Both the position numbers and the translations under genes were made by a program. 64,000 nt of DNA from Synechococcus sp. JA-2-3B'a(2-13). Its GTDB lineage: Bacteria; Cyanobacteriota; Cyanobacteriia; Thermostichales; Thermostichaceae. The DNA is taken from NCBI RefSeq assembly GCF_000013225.1, contig NC_007776.1, positions 2,300,501 through 2,364,500 on the forward strand, read 5' to 3'. Below are positions 1 through 64,000 of the stretch, in pieces. A model generated the notes under the pieces. That model saw only the letters and a program-made list of their open reading frames with translations. It made no database searches and was not told the origin of the DNA. Numbering within the stretch: the stretch's first letter is position 1; each line of letters starts with the position of its first letter.

Positions 1-72
1 AAGTCATGGAACCAGGCAGCTCCTGAGGAGCTTTGCGAGCACGTTGCCAAGAAATCGTTGTGGAACCCATAA
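1..72 (+). CDS. possible 3' end of a gene entering from the left
   Basis: The first frame is open from the window edge to a TAA at 70-72 and would encode a 23-residue tail ending in SLWNP. I do not recognise the protein. Within it, positions 18-32 form a hairpin (AGCTCC, loop TGA, GGAGCT). This may be coding by chance only. The sequence to the left is needed to decide. Confidence 0.25.
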   Translation, partial: KSWNQAAPEELCEHVAKKSLWNP

Positions 73-667
73 GCTTTCACCTCAACCTTTGAAGAAGCAG
101 CAGCCTTTGGTCGGTTACGGCGCGCAAAATTACTAGCCATCGACAATTCTCTGTGTCGAGCTTGTATTCAGGGAAACATTAGCCATCTCTCTTCCCTCTG
201 TTAGTCTGCCTTCTCCAACGGAAAGCTTGCTTCTGTAAACAAGAATCTCTGCTCAACGTTGTAGAGCTACATGTTTTGTCTCCAAAAGTTAACATGTAAC
301 GAAAAATACAAAAACTCCTCTGCTCTTGTCTGCTAGCCGATTCACCTGTCAGGATCCCTGAGGTTCCTCAGCTTGAACTTTGGGGCCAGATGGGTATCCA
401 TCGCTCCTATTTCTAGGATGGAACAAGCCCTTTGGGCGGAGTAGGGGGATCCCCGTAATCACACTTGCCTTGGCAGGGTTGTTTTTCTTTTGATCGAGTT
501 TGGCTTGGGAGCGTCTCGGTTGGGAGTTACGGAGGATAACAGCCAAGGGATGCCGGCTGCTGGGCGTTCTACAATGCCAGGAGAGATTCCCAGCGGGTGC
601 ACATCCGGCGGTGGGTTGGGATCACCGATCTTGTCCTTGTCTTTTTTTATTTGATGAGAGGCTGCCC
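73..667. other. intergenic region upstream of chlB
   Basis: This 595-base stretch holds no convincing gene. Its left half (about 120-350) is clearly more AT-rich than the genes around it, as expected for a promoter or leader. A small perfect hairpin (CTGAGG, TT, CCTCAG) sits at 358-371. The open frame that runs into chlB from 500 has no family resemblance before the chlB ATG, so I treat it as leader. Confidence 0.5.
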
Positions 668-2200
668 ATGAAATTGGCCTATTGGATGTACGCTGGCCCT
701 GCCCATATCGGCACGCTGCGGGTGGCCAGCTCCTTCAAAAACGTTCACAGCATCATGCACGCTCCTCTGGGAGACGACTATTTCAACGTGATGCGTTCCA
801 TGTTGGAGCGAGAGCGGGATTTTACTCCGGTAACCACCAGCGTCGTTGACCGGCAGGTGTTGGCGCGGGGATCCGACGAAAAGGTGATTCGCAACATCGT
901 CCGCAAAGACGGCGAGGAGCAGCCGGATCTGATCGTCGTCACCCCCACCTGCACCTCTAGCATTTTGCAGGAAGATCTGCATCACTTTGTCCGGCAGGCC
1001 CAGTTGGCCAGTCGCTGCGATGTGGTGCTGGCAGATGTCAACCACTACCGGGTTAACGAATTGCAGGCAGCGGATCGCACCCTGCAGCAGATTGTGGAGT
1101 TCTATATCACCAAAGCTCGCAAAAGCGGTGAGTTAGACGGCCTGCCCCAAAAGACGGAGCGGCCTTCCTGTAACATCCTTGGCATTTCCAGCCTAGGGTT
1201 TCACAATGCCCATGATCTGCGGGAGCTGAAGGCGCTGCTGCGAGATCTGGATATCGATCTCAATCTGGTGATCCCCCAGGGAGCCAGCGTCCACGATCTC
1301 AAACACCTGGGGCGGGCTTGGTTTAATGTGGTGCCCTACCGGGAGCTGGGGCCGATGACAGCTCGCTATCTGCAGCAGGAATTCGGCATGCCTTACATTG
1401 AGATCACCCCGATGGGGGTGGTGGAAACGGCTCGCTTCATCCGCCAGATCCAGCAGATCCTAAACGAGCAAGGGATCCCTGTCGATTATGAAGCCTACAT
1501 CCAGGAGCAAACGCTGCACATTTCCCAAGCGGCCTGGTTTTCCCGCTCCATCGACTGCCAAAACCTAACCGGCAAAAAAGCGGTGGTCTTCGGGGATTCC
1601 ACCCACGCGGCGGCCATCACCAAAATCCTGGCCCGCGAGATGGGGATCCACGTGGTGTGGGCGGGCAGCTATTGCACCTACGATGGAGAGTGGTTCCAGG
1701 CAGAGGTGGGGGAATATTGCGATCAGATCTTGATGACGGAGGATCACACCCGCGTGGCGGACGCCATTGCCCAGGCGGAACCTGCCGCGATTTTCGGCAC
1801 CCAGATGGAGCGGCATGTGGGCAAACGGCTGCGGATCCCTTGTGGGGTCATCTCGGCCCCCATCCACGTGCAGGATTTCCCTATCGGCTACCGGCCCTTT
1901 TTGGGCTACGAGGGCGCCAACCAAATTGTGGACTTGATCTACAACTCCTTTACCCTGGGCATGGAAGATCACCTGTTGGAGATCTTCGGTGGCCACGACA
2001 CCAAGGAGGTGATTCACAAGAGCCTGAGCGCCGATTCCGACCTCATCTGGACGCGGGAAGCCCAGGCGGAGCTGGACAAGGTGCCCGGCTTTGTGCGCGG
2101 CAAGGTTAAACGCAACACCGAAAAATTTGCCCGCGAACGAGGCTTGACCGAGATCAGTGTGGAGGTCATGTACGCCGCCAAAGAAGCTTTTGGAGCTTGA
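668..2200 (+). CDS. chlB: light-independent protochlorophyllide reductase subunit B
   Basis: ChlB is one half of the ChlN-ChlB catalytic component of dark-operative protochlorophyllide reductase, which takes electrons from ChlL to make chlorophyllide without light. The 510-residue product has the family length and the start [20 protein letters not shown]. Asp36 (in GDDYF), the unusual aspartate ligand of the NB [4Fe-4S] cluster, and Cys95 (in TPTCTSS) are both in place. The C-terminal 45 residues match the small PCP-reductase helical domain. The ATG at 668 is preceded by a GAGAGG-like ribosome site. An in-frame extension from 500 lacks homology. chlN and chlL are not in the window, so the gene stands apart from its partners. 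Confidence 0.96.
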
Positions 2201-2256
2201 AGGGATCCCGTCGGCAGCCTTTATCCTGGGTGGGATCTTCCATCTGACGTTTGCCT

Positions 2257-3261
2257 ATGCGTCTCCTGGTTACCGGCGGGGCGGGCTACATCGGCAGCCA
2301 CACCTGCAAAGCTCTGGCGGCCTCTGGCCATCTGCCCATCACTTACGACAACTTGGTTTACGGGCACCCCTGGGCAGTTCGCTGGGGGCCGTTGGAGATT
2401 GGGGATCTCGCCGACCGCCAGCGGCTTGATCAAGTCATCCAACACTATCGCCCGGAAGGGGTGATCCACTTTGCTGCCTATGCCTATGTGGGCGAGTCGG
2501 TCAAGGATCCCGGCAAATACTACCGCAACAATGTGGCCGGATCCCTGAGTTTGTTGGAGGCCATGCGGGATCACGGGATCCCTTACATAGTGTTCTCCAG
2601 CACCTGTGCCACTTATGGGGTGCCAGAGCGGATTCCTATTCCCGAAAGTCATCCGCAACGTCCCATCAACCCCTACGGCCAGAGCAAGCTGATGGTGGAG
2701 CAGATCTTGCAAGATTTCCAGGTTGCCCACGGGATCCGATCCATTAGCCTGCGCTACTTCAATGCCGCCGGAGCCGATCCCGATGGCGAAATTGGGGAGG
2801 CCCACGACCCGGAAACCCACCTGATCCCCTTGGTGTTGGAGGTCGCCGGCGGCCAACGTCTTCACATCACGGTTTTTGGAGATGACTACGATACCCCCGA
2901 TGGCACCTGTATCCGAGACTACATCCATGTCACCGACCTGGCGCAAGCCCACGTGTTGGCAATAGAAGCGCTGGCCTCTGGCCGGCCCATACAACCAGCC
3001 TACAACCTGGGCAATGGCCGAGGCTTTTCCGTCAAAGAGGTCATTGCCACCGCAGCAGCCGTGACCGGAAAGCGGATCCCGGTGCAAATGGGAGCACGTC
3101 GACCTGGGGATCCCCCGCGCTTGGTGGGCGATGCCGGTGCCATCTTTCGGGATCTCAACTGGAAACCTCTCTACACCGACCTGGCCGAGATCATTCAAAC
3201 TGCCTGGCGCTGGCACCAGAAGCGACCCTATTTCGGCAAATCTAGGCCCCCGTTGAGCTAG
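2257..3261 (+). CDS. galE: UDP-glucose 4-epimerase
   Basis: GalE interconverts UDP-glucose and UDP-galactose with bound NAD and feeds exopolysaccharide and galactolipid synthesis. The 334-residue protein is a short-chain dehydrogenase of the extended type. It has the NAD-binding GGAGYIGS at residues 6-13, HFAAYAYVGESV, the catalytic SSTCATYG and the YGQSK (YxxxK) motif, followed by the sugar-binding half with RYFNAAGADPDGEIGE. I chose the ATG at 2257; a TTG six bases earlier is also possible. It starts 57 bases after chlB on the same strand, so the two could be co-transcribed although their functions are unrelated. Confidence 0.95.
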   Translation: MRLLVTGGAGYIGSHTCKALAASGHLPITYDNLVYGHPWAVRWGPLEIGDLADRQRLDQVIQHYRPEGVIHFAAYAYVGESVKDPGKYYRNNVAGSLSLLEAMRDHGIPYIVFSSTCATYGVPERIPIPESHPQRPINPYGQSKLMVEQILQDFQVAHGIRSISLRYFNAAGADPDGEIGEAHDPETHLIPLVLEVAGGQRLHITVFGDDYDTPDGTCIRDYIHVTDLAQAHVLAIEALASGRPIQPAYNLGNGRGFSVKEVIATAAAVTGKRIPVQMGARRPGDPPRLVGDAGAIFRDLNWKPLYTDLAEIIQTAWRWHQKRPYFGKSRPPLS

Positions 3262-3322
3262 GAGCGTCTAGCTTGGCGGGCGATAGGATAGGGAGGAACC
3301 GCTTGGTTAACCACTGCCCCGC

Positions 3323-3658
3323 ATGGACGATAAGACCACACCCGATACCCTCGCGGTTGTCATGACCACGGTGGGATCCGAAGCCGAGGCCCATCGCTTG
3401 GCCCATACCCTGGTGGCCGAACGTTATGTGGCCTGTGCCCAGGTCTTGCCCGGGATCACGTCCTACTATCGTTGGCAGGGATCCCTGCAGACCGATGCCG
3501 AGTTCCTCATCCTGCTCAAATTGCCCGCAACTGCCTACCCCCGCCTGGAACAACGGCTGCGAGAGCTGCACCCCTACGCTGAGCCCGAGATCCTGGCTCT
3601 GGCAGCCACTCAAGTGAGCACAACCTATTTGGCTTGGGCCCGAGACCAGGTAGGGTGA
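3323..3658 (+). CDS. cutA: CutA1 divalent-cation tolerance protein
   Basis: CutA1 is a small trimeric ferredoxin-like-fold protein linked to divalent-metal tolerance; its exact biochemical role is unsettled. The 111-residue product has the family core: a [16 protein letters not shown] segment, a following LLLK-type strand and the HPYAEPEI motif near the C-terminus. Length is normal. It lies 62 bases after galE, and its stop is about 20 bases before the coaD ATG, so galE-cutA-coaD could be one transcript. Confidence 0.92.
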
Positions 3659-3678
3659 GGAATAGCACGAGGTTGGCC

Positions 3679-4158
3679 ATGATCGCCCTCTACCCCGGCA
3701 GCTTTGACCCCATTACCCTTGGACATCTCGATGTTATCGAGCGGGCCAGTCGTCTCTTTTCTAAGGTGATTGTCGCCGTCTTGAAAAACCCCAACAAAAC
3801 CCCTCTGTTCAGCCCCGAGCAGCGGCAGGCCCAGATTAGCCTGTCTACAGCCCATCTCAAAAATGTTGAAGTTGATACGTTTTCAGGTCTGACGGTGGCC
3901 TACGCCCGTCAACGGGGGGCAAAGGTGATCGTGCGCGGCTTGCGAGTTTTGTCGGACTTCGATGTGGAGCTGCAAATGGCCCACACCAACAAGCTGCTGG
4001 CTCCCGAACTGGAAACCTTGTTCCTTGCCACCGCCAGCGAGCACAGTTTTGTCAGCAGCAGCCTGGTGAAGGAAGTCGCCAAGCTGGGCGGCCCCATCGA
4101 TCATCTGGTGCCCGCTCCGGTGATTCGAGATTTGCGGGAGCGCTTTCCCTTGGCCTGA
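3679..4158 (+). CDS. coaD: phosphopantetheine adenylyltransferase
   Basis: CoaD transfers AMP from ATP to 4'-phosphopantetheine, the penultimate step of coenzyme A synthesis. The 159-residue protein begins [15 protein letters not shown], with the nucleotidyltransferase TxGH motif. It continues with [20 protein letters not shown] and ends with the [15 protein letters not shown] motif of the family. The frame is open further upstream to 3634, but homology and length support the ATG at 3679. Confidence 0.96.
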
Positions 4159-4187
4159 GGGCTCAGGGATCCCCTCTCCTTCCCCAA

Positions 4188-4547
4188 TCAAAATTCAAAG
4201 GGCTGCATCCCTGCCGTCACCGGATCAAACCCCACCGGGAAGCAGGTGCTGTGATTGTAGAGGGATCCCCTCAAATTGGCCCCTTCCAAGCAGGCTCCCT
4301 CAAGGTCGGCATAGCGCAGGTCGGCACAGCGCAGATCAGCCTTCGCCAGATTGCTGCCCCGCAGGTTGGCGTAGCGCAGGTTAGCCCCATGCAAATCGGA
4401 TCCCTCGAGATTGGCCCCTCGCAGATCGGCCCCCCTCAAGAAGGCATACTCCAAGCAGGACTGGGGAAAATGGCGCTCTCCCCGCTGGTAGCGGCTGAGC
4501 AACTCTGAGGCCCCTTGTAGAGCACACTGGGCAATGGTTTGAGTCAT
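4188..4547 (-). CDS. pentapeptide-repeat protein
   Basis: The 119-residue product contains about ten tandem A(D/N)Lxx pentapeptides between residues 36 and 92 (for example GADLRGANLEGSDLHGANL), which fold as a right-handed quadrilateral beta-helix. The flanks are a short helical N-terminus and a C-terminal cap ending in QPFEF. No signal peptide or membrane segment is seen, so it is probably cytosolic. Such proteins are numerous in cyanobacteria and most have no known function. It converges on coaD with a 29-base gap. Confidence 0.8.
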   Translation of the reverse strand: MTQTIAQCALQGASELLSRYQRGERHFPQSCLEYAFLRGADLRGANLEGSDLHGANLRYANLRGSNLAKADLRCADLRYADLEGACLEGANLRGSLYNHSTCFPVGFDPVTAGMQPFEF

Positions 4548-5034
4548 GGTACTGCTCCCAAATCAGACTGGATGCCTTATTTCTATCCTCATCCCTATCA
4601 TCGGGTTGACCAGGTTTTGATCATCCCTGCTTAACAAATAATTTCAGTTTTTGAGTGGATTGTTGCCCCCAAGTTTTTTTGGAAAGATCTATCCTCAGAG
4701 ATATAGAAGTCTTTCCCAATCGGCAGCTTGTGCGGCAATGTTTCTTAATTCTTTTTGTGAAGAATACTTAACGGCTGGGCTTGATCGCCAACCCCAAACC
4801 CCACCGGGAACGCAAGCTGACCTGATCTTGCTGGGTTGTATGGATCCCTCAATTTCTTCTTTTTCAGCACTCCCCCAACCAGAAGGTGTTTCTCCAGAGC
4901 TGATTGAACCAAGATAATTGGGATAATGATCGACTGGATCACATCCGTAGTTTGCGATTGAGTAGGGATTCTCTGCAAGCGATATAGACCCTTATCTCTG
5001 TTCAGGATGTTCACCTTTCTTTAACTAGAGCTCT
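4548..5034. other. intergenic region before pfkA
   Basis: This is a 487-base, relatively AT-rich divergent spacer between the pentapeptide gene and pfkA. It probably holds both promoters. A frame open from 4651 to 4917 has no recognisable features and a composition unlike the neighbouring genes. I see no RNA gene. Confidence 0.5.
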
Positions 5035-6147
5035 ATGCCCAAACGTAAGCGAATCGGGATCCTCACCAGCGGCGGCGATTGTGGCGGCCTCAACGCCGTG
5101 ATTCGAGCGGTGGTGCGGCGGGCCCGCGACTACGACATGGAAGTTTATGGCATCAAAGATGCGACGGCAGGGCTCATGGCTCGACCGGTGGAGGCGGAGC
5201 TGCTGGATGTGAAGCGGGTTTCCGGCATTTTGCGCTACGGCGGCACCATCTTGGGTACCGTGAACAAAGGCAACCCCTTCGCCTACCCTATGCCCGATGG
5301 CAGCTTGGTGGATCGCTCGGCAGAGGTGATCACCGGCTACCACCGGCTTGGGTTGGATGCGCTGATCGGGGTGGGGGGGGATGGCAGCTTGGCCATTCTC
5401 CGGCAACTGGCCCTGCAGGGGGATTGGAACTTTGTCGGGATCCCCAAGACCATCGACAACGATGTCGGTGCCACCGAGTATTCGGTGGGGTTCAACACAG
5501 CTCTGAGCGTGGCTGTGGAAGCTCTAGATCAGCTCACCTACACGGCCATCAGCCACAGCCGAGTCATGGTCATGGAAGTCATGGGGCGGGATGCCGGTCA
5601 CATTGCCATCAGCGCCGGCATTGCCGGGGGGGCGCATGTGATTTTGATCCCGGAAATTCCCTACAAGCTGGAGAATGTCTGCAAAAGAATCCGCGACCGC
5701 AAAGAGCGGGGCAATAACTTCAGCATCGTGGTGGTGGCGGAGGCAGTTCGCACCGAGTCGGGGGAGCCGGTGACCTACACCAACAGCCTGGGGCAGTCTC
5801 TCTACGGCGGCATCGGCCATTACATCAGCAATGAGATCGCCCTGCGCACCGGCATCGAAACCCGGGTTATGGTTTTGGGCCACCTGCAGCGGGGAGGTAC
5901 GCCTTCTCCTCTGGATCGCCTGCTGGGAGCAGCCTTTGGGGTGGCTGCTGTGGACTTGATCGCCCAAGGCAAATACGACCGCATGGTGGCCTGGCAAAAT
6001 CGGCGGGTGGTGGATGTGCCCCTGGCAGAGGCCATCTCCCAGTATCGGCGGGTGGAGGTGGACGGGGCTTTGATCGCCACGGCCATTGGGCTGAATACCT
6101 ACGTGGGCGAGGTGGATCCCCAGCTTTTGCGCAGCATTTCCCCCTGA
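5035..6147 (+). CDS. pfkA: 6-phosphofructokinase
   Basis: The enzyme phosphorylates fructose 6-phosphate at C1, the committed glycolytic step. The 370-residue protein shows ILTSGGDCGGLNAVIR at the phosphoryl-donor site, IGVGGDGS, the catalytic PKTIDND loop, MGRDAGHIA and the LGHLQRGGTPSPLDR fructose-phosphate site. Gly in GGDG is typical of nucleotide-using enzymes, while Lys in PKTIDND is typical of pyrophosphate-type enzymes. This combination occurs in the mixed group III. It is 40-50 residues longer than the E. coli enzyme. Its last 49 bases overlap the convergent DUF3225 gene. Confidence 0.94.
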   Translation: MPKRKRIGILTSGGDCGGLNAVIRAVVRRARDYDMEVYGIKDATAGLMARPVEAELLDVKRVSGILRYGGTILGTVNKGNPFAYPMPDGSLVDRSAEVITGYHRLGLDALIGVGGDGSLAILRQLALQGDWNFVGIPKTIDNDVGATEYSVGFNTALSVAVEALDQLTYTAISHSRVMVMEVMGRDAGHIAISAGIAGGAHVILIPEIPYKLENVCKRIRDRKERGNNFSIVVVAEAVRTESGEPVTYTNSLGQSLYGGIGHYISNEIALRTGIETRVMVLGHLQRGGTPSPLDRLLGAAFGVAAVDLIAQGKYDRMVAWQNRRVVDVPLAEAISQYRRVEVDGALIATAIGLNTYVGEVDPQLLRSISP

Positions 6148-6536
6148 TCTTCCGGCAAAAACGACACGTGGGCAGAGACAATCTTCCAGCCGATATCGGG
6201 GAACCTGTACCACATCTGGCTTTGGCGGCCCAAGCGAGGGATCCCGTTCACCGGACGGCGAAACTCTAGGGTGACCGAGCCGCAATCTTCCCCAAAGGTG
6301 ACCACCTGCAAACGCAGCATCTCGCGGGCCAAATTCGTGGGAGGGCGCTGTTGGCGAAAAGCCTTGATCTCCTCTCCCCCGTAGAGATTTTCCCCCACCC
6401 CAAAGCGCACCACCTGGGGGCCATCCCAAAACAGGCGGGTTAGGGTGGGCACATCATTGCTCGTCAGGGCAGCTTCGTACTGATGGTAGAGTTCGGTTAG
6501 CTCTGCCACCACCTCGGGGCGATTCACCACACTCAT
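6099..6536 (-). CDS. DUF3225/HpxZ-like NTF2-fold protein
   Basis: The 145-residue product resembles the small SnoaL/NTF2-fold proteins of the DUF3225 (HpxZ/AtzH-like) family. Typical segments are the N-terminal helix with LTELYHQYEAALTSND, TLTRLFWDGPQVVRFG, the VVTFGEDCGSVTLEF strand and the closing QSQMWYRFPDIGWKIVSAHVS. These proteins form cone-shaped dimers and often accompany amidases. No amidase is present here, so the role is open. The 3' end overlaps the 3' end of pfkA by 49 bases on the opposite strand. Confidence 0.7.
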   Translation of the reverse strand: MSVVNRPEVVAELTELYHQYEAALTSNDVPTLTRLFWDGPQVVRFGVGENLYGGEEIKAFRQQRPPTNLAREMLRLQVVTFGEDCGSVTLEFRRPVNGIPRLGRQSQMWYRFPDIGWKIVSAHVSFLPEDQGEMLRKSWGSTSPT

Positions 6537-6678
6537 GGGCCGGGCTCTCGTGCAATCGAAATGGGATCCTATCGGCTCCAGGAGCAGCAGGAGGTTCTAA
6601 AAGAACAGCGGGATCCCCCACCTTGCTCTGTCAGACAGCAGACAGCGGCAAGACATCTCCGAGTAGTCGGATCCAAGT

Positions 6679-7695
6679 CTAGGGGCTGAGAACGGCTTGC
6701 AAAGACCACACATCGCAGTAGTACACCTGATGGCGGTGGGCATACCCCTTCAGCTCCACAGCCTGATGGGAGAAGCAGGCGGCTGCCTGCCCCAGCTGTT
6801 TGGCCAAGCAGGTATAGGTGTCCTGGCTGATCGCCAGGTCGGCGTTGAGGGTGCGGGTAGCGCTCTCGATGCGAAAGGCCAAATTCACCGTATCTCCCAG
6901 AGCCGTATATTCTTGGCGGGTGTTGTTGCCCACCTGGCGCACGATTGCCGAGCCTGTGTTGACCCCTGCCCCCAGACGAATGGGAGAAGGCAGCGGAAAC
7001 TCACCGTTCAGCTGCTCGGTCATTTGAAACAGCTTCGCTATGGCCTGCAAAACCGACTTCACATCGAGGTGAATTCCCGGCGCTTCCGTGCCCAGAGAAG
7101 CAGTGTTGGCTTGGGGCACATGGAACCAAACGGCCATAATCGCATCGCCAATGTATTTATCGACAGTGCCCCCGTACTGCTGAATGATATCCCCACCCCG
7201 CCGGAACCAATCGCCCATCACCTGGGAAAGCAGGCGCTCGTCCAGTTGTTGAGTCAGTTGTCCGTAACCTCGCACATCCACCACCGCCACCGAGATCAGC
7301 CAGCGGGTTTGTAAAACCAGGGTGTCCGAAGGTTTGGCCGCAGGGCTGGGTTCCGAGCTGGCCAGGGATCCGCTGTGGAACTCCAGCTGGGATTGTCCAA
7401 GGGTGAGGTGATCCCCATCCTGCAGCAGGGTGGGAATGCTGACGCGGCGATTGTTGACAAACGAGCCGTTGCGGCTGCCCAGATCGATGAGATAGATGCT
7501 GTTGTTGTCGAGGTATTGCAGCAGGGCATGTTGGCGGGAAACGCTGGGATCGCTCAAGACGATGGCGTTGTCCTCATCACGGCCTAGGGTCCAAGCGGTC
7601 GCTCCCGAGAGAACGTGTTTTCTTTGGCTGCCATCCGGCTCTTTTAAGACTACATAGGGTGCGGCAGTGGCGGCAGATTCGCTCGTGACGCTCAT
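6679..7695 (-). CDS. FHA domain-class III adenylate cyclase
   Basis: The 338-residue protein joins an N-terminal forkhead-associated domain (about residues 15-110; GRDEDN, SVSRQHALLQ, LGSRNGSFVN) to a C-terminal class III nucleotide cyclase domain. Metal-binding aspartates are visible in VVDVRG and YIGDAIMAVW. LGDTVNLAFRIES supplies the adenine-selecting Asp plus the transition-state Asn and Arg, so cAMP is the expected product. FHA domains bind phosphothreonine, which suggests control by a Ser/Thr kinase. There are no membrane segments. A GTG at 7722 would add nine residues; I prefer the ATG at 7695. Confidence 0.9.
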   Translation of the reverse strand: MSVTSESAATAAPYVVLKEPDGSQRKHVLSGATAWTLGRDEDNAIVLSDPSVSRQHALLQYLDNNSIYLIDLGSRNGSFVNNRRVSIPTLLQDGDHLTLGQSQLEFHSGSLASSEPSPAAKPSDTLVLQTRWLISVAVVDVRGYGQLTQQLDERLLSQVMGDWFRRGGDIIQQYGGTVDKYIGDAIMAVWFHVPQANTASLGTEAPGIHLDVKSVLQAIAKLFQMTEQLNGEFPLPSPIRLGAGVNTGSAIVRQVGNNTRQEYTALGDTVNLAFRIESATRTLNADLAISQDTYTCLAKQLGQAAACFSHQAVELKGYAHRHQVYYCDVWSLQAVLSP

Positions 7696-7879
7696 GATGG
7701 GATAAGTTGTAGACGCGACCACACTTTAATAAATACGATACCCCGCTCCCCTTCGGTTGATCGGGAAGATGCCTGGGCTGGATTTCTAGGCTGTCTTCGT
7801 CGAGAGATGGAGGTCTGAGGATGGGCTTGGCGGGGGGCCAACCCGACCGATATCATTTTGTGTAGATACGTTAAGGTCT

Positions 7880-8365
7880 ATGCTGGATCCCTCCCATCCC
7901 ATTCCCGCTGAGCAACAGCCGCTCCGGCAATATGCAGAGCTGAGGGAAGCCTTTCCTTTTTCCTGGCCTGCTTTGGGGTGGATCCCTTACTTAAAACGAA
8001 TCTTTGGGGTTTGGGGAGCTGTTGTGCTGGCGGTTTCCCCGCTGGTTTGGAGCAGCTTTGCCGGAGATTGGGGCCACTTTGTCTCTGGGTCGGTGCTGGG
8101 GGCCAATGTCTTGCTCGGCCTGGTGTTGCTCCATCTCTACTTGGGATGGGCTTATGTGCGGCGGCGCTTGGTACAAGCCCAGATTCCCTATGAAGAAAGT
8201 GGCTGGTACGATGGGGCGATGTATGCCAAGTCAGAAGAGGAGCTGGCTCAGCATCGGCTGATTGTCAGGTATCAGATTGATCCTGTGTTGCAGCGCCTGC
8301 GACGGAGCTTGTGGGGCGTAGTGGGCTTGAGTGGGTTGGTGGCCCTGCTGTGGCCTCTGGGGTAG
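7880..8365 (+). CDS. CGLD27/Ycf36 family membrane protein
   Basis: The 161-residue product matches the DUF1230 (CGLD27, plastid Ycf36) family of cyanobacteria and chloroplasts. Hallmarks are the N-terminal IPAEQQPLRQYAELREAFPFSW, the central YEESGWYDGAMYAKS and the end RYQIDPVLQRLRRSL. Three hydrophobic helices (about residues 42-58, 70-88 and 145-160) make it an integral, probably thylakoid or plasma membrane protein. Family members have been linked to photosynthesis and iron homeostasis in algae and plants, but no reaction is known. It stands 34 bases before ribF on the same strand. Confidence 0.75.
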   Translation: MLDPSHPIPAEQQPLRQYAELREAFPFSWPALGWIPYLKRIFGVWGAVVLAVSPLVWSSFAGDWGHFVSGSVLGANVLLGLVLLHLYLGWAYVRRRLVQAQIPYEESGWYDGAMYAKSEEELAQHRLIVRYQIDPVLQRLRRSLWGVVGLSGLVALLWPLG

Positions 8366-8398
8366 GCAGTTGGTTGGCTGTTTTTAGGATCCCGAACA

Positions 8399-9331
8399 GT
8401 GCACATCACTTCTGATCTGGCTCAAACCTTGCGACCCACCGCTGTGGCCATCGGGAACTTCGATGGCTTGCATCTGGGCCATCAGAAGGTGCTGCAGCCG
8501 ATTCGAGATTCTCTTCAGGGGGTACGTACTGTCCTCACCTTTCATCCCCATCCCCAGGAAGTCTTGACGAGGCGGCCTCAGCTGTTGCTCACTCCCCCTG
8601 CCGAAAAGCTGGATCTGTTGGCGCAAATGGGCTTTGAGCAGGTGGTACTGCTCCCCTTCACCCCTGCATTTGCCTGCCAGCCCCCCCAAGAGTTTATCCA
8701 AACGGTACTTGAACAGGGCCTGCGCGTTCGCCATCTCAGCGTCGGTTGGGATTTTTGCTTTGGTCACCGTCGCTCCGGCAACGCCCAAACGCTCCAGGCT
8801 TGGGGATCCGAGCGCTGCATTCCGGTGGAGGTAATCCCGGAGACGAAACTCAACGGGGAACGGGTGAGCAGCTCTCGCATTCGAGCTGCCTTGGCGACTG
8901 GGGAGGTGTCCACCGCCGAAGCGCTCTTGGGTCGTCCTTACCGGCTAACGGGAGAAGTGGTGCAAGGGGATCAGCGGGGCCGACAACTGGGCTTTCCCAC
9001 CGCCAACCTCCGCTTGCCTCCGGAGAAGTTTTTGCCCCGCGATGGGGTGTACAGCGTTTGGGTGGATGTGCCTGCTGCTGCGGCAGCTCTACCTGGGGTG
9101 ATGAACATTGGCCATCGGCCCACCTTTGCCGGTTTACAGCACACCGTCGAGGTGCATCTATTGGATTGGACAGGAGATCTCTACAGGCAAGAGGTGCGGG
9201 TGGCGCTACGGGGCTTTATCCGCCCAGAGCGGAGATTTCCCACGGTGGCAGATTTGATTCAGCAAATTCAGCAAGATTGCCAAACAGCCCGCCAGCAATT
9301 GGGTTTGGCTGAGCAAGTGGGTATGGTGTAG
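8399..9331 (+). CDS. ribF: bifunctional riboflavin kinase/FAD synthetase
   Basis: RibF makes FMN from riboflavin and then FAD from FMN. The 310-residue protein has the N-terminal nucleotidyltransferase domain (AIGNFDGLHLGHQKVL at about residues 16-31 and ERVSSSRIR near 155-163). The C-terminal riboflavin-kinase domain has the LGFPTANL motif and NIGHRPTF...VEVHLLD. The start is a GTG at 8399. The gene is complete and normal in length. Its end lies seven bases from the end of convergent moaE. Confidence 0.95.
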   Translation: MHITSDLAQTLRPTAVAIGNFDGLHLGHQKVLQPIRDSLQGVRTVLTFHPHPQEVLTRRPQLLLTPPAEKLDLLAQMGFEQVVLLPFTPAFACQPPQEFIQTVLEQGLRVRHLSVGWDFCFGHRRSGNAQTLQAWGSERCIPVEVIPETKLNGERVSSSRIRAALATGEVSTAEALLGRPYRLTGEVVQGDQRGRQLGFPTANLRLPPEKFLPRDGVYSVWVDVPAAAAALPGVMNIGHRPTFAGLQHTVEVHLLDWTGDLYRQEVRVALRGFIRPERRFPTVADLIQQIQQDCQTARQQLGLAEQVGMV

Positions 9332-9337
9332 GGGGAT

Positions 9338-9796
9338 CTATGCCGAAGAGAGCTCGCAAGCGCCAAGGCTCACCCAGGCGCTGGTGCCATCTCGCCAGTA
9401 TTCTTTTTTCCAGATGGGGGCGTTGTGCTTGAGGGTGTCGATGGCAAATTGGCAGGCAGCAAACCCTTCGGCCCGATGAGGGGTGCCCACCGCCACCAAG
9501 ACGCTGATCTCGCCAATGCGCAGCTTGCCGATGCGGTGGTGGATGACCACACTGTTGGCATCTGGCCAGCGCTGCTGAATTTGTCGGGCAATATCGGCGA
9601 AGACCTTCAGGGCCATGGGCTCATAGGCTTGGTATTCCAGGTAATCGACAGGGCGGCCATTGGTGTTGTCTCGAACGGTACCGCTCATCACCACCACGGC
9701 CCCATTGCCCGGATGGTAGGCCTCTTGGTGGACACGGTCGATGGACAGGGGAGCCAGGGTAATCTGGAAGGAAGTCTTCAGGACGGTCAGGAGCAT
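9338..9796 (-). CDS. moaE: molybdopterin synthase catalytic subunit
   Basis: MoaE forms the large subunits of molybdopterin synthase and transfers sulfur from thiocarboxylated MoaD to precursor Z. The 152-residue form shows GAVVVMSGTVRDNT, LEYQAYEPMA, HRIGKLRIGEISVLVAVGTPHR and the catalytic-lysine region IWKKEYWRDG. The most plausible ATG (9794-9796) lies in the first bases of the mini-element at 9791-10096, so the element supplies or abuts the start codon and any promoter. An upstream in-frame ATG at 9820 would add eight element-encoded residues. moaD is not adjacent. Confidence 0.92.
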   Translation of the reverse strand: MLLTVLKTSFQITLAPLSIDRVHQEAYHPGNGAVVVMSGTVRDNTNGRPVDYLEYQAYEPMALKVFADIARQIQQRWPDANSVVIHHRIGKLRIGEISVLVAVGTPHRAEGFAACQFAIDTLKHNAPIWKKEYWRDGTSAWVSLGACELSSA

Positions 9797-10096
9797 GACT
9801 CTAGTCAATAATAAGCTCAACTATACTGAAAATAATGTATAATATGTTCAGTACGGATTACTACCAGTTGATCTTTCTGTTTACTTTCGAGTCTGCCAAC
9901 ATGGTAGCCAAAGCAAAGCAGAAAATTGGTAGTAAGACGACACGGAAACTGCGCTTTGGGTATTCTACTCAAAGCTTTGCGGGATACCGCCATTCTGTTT
10001 GGACTCCGTCCCGCTAACGCGAATGGAAACAAACAGAATGCTATCGCTGCATAGTTGAACAGTGATGTTCAGCAGTGTTCAGCGTAAATGTATCAG
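9791..10096 (+). mobile_element. hairpin-rich mini-element, copy 1 (306 bp, 24-mer inserted)
   Basis: This copy is near-identical to those at 39825-40130 and 45798-46079. It runs from GAGCATGACTCTAG to AATGTATCAG. It carries several hairpins, including TACTGAA/TTCAGTA (9824-9830/9847-9853), GCTTTGGGTA/TACTCAAAGC, the CATTCTGTTTG/CAAACAGAATG hairpin and GTTGAACA/TGTTCAGC around a GTGA loop. A 24-nt repeat (10001-10024) sits in the loop of the third hairpin. There are no obvious terminal inverted repeats or target duplications. Short frames on both strands are unlikely to be genes. It fills the space between the moaE start and the cobS stop. Confidence 0.85.
10001..10024 (-). repeat. 24-nt dispersed double-hairpin repeat (SDR-like)
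   Basis: On the minus strand it reads as hairpin CGC-GTTA-GCG followed by GGAC-GGA-GTCC. It is precisely the sequence absent from mini-element copy 3, so this is a filled insertion site. Confidence 0.9.
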
Positions 10097-10098
10097 AT

Positions 10099-10905
10099 TC
10101 ATGATGGCCCAATAAGGGATCCCCACAGCAATGCTATCGCTTCTGACCATTCCACCGTAGCTCCGTAGGTATCGCCCGTGTGTCCTCCCAACTGGCGGTA
10201 GATCCAGTAGCCCACGGCCCAAGCCCCCAGGGCGGATCCCAGCGTCCAGAGCAGCAAAGGGGGCCAAGCCAAGATCCCAGCCCAGCCCAACCCCCCGGTG
10301 ATGGCCAGCACAAGCAGAGTGCCCGGCCACAGGGATCCCGGCAGGGAAGTGGAGTCTTTGAGGAAGCGGGCGGATCCCTGCTCTCGCAGATAGGGGTACA
10401 GGGCAATGGCGAGCAACTGGCCCCAACGCCCCCAGGCGGGCACCAGCAGCAAGAGGGGCCAAGCTCGAACGCTGCTCAGGGCAGCAAATTTCAGCAGCAG
10501 CAGCAGCACCAAGGCCAGTACCCCATAGGCCCCGGTGTGGCTATCGCTCATCACCTGCAGACGGCGACGGGATCCCTGCAAGTCAGATTTTTGTCCATCC
10601 TCAGTTGACCGTTCCGGATCCCCTTTGTAAGGATTCTTGTGGACATTGATCGCCAAGCCATCGGCAGTATCGGCCACCCCGTCCAGGTGTAGCCCACCGG
10701 TCAAGAGAACCCACAGGGCCAAGAGCAAAGCGGCCCGCACCGGATTGGGGAAAATCTGCAGCAGGATCCCAGCCAGGGAGAGGATCCCGCCCAGCAACAC
10801 ACCTACCCCTGGCAGCCAGGCGGCAATGCCCTCAAACGGCAAGTCTCCGACCCACCCCAGAGGCAGGGCCGTGTAGAAAGTCAAGGCTGCCCAGAAGCGC
10901 CGCAA
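10099..10905 (-). CDS. cobS: adenosylcobinamide-GDP ribazoletransferase (cobalamin synthase)
   Basis: CobS joins adenosylcobinamide-GDP to alpha-ribazole in the membrane, the last assembly step of cobalamin. The 268-residue protein has the N-terminal LTFYTALPLGW, the GGLHLDGVADTADGL motif and RRLQVMSDSHTGAYGV, with five to six hydrophobic helices. Between DTADGLA and RRRLQVM there is an extra hydrophilic stretch of about 20 residues (INVHKNPYKGDPERS...) compared with the usual short VTDPx linker. The frame is intact. The stop codon lies 2 bp from mini-element copy 1. The product would support the B12-dependent MetH encoded nearby. Confidence 0.93.
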   Translation of the reverse strand: MRRFWAALTFYTALPLGWVGDLPFEGIAAWLPGVGVLLGGILSLAGILLQIFPNPVRAALLLALWVLLTGGLHLDGVADTADGLAINVHKNPYKGDPERSTEDGQKSDLQGSRRRLQVMSDSHTGAYGVLALVLLLLLKFAALSSVRAWPLLLLVPAWGRWGQLLAIALYPYLREQGSARFLKDSTSLPGSLWPGTLLVLAITGGLGWAGILAWPPLLLWTLGSALGAWAVGYWIYRQLGGHTGDTYGATVEWSEAIALLWGSLIGPS

Positions 10906-11159
10906 TCGCTCAGTCCTTGAGTCTGTGTAAAGGGATCCGCCAATCCAGCCCTCTGGGAGAGAAAATAGGAATCCTTGCGAACGGTGCGCCCCACCACAAT
11001 GGTGAGCTTGACAATGGTGAGCTTGGCCACCAAAGCTCCGATGGCGCCCACCGCGGCCAACACCAGAAAGAGGGCTGCTTTTTCAGAAAGACTGGGATCC
11101 GCGGAGTCTGGTTCGAGTTCATGCTGAAGATCCTCCATCGCGCGGGTTGGCAGTTCCAA
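10881..11159 (-). CDS. hypothetical small membrane protein
   Basis: A 92-residue frame overlaps the start of cobS by 25 bases. It has one clear hydrophobic helix (ALFLVLAAVGAIGALVA, about residues 29-45) after an acidic N-terminus. Residues 46-56 contain a duplicated KLTIV, the result of a perfect 15-base tandem repeat at 10996-11025. I do not recognise the family. The overlap suggests co-translation with cobS, but the frame could also be spurious. Confidence 0.4.
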   Translation of the reverse strand: MELPTRAMEDLQHELEPDSADPSLSEKAALFLVLAAVGAIGALVAKLTIVKLTIVVGRTVRKDSYFLSQRAGLADPFTQTQGLSDCGASGQP

Positions 11160-11243
11160 CTCAGTCTGCCTTAGGGGGCCGGGAACTCTCTTGGATCCCT
11201 TGCCCCGGCTCTCCCTGAGAGCTAGAAGGAATGGGCCCCAGAG

Positions 11244-12455
11244 TCACCGGATGTATTCCTTCAACACGCTGTTGCGGTTGGGGTGGCGCAACTTGCGCAG
11301 AGCCTTAGCCTCGATCTGCCGGATTCGCTCACGGGTGACATTAAAGATCTGGCCGATTTCCTCCAGAGTTTTCATGCGGCCATCATCCAAGCCGTAGCGC
11401 AACTTCAACACATCCCGTTCGCGGGCGGTGAGGGTTTCCAAAACGCTTTCCAGATCTTCTCTGAGCAAGACTTTGGCCACCCGATCCTCCGGCGTCTCCC
11501 CATCCGACTCGATAAAGTCTCCCAGCCGAGAATCCTCTTCCTTGCCGATGGGGGTTTCCAAAGAGATGGGAAGCTGGGCCGACTTGGCGATAAAGCGCAA
11601 CTTCTCGATGGTGATCTCCATGCGGGTGGCGATCTCCTCTTCGGTGGGCTTGCGGCCCAATTCCTGGGAAAGCAACTTGGTTACCTTTTTGATGCGGGAG
11701 ATCGTCTCGTAGAGGTGGACAGGCAGGCGAATGGTGCGGGATTGGTCGGCAATGGCGCGGGTGATGGCCTGTCGAATCCACCACGTCGCATAGGTGGAGA
11801 ACTTGTAGCCCTTCTCGTGGTCGAATTTCTCGGCTGCCCGAATCAGGCCCAGGGATCCCTCCTGAATCAAATCCTGAAAAGACAGGCCCCGGTTCATGTA
11901 CTTTTTGGCGATGGACACCACCAAACGCAGATTAGACTGCACCATCTTTTCTTTGGCCCGCCGCCCCCGATGCAACCGCCGCCGAAATTCCGGCAAGGAC
12001 ATCTTGACCTCTTCTGCCCAGAGGGTGTCCGGCACCTCTTCTGGGTCTGACCAGAGGCCCATACGCTGAAAAACGGCCTCGCGAGCGCGCTCTAGCTCCA
12101 GCAGATCGGCAATTTTTCGGGCTAGCTCGATTTCTTCATCGGCCCGCAGCAGCCGGATACGCCCAATTTCTTGCAAATAGACCCGGATAGAGTCATCGGT
12201 GTAGGGCTTTTTCTTACTGGCCGCCTTGCGCTTTGAGCGACCTTTGGCACCGGCGGCGGCAGTCTCTCCATCCTCCTCTGCTGCCTCTTCGTCGTCGTCA
12301 TCCTCATCAAAAGCATCAGTGTCACCGGTATCCAGTTCGCTCTCGAGGGTATCTGTCTCCGTGTCCAACTCCAGGGTGCCAGAAGGTGGATTTTCCAGAT
12401 CCGATTCGAGAAGAGCTGTTTTACCCGATTTCACCAATTCCTTTGCTTGAGCCAT
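11244..12455 (-). CDS. sigA: primary RNA polymerase sigma factor SigA (RpoD)
   Basis: This is the group 1 sigma-70 factor that directs housekeeping transcription. The 403-residue protein has a long acidic N-terminal stretch ([13 protein letters not shown]) and lysine-rich linker. Region 1.2 follows ([17 protein letters not shown]), then region 2 ([40 protein letters not shown]), region 3, and region 4 with the helix-turn-helix [30 protein letters not shown]. The closing SVLKEYIR is typical of cyanobacterial SigA. It is a single-gene unit with a long spacer on its 5' side. Confidence 0.96.
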
Positions 12456-13076
12456 GCTGAGTTCCTCGTGATCCTAATCACAGACAACTAAAGGTGACTA
12501 AGGGAGCTTAGACGCCAAAGGGAGAGGAGCAAGTTGCAGCCCTGCTGCATCCCACAACGCCAGAGTGAGGGAGCCGATATCCGCAAGCCAAAGCCTGAGT
12601 TGCCCTAGGCAAGCCTGCCCGCTTCTGGATAACCGATTGCTCGGGTCAATCTGGAAGCAGATATCGCTCATGGGGCTCAACTGAACTGGCGCAAGACCCG
12701 TCATCTTGGTGGGCGGAACCTCTCAAGATGGCGAGAGGTGGATCTTTCTCTTCGCCAATCCTGCGACGGGGTGCGAGGCACTTCACTGGGGGGGCGGAAC
12801 ATTCAGCACCTCAACCACTCCAACCTGCGAGGAGAAGATCGCTCTACAGCAGGCGGCAAGTGACCCTGGGAGGAACACTTGCGAGCAACTGTAGCCGTTC
12901 ACACCAAAACGTCTTCCCTAAATTAGCCCGACCTGGGGGAAACAGCAACGGGGCAGGCAAAGAAAATGTTAAATTCGCCTCAACAATGGCCAGAATGGAA
13001 GCCCTGGCCAGGGATCCATCCTTCGGCCTAGTCCGGGCAAATGGCTCGATGCTAACTTAAATCAGACTCTAGGTCG
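12456..13076. other. intergenic region between sigA and metH
   Basis: This is a 621-base divergent spacer. Two short frames (12498-12704 minus and 12728-13060 plus) lack any recognisable motif. A possible stem, GGCCAG...CTGGCC, is visible near 12990-13015. I find no cobalamin or SAM riboswitch consensus by eye. The spacer probably carries the promoters of sigA and metH. Confidence 0.45.
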
Positions 13077-16000
13077 ATGACACCCTGCCTGACTTTGACT
13101 TCTATGACCCATCCCTTCCTGCAGCATCTCCAGGAACGTGTGATTGTCTTTGATGGGGCGATGGGATCCTCCCTCCAGGCCCAGAACCTGACGGCAGCGG
13201 ATTTTGGTGGGCCGGAGCTGGAGGGTTGCAACGAGATGCTGGTGCTGACCAAGCCGGAGGCGGTGGAGCGGGTACACCGCGGCTTTCTGGAAGTGGGGGC
13301 CGACGTTGTTGAGACCAATACCTTTGGGGCTACCTCCATCGTTTTGGCCGAGTACGGGATCCCGGAAAAAGCCTACGAGCTGAACGTGGCGGCGGCGCGA
13401 CTGGCCAAGCGGGTAGCAGCCGAGTTTGCGACGCCGGAAAAGCCCCGTTTTGTGGCCGGCTCCATTGGCCCCACCACCAAGCTGCCCACCCTGGGGCACA
13501 TCAGCTTTGATGAGATGCGGGCTGCCTACGAGGAGCAGGTGCAGGGGCTAGTTGACGGTGGGGCGGATCTGCTGATCATCGAGACCTGCCAGGACATTTT
13601 GCAGACCAAGGCGGCCCTGGTGGCCGTGCAGCAGGAGTTTGCCCGACGCGGGATCCGCCTGCCGGTGGTGGTGTCCCTCACCTTTGAGGTGCAGGGGACA
13701 ATGCTGGTGGGCACGGAGATCGGGGCGGCCCTGGCCATCCTGGAGCCCTATCCCATCGATGTGCTGGGCCTCAACTGCGCCACCGGCCCAGACAAGATGG
13801 TCGAACACATCCGCTATCTGTCCCGCCATTCTCCTTTCCCCATCTCCTGCATCCCCAACGCTGGCCTGCCGGAAAACATCGGCGGCAAAGCCCACTACAA
13901 GCTCACCCCGGAGCAGTTGCGCTTCCACCTGGAGCATTTTGTGCGGGATCTGGGGGTAGCGGTGGTGGGAGGGTGTTGCGGCACCCGTCCCGAGCACATC
14001 GCCGCCTTGGTGGAAGCCGTGCAGGGGTTGCGGCCCAAACGTCGTAGCATCGAACGGATCCAGGCTGCTGCCTCGATCTACACGCCCCAGCCCTACCTGC
14101 AGGACAACTCGTTTTTAATCATCGGCGAGCGCCTCAACGCCAGCGGCTCCAAAAAGATGCGGGAGCTGCTCAACGCCGAAGACTGGGACGGCCTGGTGGC
14201 CCTAGCGCGGGAGCAGGTGCGGGAGGGAGCCCACATCCTGGACGTGAATGTGGACTACGTGGGCCGGGATGGCGTGCGGGATATGCGGGAGCTGGTCTCG
14301 CGGCTGGTCACCCAAATCCAAATCCCCCTGATGCTGGACTCCACCGATTGGCAAAAGATGGAGGCGGGCCTCAAGGTGGCGGGAGGCAAATGTCTGCTCA
14401 ACTCCACCAACTACGAGGATGGGGAAGAACGTTTCCTAAAGGTGCTGGAGCTGGCCAAAACCTACGGCGCCGGGGTGGTCATCGGCACCATCGACGAAGA
14501 GGGCATGGCCCGCACCGCCGACAAGAAGTTCCAGATTGCCGAGCGCGCCTATCGCCAGGCGGTTGAGTACGGGATCCCGCCCTACGAGATTTTCTTTGAC
14601 CCTTTGGCCTTGCCCATTTCCACCGGCATCGAGGAAGACCGGGCCAACGGGGCAGCCACCCTGGAGGCCATCCGCCGTATCCGCCAGGCTTTCCCGGAGA
14701 CCCACATTCTCTTGGGCATTTCCAACATCTCCTTTGGGCTCTCGCCGGCAGCCCGCGTGGTCTTGAACTCGGTGTTTTTGCACGAGTGCCGTGAAGCTGG
14801 GCTGGATGCCGCTATCGTCAGTGCCGCCAAGATCCTGCCCCTGAACAAGATCCCCGCAGAGCAGCAGCAGGTGTGTCGGGATCTGATCTGGGATCGGCGG
14901 CAGTTTAACGCCGTTCGCGTTAGCGGGACGGAGTCCTCGGGCATTTGCACCTACGATCCTCTGGCGCGGCTGACGGAGCTGTTTGCGGGCGTTTCCGGGA
15001 AGGAACTGCGCTCTGGCGGATCTTTTGCAGATTTACCCCTGGAGGAGCGGCTGCGGCGGCACATCATCGACGGCGAGCGGATTGGCCTGGAAGAAACCTT
15101 GGCAGAGGCGCTGCAGAACTATCCCCCCCTGGAGATCATCAACACCTTTTTGCTGGATGGCATGAAAGAGGTGGGGGAGCTGTTCGGTGCCGGCAAGATG
15201 CAACTGCCCTTTGTGCTGCAATCGGCAGAAACCATGAAAGCGGCGGTGAAATACCTGGAGCCCTTCATGGAAAAGGTGGGAGGGGAAGTGTGCAAAGGCA
15301 CTCTTTTGATTGCCACCGTCAAGGGGGATGTCCACGATATTGGCAAAAACTTGGTGGACATCATCCTCACCAACAACGGCTACAGGGTAATTAACTTGGG
15401 CATCAAGCAGCCGGTGGAGAACATCATCGAAGCCTATGAAAAGAGCAAGGCCGACTGCATTGCCATGAGCGGCCTGTTGGTAAAATCCACCGCCTTTATG
15501 AAGGAGAACTTGGAGGTGTTTAACGAGCGGGGCATCACGGTTCCCGTCATTTTGGGAGGGGCTGCCCTCACCCGCCGCTTTGTGGAAGAAGACTGCCGCC
15601 AGACCTACAAAGGCCAGGTGATCTATGGCCGCGACGCCTTCGTCGATCTCCACTTTATGGATCGGCTGATGCAGGCCAAGGCTGCTGGCCGCTGGGATGA
15701 CCGGCTGGGTTTTCTGGACGACCTAGAGCTGGGATCCCCCTCTGCCAACGGCCAGAAAGAGGCTTCTTGGGTTCCAGAGGAAACGGATCCCAGCCTGCCC
15801 CCTGCGGAGACCACCGTGGGAGCTGCTCCCGCCCTCACCCTCTCCGAGTCCCAAGACACCCGCCGCTCTGAAGCCGTTGCCCTGGAGACCGAGCGACCCA
15901 TCCCGCCTTTCTGGGGATCCCAGGTTCTCACCTCAGATCAGATCCCCTGGCCAGAGGTCTTCTTCTACATCGACAAGCAAGCCCTGGTGGCCGGACAATG

Positions 16001-16778
16001 GCAGATTCGCAAGCCCCGCGACCAGTCGGCGGAGGAGTTTGCCGAGTTTATCGCCACCCAGGTGGAGCCGGTGATCGAGCGCTGGAAAGAGCGGATCCTG
16101 GCAGAAGATCTGCTGCACCCCCAGATTGTCTACGGCTATTTCCCGGCCCAGGCAGAGGGGAACACTTTGATCCTCTTCGACCCGGCCAGCTTCCCCGAGC
16201 TGTTTTCCCTGGAGCCAGGCTCCACCACCTATTTCCAACTGCCCACGGTGGAGCGCCCGCAACTCTCTCCAGGGGTGCGGGAATTGGCCCGCTTCACCTT
16301 CCCCCGCCAAAAAACCGGCCACCGCTACTGTATCGCCGACTTCTTCGCCGCTCGCTCCACTGGCCTAGTAGATGTCTTCCCCATGCAGGCGGTCACGGTA
16401 GGGGCAGAAGCCACCGCCTATGCCCAGCGCCTCTTTGCCGAGGGCCAGTACACCGACTACCTGTATTTCCACGGCCTGGCTGTGACCCTGGCGGAAGCCC
16501 TGGCGGAATGGTGCCATGCGCGCATCCGGCGGGAGCTGGGGTTTGGCCACGAAGATAGCCCCGACATCCGCAAGATCCTGCATCAGGGCTATCGGGGATC
16601 CCGCTACAGCTTCGGCTATCCCGCCTGCCCCAACATCGCCGACCAACGGGTTCTGCTGCAGGTGCTCCAGGCCGAGCGCATTGGCCTCACCATGGACGAA
16701 AGCGATCAATTGGATCCGGAACAGTCCACCACCGCCATCGTTGCTTACCATCCGGCAGCCCGCTACTTCAACACTTAG
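13077..16778 (+). CDS. metH: cobalamin-dependent methionine synthase
   Basis: MetH moves a methyl group from methyltetrahydrofolate to homocysteine through B12. The 1233-residue protein has all four modules. They are the homocysteine/zinc domain (LNCATG near 233, [10 protein letters not shown] near 300), the pterin-binding domain ([12 protein letters not shown] near 350), the B12 cap and fold ([14 protein letters not shown] near 751), and the reactivation domain ([15 protein letters not shown] near 1170). A low-complexity linker (about 880-950) precedes the last domain. Residues 613-620 (VRVSGTES) are encoded by an in-frame 24-nt dispersed repeat at 14913-14936. An ATG at 13104 is an alternative start. 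Confidence 0.96.
14913..14936 (+). repeat. 24-nt dispersed repeat inside metH
   Basis: Hairpins CGC-GTTA-GCG and GGAC-GGA-GTCC match the element inserted in the mini-element. Here it adds eight codons (VRVSGTES) in frame, between the pterin and cobalamin modules, so metH stays open. Confidence 0.9.
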
Positions 16779-16804
16779 GCTTAGCTTGTCGGGGTGTGGG
16801 GGTA

Positions 16805-17050
16805 GCTAAGCCCCGCACTGTACTCGTAGAGTCAGTGTCGGGATACAGATACCCCCACATGGTGTATGATGGGAGTACTTGCACAAAACGGCTTTTGCCG
16901 GAATCTGGTGCAACTACGCGGTAGGGCATTCCGTGTCTGCTCGTGGAGGGTTCTTGCGTAGGCTCCCCGTTCGCGTCAGCGGTGCGTAGCACTTTGAAGC
17001 GAGAAGCCCACGCTGTACCCGTAGGGTCAGCGATGGGAGTATGTCACGCC
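16805..17050. repeat. two solo TnpB-element-type right-end hairpins
   Basis: Two related long hairpins follow metH. One is CCCGCACTG...CAGTGTCGGG with inner TACTCGTAGAGT (about 16815-16850). The other is CCCACGCTG...CAGCGATGGG with inner TACCCGTAGGGT (about 17009-17037). The second is followed by GGGAGTATGTCAC, the end seen after the tnpB remnant near 27500. They look like right ends of IS200/IS605-type tnpB elements whose genes are gone; this identification is inferred. The stretch has no protein gene. Confidence 0.55.
16969..16992 (+). repeat. 24-nt dispersed repeat
   Basis: Variant with hairpins CGC-GTCA-GCG and GTGC-GTA-GCAC. Both sides of the second stem differ from the GGAC/GTCC type but still pair. 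Confidence 0.8.
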
Positions 17051-17125
17051 CTCATCTCCAACCTCTCTCAGGGGGAGAGGGGGAACTGTCGAGAACGGCT
17101 AGCGGGATCCCAGGCGGGAGCGGCT

Positions 17126-17149
17126 GTTCGCGTCAGCGGTGCGGAGCAC
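17126..17149 (+). repeat. 24-nt dispersed repeat at the 3' end of potC
   Basis: Variant CGC-GTCA-GCG plus GTGC-GGA-GCAC. It overlaps the last codons of potC and provides its stop codon on the minus strand. Confidence 0.85.
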
Positions 17150-17924
17150 TCCGCAGGGGGAAGCCCACGACCAAGATCAAGGTAACCAGAATGATCAAGG
17201 TGGAGAGGGCATTGATTTCCGGGGTAACTCCTCGTCGCGCCGTGCTGTAGATCAAAATTGGCAAGGTCAGGCTCTCCGGCCCACTGGTAAAAAAGGAGAT
17301 GACAAAATCATCTATCGAAAGGGTAAAAGCCAGCAAAGCGGCAGCTTGGATCCCTGGCATGGCCAAGGGCAAGGTGACATAGCGTAGCTTTTGCCAGGTG
17401 TTTGCATAGAGGTCATAGGCTGCTTCTTCCAGGGCGGGATCCAAAAGTTGGAGACGGCTGCGCACCACAATAGCCACAAAAGCAATCTGAAACGTAATGT
17501 GGGCCAAGATCATCGTCCCCAAGCCCAGCTCAAAGAGGCCCGTGTAAAAGCGCACAAACTGGTAGAATAGCAGCAGCGCGATGGCCATCACAATATCGGG
17601 GACGATCACCGGCAACAGCATCAGCCCCTGCAGGATCTTTTTACCGGGGAAGCGATAGCGATACAGCCCATAGCCCAGCAGGGATCCCAGCAGCGTGCTG
17701 ACCAGCGTGCTGACCAACGCCAGGACGAGGGTATTTTGCGTGGCCTGCCAGACCAGGGCATTCTGAAACAGGGAAAGGTACCAATCGAAGGTAAAACCTG
17801 TCCACGCCAGGCCAAAGCGGGCTCGGTTAAAGGAGTAGACGGCGATCAGCAGAATTGGCAGGTAGAGAAAGCCATAGATGGCATAGCTGACTCCCCGCAG
17901 CCAGGTGGGTATCCTTGCCAACAT
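17133..17924 (-). CDS. potC: spermidine/putrescine-type ABC transporter permease
   Basis: The 263-residue protein is an inner-membrane permease of the PotC type. It has six hydrophobic helices and the cytoplasmic EAA loop (EEAAYDLYANTWQKLRYVTLPLAMPGI), which docks the ATPase, followed by SIDDFVISFFTSGP as in PotC. Its normal partners PotA, PotB and PotD are absent from both flanks, so it is an orphan here. The last residues (LRSAPHR) and the stop codon come from the 24-nt repeat at 17126-17149, so the original C-terminus was replaced. Substrate specificity cannot be fixed from sequence. Confidence 0.88.
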   Translation of the reverse strand: MLARIPTWLRGVSYAIYGFLYLPILLIAVYSFNRARFGLAWTGFTFDWYLSLFQNALVWQATQNTLVLALVSTLVSTLLGSLLGYGLYRYRFPGKKILQGLMLLPVIVPDIVMAIALLLFYQFVRFYTGLFELGLGTMILAHITFQIAFVAIVVRSRLQLLDPALEEAAYDLYANTWQKLRYVTLPLAMPGIQAAALLAFTLSIDDFVISFFTSGPESLTLPILIYSTARRGVTPEINALSTLIILVTLILVVGFPLRSAPHR

Positions 17925-18295
17925 TCGCGTGTGCTATCTCAGTTGCGTCTATCCCACTGTAGAGCAGGCTGCCAAAATTGCAGCAACTCCCTAGGCTTTA
18001 TACATCAGCCTGCAACCCTGTCTATCACGCCAAAGTCCGTTATCAATGGGATATCAATGTGAGGTTATCTGTGGCTGGATTTGTTGAATTGATGATGGGA
18101 TCCCTGAAGCTGTAAAGACGGCAATCAAAGAACGTGAGCCAAACGAAATGTTTTGCTGTTCGCGTTAGGGGGACGGAGTCCTTGCCTTATTCGGGCAACC
18201 CGATACCTGTGACTGGGAAATTGGCAGCACAGGCATTCCCCAACGCCGGCAGTGGGCACTTCCGCGAGGATTGCTAAACTTAGGCTCGGAGTGGT
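17925..18295. other. intergenic region between potC and the DUF1980 gene
   Basis: This 371-base divergent spacer contains one 24-nt repeat (18158-18181) and no credible gene. It should hold promoters for both flanking genes. Confidence 0.45.
18158..18181 (+). repeat. 24-nt dispersed repeat
   Basis: The second hairpin GGAC-GGA-GTCC is intact. The first hairpin has one mismatch (CGCGTTAGGG instead of CGCGTTAGCG). Confidence 0.8.
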
Positions 18296-19150
18296 GTGAA
18301 AAAGCTGCAACCCATGCCCAAAAGCAGTTCTGGTCGTCTTCGAGAAAAACAAAATCCAGAGGAACCGCACGCGAAAACCAAGGGTATGTCTCGGCCTGTC
18401 GGTCGCGTCAGCGGGACGGAGTCCAAACCGTTGCGGTGGGGCAATACGGCCTACCGGGAGGCGGTTGGGTTGATGTTGCTAGGGATCCTGCTGATCGTCT
18501 ATCGCTGGCGGGGCACCCTGCTGATGTTGATCAATCCCGGCTACGTGAATGTGGCGCTGTTGGCCGGGCTGTGTCTGTTGGGCTTGGGGATTGGCCGTTG
18601 GCGAGGAGCCAAAGTTGCCTCTTCTGAAGTCCATGCCTCACTATTGGGGCCGCGGCTGGGCGCAGGACTGTTGATCCTGACGGCCCTGCTGGGGTTTTGG
18701 GTCGAGCCACGCCCGCTCTCCAGCCAAACTGCCCTCAACCGAGGGGTATCTCCCTATCTGGGAGCATCTCGTAGCCAGCCGCAGGCTTTTCGCCCCAAGC
18801 TCGACCCGCGTCAGCGTACTCTGCTGGACTGGGTGCGCACCTTGGATGTTTACCCGGATCCCTACACCTATGAAGACCAGCCGGTGCGGGTGCAGGGGTT
18901 CGTCATTCCCGACAAGCAACCCGACCACTTTGTTATTGCCCGGTTTTTGGTTAGCTGCTGTGCTGCCGATGCTTACCCCGTGGGCTTGCCGGTGCGCTGG
19001 CCAGAGGCAGAGCAGTTAACTGCCGACAGTTGGCTGCGTCTGGAGGGGCGCATGGCCGTGGAGCAGCGGGATGGCCAATCTCAGTTGGTAATCGCTGCCG
19101 AGCAGGTGGAGCCGATACCGGTGCCGCCAAACCCCTATGCCGACGAATAA
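18296..19150 (+). CDS. TIGR03943/DUF1980 membrane-anchored protein
   Basis: The 284-residue product resembles the TIGR03943 (DUF1980, YcgQ-like) family. It has two hydrophobic segments (about residues 58-95) and a third near 125, followed by a soluble C-terminal domain. That domain contains VRVQGFVIPDKQ, FVIARFLVSCCAADAYPVGLPV and DSWLRLEGRM, typical of the family. Relatives usually sit beside a DUF318/YcgR permease, which is missing here. The start may be the GTG at 18296 or an ATG at 18314 or 18385. Residues 36-43 (GRVSGTES) are coded by the 24-nt repeat at 18401-18424, in the same frame as in metH. Confidence 0.65.
   Translation: MKKLQPMPKSSSGRLREKQNPEEPHAKTKGMSRPVGRVSGTESKPLRWGNTAYREAVGLMLLGILLIVYRWRGTLLMLINPGYVNVALLAGLCLLGLGIGRWRGAKVASSEVHASLLGPRLGAGLLILTALLGFWVEPRPLSSQTALNRGVSPYLGASRSQPQAFRPKLDPRQRTLLDWVRTLDVYPDPYTYEDQPVRVQGFVIPDKQPDHFVIARFLVSCCAADAYPVGLPVRWPEAEQLTADSWLRLEGRMAVEQRDGQSQLVIAAEQVEPIPVPPNPYADE
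18401..18424 (+). repeat. 24-nt dispersed repeat inside the DUF1980 gene
   Basis: CGC-GTCA-GCG plus GGAC-GGA-GTCC. It lies in the variable N-terminal part of the protein and contributes GRVSGTES in frame. Confidence 0.85.
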
Positions 19151-19172
19151 GAGCAGGCGCTTAGATATCGGT

Positions 19173-19676
19173 TTAGATATCGGTTTCGCTCAGCTTAGCG
19201 CTCAGGTAATCGAAGGGCTCGGCCACAAAGCTATAGTCTTCGCCGGAGCCAAGCAGCTCCAGGGTGCGGGTTTTCATGTTTTGAATGCCAATCACCGTCG
19301 GGGCGATGGGCACACCGAGGGAGTTGTAGGTCTCCCGTAAGCCGGCCAAGACTCGCTCATCCAAAATGCTGTTGTCGGCAGCCACCAGCGCGTAGGAAGC
19401 GTAGCGCAAGAAGTAGTCCATATCCCGCAAACAGGTGGCGTAGCGGCGGGTGGTGTAGGCGTTGCCTCCCGGACGGATGAGATCTGGCACCTGGGCGAAC
19501 ATGGCCGCAGCAGCCGTTTTGACGATATCCACTGAGTTGAGATTGATCACGTTCACGGCCTTGATGCGCCGCAGCCCCGAGTCATAAAAAGCCTTGAGCG
19601 CATCCATTGCCTCCCGATCCAAGTAGCGGCCCGTCAGGTCGTAGGTTTTGATCAGCGTGGTTACGGCATCCCGCAT
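19173..19676 (-). CDS. apcF: allophycocyanin beta-18 subunit
   Basis: ApcF is a beta-type allophycocyanin found in the phycobilisome core cylinders, where it helps pass excitation to the terminal emitters. The 167-residue protein has the phycobiliprotein globin fold with the bilin-binding Cys82 in RYATCLRDMDYFLRYASYALV and the adjacent methylatable Asn72 in PGGNAYTTRR. MRDAVTTLIKTYDLTGRYLD and the end EPFDYLSAKLSETDI match ApcF rather than ApcB. As in many cyanobacteria the gene stands alone. A 12-base tandem duplication (about 19163-19186) covers its last codons and stop. Confidence 0.92.
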   Translation of the reverse strand: MRDAVTTLIKTYDLTGRYLDREAMDALKAFYDSGLRRIKAVNVINLNSVDIVKTAAAAMFAQVPDLIRPGGNAYTTRRYATCLRDMDYFLRYASYALVAADNSILDERVLAGLRETYNSLGVPIAPTVIGIQNMKTRTLELLGSGEDYSFVAEPFDYLSAKLSETDI

Positions 19677-19915
19677 ATCCCCAGCTCCATTCTTGTGACT
19701 TTATTTTGTAAAGTAGCTTGAGATGAAAAAATGAGAAGAGATTTTGCCGGACAACATCCAAAGGTCAACCTTGGAAAATCGAGCCAGAGCCCGGCAACGG
19801 CGACGCTTCAGGCTCCCCTTCGCCCTCAGAAGTTTAGCATGCGAGGGTTTCTTTCCCGCTTCCCCCTGAGACAATGGCAAATGTTGTTACGAAAATGTAA
19901 CTTTTCTGCAACACT

Positions 19916-20836
19916 CTAGGGATCCGGCGACAACACCCGCAGCGGCTTGAGCTGACCTGCCTGACCGTACCCCAAGCCCAAAAACTTGCCCTCCTCATCC
20001 AGCACCCGCAAAGTAGGGGCACCGATAATGGGCCGGTCGAGGAGAATGGCCCGACCCTGCAGCCACTGCTTCGCTTCGGCGGAAGAGAGCTGTACCGCAC
20101 CCCAATCGGCAAATCCCCACTCGATGGGCAGCAGGGCAGCAGCGGGATCCGCGGATCCCCGCCATTTCTCCAGGGGCAGGCTTTCTGCGATGCGAAAGGG
20201 GCCACTTTGCAGCCGTCGCAGCCGGCTCATCAGCCCTCCACAGCCCAATTTTTCCCCCACATCGCGGGCAAGGGCACGAATGTAGGTGCCGGGGCCACAG
20301 GCAACTTCCAGATCCACTTCCGGAAAGTCTCCGGCTCGCCAGCCCAGGATGCGCAGTTGCCGAATGACCACCCGCCGCGGCTCCAACTGGAGTTCCGCAG
20401 CCTCCACGCCGGCACGGGCCAACTGGTAGAGCTTTTTCCCCTGGCGCTTAAGGGCGCTGTAGAGGGGCGGCACCTGCCAGATCTCGCCGGTAAACTCCCG
20501 CAAGCACTGCTCTACCTGCTCGCGACTCAACCCAGGACAAGGGGATCCCAACCGGATCTGCCCTTCAGCATCGTCGGTGTCGCTACGCTGTCCAAATCGG
20601 AAGGTTGCTTGATACACCTTATCTCCCGACAAAAACGACAAAAAGCGTGTTGCCCGTCCCACCGCAATCGGCAAAACCCCCGTTGCCGCCGGATCCAAGG
20701 TGCCCCCATGCCCCACCTTGCGGGTGCGCAAGACCCGCCGCACCACTGCCACACAGTCGTGGGAGGTGAGCCCCGCCGGCTTGTCCAGGTTGAGAAAGCC
20801 CTCCAGGGATCCCATGCCAGGCATAATATGCATCAA
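19916..20836 (-). CDS. truB: tRNA pseudouridine-55 synthase
   Basis: TruB makes the universal pseudouridine 55 in the T-loop of tRNAs. The 306-residue frame carries LNLDKPAGLTSHD, the catalytic Asp48 in KVGHGGTLDPAATGVLPI, PPLYSALKRQGKKLYQLAR and the CGPGTYIRALARD motif, followed by a C-terminal PUA-like region. The true start may be the ATG at 20815, since homology begins with GSLEGFLNLDKP. It is transcribed divergently from the EamA transporter gene. Confidence 0.94.
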   Translation of the reverse strand: MMHIMPGMGSLEGFLNLDKPAGLTSHDCVAVVRRVLRTRKVGHGGTLDPAATGVLPIAVGRATRFLSFLSGDKVYQATFRFGQRSDTDDAEGQIRLGSPCPGLSREQVEQCLREFTGEIWQVPPLYSALKRQGKKLYQLARAGVEAAELQLEPRRVVIRQLRILGWRAGDFPEVDLEVACGPGTYIRALARDVGEKLGCGGLMSRLRRLQSGPFRIAESLPLEKWRGSADPAAALLPIEWGFADWGAVQLSSAEAKQWLQGRAILLDRPIIGAPTLRVLDEEGKFLGLGYGQAGQLKPLRVLSPDP

Positions 20837-20910
20837 CAGTTAAGATTTGTAACTGAGCTGCCCCAGCGCTTAACATGGGGTTAACTTCCGTCTCCAAGTT
20901 TGAAGCACCT

Positions 20911-21927
20911 ATGGCTCAGTCTGACCTGTTCTTTCAGCCTATCTGGCAACGCCTCCTGATGATTGCCCCCTTTTTCCTGTGGGGCTCAGCAATGGTGGTG
21001 ATGCGAGACGCCCTCTCCGAGACCACCCCCCTCTTTATTGCCATTCTGCGGTTGCTGCCGGCAGGGATCCTGGTTCTGGCCTTTCGGCTCTGGCAGGGGC
21101 GGGGCTCTGCGGCCTCTCACGCCTGGCATCCCAGAGGGCTGCGCGGCTGGCTATGGGTGTTGGCGTTTGCGCTGGTGGACGGCACTTGTTTTCAGGGATT
21201 TTTGGCCCAAGGGCTGAAAGAGACAGGGGCAGGCCTGGGATCCGTGCTCATTGACTCGCAGCCGCTGGCGGTGGCTTTGATGGCCACCTGGTTTTACCGC
21301 GAGCGGATGGGATCCCTGGGCTGGCTGAGCCTGGGGCTGGGAGTTTTCGGCATTGGCCTCATCGGCCTATCCGGTGGGGGATCCCTGCAGTTGGGGGCCG
21401 GCGTCGTTTGGATGTTGATGGCCTCCCTGTCGATGGCCATCGGCACCGTGATGATGCCCAAGGTGGCGGAGGTGGCGGATCCGGTGCTGGCGACGGGCTG
21501 GCACATGGTGTTGGGCAGCCTGCCCTTGATCCTGCTGTCGGGACTGACGGAGACTCAGCAATGGCAACACCTGAGCGGAACCCACTGGCTGGGCCTTCTC
21601 TACGCTTCGGTGATGGGGAGCGCCTTGGCCTATGCCCTCTTCTTCTATTTCGCCTCTCAGGAAAACCTCACCGAGTTCAGTTCCCTGACCTTCCTCACCC
21701 CCATCTTTGCCCTGCTGTTTGGCAGCACCTTTCTGGGGGAATCGCTGACGCGGCTGCAATGGCTGGGAGTGGGCATCACTCTGGTCTGTGTGTACTTGAT
21801 TAACCACCGGCAAGAATGGCAGGAGCGCCTGCGCCTGGGCTGGAAAGGGATCCTCTCAGAGCTGGGTTTAGACTGGCTGGTGAGCGCCTTGAGCACCGTC
21901 GAGATCCGCGATGGCAACCCCGACTGA
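20911..21927 (+). CDS. EamA/DMT-family transporter
   Basis: The 338-residue protein has about ten hydrophobic helices in two homologous halves, the pattern of drug/metabolite (DMT) exporters of the EamA type. The first half begins APFFLWGSAMVVMRDAL and the second carries SVMGSALAYALFFYFA and FLTPIFALLFGSTFLGE. The substrate is unknown. The frame is open from 20875, but the ATG at 20911 (MAQSDLFF) fits the family better. Downstream trpS is convergent, with 27 bases between the stops. Confidence 0.85.
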   Translation: MAQSDLFFQPIWQRLLMIAPFFLWGSAMVVMRDALSETTPLFIAILRLLPAGILVLAFRLWQGRGSAASHAWHPRGLRGWLWVLAFALVDGTCFQGFLAQGLKETGAGLGSVLIDSQPLAVALMATWFYRERMGSLGWLSLGLGVFGIGLIGLSGGGSLQLGAGVVWMLMASLSMAIGTVMMPKVAEVADPVLATGWHMVLGSLPLILLSGLTETQQWQHLSGTHWLGLLYASVMGSALAYALFFYFASQENLTEFSSLTFLTPIFALLFGSTFLGESLTRLQWLGVGITLVCVYLINHRQEWQERLRLGWKGILSELGLDWLVSALSTVEIRDGNPD

Positions 21928-21954
21928 TCCCATCAAAGCTTGGGCAGGGATCCC

Positions 21955-22950
21955 TCAGGGGGGTAAGAACCCCATAGCCTCTCTCACCGTTTTTAGCGTT
22001 TGCTCGGCGATGGCACGGGCCTTAGCGGCATTCTCCCGTATCAGAACGAGCAGGTGGTCGGGGTTGCTCCACAGTTCCCGGTAGCGCTGCTGAATGGGCT
22101 CCAGGGCAGCGATGATGCTGTCGGCAAGGAGGGGCTTGAACTGCCCCCACCCCATCTCGGCACACTCAGCCGCCACCACCTCCTTGCTTTTGCCGGAGGT
22201 GAGCATGTAAATCGTCAACAAATTGTGGGCTTCGGGACGAGCCGGATCGTCAAAGGCAATGCCCCGAATGGGATCGGTCTTGCATTTTTGGATCTTCTTG
22301 CGGATGGTATCTGGGTCATCCAGCAGATGAATACGGCTGAAATCCGAGGGATCCGACTTGGACATCTTGCGCGTACCATCGGTCAAGCTCATTACCCGCG
22401 CCCCCTCCGGACGAATCAGGGCCTCCGGGATCAGAAACACCTCTCCAAAACGGTCATTGAAGCGGCGGGCAATATCCCGACACAGCTCAATATGCTGCCG
22501 CTGATCCTCCCCCACCGGCACATACTTGGGCTGGTAGAGCAAAATATCTGCCGCCTGCAAAATCGGGTAGCTGAACAAGCCAACGCTGGTCTCCTCCCCC
22601 TGTTTTTCCTTCTTCTCCTTGTATTGGATCATGCGCTCCGCCCAGTTCATGGGGGTGATGGTGTTGAACAGCCAGGCCAGCTCCGTATGGGCAGGCACGT
22701 GGGACTGGACGAATAGCACGCAATGCTCCAGGCTGAGACCGCAGGCCAAATAAAGGGCAAACAGCGAACGGGTACGCTCCCTCAGCAGCTTGGGATCCTG
22801 AGGGACGGTGATGGCGTGTTGATCGACGATGCAAAAAAAGTTCTCGTAGTGCTCCTGCTCGGCCACCCAATTCTTAATCGCCCCCAAGTAATTGCCCAAA
22901 TGCAGTTCGCCAGAGGGCTGAATGCCAGAAAGGGTGCGCGGCTTGGCCAT
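21955..22950 (-). CDS. trpS: tryptophanyl-tRNA synthetase
   Basis: This class I synthetase charges tRNA-Trp. The 331-residue protein shows the start SGIQPSGELHLGNYLGAIKNW (HIGH-type HLGN), the GEDQRQHIEL motif and the RKMSKSDPS signature (KMSKS), followed by the C-terminal helical domain. The length is normal for bacterial TrpRS. A frame extension to 22968 adds six residues without homology; the ATG at 22950 is preferred. Confidence 0.96.
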   Translation of the reverse strand: MAKPRTLSGIQPSGELHLGNYLGAIKNWVAEQEHYENFFCIVDQHAITVPQDPKLLRERTRSLFALYLACGLSLEHCVLFVQSHVPAHTELAWLFNTITPMNWAERMIQYKEKKEKQGEETSVGLFSYPILQAADILLYQPKYVPVGEDQRQHIELCRDIARRFNDRFGEVFLIPEALIRPEGARVMSLTDGTRKMSKSDPSDFSRIHLLDDPDTIRKKIQKCKTDPIRGIAFDDPARPEAHNLLTIYMLTSGKSKEVVAAECAEMGWGQFKPLLADSIIAALEPIQQRYRELWSNPDHLLVLIRENAAKARAIAEQTLKTVREAMGFLPP

Positions 22951-23073
22951 AGGGAAAGCAGATCTCAAACGCCAACAAGACGGAGGACAAGAGCAAGGAA
23001 AGTCTTTTTCAGGATATCAAGAGAGGCGCAACCCGTTGGTTCATGATGGAAAAAAGACGCCCAACCCCACACC

Positions 23074-23358
23074 ATGTTAGACTCAGAACCCGAACTGTTA
23101 CGTGCTGCCAACCACTATGTGCTGCTGATCCCGGGCTTGCCGGAGCAATTTCTCAGCCCTGAGGAATTGCAGGAGTTTCTCGTGCGGCTGTTGCAGGAAC
23201 ATCCCCACCTGGTGGATGCAGATCTGGCCCGCTATCCCACCCCTCAAGCGCAGGCACAGCGGCTGATCGACACCGCCTGTGAGATCGAAGTTTCCCCCGG
23301 CGAAACCGTGCAGTGGCATCCTGTGCGCCTGAGCAAGCGCTCCTCGACACAGTCTTGA
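23074..23358 (+). CDS. CRR7-like NDH-1 complex factor
   Basis: The 94-residue protein fits the chlororespiratory-reduction-7 (CRR7, DUF3571) family. Conserved elements are YVLLIPGLPEQFLSPEELQEFL, AQAQRLIDTACEIEVSPGE and the closing VQWHPVRL. In plants CRR7 is a stromal factor needed to assemble the NDH complex used in cyclic electron flow. Cyanobacterial members are assumed to act similarly on NDH-1. There are no membrane segments. I made the family match from memory of its motifs. Confidence 0.72.
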   Translation: MLDSEPELLRAANHYVLLIPGLPEQFLSPEELQEFLVRLLQEHPHLVDADLARYPTPQAQAQRLIDTACEIEVSPGETVQWHPVRLSKRSSTQS

Positions 23359-23530
23359 CAGGTCGGAAGTTCGTTGACAAGGCCGTTTGTGGCCTCGTTG
23401 CAGCAGCGTTGCAGTTCCCCTGCCGTAGCCTGAGACAGAGCCCTCATGGAGTTGTGTTTCGGATCCCGCCTTGGGCGTGATACAACGCAAGAGTAGAGAT
23501 CCTTAGTCCTAAACTTAAAAGGGGTCAGCC

Positions 23531-24052
23531 ATGCCGCGCAGCATGAAGAACGACAACTTCATTGACAAGACCTTCACCGTCATGGCCGATCTGATCCTGA
23601 AACTGCTGCCAGGGGTGAGTTCCGAGCAAAAGAAAGCCTTTGCCTACTACCGGGATGGCATGGCCGCTCAGAGCGAAGGAGAATATGCCGAGGCCCTAGA
23701 AAACTACAGAGAAGCCCTCGCCCTGGAGCAAGGGGAAGAAGACCGCAGCTACATCCTCTACAACATGGGCCTGATCTACCAGAGCAACGGCGAACTGGAC
23801 AAGGCTCTGGAGTACTATCACCAAGCTCTGGAGTTGAACCCAAGACTTTGCTCTGCTCTGAACAACATTGCCGTGCTGCTGCACCACAAGGGCGAGCTGA
23901 GCCTGCAAGCCGGGGATGAGGAAACAGCAGAGGCCCTGTTCAACGAGGCTGCCCAGTACTGGATTCGGGCCATTCGCATTGCGCCCAACAACTACATCGA
24001 GGCCCAAAACTGGCTGAAAACCACCGGGCGCGCCAACCTGGAGGTGTACTGA
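23531..24052 (+). CDS. ycf3: photosystem I assembly protein Ycf3
   Basis: Ycf3 is a thylakoid-bound tetratricopeptide-repeat chaperone for PSI assembly. The 173-residue product starts with the family block [21 protein letters not shown]. It has TPR motifs at about 38-68 ([20 protein letters not shown]), 75-105 ([19 protein letters not shown]) and 112-155, ending with the conserved [14 protein letters not shown]. It is a single gene followed by a 24-nt repeat and then gatC. Confidence 0.95.
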
Positions 24053-24066
24053 GCTTTCCTGCAGAA

Positions 24067-24090
24067 GGACTCCGTTCCGTTAACGCGAAC
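24067..24090 (-). repeat. 24-nt dispersed repeat between ycf3 and gatC
   Basis: On the minus strand the second hairpin is GAAC-GGA-GTCC with one mismatch, and the first hairpin is also imperfect (CGC-GTTA-ACG). It is a somewhat decayed copy. Confidence 0.75.
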
Positions 24091-24149
24091 GGTTGATCTC
24101 GGCTACCCTGGGCTAAGTCAAGTCGATAATCTGGGAGCCGGAGGAGAGG

Positions 24150-24443
24150 ATGCTGAAACGGGAAGAAGTCCAACATGTTGCTCACTTGGCTCGTCTGGAG
24201 CTAACCGAAGAGGAGGAGATCCAGTTCACAGAGCAGCTAACAGACATCTTGGCCTACGTGGAGCAACTGAAGGAGCTGGACACGGAGGGGGTAGAGCCCA
24301 CCTTTCACGTCCTGGACATGGAACTGCCCACCCGCCCCGATGAAGTCGAGCCCTACCCCGATATCGAAGGGATCCTGGCCAACGCCCCTGACCGGGCAGA
24401 CATGTTCTTCAAGGTGCCCCGCATTTTGGAAGGGGAAGACTGA
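24150..24443 (+). CDS. gatC: Asp-tRNA(Asn)/Glu-tRNA(Gln) amidotransferase subunit C
   Basis: GatC stabilises the GatAB amidotransferase that converts misacylated Glu-tRNA(Gln) (and Asp-tRNA(Asn)) to the amide. The 97-residue protein has VQHVAHLARLELTEEEE, FTEQLTDILAYVEQLKELDTE, the PTFHV block and the closing VPRILE typical of GatC. gatA and gatB are not nearby. The stop is two bases from the 3' end of the convergent tRNA-Lys gene. Confidence 0.95.
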   Translation: MLKREEVQHVAHLARLELTEEEEIQFTEQLTDILAYVEQLKELDTEGVEPTFHVLDMELPTRPDEVEPYPDIEGILANAPDRADMFFKVPRILEGED

Positions 24444-24445
24444 CA

Positions 24446-24517
24446 TGGGTCGGCAGGGATTCGAACCCTGGGCCAATCGGTTAAAAGCCGAGTGCTCTAC
24501 CGCTGAGCTACCGACCC
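24446..24517 (-). tRNA. tRNA-Lys (anticodon UUU)
   Basis: The minus strand folds as a 72-nt cloverleaf. It has acceptor GGGTCGG/CCGACCC with discriminator A, D-arm GCTC AGCGGTA GAGC, anticodon stem TCGG with loop CTTTTAA (anticodon TTT), and T-arm CAGGG TTCGAAT CCCTG. CCA is not encoded. Confidence 0.96.
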
Positions 24518-24617
24518 AAGTTTGCAGCTTTGTCATATTAGCAAAGCTTCTGTCACATTCGCAAAGGTTCTGGCCGTATCCCCAAAAATCTTGCTATGCT
24601 GGACTCAAGTCAACCCT

Positions 24618-25016
24618 GGGGCTGTAACGGTTTCGACGGGGTGGCGAACATGGGTTCATGAGGCAGGTCGGGATTGAGCTTATCCCGTTACCACCAGGCT
24701 CAAAACAGTACGTGCGAACAACGTCGTACCCTTTGCTCGTAAAGCAGCTGCTTTGGCTGCCTAAGGCTCAGTAACCGAAAACTTACTCTGAGCTCGAGGA
24801 TCTGCTCACGACCCCGTTAAGTGGGCGGATCACAACCCCAACGGGTGCAGCTCTCTACTCCGGCTCCGTCGAGGGAGAGCCTAAGATTAGGCGGAGAACT
24901 CCCATCGCTGGGATCCAAACGGCGATCCCCGCCTCGAGGGTCAAAGAGGCTAAACCTGTGAATGAGTGATCCCTCAGTACCCATCTCGGACACGGGTTCG
25001 ACTCCCGTCAGCTCCA
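24618..25016 (+). ncRNA. ssrA: transfer-messenger RNA
   Basis: tmRNA rescues stalled ribosomes and tags the nascent chain. The 5' end GGGGCTGTAACGG pairs with the 3' end CAGCTCC-A as a tRNA-like acceptor, and GGGTTCGACTCCC forms the T-arm. The resume codon begins at 24714. The tag reads ANNVVPFARKAAALAA and ends with TAA at 24762-24764, a typical cyanobacterial tag. Length is about 399 nt and the RNA is one-piece. Confidence 0.96.
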
Positions 25017-25099
25017 TCTCCCAGCAGTTAACTACGAGCCAAAAACTGCCAGCTTTCAGCCATGCCCTAGGAGCAGATCCTGCTCAGTTTCTAAAGGTT

Positions 25100-25738
25100 T
25101 TACGGAGCGTGGGCGAGTTTGATGACAAGGTGCCGGTTTTTGTCCACCGCAACCCAGCCCTGCTGGCGAAAGCGGTTTAGGAGACGGGTAATGGTGACCC
25201 GGGTAGTGCCGATGGCATTGGCCAAGTCCTGGTGGGTAAGGCGCACTTGCAGGCGCACCCCTGTTGCAACCGGGGATCCCAGCTCCACAGCCAAAAGGGA
25301 GAGCAACTGGCGCAGCCGATCCTCTACCCGCCGCCGTCCGGCCAAGGCGAGCAATGCTTCGGTTTGGCGCAGCCGACGCACCACCTGCTTGAGCAGCCCT
25401 TGACTCAGGATCTCTGAGGCTTCCACCTCTGCTGCCGGCAGCCGCAGCACATCAACTGCCGTCAAAGCCTTAGCTTGGTAGGGATCCAGCATCGTCAGCG
25501 GGGATCCCAGGGGCATGGAGGGGCCGGCAAACCCCAACAACGCCTCACCGCCATTGGGATAGAGGGTGGTCAACTGTACCACGCCCCGACAGACGATCAC
25601 CCATTCCTCAGGAAACAGAGGGATAACCTGGCCAGGAGTGTAGGGGGATAAACTGCGGCTGCGGTAGAGGTCTTCCAGCAGTTGGCGCTCCCGTGTGGAC
25701 AGGCCGGCAGCAAAATGGCTAGGCATCGCTTCAGGCAT
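25100..25738 (-). CDS. Crp/Fnr-family transcription regulator
   Basis: The 212-residue protein has an N-terminal cyclic-nucleotide-binding-like beta-barrel (about residues 30-110) and a C-terminal winged helix with the DNA-reading segment LTHQDLANAIGTTRVTITRLLNRFRQQGW. The HTH is close to that of NtcA, but the N-terminal half lacks NtcA landmarks. The usual phosphate-binding RxS/T motif for cAMP is not evident. I call it only to superfamily level. It is divergent from atpC. The start could be the second Met, 12 bases downstream. Confidence 0.85.
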   Translation of the reverse strand: MPEAMPSHFAAGLSTRERQLLEDLYRSRSLSPYTPGQVIPLFPEEWVIVCRGVVQLTTLYPNGGEALLGFAGPSMPLGSPLTMLDPYQAKALTAVDVLRLPAAEVEASEILSQGLLKQVVRRLRQTEALLALAGRRRVEDRLRQLLSLLAVELGSPVATGVRLQVRLTHQDLANAIGTTRVTITRLLNRFRQQGWVAVDKNRHLVIKLAHAP

Positions 25739-26044
25739 AGGCTGGCTCCGCTAGGAAAACTGGGCGCACCAGTCGTTGGGCTCCCCCTTGCAAACCAACA
25801 GCAATGGGCTGGCCGTCAATGCTGAGGTTGGGGCATGAGATAAGTGTTCCCGACAACACCTTAGCGCTTGCCTCCCAGTCTGAAGTAAAGGCAAGGTTAT
25901 GTCCAGGTTAAGTGTAGCTGCCCCGAGAGAATAAAGACAAAAGGGGAACCAGGCAAAGCTGCAGGGATCCTAATCCGCTAGGATCGAAACCAGGGTGCTC
26001 CGCACCGTCGACGCGAAAGTGCTCAAGCTTTCAGGAGATCTGTC
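25739..26044. other. intergenic region between the Crp/Fnr gene and atpC
   Basis: This 306-base divergent spacer contains a 24-nt repeat copy at 25995-26018, just upstream of atpC. No gene is seen. A promoter for atpC must lie here because atpB is not upstream. Confidence 0.45.
25995..26018 (-). repeat. 24-nt dispersed repeat upstream of atpC
   Basis: On the minus strand the second hairpin is GTGC-GGA-GCAC. The first is imperfect (CGC-GTCG-ACG). It ends about 27 bases before the atpC start. Confidence 0.7.
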
Positions 26045-26458
26045 GTGACGCTGATGGTTCGTGTGATTACCCCCGACCGCACGGTTTGGGATGCCCCCAG
26101 CGAGGAAGTGATCCTCCCTGCCACTTCGGGCCAATTGGGCATTCTCACTGGGCACGCCCCCCTCTTGACCGCCATCGGCAATGGCGTTATGCGGGTCAAA
26201 GCCGATGGAAAGTGGTTGGCCATTGCGGTCATGGGCGGATTTGCAGAAGTCGAAAATAACGAGGTAACCGTCCTGGTCAACCGAGCAGAGCGGGGTGAAA
26301 AAGTGGATAAGGCAGCGGCTCAGGCCCTCTTGGACGAAGCAAGCAAAGTTTTGAATACCAGCAGCGACAAGCAAGAGCGCTTGCAAGCCAAGTTGGATCA
26401 ACAGCGAGCCAGGGCCTTGATCCAAGCTGCCGAGATGGGCAGCAAGACTGGAAGCTGA
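26045..26458 (+). CDS. atpC: ATP synthase epsilon subunit
   Basis: The epsilon subunit sits on the F1 central stalk and regulates ATP hydrolysis. The 137-residue protein has the N-terminal beta-sandwich ([37 protein letters not shown]) and a C-terminal helical hairpin rich in A, E and Q. The start is a GTG at 26045 ([11 protein letters not shown]), as in other cyanobacteria; an ATG nine bases later is possible. atpB, the usual upstream neighbour, is absent, so the gene has its own promoter or has been relocated. Confidence 0.95.
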
Positions 26459-26574
26459 CCCTGTCCCGGCGCGGGATCTGCAGATGGAGCTCAAGCTGCA
26501 GGAGAGATGGAGGGGCTGAGGCGCAGCCAGGGGGCCATTTTCGATCTTTGGGGATTGGCTTTGTTAGCTAGACC

Positions 26575-26597
26575 GGCGGGAAGCCCCGCCTTCTGTT
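26575..26597 (+). terminator. possible terminator after atpC
   Basis: A hairpin GGCGGG-AAGC-CCCGCC is followed by TTCTGTT. It could end the atpC transcript. It might equally be part of the decayed tnpB element that begins here. Confidence 0.4.
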
Positions 26598-26637
26598 AGT
26601 GACTAGTGGCTGGTCACTATCCACTCACCACTATCCA
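26597..26637. repeat. heptameric tandem repeats, 5' block
   Basis: Units run TAGTGAC, TAGTGGC, TGGTCAC, TATCCAC, TCACCAC, TATCCAG, so the two halves are inverted relative to each other. The block directly adjoins the first recognisable tnpB codons and stands where the N-terminal third of the gene should be. Confidence 0.75.
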
Positions 26638-26978
26638 GGGTAAGGGTCGGGATAAAAGGCGAGGACACGATGCTGTTCGGATAATTCAGCACCGTCCTTT
26701 GCCTGAGGGCTTTGTGATTAAGACCGCTGCCATCAGCCGCAAGGCAGACGGGTGGTATGTGACCTTGAGCCTGCAAGATTCGTCCGTCCCTGAGTTTACT
26801 CCTGAGTCTGCAACGCTGGAAAACACTACAGGGATCGACGTGGGACTGGACTCCTTTTTGGTGACCGACGCGGGGGAGTCTGTTCCAGTTCCCCAGTATT
26901 ACCGCAGAGCCCAAAAGCGGTTAAAGAGACTGCAGCGGGCAGTGTCTCGCGAGAAGAAGGGGTCAAACCGCCTATGGC

Positions 26979-27052
26979 TAGTGACTAGTGGATAGTGACC
27001 AGTAGATAGTGAATAGTGACTATCCACTAACCACTATCCACTAACCACTATC
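26979..27052. repeat. heptameric tandem repeats inside tnpB
   Basis: About ten heptamers: TAGTGAC, TAGTGGA, TAGTGAC, CAGTAGA, TAGTGAA, TAGTGAC, then TATCCAC, TAACCAC, TATCCAC, TAACCAC, TATC. The first six are roughly the reverse complement of the rest, so the block can fold back on itself. It replaces a piece of tnpB and shifts the frame. It is the STRR class of repeats known in cyanobacteria. Confidence 0.85.
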
Positions 27053-27409
27053 TCAGCGCAAAGATTTTCATGACAAAACAGCGAACTGGCTGGTAAGCAA
27101 GGGCAAGCATATTGGGTACGAAGCCCTGAATATCAAAGGTATTGCGAGGACGAAGCTAGCAAAATCCACCTATGATGCTGGGTGGGGACAATTTCTGCAA
27201 ATGCTGGCAGTCAAGGCTGAAAGAGCTGGGCTGAGGGCGATTGCAGTGAATCCCAACGGCAGCAGTCAAAACTGCTCTCGGTGTGGTCAAAGAGTACCGA
27301 AAGCGATTCAAGACAGATGGCATTCTTGTTCCCATTGTGGGCTAGAACTAGGGCGCGACCACCATGCGGCCATCAACATCAAGCACAGGGCGGTGGGGCA
27401 TCCCGTTCT

Positions 27410-27433
27410 TTTCGCGTCAGCGGGACGTAGTCC
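27410..27433 (+). repeat. 24-nt dispersed repeat in the tnpB remnant
   Basis: CGC-GTCA-GCG plus GGAC-GTA-GTCC. Confidence 0.8.
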
Positions 27434-27453
27434 TCAAGCGCAGGAAATGTCCT

Positions 27454-27477
27454 TTTCGCGCTAGCGGCGCGGAGCGC
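27454..27477 (+). repeat. 24-nt dispersed repeat after the tnpB remnant
   Basis: CGC-GCTA-GCG plus GCGC-GGA-GCGC. Both stem strands have changed together relative to the GGAC/GTCC type. Confidence 0.8.
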
Positions 27478-27605
27478 TTTGCATCAGCATGAGTGCGGGA
27501 GTATGTCACAACAGCTCAAGTTGGAATAGAACTGTTTCGTCGCGGTATCCATAGCACCCCTCTCCTTTTGGAAGAAGGGCTGGGAGTGAGGGAGAAAGGC
27601 TCAAG

Positions 27606-29159
27606 TCAAAGGCTGCCAATGGCCCGTTTCAGTTGTACCAGGGCGCGATTGTAGGCGATTACAGCATTGGAAAGGTTGCCACGGGCAGTGGTGAGGGCAG
27701 CTTCAGCATTGATCACCTCCGTTTGGGTGCCCACCCCCGCTTGCAGGCGCAGCCGGGCCAAGCGCAGGCTCTCTTCTGCTGAGGCAATTGCCACTTTGGC
27801 CGAGTCGATCTGTTCGCGGCTGGAGCTGAGGGTCAGGAAGGCTTCTTCCACCCCCCGCTGGATTTCATTGCGGGTGCCGACGAAGTTGCTCACGGCCACC
27901 TGTCCATCGATCTGGGCTTGGCGGGCTTGGGCAGCCGCTTCTCCTCCATCGAACCAAGTCAAGCTGAAATTGGCTCCCACCGAATAGCCAACATCAAAAC
28001 TGTTGCGGCTGGCGTTGAAATCGTTAACGGCATCGAGGCTGGCGAATAAGCCAATTCGGGGGCCATTGCGGGCCTGTGCCAGGCGCAGGCGGCTTTGGGC
28101 CTGCTCCAATTCTCGGCGTCGGCGCTCCAATTCCTGTCGTTGGGCAAAGGCAGCAATGATGGTCTCTTCCAGGCTGAGATCCCACTCTCCCATCGGCTCA
28201 ATGCGGTCGCTGGCCAACACGTCGGTGGGGCTGGGAAAATTCAGCAGTTCGGCCAGGCGGCGGCGATTCAGTTGCTGGGTGTTCTGGGCCACCAGCAAGG
28301 TTTGTCGATTGTTGGCCAATTCCGTCTCTGCCTGGAGAATCTCAAAGCGGGTACCCAGCCCGGCCCGTTCTCGGGCTTGAGCATCCCGCAGGGTGGCTTC
28401 GGAACTTTCGACGGCAGCTTGGCTGATGGCAACCCTGGCATCTGCGCTTTGCAGATCGTAGTAGGCATTGGCCACAGCTTGTTTGACCGTCTGCAGCGTT
28501 TGCTCCAGCTGCAGTTGGGCGATGCGCAGCGCTTCTTGGGCCAGCTTCAGGTTTTGCTCCCTGAGGCCACTGTCAAAAGCGGTATACTCCACCCGCACCA
28601 CACTGGCCGAGAGGGTATGGGATTCGCGCCTTGGCCCACCACCCGGAGAGGGAGCCTCACTGTACTGGTAGTTGGCACGGCTGGAGAGGGTGGGAGCAAA
28701 GGCAGCTTGAGCCAGGGCTACCCCGGCCTCGGCCCGCTCGACGGCCAGTCTGGCCTGCTGCACAGCCGGGTTCTGGGCAACGGCGATCTCCAGAGCTTCT
28801 TCCAAAGACAAGCCCTCCCTGCGCTCAATGCGCACCTGCAAGGGGGATTGGGGCACCACCAATTCTTCAGCCGTCAAAGCCCCCTTTAGAGTCAGGTCAG
28901 CCGCAGGGGTGGAGTCAGCAGGGTTGGGGGGAATCGATAGGGTGGGGGGGGGTGGGGGGGTGAGGATTTCGCGGCTGTTGGGCAGAGCAGAGGCAGCGGA
29001 GCTGGGAGCTTCTGGCTGAGCAAGAGCAGGGACAGCCCAGAGCAGGCTCAACAGTAGGCCACAGGGGGCAGAACAGGCAAGGTTCAACTGGGATCCCGCC
29101 GAGTTTGTCTGCCGTTGAGGAAGTTGAAGCGGATCCCTGGCTCCATTTTGCATCGCCAT
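27606..29159 (-). CDS. TolC-family outer membrane efflux protein
   Basis: The 517-residue protein is an outer-membrane channel of the TolC type used by efflux pumps and type I secretion. It has a signal peptide ending near LLSLLWAVPALAQPE, then a proline-rich linker (about 60-90). Two TolC repeats follow, each opening with a motif such as LSLEEALEIAVAQNPAVQQARLAVERAEAGVALAQAAFAP, with long helical segments and the closing VINAEAALTTARGNLSNAVIAYNRALVQLKRAIGSL. No inner-membrane pump genes are adjacent, so it probably serves several systems. Confidence 0.9.
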   Translation of the reverse strand: MAMQNGARDPLQLPQRQTNSAGSQLNLACSAPCGLLLSLLWAVPALAQPEAPSSAASALPNSREILTPPPPPTLSIPPNPADSTPAADLTLKGALTAEELVVPQSPLQVRIERREGLSLEEALEIAVAQNPAVQQARLAVERAEAGVALAQAAFAPTLSSRANYQYSEAPSPGGGPRRESHTLSASVVRVEYTAFDSGLREQNLKLAQEALRIAQLQLEQTLQTVKQAVANAYYDLQSADARVAISQAAVESSEATLRDAQARERAGLGTRFEILQAETELANNRQTLLVAQNTQQLNRRRLAELLNFPSPTDVLASDRIEPMGEWDLSLEETIIAAFAQRQELERRRRELEQAQSRLRLAQARNGPRIGLFASLDAVNDFNASRNSFDVGYSVGANFSLTWFDGGEAAAQARQAQIDGQVAVSNFVGTRNEIQRGVEEAFLTLSSSREQIDSAKVAIASAEESLRLARLRLQAGVGTQTEVINAEAALTTARGNLSNAVIAYNRALVQLKRAIGSL

Positions 29160-29248
29160 CGTGCGGTCATTCTCAACATCACCCCTAGCAGTATCGCAAA
29201 ATGAAGGACAAAGATAAGACGGTTTTCCGCAGGCTCGCTGGCTGCCCT

Positions 29249-29272
29249 GTTCGGGCCAGTGGAAGCGAGTCC
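29249..29272 (+). repeat. degenerate 24-nt dispersed repeat
   Basis: It begins GTTCGGGCCAG and ends GAGTCC like the others, but neither hairpin is well paired. It lies in the tolC/coiled-coil spacer and is probably a decayed copy. Confidence 0.45.
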
Positions 29273-29451
29273 TCGCATTTGCCCCTGCAACGATGAGGCC
29301 GACCTGCGTCTGCCAGGAGCTCCGAGCACGGGCGGGACTCCTCTACACTCAGCAGAGACGCTTGGATTGAGACCGAGTCGATTTAGATTTAGACTCAGTT
29401 TAGAATGGTGGGGCCATCTGTCCGTGATGGCGGGGGTGGGTGTTGTGGGTG

Positions 29452-31113
29452 ATGAAAGGGGGCAAGGTGGCAGACTCTCAGAGCACGCCCAAGCAAGGGG
29501 AGACCTCTTCCGGTCGGGATCGGGCCTCGCGGCCGAAAAAAAGTAAGCCAAGCCCTTCTGCCCAGTCCGGGGATTTGGGAACCTCAGAAGCAAGAGCGCG
29601 GCCAAAACAGGCCGATAGCACTCCGCGCCGTGCGGAGCAGCAGGAGATTTTACAAGATCACCCTTCTGGCTTGAACCCGCCCAAAAATCTCTCTATACTG
29701 CAGGGAACTTTATCATTTGCTCCCGCTTCTTCATCTCTCCTTCAATCTATGCGTGCTCCTTCCTCAGGCGACTTGGATCCCATCCTTTCAGAGACTCATG
29801 CGGGCTGTTCAGCATCCGAGCCGGATCCCAGCACGGAGCGCCATTTGGCCCTGAGGCAGCAACAGCCCTTGGAGAGCCGTCTGCTCAAAGCCGAAGCCGA
29901 GCTCCAAGAGCGGCGAGTTCTTCAGGAACAACTGCGGGCTTTGCACCAGAAGGTGGCCGAACAAGAGAAGGCGCTGCAGGAGCGGGAGCATCTCTTGCAA
30001 CAGTTGCAGCAGACTTTGGCGGCTCAGAAAGTCCAGATCTCGGATCAGGAAGCTCAGCTTGCTGCTCGGCAACGCTTAAATGAACGGCAGCGGCAGGATA
30101 TCGAGGCCCTGCAGGAGCAGATTGAGCAGCTACGCTTGGCCCACGCTCAGGAGCGCCGTCAATGGGAACAGCGCCAGCAGGAGCTGCAGGCCTCTCTGCT
30201 GGAAGCCCAGGATGTGGCGGAAAAGCGGGTGGAAATGCTGCAACGCTTTAAGGCAGAGCTTTCTCTGGCCCGCACTCAAATTGCCGAAACTCAGGCGGAG
30301 CTGAGCAGCCTGCGGGCTTTGTACAGCGACCAACAGGCAGCCTGGCAGGAGCAACGGGAACACCTCGAGGCCCGTTTGGCGGGCTATGCCGAGACGGAAG
30401 CCGAGGCCGAGCAGCGCTGGCGGGAACAACGGCAAGAGCTAGAAGCAGCCCTGGCCGAAGCCCAAGCTCAATTGGCGGCTTTGCAAGCTCAGCAGGAGCA
30501 TCTGCGCCAGGGATCCCTGGCGCAGCAACAGCTTCAACAGCAGTGGCAGGCCCAGGCCGAAGCGCTGCAAGTGGCCCTCTCTCAAGCCCAGGCGGAAGTT
30601 ACCCGTTGGCAGCAAGAGCACCGCCATCTGCAGGAACAGTACGCCCAAGCCCAGCAGCATCTCTCCGCCATGGAGCGGCAGTTGCAGGCTGCCTTGGAGC
30701 AGTTGGCCGCCCAACCCGACTGGCAGCCACAGTTGCGCTCTGCGCAGGCAACCATTCTCCATCTGCAAGAAGAAATTGCAACCTTGTCCACGCAACTGGA
30801 GAAGCAAGCAGAGCAGATCAAAGCCCTGCAAGGGGAGCGTGCTGCCCTGTGGGAAGAAAACCGCTCTCTCCGAGAAAAATACGAGCAGCAGCAGATGCAT
30901 GTGCTGAGCTTGAAGGCGGCTTTGGAACGCAAAGGCTTGGATGTCCCACCTCGGGCCGATACCTCCAGCGCCCTCACGCGAACAGAGTCCCTTGGCCAGG
31001 CTCTGTCTCCAACCCCTGCTGCCAAGCCTACAATTCAGCCCCTGGCCCAACCTCTACCGTCTCGGGCAAGCAAGCGGGCGGTCGATCTGCCGAGGTTTCT
31101 GCCCCGTCCGTGA
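29452..31113 (+). CDS. long coiled-coil protein upstream of priA
   Basis: The 553-residue protein begins with a basic, low-complexity region (about 1-90). It continues as an almost uninterrupted coiled coil (about 140-485) rich in Q, E, A and L (LEERRVLQEQLRAL-type heptads), and ends in a short proline-rich tail. There is no signal peptide or enzyme domain. I do not recognise a family beyond SMC-like coiled coils. Its TGA overlaps the priA GTG (GTGA at 31110-31113), which indicates translational coupling. A structural or DNA-associated role is only a guess. Confidence 0.7.
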   Translation: MKGGKVADSQSTPKQGETSSGRDRASRPKKSKPSPSAQSGDLGTSEARARPKQADSTPRRAEQQEILQDHPSGLNPPKNLSILQGTLSFAPASSSLLQSMRAPSSGDLDPILSETHAGCSASEPDPSTERHLALRQQQPLESRLLKAEAELQERRVLQEQLRALHQKVAEQEKALQEREHLLQQLQQTLAAQKVQISDQEAQLAARQRLNERQRQDIEALQEQIEQLRLAHAQERRQWEQRQQELQASLLEAQDVAEKRVEMLQRFKAELSLARTQIAETQAELSSLRALYSDQQAAWQEQREHLEARLAGYAETEAEAEQRWREQRQELEAALAEAQAQLAALQAQQEHLRQGSLAQQQLQQQWQAQAEALQVALSQAQAEVTRWQQEHRHLQEQYAQAQQHLSAMERQLQAALEQLAAQPDWQPQLRSAQATILHLQEEIATLSTQLEKQAEQIKALQGERAALWEENRSLREKYEQQQMHVLSLKAALERKGLDVPPRADTSSALTRTESLGQALSPTPAAKPTIQPLAQPLPSRASKRAVDLPRFLPRP

Positions 31114-33560
31114 GGGATCCCGTGTTGCAGCCTGTTCCTCCCCGCTGGCTGGAAGTGTGGGTGGATCATCCCCATTTGGGGGGTTGCTTTACCTATCGTG
31201 TGCCAGAGGGATCCGCGCCAGAAGCGGGCGACCTGCTCAGCGTGCCCTTTGGTCGGCAAATGGCGGGGGCGGTGGCCTTGGGTTGGCGCTCCGAGCTGCC
31301 GGCAGGGGTGGATCCGCAGTCGGTGCGGGAGATCGAGGCGGTGGTGGCCAAAGGGATCCTGCCCAAAGAATTCTGGCCCCTGCTGCAGCGGGTGGCCGAC
31401 TATTACCTCACCCCTCTGGCTCAGGTGGTGCGCACGGTATTGCCCCCCGGCTTGCTCAGCCGTTCTCAGCGGCGTGTCCGCTTGCTCAGGCTCCCTGCCG
31501 AAGGGGAGGAATGTTCGCCGGCTGCCCAAACCCTGCTGCAGCTGCTTCAGGCCAAAGGGGGAGAGCTGTCTTGGCGCTATGTGCAACAGCAGGTGCCCAC
31601 TGCCGCCCTCGCCCTGCGGGAACTGCAGCGACGGGGTTGGGTGGAGAGCTTTTGGCAGGAGCAACAGGGGGGCAGGGTGAGGACCCAACTGGCCGCCAGT
31701 CTGGCCGACGACTCCCCAGAGGGGCTGAGCCTCCCTCAGCAGAAGGCGCTGCAGATCCTCAAGCAGAAGGGGGGAGAGCTGCTGCTCGCCGAGTGGGAGC
31801 GCCTGGCAGGAGTGAGCCGAGCGGTTCTGCAGGGGTTGGCCCGCAAAGGCCGTGTCCACCTCTACGAGCGCCCACTGCTGCGGCTGGGAGATGCCAGCCT
31901 GCCGGGGTGGCGGGATCCGCCCAGGCCCTTGACGGCCGCCCAGGCCCAGGCGGTAGAGGCGATCCGGCAAGCTTTGGGCCGGTTCCAGCGGTTTTTACTG
32001 CACGGGGTCACCGGTTCTGGGAAAACGGAAGTGTACCTGCAGGTGATCGCCCAGGTGCTGCAGCAAGGACGGTCGGCGCTGGTGCTGGTGCCCGAGATCG
32101 GCCTTACCCCGCAACTGATGGATCGGTTTCGGGCGCGGCTGCGATCCCAGGTGTGGGCCTACCACAGCGGCCTCTCGGAAGGCGAGCGCTACGACACCTG
32201 GCGGCAGATGCTGTCCTCCACCCCCCAAGTGGTGATCGGCACCCGCTCGGCGGTGTTTGCCCCCTTGTCCAAGCTGGGCCTGATCGTCTTGGACGAAGAG
32301 CACGACGACAGCTTCAAGCAGGATCAGCCCCAGCCCTGCTACCACGCCCGTCAGGTGGCCGAGTGGCGGGCCGAGCTGGCCGGTTGTCCCCTGGTCCTGG
32401 GCAGTGCAACCCCAGCGGTGGAAACCTATGCCGCCCATCTGCAGGATCCGCAGCGGTGGATCCGGCTGGCCCTGCCGCAGCGCATCCCCCAAGCTGGGAT
32501 CCCGGCCACCCTGCCCCAACTGGAGCTGGTGGACATGCGCCAGGAGCTCCAAGCCGGCAACCGCAGCATCCTCAGCCGCCGTCTACACCAGGCCCTGCAG
32601 CAGACGCTGGACAGAGGGGAACAGGCCATTCTCTTTGTCCCCCGCCGCGGCCACAGCACCTTCGTCTTGTGCCGTAGCTGCGGGTTTGTCCTCACCTGCG
32701 AGCATTGTGATGTTTCTCTCACCTTTCACCTGGCCCATCTCGGCGGACAAGAACTGCGCTGCCACTACTGCGGCGCCCGCCAACCCCATCCGCAGCGCTG
32801 CCCCGCCTGTGGATCCCCCTACCTGAAGCACTTCGGCACCGGCACCCAAAAAGTGGTGGAAGTGTTGCACCAGCATTGGCCGCAGCTCTCGATTTTGCGC
32901 TACGACAGCGACGCCACCCGCCGCAAGGGATCCCATCGCGATTTGCTGGAGCAGTTTCGCAGCGGCAAGGCCCAGGTGCTGGTGGGCACGCAAATGCTCA
33001 CCAAAGGGCTGGACATACCCCAGGTAACCTTGGTGGGCGTGATGGCCGCCGATGGGCTGTTGCACCAAGCCGACTATCGCGCCGGCGAGCGCAGCTTTCA
33101 ACTGCTCACCCAGGTGGCAGGGCGCTCGGGCCGGGGATCCCTGCCAGGACAGGCGATTATCCAGACCTATCTGCCGGAGCACCCGATTTTGAGGGCGGTA
33201 CTGGCCCAAAATTACGAGGGCTTCTTGCAGGCAGAACTGCAACAACGGCGAGAGGGGGGCTATCCTCCCCACCGAGCTTTGATTTTGATCCGCTTGAGCA
33301 GCACCCGCCTGGAAGCCCTGGAGCGTTATTGCCATCGGGTGGCCGAACGCCTACAGGGGATCCCAGCAGAGGTGTTGGGGCCGGGGCCGGCCCAGGTGGA
33401 GCGGGTTGCCGGACGCTACCGCTGGCAGATCCTGTTGAAGCAGCTTCCCGACCAAGGTTGGGATCGCCCGAAGCTGGCTGCGCAGATCCAGGCCGCCATT
33501 GGCCATCCCCCCCAAGGGATCCGCGTCAGCATAGATGTGGATCCCCTGCGGATTCTCTAG
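31110..33560 (+). CDS. priA: primosomal replication restart helicase PriA
   Basis: PriA recognises stalled forks and reloads the replisome. The 816-residue protein has the N-terminal DNA-binding domain (VWVDHPHLGGCFTYRVPEG). It has a DEAD-type helicase core with Walker A GVTGSGKTEVYL, the LDEEHDDSFKQD box and GSATPAVET. Four CxxC pairs (CRSC, CEHC, CHYC, CPAC) bind two zincs, and VGTQMLTKGLDIPQV plus QVAGRSGRG complete the second lobe. The start is the GTG at 31110, overlapping the upstream stop; a GTG at 31122 is an alternative. Confidence 0.94.
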   Translation: MRDPVLQPVPPRWLEVWVDHPHLGGCFTYRVPEGSAPEAGDLLSVPFGRQMAGAVALGWRSELPAGVDPQSVREIEAVVAKGILPKEFWPLLQRVADYYLTPLAQVVRTVLPPGLLSRSQRRVRLLRLPAEGEECSPAAQTLLQLLQAKGGELSWRYVQQQVPTAALALRELQRRGWVESFWQEQQGGRVRTQLAASLADDSPEGLSLPQQKALQILKQKGGELLLAEWERLAGVSRAVLQGLARKGRVHLYERPLLRLGDASLPGWRDPPRPLTAAQAQAVEAIRQALGRFQRFLLHGVTGSGKTEVYLQVIAQVLQQGRSALVLVPEIGLTPQLMDRFRARLRSQVWAYHSGLSEGERYDTWRQMLSSTPQVVIGTRSAVFAPLSKLGLIVLDEEHDDSFKQDQPQPCYHARQVAEWRAELAGCPLVLGSATPAVETYAAHLQDPQRWIRLALPQRIPQAGIPATLPQLELVDMRQELQAGNRSILSRRLHQALQQTLDRGEQAILFVPRRGHSTFVLCRSCGFVLTCEHCDVSLTFHLAHLGGQELRCHYCGARQPHPQRCPACGSPYLKHFGTGTQKVVEVLHQHWPQLSILRYDSDATRRKGSHRDLLEQFRSGKAQVLVGTQMLTKGLDIPQVTLVGVMAADGLLHQADYRAGERSFQLLTQVAGRSGRGSLPGQAIIQTYLPEHPILRAVLAQNYEGFLQAELQQRREGGYPPHRALILIRLSSTRLEALERYCHRVAERLQGIPAEVLGPGPAQVERVAGRYRWQILLKQLPDQGWDRPKLAAQIQAAIGHPPQGIRVSIDVDPLRIL

Positions 33561-33672
33561 GAACAGTTGACCCGGCGCGCGGCAAGCCCGCCGATCCCGC
33601 GAGATCTTCCCGCGAGATCTTAAGGTAGTCTGGTTTCGGGGCCACCCGTATCCAACTCAACTCTGGCAAAGC

Positions 33673-34044
33673 ATGGCTGAAAACCGGACTGGCGCGTTTA
33701 TTGGTGGGCTGTTGCTGGGAACTGCTGTGGGCACCGCCATTGGCCTGCTCTTGGCTCCCCGCAGCGGACGGGAGACGCGGCGACTGCTGAAGAAATCGGC
33801 AGAGGCCCTGCCAGAGGTGGCAGAAGATGTGACCAGCAGTCTGCAATATCAATCGGAAAAGTTGTTCGACGCTGCCCAACGCAGTTTGGATGAGGCTCTG
33901 CTGCGGCTGCAGCAGGCAGTGGCGGTGGGCAAAGAAGCCATGTTGCAGAAGCGAAGGGAGCTGCTCCAAGCCCAGAACTCGCGTCCCTTTGGCGGGGAAG
34001 AAGCTGACCTAGAAGCTCGGGATGGGGAGGAGGCGGCGGGATGA
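33673..34044 (+). CDS. YtxH-domain protein
   Basis: The 123-residue protein has one N-terminal glycine-rich hydrophobic helix (FIGGLLLGTAVGTAIGLLLAPRSGRETR), the YtxH signature, followed by a charged amphipathic helical region. Proteins of this type are small membrane-anchored, stress-related factors of unclear function. The stop overlaps the next start (ATGA at 34041-34044), so it is translationally coupled to the DUF948 gene. Such pairs are common in Gram-positive and cyanobacterial genomes. Confidence 0.82.
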   Translation: MAENRTGAFIGGLLLGTAVGTAIGLLLAPRSGRETRRLLKKSAEALPEVAEDVTSSLQYQSEKLFDAAQRSLDEALLRLQQAVAVGKEAMLQKRRELLQAQNSRPFGGEEADLEARDGEEAAG

Positions 34045-34589
34045 ACGACCCGGTCTTTTGGCTCGGCCTCTCGGTAGGCCTGGTAGCAGTGGGCATTTTG
34101 GCAGTGATCCTGACCCTACTACCTGCCGTCATTCAACTGGGTCGAGCTGCCCAGAGCGTGGAGCGCTTTTTCGACACGCTGCTGCGGGAATTGCCGCCCA
34201 CGCTGGAGGCCCTGCGCCTGACCAGCCTGGAAGTGAGCGAGATTGCCGACAGCCTCGACGAAGGGGTGAAAGGGGCTGGGCAAGTGGTGAAGCAGGTCAA
34301 CCGCTCCATCGAAGGAGCACGCACCCAAGCCCAGGGCGCCCAAGTCAATATCCGCAGCTTTTGGGCAGGGGTACGGGCAGCCTGGCAGACGCTGTCCGGC
34401 GAAGTGCCCCCCACCACTGGCGCGATTCACAACCCGCGGCTGCGCCCATCCGACCCATCCAACCGTTCTTTCTCCGCTGCTTCATCAACACTTCCCCTGG
34501 GAGGTGACCGCCCTTTTGCCGGCGGAGCCACACCAGAGGGATCCCAAGCCGCTGCCCAATCTTCCCGACCGGACATCGCCAATCCCTAG
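34041..34589 (+). CDS. DUF948-like membrane protein
   Basis: The 182-residue protein has an N-terminal membrane helix (FWLGLSVGLVAVGILAVILTLLPAVIQLG) and a long amphipathic helix (about 35-110, LEALRLTSLEVSEIADSLDEGVKGAGQVVKQVNRSIE), as in DUF948 proteins. A disordered S/P-rich tail follows. Together with the coupled YtxH gene it may form a small envelope-associated unit. The last four bases overlap the end of convergent metG. Confidence 0.78.
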   Translation: MNDPVFWLGLSVGLVAVGILAVILTLLPAVIQLGRAAQSVERFFDTLLRELPPTLEALRLTSLEVSEIADSLDEGVKGAGQVVKQVNRSIEGARTQAQGAQVNIRSFWAGVRAAWQTLSGEVPPTTGAIHNPRLRPSDPSNRSFSAASSTLPLGGDRPFAGGATPEGSQAAAQSSRPDIANP

Positions 34590-36142
34590 GCGTTCCTCAG
34601 GATCTTCTGAAAGACAGGCGTAGGAGGCTGGGGCTCTTGCCCGGGGGGAAGCTGGCCCCAAGTCGCATCGGGATCCCAGCGCAGTTGCAGGGTGTCGGCG
34701 AGGGAGAACCCCAGCTGCTGCAGGATCTTGAGGCTGAGAGCGGGAATGAGGGGGGAGAGCAGGACTGCCACCCAGCGCACACTTTCCAAAACGGCGTAGA
34801 GAATCTGGGCCACCCGTTCGTTTTGCCCTTGCTTGTGCAGCGTCCAAGGAGCCTGCTCATCAAGGTATTTGTTGCTGGCCTGGGCTAAGCTGAGGGCTTT
34901 GCGGGCAGCAGAGCTGGGATCCAGCCGCTCGTAGGCGTCGGCCACTGCCGGGGCAAGGCGCTCGGCCAGGGTTTTGAGGGGGTGATCTGCAGGGATCCCG
35001 ACGGCGGGAACGCGGTAGTCGGATTGATATTTCCTGAGCATGTTGAGGGTGCGGTTGAGCAGATTGCCCAGGTCGTTGGCCAGATCGGCGTTGAGCACGT
35101 CAACGAAGCGGCCCTCGCTGAAATCGCCATCCTTGCCCAGCTCGATTTCCGTCAGAAAGTAGTAGCGCACGGCATCGGCGCCGTATTGCTGCACCAGCTC
35201 AAAGGGATCCACCGTGTTCCCCAAGCTTTTGCTCATCTTGAGGCCATCTTTGGTGAGAAAGCCGTGGCCAAACACCTGCTTGGGCAGGGGCAGACCTGCG
35301 GACATGAGCATGGCCGGCCAGTAAATGGCGTGGAAGCGGACAATATCCTTGCCCACCAGGTGGACATCCGCAGGCCAGTAGCGGCGTAGGGCATTTGCCA
35401 AGGTGGGCTCGTCGTCAGGATCCAGAGCGGCACTGATGTAGTTGATCAGGGCGTCAAACCAGACGTAGAGGGTTTGGCCGGGATCCGCCGGAAAAGGGAT
35501 CCCCCAGGAGACACTAGGGCGAGAGATGGAAAAGTCCCGCAGGCCCTGCTTGACAAAGTTAATCACCTCATTGCGGCGGCTTTCTGGTTGGATAAACTCC
35601 GGGTGCTCCGCATACAGGGCCTCCAGCTTTTCTTGGTAGCGGGAGAGGCGAAAGAAGTAGTTTTCCTCGTCTTTCCACTCCACCTTCTTGGTGGGGTGCA
35701 GGGGGCAAAATCCTCCCTCCAGCAGCTCGGCCTCGTCTTTGAACTCTTCGCAGGCCACACAGTACCAACCCTGCTGCCGGCCAATGAAAATATCTCCCTG
35801 ATCCCAGACCCGCTGAAAAAACTCCCGCACAATGGCTTTGTGGCGAGGGTTGGTGGTGCGGATAAAGCGGTCGTAGCGGATGTCTAGCAACTGCCAAAGC
35901 TGGGCAAACTGAGCCGCAATCTCGTCACAGTGCTGCTGAGGGGGAATGCCGCGCTCTTCGGCGGTACGCTGGATCTTCTGGCCGTGCTCGTCGGTTCCCG
36001 TCACCATCAGCACATCCTTGCCCCGCAGGCGGTGGTAACGGGCGATGGCATCCGCCACTAGGGTGGTGTAGGCGCTGCCAATATGGGGGGCAGCGTTGAC
36101 GTAGTAGATGGGGGTGGTGATGACAAAGGTGGAATCCGGCAT
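34586..36142 (-). CDS. metG: methionyl-tRNA synthetase
   Basis: The enzyme charges initiator and elongator tRNA-Met. The 518-residue protein shows FVITTPIYYVNAAPHIGSAY (HIGH-type), the zinc-binding insert with CVACEEFKDEAELLEGG, SWGIPFP, FHAIYWPAMLMSAGLPLP and the LKMSKSLGN signature. It lacks the C-terminal tRNA-binding (EMAP-like) domain that many bacteria carry. I chose the ATG at 36142 (MPDSTFVITT); upstream ATGs at 36148 and 36199 are in frame. Confidence 0.95.
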   Translation of the reverse strand: MPDSTFVITTPIYYVNAAPHIGSAYTTLVADAIARYHRLRGKDVLMVTGTDEHGQKIQRTAEERGIPPQQHCDEIAAQFAQLWQLLDIRYDRFIRTTNPRHKAIVREFFQRVWDQGDIFIGRQQGWYCVACEEFKDEAELLEGGFCPLHPTKKVEWKDEENYFFRLSRYQEKLEALYAEHPEFIQPESRRNEVINFVKQGLRDFSISRPSVSWGIPFPADPGQTLYVWFDALINYISAALDPDDEPTLANALRRYWPADVHLVGKDIVRFHAIYWPAMLMSAGLPLPKQVFGHGFLTKDGLKMSKSLGNTVDPFELVQQYGADAVRYYFLTEIELGKDGDFSEGRFVDVLNADLANDLGNLLNRTLNMLRKYQSDYRVPAVGIPADHPLKTLAERLAPAVADAYERLDPSSAARKALSLAQASNKYLDEQAPWTLHKQGQNERVAQILYAVLESVRWVAVLLSPLIPALSLKILQQLGFSLADTLQLRWDPDATWGQLPPGQEPQPPTPVFQKILRNA

Positions 36143-36230
36143 GAGCATCCGCAAGGCTTTCTCCCATGATAGAGGTTGCCGGAAAGTCCAAAAGGCCAAG
36201 CCAGAGCGTGGGTGGGGAGAGGCTCATTCG

Positions 36231-38102
36231 ATGAAACTTCAGGTTAACCTTCCGGGGTGGAGCAGGGTAGCCTTGGGAGCAGGGATCCTGGGCGCCGGAG
36301 CGGCTCTGGCCCAGCCCTTGCCGGAAACCCGCATCCCCTGTGAGATCTTCATTGCCGGGGGTGGGCTGGGGGGGGTGGCGGCGGCCTATGACGCGCTGCA
36401 ACTGGGCCGGCAGGTGTGCATGACGGAGATCACCGATTGGATCGGGGGGCAGGTGAGCGCCCAGGGAGTCTCCGCTTTGGACGAGCGACCCCTGCAACGA
36501 GAAAATGACATCTTCCCCAAAGGCTACAGCGAGTTTCGCCGGCGGGTACGGGAAAAATACGGCGGGGATCCCAATCCGGGCAAATGCTGGGTGAGCGTGC
36601 TCTGCTTTTCCCCGCAGGTGGGCCACCAGGTGATTCGGGAGATGTTGGATCCCTATCTGCAGTCGGGGCAGTTGCGGCTATTTACGGAGACGGTGGTCAA
36701 AGACTTGGAGATTGCGGATTACCAAATCCGCAGCGTGCAGGCCATCCGCAACATCCCCAAACACGCCAGCGTCCAGCCAGAGAATCGAGGGGATCTCTCC
36801 AGCTACTTTCTCGATTTTTATCGTCTAGAACCCACCGAGGACTGGGACAAGGAGATCCTGCGCTTTGAGCCGCCGCCAGAACGCCAAGACAAAACCCTGC
36901 CCTGGGTGGTGATCGACGCTACTGAAACCGGCGAGCTGCTGCCCTTGGCGCGGGTGCCCTACCGCCTGGGAACTGATGGCCAAAGCCGCTGGGAACCCAG
37001 CTCCAAGCCCTACGTGGATCCCTACTGTACCCAGGGCTTCACCTACACCTTTGTCCTGGAGCGCTCTGCTGTGCCGCAGGTGCCGGTCAAGCCGGAGTTC
37101 TACAACGATCCCCTGCACGGCCCCTACTACAGTTACGAACACCCTCGCTTCAACTTTGCGCTGATCTTCACCTACCGCCGCATCCGGGGGCAGGTGTTCG
37201 GCTTTGGGGAAGAGGCCATTCGGGTGGGGGATCAGTCAATGCAGAACTGGACCTGGGGCAATGACTGGCGCATCACAGGGCCGGATAAGAATTTCATCCT
37301 CACCCACGAGCAGTTGCAGGCTTCAGGCCAGTTGGATCCCGGCGACTGGATGGGGGGCCTGCGGGTGGAAGCCCTGCGGCGAGCTGAGCAGCATGCTAAG
37401 GGCTTTTTCTACTGGCTGGTGGCGGGAAGGACGGATTTTCTCCTGCAGCAGGAGGATCCCAACTTTCAAAAAGACTTCTACTTGCGCTATGCCTACCTAC
37501 GGGGGCCCAATACCCCCATGGGAACTGCCAGCGGCCTCTCCAAGTACCCTTATATCCGCGAGTCGCGGCGCATCATTGGTCGGCCCAGCCTCTCCTACCC
37601 AGAAGGATTTACCATCTACGAGTCGGATATCACCACGCGGGAATCGGAGTTGAATCGTGGTCGCCCCTTTATCTTCTACGACTCAGTGGGGGTGGGCCAG
37701 TACCCCATCGACTTTCACGACTGCCTGCTGCCGGATTTTTCGCTGCCTCCCAGCAACAACAAAGACGCGCAGGCCCCCAGCTACCCTTACCAGATCCCCC
37801 TGCGGGCTCTGATCCCCCAGCGCATCGACAACCTTTTGGCCGGCAACAAAAACATCGCCACCAGCCGCATTGCCAGTGCCTCCTACCGGGTGCATCCGGT
37901 GGAATGGGCCATTGGCACCGCCGCCGGCCACACGGCCCACTTTGCCCTAGAACGGGATCTGATCCCGGCGGAGATCGTGGAGGAGCCGCTTTTGGATTTG
38001 CGGCTGTTGCCAGCTCTCCAGGCCCAAATCCAGAGCTTGGGCAACCCCATTCAATTTCCTGGCACCACCATTACCGCCACCGATTGGGCCCAATCCCGCT
38101 AG
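36231..38102 (+). CDS. exported FAD-dependent oxidoreductase
   Basis: The 623-residue protein begins with a probable signal peptide or anchor (residues 1-31, ending GAGAALAQPLPE). The Rossmann motif CEIFIAGGGLGGVAAAYDALQLGRQVCMTE follows, as in the FAD_oxidored (PF12831) family. Typical later blocks are VIDATETGELLPLA, PYRALIP-like RALIPQRIDNLLAGNKNIATSRIASASYRVHPVEWAIGTAAG at the C-terminus. The substrate is unknown. If exported it would act in the periplasm or thylakoid lumen. The frame is open back to 36108, but the ATG at 36231 gives the clean signal sequence. Confidence 0.85.
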   Translation: MKLQVNLPGWSRVALGAGILGAGAALAQPLPETRIPCEIFIAGGGLGGVAAAYDALQLGRQVCMTEITDWIGGQVSAQGVSALDERPLQRENDIFPKGYSEFRRRVREKYGGDPNPGKCWVSVLCFSPQVGHQVIREMLDPYLQSGQLRLFTETVVKDLEIADYQIRSVQAIRNIPKHASVQPENRGDLSSYFLDFYRLEPTEDWDKEILRFEPPPERQDKTLPWVVIDATETGELLPLARVPYRLGTDGQSRWEPSSKPYVDPYCTQGFTYTFVLERSAVPQVPVKPEFYNDPLHGPYYSYEHPRFNFALIFTYRRIRGQVFGFGEEAIRVGDQSMQNWTWGNDWRITGPDKNFILTHEQLQASGQLDPGDWMGGLRVEALRRAEQHAKGFFYWLVAGRTDFLLQQEDPNFQKDFYLRYAYLRGPNTPMGTASGLSKYPYIRESRRIIGRPSLSYPEGFTIYESDITTRESELNRGRPFIFYDSVGVGQYPIDFHDCLLPDFSLPPSNNKDAQAPSYPYQIPLRALIPQRIDNLLAGNKNIATSRIASASYRVHPVEWAIGTAAGHTAHFALERDLIPAEIVEEPLLDLRLLPALQAQIQSLGNPIQFPGTTITATDWAQSR

Positions 38103-38167
38103 CCTAGAAAGGCAGGGTTGGGAGTTGACCGGTGGATCCCGTTGGGGTTGGACTTGTGGGCTGGGAG

Positions 38168-38458
38168 ATGCTTCGCCCCTCTTTATGGGCCGCCACGGCT
38201 CTGTGGGGCTTGGGACTGATGTGGGGGTTTTCGCCGCTGCATCAAAAGCTGCAGGAGAGCTGGGAAAAGCAATTGCTATGGGATCCCAGTGGAGCTTTGG
38301 CTTCCTTGCTGAGCACCCTTCCCTTTTTGCTGGCAGCAGGCTTGGTGGTAGCCCTGACGGAGATCTCCTTGGGCAAAAGCTGGGCCGTCTCCTGCGGCCT
38401 GATCGCCTGCGTCGGCGGAGGCCTCTATGAACTGGGCCGGCGGGACAATGCCAGGTAA
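38168..38458 (+). CDS. hypothetical small membrane protein
   Basis: The 96-residue product has two or three hydrophobic helices (about WAATALWGLGLMWGF, LLSTLPFLLAAGLVVALTEI and WAVSCGLIACVGGGLYELG). No family is recognised. A GTG at 38132 would add 12 residues. It sits between the FAD oxidoreductase and the DUF815 gene in the same direction. Confidence 0.5.
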   Translation: MLRPSLWAATALWGLGLMWGFSPLHQKLQESWEKQLLWDPSGALASLLSTLPFLLAAGLVVALTEISLGKSWAVSCGLIACVGGGLYELGRRDNAR

Positions 38459-38548
38459 CTCAAGCGCTCCGTGTTGTTAACGCAACTACCCCCAGTCTCC
38501 TCCCCTAGGGAGCGGATAAGCAACGCCAAGTTAGAGCGGCTTCAAGCG

Positions 38549-39805
38549 ATGACCCCCCTCCAAGAAGCAGCAGAAGCAGCGGCCAAGCTGCTGGTATTCC
38601 GGGACATCTGCACCCACCCCCTAGCCCTAGCCTGGCAGGAGCTAATCCAGCAGTTGATGAGTGGGGATCCCCTGCCGTGCTGGAGGGCCTACGGGCGCTG
38701 GTTTGAGCTTTTGGCCCGGCAGGGCCTGAGCTGGCGGCAATGGCTGATCCGGGAGATCCGCTGGGCCGATAACCCCTTTGCCCGTGCAGCGCTGCAGCCC
38801 CAAGGGATCCCAGAGCCTCTTATGCAGGCGGCCCGCCACGACCTGCGCTGTCTGCAAACCCTAGCGGACAGTCAGGAGACCATTGCCGAGCAGATGCAGG
38901 CGTTGGGGTTGGGGATCCCCTGGCCCGATGGGGAAACCGATAGCGCTGGCTGGGATCCCCGCTCTTTTGCCGATTGGGGCCAGAGCTTGGAGACCTTAAT
39001 TGCCCACTACCGCCAAAGGGGGGTAGGGCTCTGTGGTCGCTACTGGGCCTTTCGCTGGGGGCCAGCAGGGCTAGAAGGGATCCCTGCTCCCGATCTGTCT
39101 GACTGGGAGGAGATCTACGGCTACGAACGGCAGAAACAGCAGTTGGCGGCCAACACCGAAGCCCTGCTGCGGGGGGATCCGGCTTTGCATGTGTTGCTCT
39201 ACGGGGCGCGGGGCACCGGCAAGTCTTCTCTGGTGAAGGCCTTGTTGCGCCGCTACGGCCTGCAGGGGCTGCGCCTATTGGAGCTGAGGCGAACAGACTT
39301 GATTCAGTTGCCGGAGATTTTGGCAGAGCTGCGGGCGCAGGTGTTGCCTTTCATCTTGTTTGTGGACGATCTCTCCTTTGAGGCAGAGGAAACCGAGTTC
39401 AAGCAGCTCAAGGTGCTCCTGGAGGGGGATCTCGTTGCGCCGCCCCCCAACGTGCGCCTTTATGCCACCAGCAACCGCCGCCATCTCATCCGCGAGTTTT
39501 TTGGCGATCGTCCCAATCCCCAAGATCAAGAAGTCCACGCCTGGGATACGGTCCAGGAAAAGCTGTCGCTGCGGGATCGCTTCGGCCTCACCCTCACCTT
39601 CACCCCCTTCACCCAGGGAGATTACCTGGCAACCGTAGAACACTTGGCCCAGCGGCTGGGTTTCACCCAATCTCTGGATGCCCTGCGCCGCCAGGCCTTA
39701 ATCTGGGCCCAACAGCAAAACGGCTTTTCCGGTCGCACTGCCCGCCAGTTCTTGGATGCCGTTCGGGCAGGGCTGGTGAAAGGCAACGATGGACTTCCGA
39801 GCTAG
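38549..39805 (+). CDS. DUF815-family AAA ATPase
   Basis: The 418-residue protein combines a helical N-terminal half with an ATPase domain. The latter has Walker A LLYGARGTGKSSLVKALL, Walker B FILFVDDLSFE, the sensor region VRLYATSNRRHLIREFFGDR and the family motif EKLSLRDRFGLTLTFTPF. DUF815 proteins are widespread and uncharacterised. The start MTPLQEAAEAAAKLLVFRD fits relatives I remember; a GTG at 38471 would add 26 residues. Mini-element copy 2 begins 20 bases after its stop. Confidence 0.85.
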   Translation: MTPLQEAAEAAAKLLVFRDICTHPLALAWQELIQQLMSGDPLPCWRAYGRWFELLARQGLSWRQWLIREIRWADNPFARAALQPQGIPEPLMQAARHDLRCLQTLADSQETIAEQMQALGLGIPWPDGETDSAGWDPRSFADWGQSLETLIAHYRQRGVGLCGRYWAFRWGPAGLEGIPAPDLSDWEEIYGYERQKQQLAANTEALLRGDPALHVLLYGARGTGKSSLVKALLRRYGLQGLRLLELRRTDLIQLPEILAELRAQVLPFILFVDDLSFEAEETEFKQLKVLLEGDLVAPPPNVRLYATSNRRHLIREFFGDRPNPQDQEVHAWDTVQEKLSLRDRFGLTLTFTPFTQGDYLATVEHLAQRLGFTQSLDALRRQALIWAQQQNGFSGRTARQFLDAVRAGLVKGNDGLPS

Positions 39806-39824
39806 AGGTGGTGACTATTCCAAA

Positions 39825-40130
39825 CTGATACATTTACGCTGAACACTGCTGAACATCACTGTTCAACTATGCAGCGATAGCATTCTGTTTGTTTCCATTC
39901 GCGTTAGCGGGACGGAGTCCAAACAGAATGGCGGTATCCCGCAAAGCTTTGAGTAGAATACCCAAAGCGCAGTTTCCGTGTCGTCTTACTACCAATTTTC
40001 TGCTTTGCTTTGGCTACCATGTTGGCAGACTCGAAAGTAAACAGAAAGATCAACTGGTAGTAATCCGTACTGAACATATTATACATTATTTTCAGTATAG
40101 TTGAGCTTATTATTGACTAGAGTCATGCTC
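39825..40130 (-). mobile_element. hairpin-rich mini-element, copy 2 (306 bp, 24-mer inserted)
   Basis: Reverse orientation relative to copy 1 and near-identical to it, including the 24-nt insert at 39897-39920 in the loop of the CATTCTGTTTG hairpin. The ends are AATGTATCAG (right end, 39825) and GAGCATGACT (left end, 40130). It lies in the spacer between the DUF815 ATPase and hyuA and breaks no gene. The near-identity implies recent movement or gene conversion. Confidence 0.85.
39897..39920 (+). repeat. 24-nt dispersed repeat inside mini-element copy 2
   Basis: CGC-GTTA-GCG plus GGAC-GGA-GTCC. Same position and sequence as in copy 1, so insertion preceded the spread of these two copies. Confidence 0.9.
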
Positions 40131-40270
40131 CAAAAAAGACAGAAGTTGCTGAGCTACACTCGCTACACGAAGGGGCGCCGGTCAGCCTGTCTCTGCCGTT
40201 ACAAAAGCCAGGCGTCATAGCCATAGTCCGACCAAGGGCTGGCCCCAGAAGAAGGCAAAAGAAATGCACG

Positions 40271-42364
40271 ATGGAAGCCATGGTCGCATCAGCGTTGGGT
40301 AGCAACCTCGATCCGGCCAATCTGGATCAGACGGAAGCAAGCCGCAGCTTGGCCCGCCTGGGGATCGATGTGGGGGGCACCTTTACTGATCTGGTGCTCT
40401 TGCAGGATGGCCAGATGCAGACGGCGAAGGTGCTGTCTACCCCCAGCCCTGAGGAGGGGGTCTTTGCGGCGCTGGACAAGCTGGGGGTGCTCTGGGTTGA
40501 CCTCTTCTGTCATGGCATGACGGTAGCCACCAACGCGCTGCTGGAGCGCAAGGGATCCCCCACCCTGTTTTTGACCACGGCGGGCTTTCGGGATGTGCTG
40601 GCCATTGCCCGTCAAAACCGCCCCTCTCTGTATGACCTGACACAGCCCAAGCCGGAGCCGGTGGTGCCCCGCCACCATTGCCTGGAGGTGAAGGAGCGCT
40701 GCAGCGTGGGTGGAGTGTTGGAGCCGCTCACCGATGCCGAAATCCGGCGGGTGGTGCAGGAGGTGGGGGAACGGGTGCAGCGGGATGGGATCCGCGCTAT
40801 TGGGGTGGGGTTTTTGTTTTCTTTTCTCTACCCGGAGCACGAACAGCGGCTGGGAATGGCCTTGCGACAGGCTTTCCCGGAGCTACACCTTTCCCTGTCT
40901 TGCGAGGTGGCGCCGGAGTTCCGAGAATACGAGCGCTTCAGCACCACCGCCATCGATGCCTACCTCAGCCCGGCATTGGCGGGCTACCTGCACCGCTTGG
41001 CCCAAGGATGTCGGGAGCGAGGGATCCCCCAACCGTTGATCATGCAGTCTTCCGGCGGCGTGACCTCCATCCCTCAGGCGGCGGCCCATGCTTCGGTGGC
41101 TTTGCTCTCAGGGCCGGCAGGCGGGGTTTATGGGGCGGCCTATCTGGGTCGCCTGAGTGGCTACCCCCACTTGCTCAGCTTCGATATGGGGGGAACCAGC
41201 ACGGATGTGGCCTTGATCCAAGATGGGATCCCCCAGGTTACTCCCGCAGCGGTGGTGTGCGGCTTGCCCGTGCAACAGCCCCAAATTGATATCCACACCG
41301 TCAGTGCCGGCGGCGGATCCCTGGCCCATTTGCTGCCCGGCGGTGGGCTTCAGGTGGGGCCAGAGAGTGCCGGATCCAACCCCGGGCCGGCCTGCTACGG
41401 TCGGGGGGGAAGGGCTCCGACGGTTACCGATGCCAACCTCTGGCTGGGGTACCTGCCGGATGGCGGGCGGCTGGGCAACTCGGTGCAGCTACGGCGGGAG
41501 CTGGCGGAACAGGCTATTGCCACGCTGGCGGATCCCTTGGGTTTGAGCTTGCAGGAAACTGCCGTTGGCATTCGCACCTTGGCCAACGTCGCTATGTCGC
41601 GGGCCTTGCGGGTGATCAGCGTGGAGCGGGGTTTGGATCCCGCCGATTTTGCCCTGTTGGCCTTCGGCGGAGCCGGGCCCATGCATGCCTGTGCTTTGGC
41701 AGAAGAGCTGGGCATCCGCACGATCTTGATCCCGGCTGCCTGTGGGGTGCTCTCGGCGCTGGGAATGGCTCTGGCAGATCTGCGGCGAGACTATCGGCGG
41801 GCCATCCTCCAACCTCTGCGGCAGCTCACGTCCGCTTCAGGGGGATCCCTGCTGGCCCAATGGGCAGAACCCCTGATCCGCCAGGCGAGAGCCGATCTGC
41901 AGGAGCCGGCGCTGCACTTCAGCTTGGACTTGCGCTATCGCGGCCAGTCTTTTGAGTTGGAGATCCCGGTGCAGTTGTCAGATCCGATTCCTCATCTGGA
42001 GCAACAGTTTCACCAGGCCCACCGACAACGCTATGGATGGCAGGATTTGGCCCAGCCGGTGGAGGTGATTCAGTTGCGTCTACAGGCGGTGCAGGCCCTA
42101 CCCACCGTGCCTTTGACCGCACCCCCCCCCTTGCCAGGGGATCCCCTCAAGGATCGGCGAGAGGCATGGTTTGGGGGCAGGATGTGCTCGGTGCCGGTCT
42201 ACGATCGGCAGCGCATGGATGTGGGGTTTCAACTGCGCGGGCCGGCAATTGTCGAGATGCCGGAGGCAACGGCGGTGATCGAAGCCGGTTGGACAGGTGT
42301 CATTGACGAAGTGGGAACCCTAATCTTGAGCTGTGTTCGCGATAGCGGGACAAAGTCCTGGTGA
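40271..42364 (+). CDS. hydantoinase/oxoprolinase family protein (HyuA-type)
   Basis: The 697-residue protein resembles the A subunit of N-methylhydantoinase/acetone carboxylase-type ATP-dependent enzymes. It has the actin-like ATPase start RLGIDVGGTFTDLVLL, HGMTVATNALLERKG, REYERFSTTAIDAYLSP and LLSFDMGGTSTDVALIQ. INTVSAGGGS-like HTVSAGGGSLAHL, GPACYGRGG and FGGAGPMHACALAEELG complete it. A HyuB-type partner is not adjacent, so the substrate is open. The last codons (CVRDSGTKSW) and the region before the stop come from a 24-nt repeat. Confidence 0.85.
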   Translation: MEAMVASALGSNLDPANLDQTEASRSLARLGIDVGGTFTDLVLLQDGQMQTAKVLSTPSPEEGVFAALDKLGVLWVDLFCHGMTVATNALLERKGSPTLFLTTAGFRDVLAIARQNRPSLYDLTQPKPEPVVPRHHCLEVKERCSVGGVLEPLTDAEIRRVVQEVGERVQRDGIRAIGVGFLFSFLYPEHEQRLGMALRQAFPELHLSLSCEVAPEFREYERFSTTAIDAYLSPALAGYLHRLAQGCRERGIPQPLIMQSSGGVTSIPQAAAHASVALLSGPAGGVYGAAYLGRLSGYPHLLSFDMGGTSTDVALIQDGIPQVTPAAVVCGLPVQQPQIDIHTVSAGGGSLAHLLPGGGLQVGPESAGSNPGPACYGRGGRAPTVTDANLWLGYLPDGGRLGNSVQLRRELAEQAIATLADPLGLSLQETAVGIRTLANVAMSRALRVISVERGLDPADFALLAFGGAGPMHACALAEELGIRTILIPAACGVLSALGMALADLRRDYRRAILQPLRQLTSASGGSLLAQWAEPLIRQARADLQEPALHFSLDLRYRGQSFELEIPVQLSDPIPHLEQQFHQAHRQRYGWQDLAQPVEVIQLRLQAVQALPTVPLTAPPPLPGDPLKDRREAWFGGRMCSVPVYDRQRMDVGFQLRGPAIVEMPEATAVIEAGWTGVIDEVGTLILSCVRDSGTKSW
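42335..42358 (+). repeat. 24-nt dispersed repeat at the end of hyuA
   Basis: CGC-GATA-GCG plus GGAC-AAA-GTCC. It encodes VRDSGTKS just before the terminal W and TGA, so the hyuA C-terminus is repeat-derived. Confidence 0.85.
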
Positions 42365-42673
42365 GTCCATCCGCAAGCAGAGCGTCATGGTCATTTCGAT
42401 TCAAACTAGGATACTGTGCCCACACCCAAAACGTTGCTCGCGTCGGCGTTGCGGAGCAATAATGCAGGGGGCCAGAAGCTCACCCTAACCTGAAAGACCA
42501 CAGCAGAGCTTGTTTTGAGAGGGAGAGGCAGGTGCTCCAGATCACCTTGACGAATACCTTCACGATTTTTGCGTCCAGATAGGGTGTTGTCTGTTTTCGT
42601 TTGTCAGGGTCTAGATAGATGGACTGGCCTCTGCAGCCCTTGCCCTGACTGGATTTTCGCGATTTCCCTCAAG
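42365..42673. other. intergenic region between hyuA and tRNA-His
   Basis: About 309 bases with one 24-nt repeat variant (42436-42459). No gene is seen. Confidence 0.45.
42436..42459 (+). repeat. 24-nt dispersed repeat
   Basis: CGC-GTCG-GCG plus TTGC-GGA-GCAA. This is a fourth stem type that still pairs fully. Confidence 0.75.
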
Positions 42674-42747
42674 GGCGGACGATGGGACTCGAACCCACGA
42701 ATGGAGGATCCACAATCCTCTGCCTTAACCGCTTGGCTACGCCCGCC
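42674..42747 (-). tRNA. tRNA-His (anticodon GUG)
   Basis: The minus strand folds with acceptor GCGGGCG/CGTCCGC, an encoded extra G at -1 opposite C73 (a histidine identity feature), anticodon stem GAGGA/TCCTC with loop TTGTGGA, and T-arm GTGGG TTCGAGT CCCAT. CCA is not encoded. Its anticodon stem is formed around a GGATCC copy. Confidence 0.94.
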
Positions 42748-42814
42748 GTGATTCCGGCTATCTAGCTTAGCATGGGAAAAACGGGACTGAACCACAGAGG
42801 TCGAAGCACCCCAA

Positions 42815-43615
42815 ATGCTACCCAGAGCCGATTTGTTGCGAGGGGCAGAGCATCGAGAAACCTTGGCACGGGTCTTGGATTTGGGAGAGCAAGCCCTCAA
42901 GACCTGGCAAGTGGTCTGGAGCGACTTCCTCTCGCCACCGGAAATAGCAGAGGTGCAAGCTCGGCTGTGCAACTTGACCGAACTGCAAGTGTGGGCTTGG
43001 GGAGGGTACCCTCAAGCAGAGCGCCAGCGCTTGGCCCTAGCTCGCTCTGAGGTGGGTCTGGATGTCCGGGATCCAAAGTCCGACCCAGAAGGGATCCCAT
43101 TGGCCGCCATTCAGATTCAGGGCAACTTTCTCTTCGACCCGGCCACCCACCGCGATTTTCTGGGAGCCCTTTTGGGAGCCGGCATCGCCCGCGAGAAAGT
43201 GGGAGACATCCTCCTGTTGGGGGACTCAGGCGCCCAGGCCATCGTTGTGCCCGAAATGGTGGATTACCTCACCCTAAACCTGACGCAGGTGCGCACAGTG
43301 CCTGTCAAAGTAGGCCGGATCCCCCTGAGCCAGTTGAACATTCAACCCCCCCGCGTCAAATCCATCACTAGCGTGGAAGCCTCTTTGCGCCTGGATGCGG
43401 TAGCCTCAGCCGGGTTTGGCATCTCCCGCAGCAAAATGGTGGAAGAAATCCAACGGGGGGAAGTGCGGGTCAATTGGAAGCCCATTACCCAAGCCAGCTA
43501 CACCGTTGGCCCTCAGGATTGGATTGCCATTCGCGGTCGGGGTCGGCTGCAAATCGAAGAGGTAGCCGAAACGAAAAAAGGCCGCTTTCGAGTGCAAATG
43601 AGGCGGTATCTCTAG
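42815..43615 (+). CDS. photosystem II S4-domain protein
   Basis: The 266-residue protein matches the cyanobacterial/plastid PSII S4 family, related to YlmH. It has an N-terminal helical region, a central domain with NFLFDPATHRDFLGALLGAGIAREKVGDILLLGD, and a C-terminal S4 RNA-binding domain (LRLDAVASAGFGISRSKMVEEIQRGEVRVNWKP). The family has been linked to PSII repair and chloroplast RNA metabolism; the precise role is not established. It is a complete single gene divergent from tRNA-His. Confidence 0.82.
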   Translation: MLPRADLLRGAEHRETLARVLDLGEQALKTWQVVWSDFLSPPEIAEVQARLCNLTELQVWAWGGYPQAERQRLALARSEVGLDVRDPKSDPEGIPLAAIQIQGNFLFDPATHRDFLGALLGAGIAREKVGDILLLGDSGAQAIVVPEMVDYLTLNLTQVRTVPVKVGRIPLSQLNIQPPRVKSITSVEASLRLDAVASAGFGISRSKMVEEIQRGEVRVNWKPITQASYTVGPQDWIAIRGRGRLQIEEVAETKKGRFRVQMRRYL

Positions 43616-43664
43616 ATTTTTTCCTGTCTGAGTTTGGGGAGATCGTTACCTCCAGGAAAATGCT

Positions 43665-44579
43665 CTAGAAAAAAGAGAAAAAGGCCCAAGGGTAAAGCAA
43701 ATACTCCAAGTAAAACAACTTCCAGATCAGTTGATAATAGCCAACAATCGCCTCCCGATGGCTGAGATCCAGATGGACACCATAGCCCAAGAGGATCCCC
43801 AGCCCCAACACATGGCTCACCAACAGCCAGAGGCCGTTGCCCGCAAGGAGAAAAGAGATCCCCACCCCGATAAATCCCAGATAGCACAAGGCCAAAATGC
43901 TAATGCAAAACCTTGAGATCCGCCCTGGCCCAAAGCGCAGCGAGAAGGTGGCAATGGCAAACTGGCGATCCCCTTCCATGTCGGGAATATCTTTGAAAAG
44001 GGCGATCACCAACCCAAAAATCGACATAAACCCCGTCAGCCAAACAATTGGGGCTGAAAGCTCGACCCTTCCCTGCATCACCTGCTGAAAATGGCTGTAA
44101 AGGCCCAAATTGACGATCAAACCCCGCACGCTGTAGATGCAAGCCGAGGCCGCCAGCGGAAAACGCTTCAACCGCAAGGGGGGCAGCGAATAGGCCGTGC
44201 CGATCCCATTGCTCAAAAGCACCGTCAGCAGCAGGTAGGGGATCCCGGCCATGGCCAGCAGGACGGACGCCGCTCCACAACCCACGACGATCCCCACCCC
44301 CTGTCGCCAACTCAGGGATCCAGCAGCCAAGGGCAAATGGGGTTTGTTGATGCGGTCGATTTCAACATCCGTCAGTTGATTCAAGCCGACGATGTAGACA
44401 TTGGCCGCCAGACAGGCCGCCCAAGCCCAGACCAACTGGGGCAGCGCCGAGAGAACCGGTTGCAGGGATCCGGCAGCCACAAACCCCGCCAACAGGTAGA
44501 GGCCCACCACGCTGGCGCTGGTGCCGTAGACGGTGTGGGGTCGAGCAAAACGCCAGAGAACTTGTGGGCGCAACATCAA
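43665..44579 (-). CDS. hpt: homogentisate phytyltransferase
   Basis: The enzyme condenses homogentisate with phytyl diphosphate, the committing step of tocopherol synthesis, in the membrane. The 304-residue UbiA-family protein has eight to nine hydrophobic helices. Its two metal/diphosphate-binding Asp-rich motifs are NQLTDVEIDRINKPHLPLAAG (first) and KDIPDMEGDRQF (second). RFARPHTVYGTS at the N-terminus and YYQLIWKLFYLEYLLYP at the end fit Slr1736-type enzymes. A second Met follows the first directly. It is 3' of DUF177 with a five-base gap and so probably co-transcribed. Confidence 0.9.
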   Translation of the reverse strand: MMLRPQVLWRFARPHTVYGTSASVVGLYLLAGFVAAGSLQPVLSALPQLVWAWAACLAANVYIVGLNQLTDVEIDRINKPHLPLAAGSLSWRQGVGIVVGCGAASVLLAMAGIPYLLLTVLLSNGIGTAYSLPPLRLKRFPLAASACIYSVRGLIVNLGLYSHFQQVMQGRVELSAPIVWLTGFMSIFGLVIALFKDIPDMEGDRQFAIATFSLRFGPGRISRFCISILALCYLGFIGVGISFLLAGNGLWLLVSHVLGLGILLGYGVHLDLSHREAIVGYYQLIWKLFYLEYLLYPWAFFSFF

Positions 44580-44584
44580 AAAAG

Positions 44585-45073
44585 CTAGGGAGAGTCTTCC
44601 AGGAGAGAAGCTAGGGCTGCCCAGCGGGGATCCGCCGTTGGTGCTGTAGCTTCCACCGCAATGCCCGGACAGTCGGGACGGCAGGGCAACTGGCGGGGCA
44701 TCTCCAAATGCAGGTGCTGGTACATCCAGTCTTCGACATCCAGCTCACCATTGGGGGGCAGGCTTTCCAGCAGATCTTCTTCGTCTTGCAGTTCCAGCTC
44801 CAAGGGGAGAGGTTCGGGATCCCGAATCAAAATGATCTCCTCAACTTCCAGGTGCAGCCGGTGGTTGAACTGCTGGAGGCAGCGGTGGCAGGTGAGGGTG
44901 ACAATGGTACGAGCTTCAGCACTCACTTCGAGAAAATGGCCCCGATGGCTGACTTCCAGGGATCCCTCCACAGGGGTCAAACTCTCAAAGCCCGAAAAAA
45001 ACTGCCTAAACTGCAATTCTTGGGTTTGATCCGGCATCTGCCGCAGATCGGATAGACGAATTGGCCTTAACAT
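44585..45073 (-). CDS. DUF177/YceD-like protein
   Basis: The 162-residue protein fits the DUF177 (YceD) family, which in bacteria usually precedes rpmF and in plants is involved in 23S rRNA accumulation. It begins LRPIRLSDLRQMPDQ. It has the zinc-like CHRCLQQFNHRL block and the later PCRPDCPG, with an acidic middle part (LELQDEEDLLESLP). The frame opens at 45166, but homology starts at the ATG at 45073. It lies between jag and hpt in the yidC-jag cluster. Confidence 0.8.
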   Translation of the reverse strand: MLRPIRLSDLRQMPDQTQELQFRQFFSGFESLTPVEGSLEVSHRGHFLEVSAEARTIVTLTCHRCLQQFNHRLHLEVEEIILIRDPEPLPLELELQDEEDLLESLPPNGELDVEDWMYQHLHLEMPRQLPCRPDCPGIAVEATAPTADPRWAALASLLEDSP

Positions 45074-45162
45074 TGCGCCCCCTTTCGCACGTTTTGGATA
45101 GCCGGGATCCCTGTCGTCACCGTAGCAAGAGGGCCAACTTGTTCCCAGCCCTCTGCCCACTC

Positions 45163-45774
45163 TCAAGATGGGGAAGCTGCCCGACGGATAACCAAGCGCC
45201 GGTCAGGCTCTTTGCCACGGCTGAAAGTTTCCAGATCGGCATAGGCAGGGTCATTCAAGAGAGTATGAATTTGCCGACGCTCGGCAGCCGAGAGATCGGG
45301 AAACTCGTATTCCCGGCCAGTGGCCCTCACCTTTTCCACAGCAGCGGCAACCAAAACCTTCAGCTCCTGCAAACGCCGCTGCCGATAGCCGTCCAAATCC
45401 AAAATGTAGGGCTGCTGCTGGTCTTCCGGCTGGTTCAGGTTGAGAAGGGTGTTGGCCAGGTACTGCAACGCATCCAGCACCACAGGGGAGCGATCCTCCT
45501 CTTGAGGGGAATCTCTGGAAGATGGAGAGGGCAAGGGGGGGGCTTTCGCCAACAGCAGTTGCTTCTGAGCTGGGGTCAAAGAAGACGCCTCGATTTCCAG
45601 CACCTCCCCCACCACCCGCACCGCCGCTGGGATCCCCATAGCCGCCAGCACCTGCTGTAACCACTGCCTGGCTCGCTCTTGATTGGCCGCAAAGGTGGAC
45701 TTGTTTGGCGAAGGGGCAACGGTTCCCTCAGATTTCTTAGCAGCAGATCCCGTAGAAGACTTAGGACGGCTCAT
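45163..45774 (-). CDS. jag: Jag/KhpB-like RNA-binding protein
   Basis: The 203-residue protein has a disordered basic N-terminus, a KH-like region (ARQWLQQVLAAMGIPAAVRVVGEVLEIEA...QYLANTLLNL) and a C-terminal R3H domain (FPDLSAAERRQIHTLLNDPAYADLETFSRGKEPDRRLVIRR). Jag proteins accompany YidC in many bacteria and bind RNA with KhpA. The yidC gene is the upstream neighbour, but mini-element copy 3 has inserted between the two genes. Confidence 0.85.
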   Translation of the reverse strand: MSRPKSSTGSAAKKSEGTVAPSPNKSTFAANQERARQWLQQVLAAMGIPAAVRVVGEVLEIEASSLTPAQKQLLLAKAPPLPSPSSRDSPQEEDRSPVVLDALQYLANTLLNLNQPEDQQQPYILDLDGYRQRRLQELKVLVAAAVEKVRATGREYEFPDLSAAERRQIHTLLNDPAYADLETFSRGKEPDRRLVIRRAASPS

Positions 45775-45797
45775 CCTGGGCAGCTTCCAACTTTGAA

Positions 45798-46079
45798 GAG
45801 CATGACTCTAGTCAATAATAAGCTCAACTATACTGAAAATAATGTATAATATGTTCAGTACGGATTACTACCAGTTGATCTTTCTGTTTACTTTCGAGTC
45901 TGCCAACATGGTAGCCAAAGCAAAGCAGAAAATTGGTAGTAAGACGACACGGAAACTGCGCTTTGGGTATTCTACTCAAAGCTTTGCGGGATACCGCCAT
46001 TCTGTTTGGAAACAAACAGAATGCTATCGCTGCATAGTTGAACAGTGATGTTCAGCAGTGTTCAGCGTAAATGTATCAG
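45798..46079 (+). mobile_element. hairpin-rich mini-element, copy 3 (282 bp, empty site)
   Basis: Same element as copies 1 and 2 but 24 bp shorter. Here hairpin CATTCTGTTTG/CAAACAGAATG (45998-46008/46013-46023) closes on a perfect GAAA tetraloop. Other hairpins are TACTGAA/TTCAGTA (45831-45837/45854-45860), GCTTTGGGTA/TACTCAAAGC (45960-45969/45973-45982) and GTTGAACA/TGTTCAGC with a GTGA loop (46037-46056). There is no transposase. It sits between yidC and jag. Confidence 0.88.
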
Positions 46080-46123
46080 GTATCAACACTCCACCACAAG
46101 TCCACCCCAACAGCGAGGATCCC

Positions 46124-47314
46124 CTAGGGCTCAAAGGGCAAGGATTCCCGTCCCTCCTTGGCTGCTCTGGGCTTGGTCGATTTTTCCACTTCCTTGGCCT
46201 CCACCGTGATCGCCTGGGCAGCCCGACGACGCTCCTCTTCCACCAACTGCTGTAAGTTCTCCGGCAACGGCTCCCGCGAGAGCAGGAAAGTCTGCACCGT
46301 TTGGAAGATATTAGAGACAAGGATGTAGAGCAAAACCCCTGCCGGCAGAGGGAAGAACAGGAACATCGCCGAGAACAGCACAGGGGTGATGCGAGCCATG
46401 GAACTTTGGCTGGGATCCTCTTTGCCGGTATCCTGTCCGGCATTGGTTAGGTACTGGTTCAGGTAAATGGACACCCCAAAGATGACGATCATGGCGATGA
46501 TATCCCAGTGGATGGTGCCATCCTCGTCGAAGGCTCCCACACGGCCCAACTTGTCGATGAACAGAAAGCCAGTCTCAGAGGCCAAACCGGGAATAGACAC
46601 CTGCACGGTCACATCCCCCGGCTGCAGAGCCAGCAAGGTGCCATCCGGCTTTATCTGGGCACGATCTTCTCCTTTGGTGATCTTCCAGGTGGGCTGTAAC
46701 AGATTGGGATCCCCACCCGCTTCGGCCACCAACTGCTCAAAAGGCTTGCCCCCCGGCCCTTGAAGCAGAAATTGCACCTCCTCCCCAACGGCAACCTTGG
46801 TGCCTTTGGGTTCCACCAGCACCACCGGCTTGTGGAGAGAGTCGGTGACAAAAATGTTCTTGCTGGGGCTGACGTAGGGGGCGGGCACCACCTCAGCCGC
46901 CATTTCCGCCGGCAGGATCTGCAAGTTGACATCGTAGGTCACCGCTGCAAAGGGGGAGCCCCGCAGGGTGGCAAACAGGGCAAACAGCACTGGCATTTGA
47001 ATGAGCAGTGGCAGGCAGCCCCCCAAGGGATTGGCCCCCAGCTCGCTGTAAAGCTTGGCCTGGGCTTCCCGAAGCTTCTGCGGGTCGTCTCGGTATTTCT
47101 CCTGGAGTTCTCGCATCCGCCGCTGCATCACCGGGCTGATCACCTTCATGCGCCGCATGTTGCGGATGGATCCCACATTGAGCGGGTAGAGGGCAAAGCG
47201 GATCACCAACGTCAGGAAGATAATGGCCAGTCCATAGCTGGGCACGATCCCATAGAAAAAATCCAGGATCGGCAGCATGACGTTGTTGGAGAGAAATCCG
47301 ACTCCGAAGTCCAT
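46124..47314 (-). CDS. yidC: membrane protein insertase YidC/Oxa1
   Basis: YidC inserts and folds membrane proteins, including thylakoid complexes. The 396-residue protein is of the cyanobacterial form. A first block has MDFGVGFLSNNVMLPILDFFYGIVPSYGLAI, the coiled C1 loop (MRRMKVISPVMQRRMRELQEKYRDDPQKLREAQ) and GGCLPLLIQMPVLFALF. A periplasmic or lumenal beta-rich insert of about 110 residues follows (VVLVEPKGTKVAVGEEVQF to GFLFIDK). The last three helices include FFPLPAGVLLYILVSNIFQTVQ. The C-terminus is charged. The ATG at 47314 is preferred over 47329. Confidence 0.94.
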   Translation of the reverse strand: MDFGVGFLSNNVMLPILDFFYGIVPSYGLAIIFLTLVIRFALYPLNVGSIRNMRRMKVISPVMQRRMRELQEKYRDDPQKLREAQAKLYSELGANPLGGCLPLLIQMPVLFALFATLRGSPFAAVTYDVNLQILPAEMAAEVVPAPYVSPSKNIFVTDSLHKPVVLVEPKGTKVAVGEEVQFLLQGPGGKPFEQLVAEAGGDPNLLQPTWKITKGEDRAQIKPDGTLLALQPGDVTVQVSIPGLASETGFLFIDKLGRVGAFDEDGTIHWDIIAMIVIFGVSIYLNQYLTNAGQDTGKEDPSQSSMARITPVLFSAMFLFFPLPAGVLLYILVSNIFQTVQTFLLSREPLPENLQQLVEEERRRAAQAITVEAKEVEKSTKPRAAKEGRESLPFEP

Positions 47315-47538
47315 GAGGGGCGCTGGCAAATGTCCGTAACCATTGTAATGGCTTCCGTTCGGTTGACGAGGGCGTTTTCAGGGTTTGTCCCCTGGATCCG
47401 TCAGATAGACCTGAGAAAGGCGAGCAATTGAGCAAAATCAAGCCCGCTCCACTGAGCAGGGATCCCAAGGCCAAACCAGAACCCCTCATCGGCAGTTGCC
47501 TAGCAGTCCTTTTTTCCCCTATGATGAGAAACGCTTGA

Positions 47539-47610
47539 TCCTCGGTAGCTCAGCGGTAGAGCGGTCGGCTGTTAACCGATTGGTCGCAAGTTCGAATCTT
47601 GCCCGGGGAG
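47539..47610 (+). tRNA. tRNA-Asn (anticodon GUU)
   Basis: The 72-nt cloverleaf has acceptor TCCTCGG/CCGGGGA with discriminator G, D-arm GCTC AGCGGTA GAGC, anticodon stem GTCGG/CCGAT with loop CTGTTAA (anticodon GTT), and T-arm GCAAG TTCGAAT CTTGC. CCA is not encoded. Confidence 0.95.
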
Positions 47611-47890
47611 TATGTCTGAGCCAATCAAGGAAGCCGGATCCGGAACCCTATCCTTCCAGGCGGCTCTGGGCCTGCTGAGGGAAAGGGGGAGAGAAAACCC
47701 AGTCTCCCATCTCGTCGAGGAAGATGCGACGCTAAGCCAGACGTGGAGAAAATAATGTGAAGCAATGTGAAGGCGGCTAAGGGTTTCGTCCCGCCTGTTC
47801 CCGGCAAGTGTCAAGAGTCTCTGTCCTTTGGGGCAAGGAGTATGTCAGAATACCCTCTGGCTGTCTATTCCCAATCCGAGGGTGCTTGCT

Positions 47891-48412
47891 GTGATCGACC
47901 TGTCGCGGATCCCTGCCCAACCCAAGCCCGGCCTGCTCAACATCTTGATTGAGATTCCCGGCGGCAGCAAAAACAAGTATGAGTTCGACAAAGACATGGG
48001 AGCAATGGCGCTGGATCGGGTGCTCTATTCCTCGGTGCAGTACCCTTACGACTACGGCTTTGTGCCCAACACGCTGGCCGGGGATGGGGATCCCTTGGAT
48101 GGCTTGGTGATCATGGATCAGCCCACTTTCCCAGGGTGTGTGGTCACGGTGCGACCCTTGGGCATGTTGCAGATGATCGATGGCGGGGATCCGGATGAGA
48201 AGCTGCTGTGTGTGCCTGCCAAGGATCCCCGCTATGCTGCAGTGACCAAGCTAGAAGACATCGCCCAGCACCGCCTGGATGAGATCGCGGAGTTTTTCGC
48301 CACCTACAAGCGCTTGGAAAAGAAAGAAACCCAGATCTTGGGCTGGAAAGGTTTGGCCGAAACCGAGGCGGTCATTGCCAGCAGCATTGCGGCCTGCAAA
48401 CAACCCCAATAG
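47891..48412 (+). CDS. ppa: inorganic pyrophosphatase
   Basis: Family I soluble pyrophosphatase hydrolyses PPi and so drives biosynthesis. The 173-residue protein has [39 protein letters not shown] (metal-binding aspartates), [14 protein letters not shown] and the closing [22 protein letters not shown]. The start is a GTG at 47891 with a GAGG sequence nine bases upstream, giving [12 protein letters not shown] as in relatives. An earlier GTG at 47882 is too close to that site. Confidence 0.95.
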
Positions 48413-48418
48413 ACATCT

Positions 48419-50137
48419 CTAAGGGATGCGAACAGAAAGAGCTTCCTGGCGATGTTGCAACAGTCGCTCTGGGGTGAGGGGCCCTTCGATGTGTTGCCAA
48501 GGCAAGGGATCCCCTGGATCCCAGTGGCTGTGCACGTAGTAATCCAGAGGCGGCAGTTGCCCTTTAAGCGCTTTGAAAGCGCGCCGGTAGCTCCCCAAAG
48601 ATTCGCCAAAGTCCCGCGCCAACTGCAAGACCTTTCCCACCCGCCGATCCCCTCGCGAGATGAGGGCTTGGATCACCGACCAGCTATAGCTTTCCGGGCG
48701 CAACTCCACCCCCAAGGGACGCAGGTGTTTCTGGAAAAACTGCAGTTTTTTCTCGGCTTTGGGATCCACCCCGTGCCACTGAAAAGGGGTGTGGGCTTTG
48801 GGCACAAAGGTGCTGCAACCCAGCGTTAGGCGCAGGCCGGGAGCCGCTTTTTTGAGCTCTTGGAAAAGATCCACTGTGGCCTCCAAATCCGCCTGGGTTT
48901 CCGCCGGGATCCCTACCATGCCGTAGAACTTAATGCCCTTCAGACCTCCAGCCTGGGCGTGGGCTGCTGCTGCCAAGATTTCCGGGTTGCTTAACTTCTT
49001 GTTGATGATCTGGCGCAGTTGTTCTGAGCCACTTTCGATGGCCACCGTAATGGACTGGCTGCCCCGGCGGGAGAGTACCTGCGCCAGACGTGGGGTTACG
49101 GTAGCGGTGCGCACCGAGGCCAAACTGAGACGCACCTGCTCGAAGCGATCCTGGGCCAAGTGCTCCAGCAACTGCTCAAATTGGGGGTGCTGGGTTACAG
49201 AAGCCCCCAGCAACCCAATCCGCTGAGTGACCTGCAGCCCCCGCTCTACCGCCGGGATCAAATGCCCCTCCACATCCGCCACCCGGAAAGGCAGGGTGAG
49301 ATAGCTGGCCAGGCAAAACCGACACATCTCCGGGCAGCTGCGCACCACCTCCACCATGTAGATGCTCTCCCAAGCCGCTTTGGGGGTAACCACCGTAGAA
49401 ACCGAGAGGGTGTTGCCGCGGAAGGTGTGTTTGCGGATGGAGCTAGGGATCCCGGCCACTTTGGGGAGCACCTTCTCCACTGGGCCGTCGGGCTCCCGGT
49501 ATTGGGGTTCATACAAGCCGGGCACATAGATCCCTGGCACCTGCGCTAGCGCCTGCAATTTCTCAGCCCGGGATCCCTGGCGCACCTCCCGATAGACCTC
49601 GATCATCTTCTCCAGAAGACCTTCCCCATCCCCCAACAAGATCAGGTCAAAGAACTCAGCAAAAGGCTCGGGGTTGGCCGTCAGTACCGGGCCGCCGCCA
49701 AAGACCAAGGGGTGGGCTTCTTCCCGCTCCTCAGATCTGGGAGGGATCCCGTGCCGTTCCAGCAGAGCCAGGATATGGACATAATCCAGCTCCCAGGATA
49801 GGGAAAAGCCGAACAGCTCCGGCTCCCGGGGCAGGGGTTCAGCCAGATCCGTAAAGAGGCGGGAGACGGCCACATCCCGGCGGCTGGCCAGCAGACTCCA
49901 GATGACTTGATAGCCCAAGCTGGTGATCCCCACTGCGTAGGTGTTGGGGAAGGCGTAGATTACCCGCACTGCGTCGGGGTCAGGCGTGGCCGGGGCAAAG
50001 AGCAACTGCTCCAGGGCAAACTCTGAACTAGCCAAGGGATCCCGCTGTGTTGGATTGAGGTTTGGGTTCTGGCTCGGAAGAGTTTTGATTTGCCTGCCGA
50101 ACTTTTTTGGCTCCTGCATGCTAACAAAAGCTAGCAT
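48419..50137 (-). CDS. radical SAM protein with B12-binding-like N-terminus
   Basis: The 572-residue protein has an N-terminal domain of the cobalamin-binding-like Rossmann type (VRVIYAFPNTYAVGITSLGYQVIWSLL). A radical SAM core follows with the cluster motif CPEMCRFC (CxxxCxxC) and later SITVAIESGSEQLRQIINK and GIKFYGMVGIPAETQADLEATV. This architecture is that of the TIGR03960-like 'YgiQ/Elp3-distant' proteins found in cyanobacteria; the substrate is unknown. An in-frame ATG at 50119 (MQEPKKFGRQ) is an equally good start. It is convergent with ppa, with six bases between stops. Confidence 0.85.
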   Translation of the reverse strand: MLAFVSMQEPKKFGRQIKTLPSQNPNLNPTQRDPLASSEFALEQLLFAPATPDPDAVRVIYAFPNTYAVGITSLGYQVIWSLLASRRDVAVSRLFTDLAEPLPREPELFGFSLSWELDYVHILALLERHGIPPRSEEREEAHPLVFGGGPVLTANPEPFAEFFDLILLGDGEGLLEKMIEVYREVRQGSRAEKLQALAQVPGIYVPGLYEPQYREPDGPVEKVLPKVAGIPSSIRKHTFRGNTLSVSTVVTPKAAWESIYMVEVVRSCPEMCRFCLASYLTLPFRVADVEGHLIPAVERGLQVTQRIGLLGASVTQHPQFEQLLEHLAQDRFEQVRLSLASVRTATVTPRLAQVLSRRGSQSITVAIESGSEQLRQIINKKLSNPEILAAAAHAQAGGLKGIKFYGMVGIPAETQADLEATVDLFQELKKAAPGLRLTLGCSTFVPKAHTPFQWHGVDPKAEKKLQFFQKHLRPLGVELRPESYSWSVIQALISRGDRRVGKVLQLARDFGESLGSYRRAFKALKGQLPPLDYYVHSHWDPGDPLPWQHIEGPLTPERLLQHRQEALSVRIP

Positions 50138-50328
50138 CTTTCACCAATGCAGATTGCCGGAACAGGGAAGTTCTGCCCAAGCAGGCAGGAAAACCCCACA
50201 TGCGCCATTGCGGTCTCGGTGCAACCGCGATCCCCTGCAGCAAAACTCATTCCAAAGCCCAGACTTCCGGCAGAAGCCGCCCTCTACGAGCAAAGTGTAC
50301 GGGCAAAGTGAGGGTAGAGCGTATATCA

Positions 50329-51702
50329 TTACCCCTTCGGCTGGGCAATGTCGAACTCGGCGTCGTAGTCGAAGTCCTCCTCTTCGTCAGCCCAGTCTTC
50401 TTCCAGCCTATCGTCCCCCGCCAGCTCCTCTTCCTCCAGGCGGCGCTTTTCTTCGTATTCCTCATCCTCTAGGCCCAAAGCAGCCCGCTCTGCCCGCCGC
50501 TGGAAGCGCTCCAGTGCCGCTGGAGTGATGAAGGGATAGGGCAACCCTTGCGCTTGGGCCTCCTCCAGCGCTGCGCGGTAGCTCTCCACTTCCTTGATGT
50601 CGATTTTCCAACCGGTGAGGCGGGCTGCCAGGCGCACATTTTGCCCCTCTTTGCCAATGGCCAAACTGAGCTGGTCGCTGTTGACCAACACATGAGCTTG
50701 CTGGATTTCCGGATCCACCAGCCGCACCTCCACCACCTTGGCCGGGCTGAGGGCATTGGCAATGTAAGTGGCAGGATCCGGCGACCAGCGGATGACATCG
50801 ATTTTCTCGTTGCGCAGCTCTGCTACCACCGCCTGAATCCGGGATCCCCTCGCGCCAATACAGGCCCCCACCGGATCCACGTCCCGCTCCACCGTATCGA
50901 CCGCAATCTTGGTACGTGGCCCCACATTTCGGGAAGGGGGGTTGGCCTCCCGCGCCACTGCCACAATCCGCACGATATCCTCTTCAATTTCTGGCACCTC
51001 GTTGGCAAACAGGTTCACCACCAAGCCAGCATCGGCCCGGGAAACCAAAAGCTGTGGCCCCCGCCGGGATCCCTCATAGACTTTCTTGAGATAGACCTTC
51101 ATCACCGCGTTGGGAGTGTAGCGATCGCTGGCCAGCTGTTCCTTCTTGGGCAGTTCTGCTTCCACCTCAGGTTGTCCGAAACCGCTGGATACCGACATGA
51201 TCACCGTCTGCCGCTCGGTGCGCAGCACCCGTGCCTGCAGTACGGTTTTTTCCAGATCGCGGAACTCTTCCTGAATCAGACGGCGCTGCTGATCCCGTAA
51301 CTTTTGCGCCAGCACCTGCTTGGTTTGGATGGCCGCCATGCGGCCAAATTCCGCCTGTTGTGGGGTGACATCATCTGTGACTTCCCAGCCTACTTCGGCT
51401 TCTGGGTAATCCTGCTGCACATCGTACAGAGAGATCTCATGGTCGGGGTTTTGCACCTGCTCAACGATGGCTTTGGTGGCCAAAACGCGAAAGCCTCCTG
51501 CCTCCACATCCAACTCCACATCGAAATTGCGGAAGTGGTCTTCTGCAAAGACCACATCTCGCTGGATGGTTTTGCGGTAGCGTTCGTAGCCCTTGAGCAG
51601 CGCCTCTCGCAGAGCATCGGTGACCACATGGCGGGGCAAGTTGCGCTCCCGCGAGATCATCTCCACCATTTCCGCCAAACCCGGCAGAGGCACCATCGCC
51701 AT
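50329..51702 (-). CDS. nusA: transcription termination/antitermination factor NusA
   Basis: NusA binds RNA polymerase and modulates pausing, termination and antitermination. The 457-residue protein has the N-terminal domain ([30 protein letters not shown]) and S1-like domain with [18 protein letters not shown]-type residues. The KH1 domain has [32 protein letters not shown] and the KH2 has [24 protein letters not shown] very acidic C-terminal tail ([12 protein letters not shown]) replaces the E. coli AR domains. The ATG at 51702 is preferred over 51723. It follows rimP as in most bacteria. Confidence 0.95.
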
Positions 51703-51837
51703 AACCACTGTCCTCCTGCACAAACTTCGTGAAACTTGCTGTTGCTATTGCTCCACAGCGGGAACTGAACCCGCATCTCTGATGCGAAGGGAGGGCCGCA
51801 CCACCTGCGGTCAAACGCTCTCTCTATCTCCGGTCTC

Positions 51838-52308
51838 CTAGTCAGTTTCCGATGAGAGGGCAACCCGCTGCACCGAAGCGCGGGGCAACTGAACTCGCCG
51901 CCCCTTGAGGGATAAGGCAACCCTCTCCTCATCCCGACCCAGCAGGTGTCCTGACCAAACGGCTTTGCCCTTGTAGGGTGGATCCAAGGTCACCTCCACC
52001 GCAAACCCTTTGAAAACCACAAAGTCGCGATCGCTGGTGAGAAGGTTGCTGATGCCAGGGCTGGACACCTCCAACACATACTGGCCTGGGATCAGATCCA
52101 CCCGATCCAGCTCGACTTCCAAGGCTTGGCTCATGGCTTCGCAATCGGCATGGCTGGTTTCTCGGTCGGGATCCAGTGGACGAATATCCACCCGCAGAAC
52201 TGGCGGATGCTGGTTGGTGTGGAAAACCATCTGCACCAACTGGTATCCCAGTTGAGCGGCCAAGGGACGGGCCAAGCTCTCCAACTGTGGAATAAGAGGG
52301 TGAACCAT
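51838..52308 (-). CDS. rimP: ribosome maturation factor RimP
   Basis: RimP assists 30S subunit assembly. The 156-residue form starts MVHPLIPQLESLARPLAAQLGYQLVQ. It has the N-terminal domain with LRVDIRPLDPD...TSHADCEAMSQALEVELDRVD and the VLEVSSPGISNLLTSDRDFVVFKGFAVEV signature, then an SH3-like C-terminal domain. Upstream extension to 52416 lacks homology. It pairs with nusA (136-base gap), the conserved rimP-nusA order. Confidence 0.93.
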   Translation of the reverse strand: MVHPLIPQLESLARPLAAQLGYQLVQMVFHTNQHPPVLRVDIRPLDPDRETSHADCEAMSQALEVELDRVDLIPGQYVLEVSSPGISNLLTSDRDFVVFKGFAVEVTLDPPYKGKAVWSGHLLGRDEERVALSLKGRRVQLPRASVQRVALSSETD

Positions 52309-52609
52309 AACCAACTTGTCACCAACCGGGTGTTGCCGCCAGATCCAAACCCCTTTGAGCCGGAGCCGGCAAAGGGGACAGTAAGCCCCCTCAAAAAGCA
52401 AAGAAGTGGGTACCACCCACTCCCCGTTGCTATCGCGGAGCTCCTTGAGGCTCGCCCAGAATCAGTACAGACTTCGAGCGCATCCCCCCTACCTCCTAAT
52501 TTAGAAGATCTCCTCCGGTTTTGTCATGGGGATCCCCAAAAGGCAACATCTATAATGTGGACAACTGCGGATTTGCCCAGATATCCAGCCGCGTTTTGTG
52601 GGGTTTCCT

Positions 52610-53125
52610 ATGACTGTTGCCTTTTCCTACCCGATCTTCGGCCCCAGCATTCAGTGCCCCCACTGTCGGCAAACGATTGCGGCCCTCACCCTGACCGATA
52701 CCTACCTCTGCCCTCGCCATGGTGCATTTGAGGCGGATGCCGAACAAGAGGAGCTGGTACACCTGCAATCCGGACGGCGCTGGCGCTTTTGGGAAGGTCG
52801 CTGGTTTCGTCAGCACACCCACGCCGATGGGATCCGTTTTGAGATTCATGAAGAATTGGATCGGCTGCGCATGCAAGGAATGCGAGCCACTCAGGTGATC
52901 GTGGCCGAGCGCTACCGCCAGCTGCTCACCCCTTATCTGGAGCAGGGATCCCACCGTCGCCCCGGCCCACCTCGCCTCTATGGCTTGCCCGTCAGCTTCA
53001 GCTCCCAAATCCCAGAGGATAGGGGTGGATCCCCTCAGCGCTGGCGGGTGATCAACTTTGAGCTGACCTACGAGATCGACCCGGCCATGCGGCAGCCGCA
53101 ATCCCGTCTGCAACTGTGTGATTAG
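52610..53125 (+). CDS. cyanobacterial TIGR02652-family protein
   Basis: The 171-residue protein has the family's diagnostic CxxC-x14-CxxH motif near the N-terminus (CPHC ... CPRH). It is followed by FEADAEQEELVHLQSGRRWRFWEGRW, FEIHEELDRLRMQG and a C-terminal strand-rich part. The motif probably binds zinc. The family is confined to cyanobacteria, is about 170 residues long and has no assigned function. The frame opens at 52598, but the ATG at 52610 (MTVAFSYPIFGPS) fits. The IS5-family element lies 64 bases downstream. Confidence 0.8.
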   Translation: MTVAFSYPIFGPSIQCPHCRQTIAALTLTDTYLCPRHGAFEADAEQEELVHLQSGRRWRFWEGRWFRQHTHADGIRFEIHEELDRLRMQGMRATQVIVAERYRQLLTPYLEQGSHRRPGPPRLYGLPVSFSSQIPEDRGGSPQRWRVINFELTYEIDPAMRQPQSRLQLCD

Positions 53126-53207
53126 ACTGTGTGATTAGAAAGGCGAACAGGTAGAGAGCTGTTGGAAAATTGGTGGCTGCTCAAGTCTTCTAGGTTGTGT
53201 TGATCTT

Positions 53208-53615
53208 TCATTTGAGCCAAAAGAGAGCACTGACGAGATAGAGAAAACTCAAGAAGTTCCTGGCCAATTTGTCAAAACGAGAAAATAGATGCCGGTACTG
53301 CTTTAACTTATGAAAAAAGCATTCGATTAAATGCCTCTCTTGATACAGATGCTTGTCATAATGCCGCTGCGTCTTTCTATTCCTTTTAGGCGGAATAACC
53401 GCTTGAGCTTCCCCTATCTTCTCAATCAACTTATCCGCATCATATCCTTTATCCCCAATTACTTTGGTATCCTTTCTCTGCCAGCCCTCTATCAATTCTT
53501 CCCCTTGAGTAATATCGCTCTTTTCTCCGCCAGTTATTCTCAATTCCAGCGGATTTCCCAACCCATCTACACTCACATGAATCTTGGTGCTGTATCCGCC
53601 TCGGCTTCTCCCCAA
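53208..53615 (-). CDS. IS5-family transposase, C-terminal frame (OrfB)
   Basis: This frame supplies the rest of the DDE domain: GRSRGGYSTKIH, the second aspartate in VIGDKGYDADKL and the glutamate in RHLIECFFHKLKQYRHLFSRFDKLARNF. Its true beginning is by frameshift from OrfA at 53627-53633, since GEQALGRSRGG continues the family sequence. The ATG at 53615 is probably not used alone. Confidence 0.85.
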   Translation of the reverse strand: MGRSRGGYSTKIHVSVDGLGNPLELRITGGEKSDITQGEELIEGWQRKDTKVIGDKGYDADKLIEKIGEAQAVIPPKRNRKTQRHYDKHLYQERHLIECFFHKLKQYRHLFSRFDKLARNFLSFLYLVSALFWLK

Positions 53616-53950
53616 AGCTTGCTCCCCTTTTTTCCGGCAGCACAGGAGTGCGCTCGAACCATGGTTGAATCAATAATGAGATGCTCTAAATCAGGGTCGT
53701 CAATAAAATACTTGAACATCCGTTCCCACACTCCAAAACGACTCCACCGGTGGAATCTTTGATAGATGGTGTACCATTTGCCATATCCTTCTGGGAGGTA
53801 GCGCCAAGGAGCACCGGAACGGGCTATCCAAAGAACTGCTTCAATAAACTGTTTGCAGTTTGCTTCTTTCCCAATGTTAACTCTCTCTTCTGTCTGTAAA
53901 AAAGCCAATATCTTCTGCCATTTGTTTTCATCTAAAAAAACCAACTTCAT
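53573..53950 (-). CDS. IS5-family transposase, N-terminal frame (OrfA)
   Basis: The 125-residue frame has the DUF4096-like N-terminal region (KQFIEAVLWIARSGAPWRYLPEGYGKWYTIYQRFHRWSR-type) and the first catalytic aspartate in LIIDSTMVRAH. It runs through the slippery AAAAAAG and ends shortly after in ADTAPRFM. Full transposase would need a -1 frameshift into OrfB. Confidence 0.85.
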   Translation of the reverse strand: MKLVFLDENKWQKILAFLQTEERVNIGKEANCKQFIEAVLWIARSGAPWRYLPEGYGKWYTIYQRFHRWSRFGVWERMFKYFIDDPDLEHLIIDSTMVRAHSCAAGKKGSKLWGEAEADTAPRFM

Positions 53951-54002
53951 CCTCTTTCCTCTATAAATTATTCCCTCTATCCTAACATAAGATCAACACG
54001 AC

Positions 54003-54638
54003 CTAGAACTGGAAGTTTCCTTCCGCGGCGGGAAGCGCCATGCCTTGATAGGTGTAGCCAATGAATCTCGGCTGGTCAGGCATATAAAACCGCTCCAGTT
54101 GCTCAAACCGAAACCCCGCTCCCTGGATCAACCGAGCCATATCTCGGTTTAGGTTGCAGCCATCTGCGATTACCTTTTGTATAGGGTTAAGACAATTTTG
54201 CCATCTTTGCACCTGGGGATCCTCGCTGAGGCCGTGTTCGAGAAAAAACAGCTTTCCCCCTGCTCGCAACACCCGCCTGATCTCTCTCAAAGCCTTGGCC
54301 ACATTAGGAATGCTGCACAATGTCCAGGTGCTAACCACGCTATCAAAACTCTGGCTTGGAAAAGGCAGTTTCTGGGCATCCGCCACCTGCCAATCAACGG
54401 CGATGGGAGAAGAGGCAATGCGCCGACGAGCCAGGGATCCCATGCCGGGATTGGGATCTACCCCTGTGATCTTTCGAATGTGCTCTGGGTAGCAGGATAG
54501 GTTGAGGCCGGTGCCAAAACCAATCTCCAGAACGGATCCCTGCACATGAGCCAGAAGCTGCCGCCGATAGCGCTCCATCCCTTCCCCCGAGAGAGCTAAA
54601 TCCAACAGCCGCGGGAAGATTATTCGGCGATAGAGCAT
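54003..54638 (-). CDS. class I SAM-dependent methyltransferase
   Basis: The 211-residue protein has the SAM-binding motif VLEIGFGTGLNLSCYP, ITGVDPNPGM, ADAQKLPFPSQSFDSVVSTWTLCSI and the post-motif LREIRRVLRAGGKLFFLEHG, as in Methyltransf_11 (UbiE-like) enzymes. The substrate cannot be named. Its TAG stop lies in the CTAG that the IS5-family element duplicated, so the insertion landed exactly at the gene end and left the protein intact. The ATG at 54638 is preferred over a frame start at 54653. Confidence 0.85.
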   Translation of the reverse strand: MLYRRIIFPRLLDLALSGEGMERYRRQLLAHVQGSVLEIGFGTGLNLSCYPEHIRKITGVDPNPGMGSLARRRIASSPIAVDWQVADAQKLPFPSQSFDSVVSTWTLCSIPNVAKALREIRRVLRAGGKLFFLEHGLSEDPQVQRWQNCLNPIQKVIADGCNLNRDMARLIQGAGFRFEQLERFYMPDQPRFIGYTYQGMALPAAEGNFQF

Positions 54639-54806
54639 GCCTCTAACCCCCAAAACCCTGAACTTTGCTGAATTTACTGAGCTTTAGGCGGTTTGGCAAA
54701 AGTCATTGAGAGGGATATAGTAGACCAAGTTTCCCCCTGATCCTTGAGTCCACCGCAACGGTTGCCGGGAAGTGAAGGGGGAAAGCGCTCGGGGGGTATT
54801 CCTCAG

Positions 54807-54930
54807 GGCTTTGCGGGATACCGCCTTCCTGTTTGGACTCCGTCCCGCTGACGCGAACAGAGATAGGCAGGATGCGATCGCTTCTTTCCTGAACCATGTT
54901 CAGGAGAGTTCAGCGTGAATGTATCAGGTT
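54807..54930 (+). mobile_element. diverged right part of the mini-element
   Basis: The sequence shares GCTTTGCGGGATACCGCC, CTGTTTGGACTCC, GTTCAG(G/C)AGAGTTCAGCG and GAATGTATCAG with the right half of the three intact copies, including the inserted 24-mer at the same place. The left half is missing and the rest has many substitutions, so this is an older copy that already carried the 24-mer. Confidence 0.7.
54835..54858 (-). repeat. 24-nt dispersed repeat in the mini-element fragment
   Basis: CGC-GTCA-GCG plus GGAC-GGA-GTCC, fully paired although its host element has diverged. Confidence 0.85.
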
Positions 54931-54969
54931 CATTCGACCATCCCAAATGAATGTTCAGACCTGAGCAGC

Positions 54970-55833
54970 TTAAACCGTCTGGACAGGTTGCGGTTGAGCG
55001 GTCACCTTCAGGGAGTGAAGGGCATAGCAGGCCAGCAACCAATTGAGCAGGCGGGCCACCACGCGAGCAGTTTGCCGTGTTGCGGATCCCACCGCCACCC
55101 CTCCCAGTGAAAGGCCAACCACAGGACGAGCGGCAAAGATGGCCTCACAGGTCTGCAACAGTTGCGGCCAACTCACCCCCCCTGGCTCTGGGTGATGCAC
55201 CGCGGGCGCTAAGGAAGGATCCAGCACACTGCAGTCCACCACCAAAAACACCGGTTGATCCGGCAAAGAGGCCACCACCTGCTGGGGATCCCAGCCATCT
55301 TGGGCCCAGAATATTGGGCTGTGGTGGGCTTTCAGCCATGCGTAGGCGCGCGCACTGCCGCTGCGCAACCCCACATGGATCACCGGCAGCATGTGCTGGT
55401 AGAGCAACTCCACCCAGGCAGCACTGCCATAGCTTGTATCTTGATCCGGCTGGCTCATCTCCGGCGGCGGCATCAGATTGGCATGGGCGCTGCAATGCAC
55501 CACACTCAGAGTTGGGTAGTGCTTCCAAAGGGCACGAATGGCCCCCCAACTGGCAGCCAAGACTGAGGGCAACAGCACCGGCCATTGTTGTCGTCTCCAA
55601 GCTTGAGCCACCGCCGCCTCACACATGCCGTAGGGAGGCTCATCCACCAGCCCCGGCAACTGCGCCACCGCCAGCTTATCCACATCGATCCCCAACCTCG
55701 GCTCGAAGGCACACAGCTCCGAACCGGCATTGAGAATGGCCATCGGAGCCTGAGTATCGTGGCCAAAGGCGGTGGGAATGAGAATGACCCTAGCGTTGGA
55801 TTGCGAGCTGGGATGGAGGGACCACTGGGCCAT
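54970..55833 (-). CDS. ureohydrolase-fold protein with degenerate active site
   Basis: The 287-residue protein has the arginase/agmatinase fold signature, but the Mn-binding motifs are broken. The usual GGDH is replaced by an AASWG-like segment, FDAHxD reads HCSAHANL, the second His-Gly is YG, and SFDxDxxDP reads VVDCSVLDPSLAP. Only the first Asp of the last motif and the LDPSLAPAVHHPEPGG frame remain. It should not be an active arginase, agmatinase or guanidine hydrolase; a regulatory or structural role is possible. The frame is fully open, so it is not simply a pseudogene. Confidence 0.75.
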   Translation of the reverse strand: MAQWSLHPSSQSNARVILIPTAFGHDTQAPMAILNAGSELCAFEPRLGIDVDKLAVAQLPGLVDEPPYGMCEAAVAQAWRRQQWPVLLPSVLAASWGAIRALWKHYPTLSVVHCSAHANLMPPPEMSQPDQDTSYGSAAWVELLYQHMLPVIHVGLRSGSARAYAWLKAHHSPIFWAQDGWDPQQVVASLPDQPVFLVVDCSVLDPSLAPAVHHPEPGGVSWPQLLQTCEAIFAARPVVGLSLGGVAVGSATRQTARVVARLLNWLLACYALHSLKVTAQPQPVQTV

Positions 55834-56067
55834 GGGCGCTGTTCCTTTTCCAGAAAGCTGTGGGTCTCCGGCTTGTTCTATGGTGGCCTACAGGGCGCCC
55901 AGGGATCCGTCTGAGGGCCAGCCAGTCTGCTACGAAAGATTACAGTTCCCAGGCGGAACTGGGGCCAAAAATCGAGTCAGTGGTAGATTCAAAGTGCTTC
56001 GCGCCGCAAACCGCGGTTTGGACAAGGCAAACCACCGCAAACCACAACGAGTTGAGAAAGGTAGACT

Positions 56068-56502
56068 ATGGCTGTGATGGAAGGCGATCCTCGTCAGGGA
56101 GCAAAGCTGCCTCTATTTGGGGGATCCACCGGAGGGCTGTTGAGCGCAGCCGAAACCGAAGAAAAATACGTCATTACCTGGACGGGCAAGCCGGGGCAGG
56201 TGTTTGAAATGCCCACCGGCGGCGCTGCCGAAATGGTGGAAGGCAAAAACTTTCTCACCTTTGCCCGCAAAGAGCAGTGTTTGGCGCTGGGTGCCCAGTT
56301 GAGATCCGACTACAAGATCAACGACTACCAGATCTTCCGCATTCCGGCGGGTGGAGAGCCTGTGTTGGTGCATCCCAAAGATGGCGTTTTTCCTGAGAAG
56401 GTCAACGAAGGCCGTGAGCCCGTCGGCAAAGTGGATCGCAACATCGGCAAAAACAAAGAGCCGATTACCTACAAGTTCACCGGCGGGAAACCCTGGGACT
56501 AA
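56068..56502 (+). CDS. psaD: photosystem I reaction centre subunit II
   Basis: PsaD is the stromal PSI subunit that docks ferredoxin and stabilises PsaC. The 144-residue protein has the family blocks [81 protein letters not shown] and ends KFTGGKPWD. It is a single gene with a strong terminator directly downstream, as expected for a highly expressed transcript. Confidence 0.97.
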
Positions 56503-56525
56503 GTCCAGCGGCCCTTGTCTTGTCG

Positions 56526-56560
56526 GATCCCCTGGTCAATTCAGGGGATCTTTATTTGTT
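56526..56560 (+). terminator. Rho-independent terminator after psaD
   Basis: A perfect 9-bp stem GATCCCCTG/CAGGGGATC with a 7-base loop is followed by TTTATTTGTT, 23 bases after the psaD stop. Confidence 0.85.
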
Positions 56561-56660
56561 CGCGGGCACCTGGTTCTGGAGCGGTTGCCGACGGCCCTCA
56601 CCCCCAGCCCCTCTGCTGTTGCTTGTCCCTTTTGGGAAGAGTCGGGCTGCCCCTGGCGAA

Positions 56661-56690
56661 GAAAAGCCCCAGCCCACCCGGGGCTGGAGC
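56661..56690 (-). terminator. terminator for the peroxiredoxin gene
   Basis: On the minus strand a GC-rich hairpin (AGCCCC/GGGGCT, alternatively CCAGCCC/GGGCTGG) is followed by TTTTC. It lies about 50 bases past the stop of the peroxiredoxin gene. Confidence 0.65.
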
Positions 56691-56736
56691 CATACCCGAA
56701 AAAGCCCGGGATCCCTGAGGCAGGATCTGGGCCAAC

Positions 56737-57345
56737 CTACTTGGCAATCGCCGCGAAGAACTCCTTGGATTTCACTGGGTCGGGGTGCATGGTTTTCTGG
56801 CCGGGCTGCCAGTTGGCCGGGCAAACTTCATCGGGGTGAGATTGCACGTATTGGATAGCTTGCAGGGTGCGCAAGGTTTCATCCACACTGCGGCCAAAGG
56901 CCAGGTTGTTAATGGTGGCGTGCTGGATGATCCCTTCTTTGTCGATGATGAACAGGCCGCGCAGCGCCACACCGGCCTCCGGATCCAGAACATTGTAGGC
57001 AGCGCTGATCTCCTTTTTCAGGTCAGAGACCAGAGGATACCTTAGCTCGCCCACCCCTCCGGCTTTGCGGTCGGTCTGGATCCAGGCCAAGTGAGAGTAT
57101 TCGCTGTCCACCGAGACGCCCAGGATCTCGGTATCCAGCTTGGCAAAGTCGTCATAGCGGTCGCTAAAGGCCGTGATCTCCGTTGGGCAGACAAAGGTGA
57201 AGTCCAAGGGGTAGAAGAACAGCACCACATACTTCTTACCCCGGTAGTCGGAGAGCTTCACCGTCTTGAATTCCATGTCATAGACGGCGGTGGCCGAAAA
57301 ATCGGGAGCGGGCTGCCCCACTCGCAGGCATCCTTCCTGAGACAT
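56737..57345 (-). CDS. 2-Cys peroxiredoxin
   Basis: The enzyme reduces peroxides with electrons from thioredoxin. The 202-residue protein has the peroxidatic Cys53 in [14 protein letters not shown] and the resolving cysteine in [10 protein letters not shown], with the typical 2-Cys spacing and length. [30 protein letters not shown] and the GG...YF-type C-terminal helix ([11 protein letters not shown]) fit plant/cyanobacterial BAS1-like proteins. It is cytosolic and convergent with psaD. Confidence 0.95.
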
Positions 57346-57509
57346 AAATCAACGCTCCTTGCGGTAAAGTGCAAATGTAAACCAAACCTAACATACCATA
57401 CTCATAATGACTCTGCCTTAACTCGATAGATAGCGACGGATCCCAACTGCCGGGATCCGGATAATGCCCATTTTTCCATGCTGATCGGCTCAGCTCTGCA
57501 AGGGATCCC

Positions 57510-57776
57510 ATGAGAGTGGCGCTGGAGTTCCTCTATCACTTTTGTTGTGACCGCTGTCGGCGGTGGTGGAGCCAGGCCGATGTGGAGCCCCAACCTGGGG
57601 ATCGCCTGTATTGCCCCTATTGCGGCCATCAAAATTGCGTGGAGCGCATCGATACCTTTCGCAATGCTGCGCGGGGCAGTTGCCTGACCCGTCCCCCCGA
57701 TGCCCCTTCTCCAGAGCCGCGTCCGCCCTCTGAAAAATCCGGGGATCGGCCTCAGGAGAAGCGATCCCCAATCTAG
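57510..57776 (+). CDS. small zinc-ribbon-like protein
   Basis: The 88-residue protein has two cysteine pairs (CCDRC and CPYCGHQNC) about 20 residues apart in its first half, which could bind one zinc, then a proline-rich disordered tail. No family is recognised. The codon use and position support a real gene, but it is small and could be missed or spurious. Confidence 0.55.
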   Translation: MRVALEFLYHFCCDRCRRWWSQADVEPQPGDRLYCPYCGHQNCVERIDTFRNAARGSCLTRPPDAPSPEPRPPSEKSGDRPQEKRSPI

Positions 57777-57849
57777 TTATCCTGGGCAAGCCGAGTCCTC
57801 TTGCCAAGACACCTTCTACTGCCGCGTGGAAGCCAGCCGCTAGAGCCTG

Positions 57850-58125
57850 TCAACCATTCAACGCATCCGCCAGAGTTCCCCGTTGCGAAGATGACCACAG
57901 GTAGAGGTCAACCTCAGGCGAGGAAGAATCCACCAGATAGCGACAGAGGCGGCGCTCTTCCAGGATGGCGGTGGAGCAGCAGCAACTGTAGACTTCCAGA
58001 TAGTCGTCCGGCTCCGCCTCAAAAATCGCCTGCTGGCCGGGAAAGAGGGTGCGCTCCCAGTGGCCGGGGATCGTTCGGATCACCTGAACCTGTCCGGAAC
58101 GGTTGACAAAAGCGTATCTTTTCAT
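57850..58125 (-). CDS. DUF1830-family protein
   Basis: The 91-residue product fits the cyanobacteria-restricted DUF1830. It has a YAFVNRSGQVQVIRTIPGHWERTLFPGQQAIFEAEPDDYLEVYSCC block and a Cys-rich segment (CCCSTAILEERRLCRY). Function is unknown. It converges on the zinc-ribbon gene and is divergent from glpX, with a 258-base spacer between. Confidence 0.72.
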   Translation of the reverse strand: MKRYAFVNRSGQVQVIRTIPGHWERTLFPGQQAIFEAEPDDYLEVYSCCCSTAILEERRLCRYLVDSSSPEVDLYLWSSSQRGTLADALNG

Positions 58126-58383
58126 TGCGTTTTTTTAATGGCGTTAAGAAAAACTTATTGCCCTTAAAATAGGCTACCATCCCTGATCCCCAAGCGGCAA
58201 TAGTAAGCCGCCAAGACGGGGATCGCTCTTCCTGACTGGCTTTGGGAGATTTGTTCTCTCAGCTTATTGGGGTTGAGAGAATGGGATCCCGAGGAGAAGC
58301 CTGCCCTGGTAAACTGAGGGGAAGAGTCTGAAGATATCCTTAAGTTGGCCTTCACCATTCCGAGATCAGCAAGGGGGCACATC

Positions 58384-59427
58384 GTGGACAACAAGTTGGG
58401 GCTAGAGATCATCGAAGTCGTGGAGCAGGCTGCCATTGCCGCCGCCCGCTGGATGGGCAAAGGGGACAACAAGACCGCCGACCAGGTGGCTGTAGAGGCC
58501 ATGCGGGAGAAACTCAACCAGATCCCTATGCGCGGTCGCATCGTCATCGGGGAAGGAACCCGCGATGAGGCCCCCATGCTCTACATCGGCGAAGAAGTGG
58601 GCATCTGTACCCGCCCGGATGCTGAGCAGTTCTGCCGTGTGGAAGAGCTGGTGGAGATCGATATTGCTGTGGATCCCTGCGAGGGCACCAACCTGGTGGC
58701 CAAAGGCCAAAATGGCTCCATGGCCGTGCTGGCCATCTCTGAGAAAGGTGGCCTTCTCCATGCCCCGGACATCTACATGCAGAAGCTGGCAGCTCCGCCC
58801 CAGGCTAAGGGCAAGGTGCACATCGACTATCCGCCAGAGAAAAATCTCAAGATCATCGCCGAAAGCCTGGATCGGGAGATCTCCGATCTGACGGTGGTGG
58901 TCATGGATCGCAAGCGCCACCTCGATCTGATTCGCCAAATTCGAGAGGCGGGGGCGCGGGTGAAGCTGATCACCGATGGCGACATCTCGGCGGCTCTCTC
59001 GGCAGGCTTCAATGGCACCGGCATTCATGCCCTGATGGGGATCGGGGCTGCTCCTGAGGGAGTGATCTCGGCAGCTGCTCTGCGGTGCTTGGGCGCCCAC
59101 TTCCAAGGTCGGCTGATCTACGATCCCGAAGTAGTTCAGGCGGGCACTTACCTGCCGCCTGTGGAGGAAACGCGACGGGAACTCAAAGAAAAAGGCATTG
59201 AGGATCCCGACAAGGTGTGGGAGTGTGAGGAGCTGGCCAGTGGCAAGGAAGTCCTCTTTGCTGCCACCGGGATCACCGATGGTGACTTGATGCGCGGGGT
59301 ACGTTTCTTTGGGGGTGGGGCCCGCACCGAGACCTTGGTGATCTCCAGCCAATCCCGCACGGTGCGCTTTGTGGATACCATCCACATGAAAGATGGCCAG
59401 CAGCCCCGCGGACTGCAGCTGCGCTAA
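58384..59427 (+). CDS. glpX: class II fructose-1,6-/sedoheptulose-1,7-bisphosphatase
   Basis: In cyanobacteria this enzyme hydrolyses both FBP and SBP in the Calvin cycle. The 347-residue protein starts [27 protein letters not shown]. It has [22 protein letters not shown], the metal-binding [27 protein letters not shown] and the closing [13 protein letters not shown]. The GTG at 58384 gives the conserved start; a TTG at 58345 would add 13 residues. It is a single-gene unit. Confidence 0.95.
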
Positions 59428-59754
59428 GGGATCCCCTACCCAACATCCTCGCAGATCGGGGCGGCTTTCCCCTGGTGAAGGTCGCCCTTGCCTTTTTGGG
59501 AAAGTTACGAAATCTATCAAGCCCCAACCCGTGAAAACGTAATAACTCTTCAGCAAAATCCGGCAAAACCGGTTCGATACTGGTCTTAGGGTTTAGGTAG
59601 GCTGAGAAAAGTTACCTAAGCTTGCTGGAACCGAGTCAAGGGATCCCCTCGTATCGGTCACAGCTCTTGCTTTCTCTCTGAAACAATATTTGCTTTTGTT
59701 CAGAGTTTTTGTTTTTAATAACTTTTGCTGTTGCTGTACAGACGACGGAGAGGC
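59428..59754. other. intergenic region between glpX and hemA
   Basis: 327 bases, AT-rich towards hemA, with no gene seen. The stretch AAAACCGG...CCGGTT near 59555-59580 could be part of a terminator for glpX. The hemA promoter should lie in the second half. Confidence 0.45.
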
Positions 59755-61050
59755 ATGTTTATCGCGGTTGTCGGTCTTAGCCATCGCACAGCTCCCGTAG
59801 AGATTCGGGAGCGCCTCAGCATCGCGGAGGCGGAGGTGGGAGAGACGATCCAGCAGCTTCGCACCCACCCCCACATTGAGGAGGCTGCGATCCTCAGCAC
59901 CTGTAACCGGCTGGAGGTCTACATCGTCACCTCAGAAATGGAGAGTGGTGTCCGGCAGACGATGCAGTTCTTGGCTGAGCTGAAAGGGATCCCCTTGCCC
60001 CAACTGCGTCCGCACCTGTTTACCCTTCTTTACCAAGATGCCGTAACCCACCTGATGCGGGTGGCTGCCGGGCTAGATAGCTTGGTGCTGGGAGAAGGGC
60101 AGATCCTCTCGCAGGTGAAAAAAGCCCAGCAACTGGGCCAAGCCTGCAACGGCATGGATCGCATCCTCAATCGCCTCTTTAAGGCGGCCATTACCGCCGG
60201 CAAACGCGTCCGTACCGAAACGGAGATCGGCACCGGCGCCATGTCCATCAGCTCGGCAGCGGTGGAGTTGGCTCTGCAAGAGCAGGGATCCCTCTCTCAG
60301 GGCAAGGTTACCGTGGTGGGGGCGGGGAGAATGGCCCGTCTGTTGGTGCAGCACCTGTTGGCCAAGGGGGCAGTCGATATCACGGTGGTCAACCGCTCCC
60401 TGGAGCGAGCCGAAGCCCTGGCCAAGCAATTTGAGCAGCCGATCCAGGTGCTGCCTTGGGAGTCGCTGCTGAACAGTGTGGCCGAGTCCAACTTGGTCTT
60501 CACCAGCACCGGTGCCACCCAGCCGATCCTGAACTACCAGCAACTGGCAGGGGTGCTGCAGCCGGATCAGCCGCTGTTGTTGGTGGATATCTCTGTGCCC
60601 CGCAACATCGATCCCGATGTGGAAAAGCTGAAGGGGGTACAGGTGTTCAATGTGGATCACCTCTCCCGCATCGTGGAAGAAAACCGCGCCCAACGGCAAA
60701 AGCTGGCTCTGGCTGCCGAAGCCCTGGTGGAAGAGGAGGTGGATCAATTCATGGAGTGGTGGCGTTCTCTGGAGACGGTGCCCACCATTTCCAGCCTGCG
60801 CCACAAGGTGGAGTCCATCCGCGAGCAGGAGATGGAAAAAGCTCTCTCCCGCCTGGGCAAGGACTTTGCCGAGAAGCACCTGGAGGTGATCGACGCCTTG
60901 ACCCGCGGCATCGTCAACAAGATCCTGCACGACCCGATGGTGCAACTGCGGGCCAAACGGGATATTGAGGCGCGGCGGGCAGCCATGCGGATCTTGCAGG
61001 AACTGTTCAACCTGGATCCGGTGGTGTTTCAAGCCCAGCAGGAGCGCTAG
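59755..61050 (+). CDS. hemA: glutamyl-tRNA reductase
   Basis: HemA reduces glutamyl-tRNA to glutamate-1-semialdehyde, the first committed and regulated step of haem and chlorophyll synthesis. The 431-residue protein has the start [21 protein letters not shown] and catalytic Cys50 in [30 protein letters not shown], the NADPH-binding [11 protein letters not shown] and a C-terminal helical dimerisation domain follow. The frame opens at 59725, but the ATG at 59755 matches the family. psb30 follows 107 bases downstream on the same strand. Confidence 0.96.
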
Positions 61051-61157
61051 GGATCCCTTGGCGAAGAGCGCATGACTTGAAGAATTGTAACAGCTCTCCC
61101 ATCTGGGGTGGAGGGCACCCCTTAGGATACAAAGCGTAAGCCACAGGATCTGGGATT

Positions 61158-61265
61158 ATGTTCGGACAATACGAAGTTTTTGTGCAGTTGGCCCTGCTGG
61201 CCTTGATTGTCTTGGCAGGCCCGGCGGTCATCCTGCTGCTCTATCTGCGCGGCGCCGATATGTAG
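61158..61265 (+). CDS. psb30: photosystem II protein Psb30 (Ycf12)
   Basis: A 35-codon frame encodes MFGQYEVFVQLALLALIVLA followed by GPAVILLLYLRGADM. It is a single transmembrane helix with the LALIxLAGPxVIxLLxxRxG pattern of Psb30/Ycf12, a small peripheral PSII core subunit. It is too short for most gene callers. It has an ATG and TAG of its own and lies between hemA and typA on the same strand. The match is by motif memory; the RG ending differs slightly from the usual RGGNL. Confidence 0.78.
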   Translation: MFGQYEVFVQLALLALIVLAGPAVILLLYLRGADM

Positions 61266-61439
61266 GGGATCCCTTTGGATATTGAGGCAGTCGGGATAAC
61301 CCTTTGGGAGTGCTGGGGCTAAGCCCAGAGTCAAGGGCGCTCAACTGTTTAGCGATGTAACGCTTCTTTGCGCTAAAGTTGTAAAGAGATCCCTAGGGCT
61401 CTCCTGCCTATAGGGCAATGTTCCCCTGGCTGATTATCT

Positions 61440-63257
61440 ATGTCACTCCCCATCCGCAACGTCGCCATCATTGCCCATGTTGACCATGGCAAAACCACCC
61501 TCGTGGATGCCCTGTTGCGCCAGGCGGGCATCTTTCGGGAGGGGGAAGACATCCCCACCTGTGTGATGGACTGCAACACGCTGGAGCGGGAGCGGGGCAT
61601 CACCATCTTGGCCAAAAACACAGCCGTCCGCTACGGCGAAACCTTGATCAACATCGTCGACACCCCTGGCCACGCCGATTTCGGGGGCGAGGTGGAGCGG
61701 GTGCTGGGGATGGTGGAGGGCTGCTTGTTGATCGTGGATGCCAACGAAGGCACGATGCCGCAAACCCGCTTTGTGCTGCGCAAAGCCTTGGAGAAGGGCC
61801 TGCGCCCAATTGTGGTGGTCAACAAGATTGATCGGCCTCGCGCCGAGCCCTACAAAGCCGTCGACAAGGTGCTGGATTTGTTCTTGGAGCTGGGGGCAGA
61901 CGAAGACCAGTGCGACTTCCCCTATCTATTTGCCTCTGGGTTGCGCGGCTTTGCCCTGGAAGAAGCCCATCTCAAAGACTTTCTGGAAGGGAAGTACAGC
62001 GGATCCCTGGATATGAAGCCTCTTTTCGAGGCCATTCTCAAGCATGTCCCACCTCCCATTGGGGATCCCGGCAAGCCCCTGCAGCTGCAGGTCACCACGC
62101 TGGAGTATTCGGAATACCTGGGCCGGATTGTGATCGGCAAGATCCACAACGGCACCATCCGTCTGGGGGATCCATTGGCAGTGGTGAAAGAGGATGGATC
62201 CATTGCCAAGGGCAAAGTAACCAAGCTGTTCGGCTTTCAGGGCCTGCAGCGCATCGAGCTGACGGAAGCCACCGCCGGCCACATTGTTGCTGTGGCGGGG
62301 TTTGCCGAGGCCAACATTGGCCACACCCTCACCTCTCCCGAGAATCCCCAGGCTTTGCCGCTCATCAAAGTGGACGAGCCCACATTGCAGGTGATGATCT
62401 GCGTCAACGACTCCCCCTTCGCCGGGCAAGAGGGTACTTTTGTAACTTCGCGGCAACTGCGGGAGCGCCTGATGCGGGAGTTGGAAACCAACGTGGCGCT
62501 GCGGGTGGAAGAAACCGACTCGCCGGATCGCTTTTTGGTGTCGGGGCGAGGCGAGCTGCACCTGGGCATCCTGCTAGAAACCATGCGGCGGGAAGGCTAT
62601 GAGTTTCAGGTGGGGCAACCGAAGGTAATTTTCCGCGAGGTCAACGGCCAGCCCTATGAGCCCTATGAGTGTTTGGTGCTGGATGTGCCGGAAGCGACGG
62701 TGGGGGCCTGCATCGAGCGGCTGGGGCAACGGCGGGGAGAAATGCAGAACATGATGGTGGGATCCGATGGTCGGGCTCAGCTGGAGTTTGTCATTCCGGC
62801 GCGAGGGCTGATCGGCTTTCGAGGGGAGTTTATCCGCATCACCCGCGGCGAGGGGATCATGAGCCACAGCTTTCTGGAATACCGTCCCCTGACTTCTGAG
62901 ATGGAAATGCGCCGCAACGGGGTGCTGATTGCTTTTGAAGAAGGGGTGGCCACCACCTACGCCCTGAAAAACGCCGAGGATCGGGGTGTGTTTTTCATTA
63001 CCCCAGGTACCCGTGTTTACAAAGGGATGATCGTGGGCGAGCACAACCGTCCCCAGGACTTGGAGTTGAACGTCTGCAAAACCAAGCAACTGACCAACCA
63101 CCGAGCTGCGGGCGGGGAGGAGCTGGTGCACTTGCAAGCGCCGGTGGAGATGACCCTGGAGCGGGCTTTGGAATACATCGGCGAGGATGAGCTGGTGGAG
63201 ATCACGCCCCAGTCGGTGCGCCTGCGCAAGGCACAGTTAACGCCCTCTCGCCGCTAG
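61440..63257 (+). CDS. typA: translational GTPase TypA/BipA
   Basis: TypA is a ribosome-associated GTPase needed for stress and low-temperature growth. The 605-residue protein has G1 AHVDHGKT, G3 DTPGH and G4 NKIDRP in the GTPase domain. A beta-barrel domain II (with [19 protein letters not shown]), EF-G-like domains III/V ([21 protein letters not shown]) and the family-specific C-terminal domain ending [10 protein letters not shown] follow. The start is [16 protein letters not shown]. Confidence 0.96.
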
Positions 63258-63287
63258 TTTTCTCAGCCAACTGGAAGAGAGCCTGGC

Positions 63288-64000
63288 TCACCACCGCCGC
63301 AGGTAAGAGGCCAAGTTGGGGAAATAGAACGCCCCCCAAATCCCCAGCAGGATGACTCCCAAGCCGAACACAACCAGCCAAAGGCGCGGTCGGCTGTGCA
63401 GCTTATTGGATCCCACCTGGACGTAGGCCAGATCCACCCAAGCAGTATTGCCGCGGCGGAACCAGCCCACCACTTTGACGCGCCGGCCCACCAGGGCGCG
63501 GATCCGCTTCAGGCCGGAAAAGACATTGCCCACCGGCCCCAAAGGGGAAGTAAAGCGCACCGGGATCAGCCCTGTGGCCTCTTGCAGCTTCAGCTCTGCC
63601 CCCAGTTGATAGCCGGAGGGGCCCAGTCCCACCAACTCCCCCTCCAGCTCCACCCATTGTCCGCGGCGGGGATCCGCGTCGGGATCCGCCAGCAAGCTGA
63701 GCACATCCGTCGGCCTTGCCGGCAGGGATCCCCCGTACATCAATCCCGCTTTGGCCCACAAGCCCACCCCGTAGCCCACCACCGCTGCTGCCGCGATCAC
63801 CTTGGGATCGAGACGGTTTTGCAGCAGCAGGTAGAGGATCAGCCCCACCAGCCAGCCAATGAGGATCCCGACCACTTCGGCTGCGTAGATGGCCAGATCC
63901 AGCCAAAACCGGCTTTGCAGGCGGGCCACATCCAATTTGGACCCGGATCCCAGGCTCAGCTCCGGCAGGAGGCGCAGCCGCTCTCCATATCCCGCCAAGA
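63288..64000 (-). CDS. C-terminal part of a membrane protein, possibly M48-type protease
   Basis: The frame is open to the window edge on the minus strand, so the gene's 5' part lies outside. The visible 237 residues contain the motif GERLRLLPELSLG, two hydrophobic helices (WLDLAIYAAEVVGILIGWLVGLILYLLLQ and the next). A beta-rich domain follows with WVELEGELVGLGPSGYQLGAELKLQEATGLIPVRFTSPLGP and VVGWFRRGNTAWVDL, then a final helix. This resembles the C-terminal region I remember from cyanobacterial M48 metalloproteases. No HExxH is in view. Confidence 0.45.
   Translation of the reverse strand, partial: LAGYGERLRLLPELSLGSGSKLDVARLQSRFWLDLAIYAAEVVGILIGWLVGLILYLLLQNRLDPKVIAAAAVVGYGVGLWAKAGLMYGGSLPARPTDVLSLLADPDADPRRGQWVELEGELVGLGPSGYQLGAELKLQEATGLIPVRFTSPLGPVGNVFSGLKRIRALVGRRVKVVGWFRRGNTAWVDLAYVQVGSNKLHSRPRLWLVVFGLGVILLGIWGAFYFPNLASYLRRW

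Follow-up and report, generated by a model that had tools for sequence, protein, structure and literature searches.

A metal-less ureohydrolase-fold protein kept by selection in Thermostichales and Gloeobacterales

Synechococcus sp. JA-2-3B'a(2-13) encodes a protein of the arginase/agmatinase family that has lost two catalytic residues and the greater part of its binuclear metal site, and from which, we infer, normal two-metal hydrolysis of guanidino compounds is not to be expected. As the manganese site was lost and the protein has nevertheless been kept by selection in two lineages, it probably has a different, non-catalytic job. On balance, we favor the view that it is a free-standing metal-free pseudoenzyme, which arose by a one-time loss and acts by binding. 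The structural and evolutionary part of this statement, taken alone, is held with high confidence, the binding role with less. The gene lies in a stretch of 64,000 nucleotides, referred to as the window, from a genome of 3,046,682 bases.

Fold and metal site of the window protein

The frame comprises 287 codons from an ATG start, confirming that it is fully open as described in the initial annotation, and the start codon is kept in all eight genomes of family f1. With an E-value of 2.6e-23 and 83.3 bits, compared to a Pfam gathering cut-off of 22, the match of the protein to PF00491 (Arginase) lies far beyond chance. Its score with the NCBIfam agmatinase equivalog TIGR01230 was 73.7 bits, below the curated cut-off of 174.3; judged by NCBIfam scores, the protein is nearer to agmatinases. 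A structure model, suggested earlier as a check, was calculated with AlphaFold2 using a 16-sequence alignment as input and displayed the three-layer α/β/α arginase fold with a pLDDT of 86.3 and a pTM of 0.88. Foldseek and VIA-align matched the model to agmatinases (Z about 30), guanidine hydrolase, metformin hydrolase and arginases with Z values of about 27-31. The best PDB matches were all ureohydrolases, and no closest solved structure was singled out by this search. Model confidence and Z values indicate that the ureohydrolase fold is kept, and the arginase fold of the predicted structure appears intact.

In rat arginase numbering, the metal ligands of the family are H101, D124, H126, D128, D232 and D234, and the catalytic residues are H141 and E277. 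The corresponding positions were determined in an alignment with 24 intact cyanobacterial family members and are given below.

54970-55833, minus strand: ureohydrolase-fold pseudoenzyme ORF, 287 aa; ATG at 55833-55831, stop at 54970-54972
55558-55560, minus strand: residue 92 Leu, equivalent of H101; GGDH motif replaced by LPSVLAAS (alignment)
55489-55491, minus strand: residue 115 Ser, equivalent of D124 (alignment)
55483-55485, minus strand: residue 117 His, equivalent of H126, kept (alignment)
55477-55479, minus strand: residue 119 Asn, equivalent of D128 (alignment)
55420-55422, minus strand: residue 138 Ser, approximate equivalent of H141; variable loop, exact residue uncertain (alignment)
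55234-55236, minus strand: residue 200 Asp, equivalent of D232, kept (alignment)
55228-55230, minus strand: residue 202 Ser, equivalent of D234 (alignment)
55177-55188, minus strand: EPGG, residues 216-219, family-conserved and kept (alignment)
55099-55101, minus strand: residue 245 Gly, equivalent of the active-site Glu E277 (alignment)

At the ligand positions, H-D-H-D-D-D is found in all 24 intact sequences but L-S-H-N-D-S in the window protein. Exactly four of the six ligands are thus replaced (H101 by Leu, D124 by Ser, D128 by Asn and D234 by Ser), where at least four had been proposed, while H126 and D232 are kept. Both catalytic residues are exchanged as well, H141 for Ser and E277 for Gly. 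Two details of the initial annotation need correction. The ligand losses deduced from its list of replaced motifs hold, but YG belongs to the region of H141 and marks a catalytic position, not a ligand. Of the fold signature HHPEPGG, EPGG alone is conserved in the family.

Distribution, ancestry and selection

Orthologues with an open frame were found in all nine Thermostichales genomes, with 45-97% identity to the window protein, and open frames were also present in six genomes of the Gloeobacterales. When 388 genomes of the class were searched with the single protein, matches were obtained only in Thermostichales, in family f14 (Gloeobacterales) and in G201, the latter being a protein with an intact metal site. 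Among the sampled cyanobacteria, no orthologue was found outside Thermostichales and the Gloeobacter family. A profile of the 16 metal-less proteins scored its own members at 330-466 bits and the next best protein of the class at no more than 191 bits; in a phylum-wide sample, intact proteins of other classes reached up to 251 bits. Maximum-likelihood trees placed the 16 metal-less proteins on one side of a branch with support values of 100/100 and 100/99.9.

None of the 16 clade members carries the six ligands of a catalytic ureohydrolase, three to five being lost in each. D124, D128 and H141 are lost throughout. H101 is kept in 3, H126 in 11, D232 in 15 and D234 in 1 of the 16 proteins, and no metal ligand is kept in all of them; the five members without H126 have R, C, Y or S at this position. 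Shifted residues as substitute ligands, an explanation considered from the outset, were rejected, as no acidic or His residue is conserved near the lost positions in the clade. One supported clade and the loss of D124, D128 and H141 in every member suggest that inactivation was probably one old event, in or before the common ancestor of Thermostichales and Gloeobacterales. By parsimony, applied to the tree and the shared losses, one early loss of the metal cluster followed by lineage-specific drift of the remaining ligands would be the simplest reading.

The nearest intact relatives found are eight further agmatinase-like proteins from other classes of the phylum (L125-L132), which score 215-251 bits with the profile. 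Like the metal-less members from Gloeobacterales, they have an IFWARD-type motif and a C-terminus of the KLxGYKF type, but they differ from them in that the HDHDDD ligands, H141 and E277 are all in place. The Gloeobacterales genome G113, which has a contamination estimate of 8%, contains two metal-less copies (loci L077 and L078). One G113 copy, L024, keeps GGEH as well as D234 and branches first in the clade. A partial homologue in another Gloeobacterales genome (G065, L079:6415-6747) is cut by the contig end. In this protein, D234 is replaced by His and EPGG by VPGG, the active-site Glu is kept, and it is perhaps an intermediate.

Pairwise dN/dS values of the metal-less gene within the genus were 0.10-0.18 (NG86: 0.096-0.176; YN00: 0.111-0.181); the intact paralogue in these genomes gave 0.03-0.12. 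Close Gloeobacter pairs gave 0.11-0.22 for the metal-less gene. The gene is under clear purifying selection, which is weaker than that on the intact enzyme since its dN/dS is about two to three times that of the paralogue. Open frames in nine of nine genomes of the order together with dN/dS values of about 0.10-0.18 indicate that the gene is not decaying, and a chance or decaying frame was rejected on the grounds of dN/dS and distribution. Purifying selection on an open frame without catalytic residues is what characterizes a retained pseudoenzyme. The orthologue and dN/dS analyses called for in the initial annotation therefore support its central proposal, a conserved pseudoenzyme without a metal site, through order-wide orthologues, purifying selection, a monophyletic clade reaching into Gloeobacterales and the lack of shifted ligands; an open frame in this strain only, one of its two counter-scenarios, is contradicted by the nine genomes.

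Among the residues that the clade conserves and that its intact agmatinase-like relatives seldom carry are F43, P67, E72, R100, W103, K104, W176, G245 and R261. Glu72, Arg100, Trp103 and Lys104 are clade-specific and invariant, and Trp176 is near-invariant. At the former metal and active site, H117, D200 and G245 are present in all eight and S115 and N119 in seven of the eight family f1 genomes, in which 113 of 275 positions are invariant overall. The steady former-ligand positions and the clade-specific residues would fit a repurposed pocket or surface, as far as so small a sample may tell.

Gene neighborhood and other ureohydrolase genes

In family f1, the metal-less gene and its head-to-head neighbor psaD are separated by a common intergenic region.

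56068-56502, plus strand: psaD (photosystem I subunit II), head-to-head neighbor in eight family f1 genomes
55834-56067, no strand assigned: divergent intergenic region common to the metal-less gene and psaD, with the block TGCTACGAAAGATTACAG at 55928-55945 conserved in eight genomes

A block within this region, TGCNACGAAANATTACAG, is near-identical in eight genomes. The conserved block at 55928-55945 is a candidate for a site possibly serving as shared promoter or regulator site. Scanning the region for promoters yielded no useful signal upstream of the metal-less gene, and an Rfam search of positions 52000-58000 returned no riboswitch or other RNA match. Genes of arginine or agmatine metabolism were not recognised directly beside the metal-less gene in the neighborhoods inspected. 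Elsewhere in the window, two overlapping frames of 125 aa (DUF4096 transposase domain) and 135 aa at 53208-53950 on the minus strand resemble a single IS4/5-type transposase spread over two frames.

In G001, which represents a sister genus, and in Gloeobacterales, the head-to-head neighbor is not psaD but a protein of 127-148 aa (L066:7946-8389 and the Gloeobacterales loci L072, L073, L074, L075, L076 and L077); at one of the G113 loci, the contig end leaves no more than its start visible. Homologues of this neighbor occur in 50 of 59 sampled cyanobacteria and are located elsewhere in most family f1 genomes. It has no Pfam match above threshold. Weak DnaD-like hints came from PDB entry 2zc2 (E 0.048), from PF07261 (E 0.03) and from two weak Foldseek matches, both DnaD, and its structure model is of low confidence (pLDDT 57.8). 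Conservation of this gene pair across the deep split supports orthology between the metal-less proteins of both lineages. At six loci of the Gloeobacter family, a gene of the sodium:dicarboxylate symporter family (SDF) is located directly downstream on the same strand (L072:5398-6720 and equivalents in L073-L076 and L078). A link with the symporter was rejected, because the two genes are paired in the Gloeobacter family only; Thermostichales genomes yielded no SDF gene, which makes the link a local one. Since the neighbors differ by lineage, being psaD, the DnaD-like protein or the SDF symporter, genomic context gives no single function.

The search for an intact paralogue, likewise recommended in the initial annotation, revealed one intact ureohydrolase in the source genome. 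L001 is an agmatinase-like protein of 307 aa with a complete metal site (GGEHS, DAHCD, DVDGLDP), located about 0.5 Mb from the metal-less gene. It shares Pfam family and genome with the window protein but differs in its complete metal site and belongs to a different clade. L001 is probably CYB_1744, to which it was matched by the length of 307 aa and which is the only arginase-type protein listed for JA-2-3B'a(2-13) in a survey from 2007 (PMC2242806). The same survey, the only match for Gloeobacter and agmatinase among the papers searched, lists no arginase-type enzyme for Gloeobacter violaceus (PMC2242806). The metal-less protein is the sole PF00491 match in five genomes of the Gloeobacter family (G020, G039, G052, G075 and G085). 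Because of these five genomes, regulating or completing an intact homologue was ruled out as the general function, although it is possible within Thermostichales. The tentative assignment as a regulator is thereby narrowed: a general dependence on an intact paralogue does not hold, and nothing found here speaks directly for a role in regulating the metabolism of arginine, agmatine or guanidine.

Other family members of the order have decayed. A guanidine-hydrolase-type gene outside the window (G000:C1:2651177-2651809; L139, L141) is a pseudogene in the source genome owing to an internal deletion, which joins query residues 1-35 to 217-392 and removes 36-216. The gene is full-length in G006, G008, G002, G003 and G001, split in G005 and without a match in G004 and G007, and its metal site is intact in the relatives. 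As it is broken, split or unmatched within the same genus, the metal-less gene has been kept where a metal-competent family member was lost. Another decayed ureohydrolase of the intact type is a 130-aa agmatinase-like remnant with its middle part missing (L062; G001:C1:1698144-1698371).

Known metal-less ureohydrolases and possible roles

Metal-less ureohydrolases are already known; what distinguishes the cyanobacterial clade is its age and that it has no obligatory intact relative. The arginase-like protein of Trypanosoma brucei (TbARG) is listed as inactive in the literature (PMC10820115). The title of its PDB entries (4rhi and others) names a quadruple mutant S149D/R151H/S153D/S226D, implying S, R, S and S in the wild type at positions that, going by this title, are taken to be the equivalents of D124, H126, D128 and D234. 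Like TbARG as far as it is described there, the cyanobacterial proteins combine an arginase fold with the lack of a two-metal cluster, and the metal-less protein of G001 reads S-R-G-S at the corresponding positions. TbARG is eukaryotic, whereas the window protein is nearer to agmatinases and keeps H126. Metal loss in the two cases is read as convergent, implying no shared ancestry of the loss. In a Fusobacterium ornithine decarboxylase/arginase, the arginase domain lost its function through sequence divergence according to a title cited in PMC11271267; this domain is fused to a decarboxylase, whereas the window protein is free-standing. Another bacterial precedent is the beta subunit of metformin hydrolase (MetCb, also MefH beta or MfmB), which has a ureohydrolase fold with five of six ligands changed and contains no metal (PMC11271267). 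The window-protein model matched metformin hydrolase chains with a Z of about 29.7, which does not distinguish them from other family members.

Following this precedent (PMC11271267, PMC11399263), the window protein might be an inactive subunit or regulator that assembles with the intact agmatinase-like protein of the genome and shapes its activity, and L001 would be an available partner. We regard this analogy as unlikely to hold. The gene for MetCb lies beside that of its active partner, and MetCb functions solely as part of a heterohexamer; the metal-less gene is not adjacent to L001, no other PF00491 gene lies beside it in the neighborhoods inspected, a fully supported branch sets its clade apart from the intact paralogues, and five carrier genomes have no other PF00491 protein at all. 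That the emptied pocket catalyzes a different, metal-free reaction might be read from the polar S/H/N/D/S set conserved at the former ligand positions in family f1 and from the clade-specific invariant residues. We consider such a new enzyme quite improbable, because the former ligand positions differ between lineages and no single polar set is common to the 16 proteins, unlike a conserved catalytic site.

Even less weight is given to the idea that one metal ion is still bound by His117, Asp200 and other residues, with weak or altered hydrolase activity. Retention of the H126 and D232 equivalents in 11 and 15 of 16 proteins would be in line with it, but no ligand is common to all members, five of them have R, C, Y or S in place of H126, and neither D124 nor D128 survives in any. 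The least credible alternative, already largely refuted, is that the gene is a functionless remnant in slow decay. Its dN/dS above that of the intact paralogue and the restriction to Thermostichales and the Gloeobacter family among sampled cyanobacteria would suit a remnant, yet dN/dS is well below 1, all nine Thermostichales genomes and six from Gloeobacterales have open frames, and invariant residues persist across a very deep split.

The preferred reading, a free-standing pseudoenzyme acting by binding, would start from an intact agmatinase-like ancestor, of the type that other classes of the phylum still possess, which would have been inactivated a single time, no later than in the common ancestor of the two orders. 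The present protein would act alone and metal-free by binding, a step of which we are less sure. Binding could take place in the former active-site pocket, which has become polar and metal-free (Ser115/His117/Asn119/Asp200/Ser202), or at a putative clade-specific surface with Glu72, Arg100, Trp103, Lys104 and Trp176. The bound partner may be a small nitrogen-rich metabolite or a protein, and binding may tune a process other than arginine hydrolysis. In its more specific form, namely a pseudoenzyme whose site was lost a single time, before Gloeobacterales and Thermostichales diverged, and which is now a sensor or effector for guanidino or amino compounds (or has another metal-free function) independently of intact ureohydrolases, the proposal is a tentative one, with the odds somewhat against it.

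So far, metal-less ureohydrolases are known from isolated examples, of which the one understood best functions only when built into an active enzyme as a subunit. A clade dating from an early cyanobacterial split, with five genomes lacking an active relative, would mean, if the proposal is true, that the arginase fold can persist for a purely non-catalytic job. In reconstructions of the arginine pathway of early-branching cyanobacteria, such genes should not be annotated as agmatinase or arginase.
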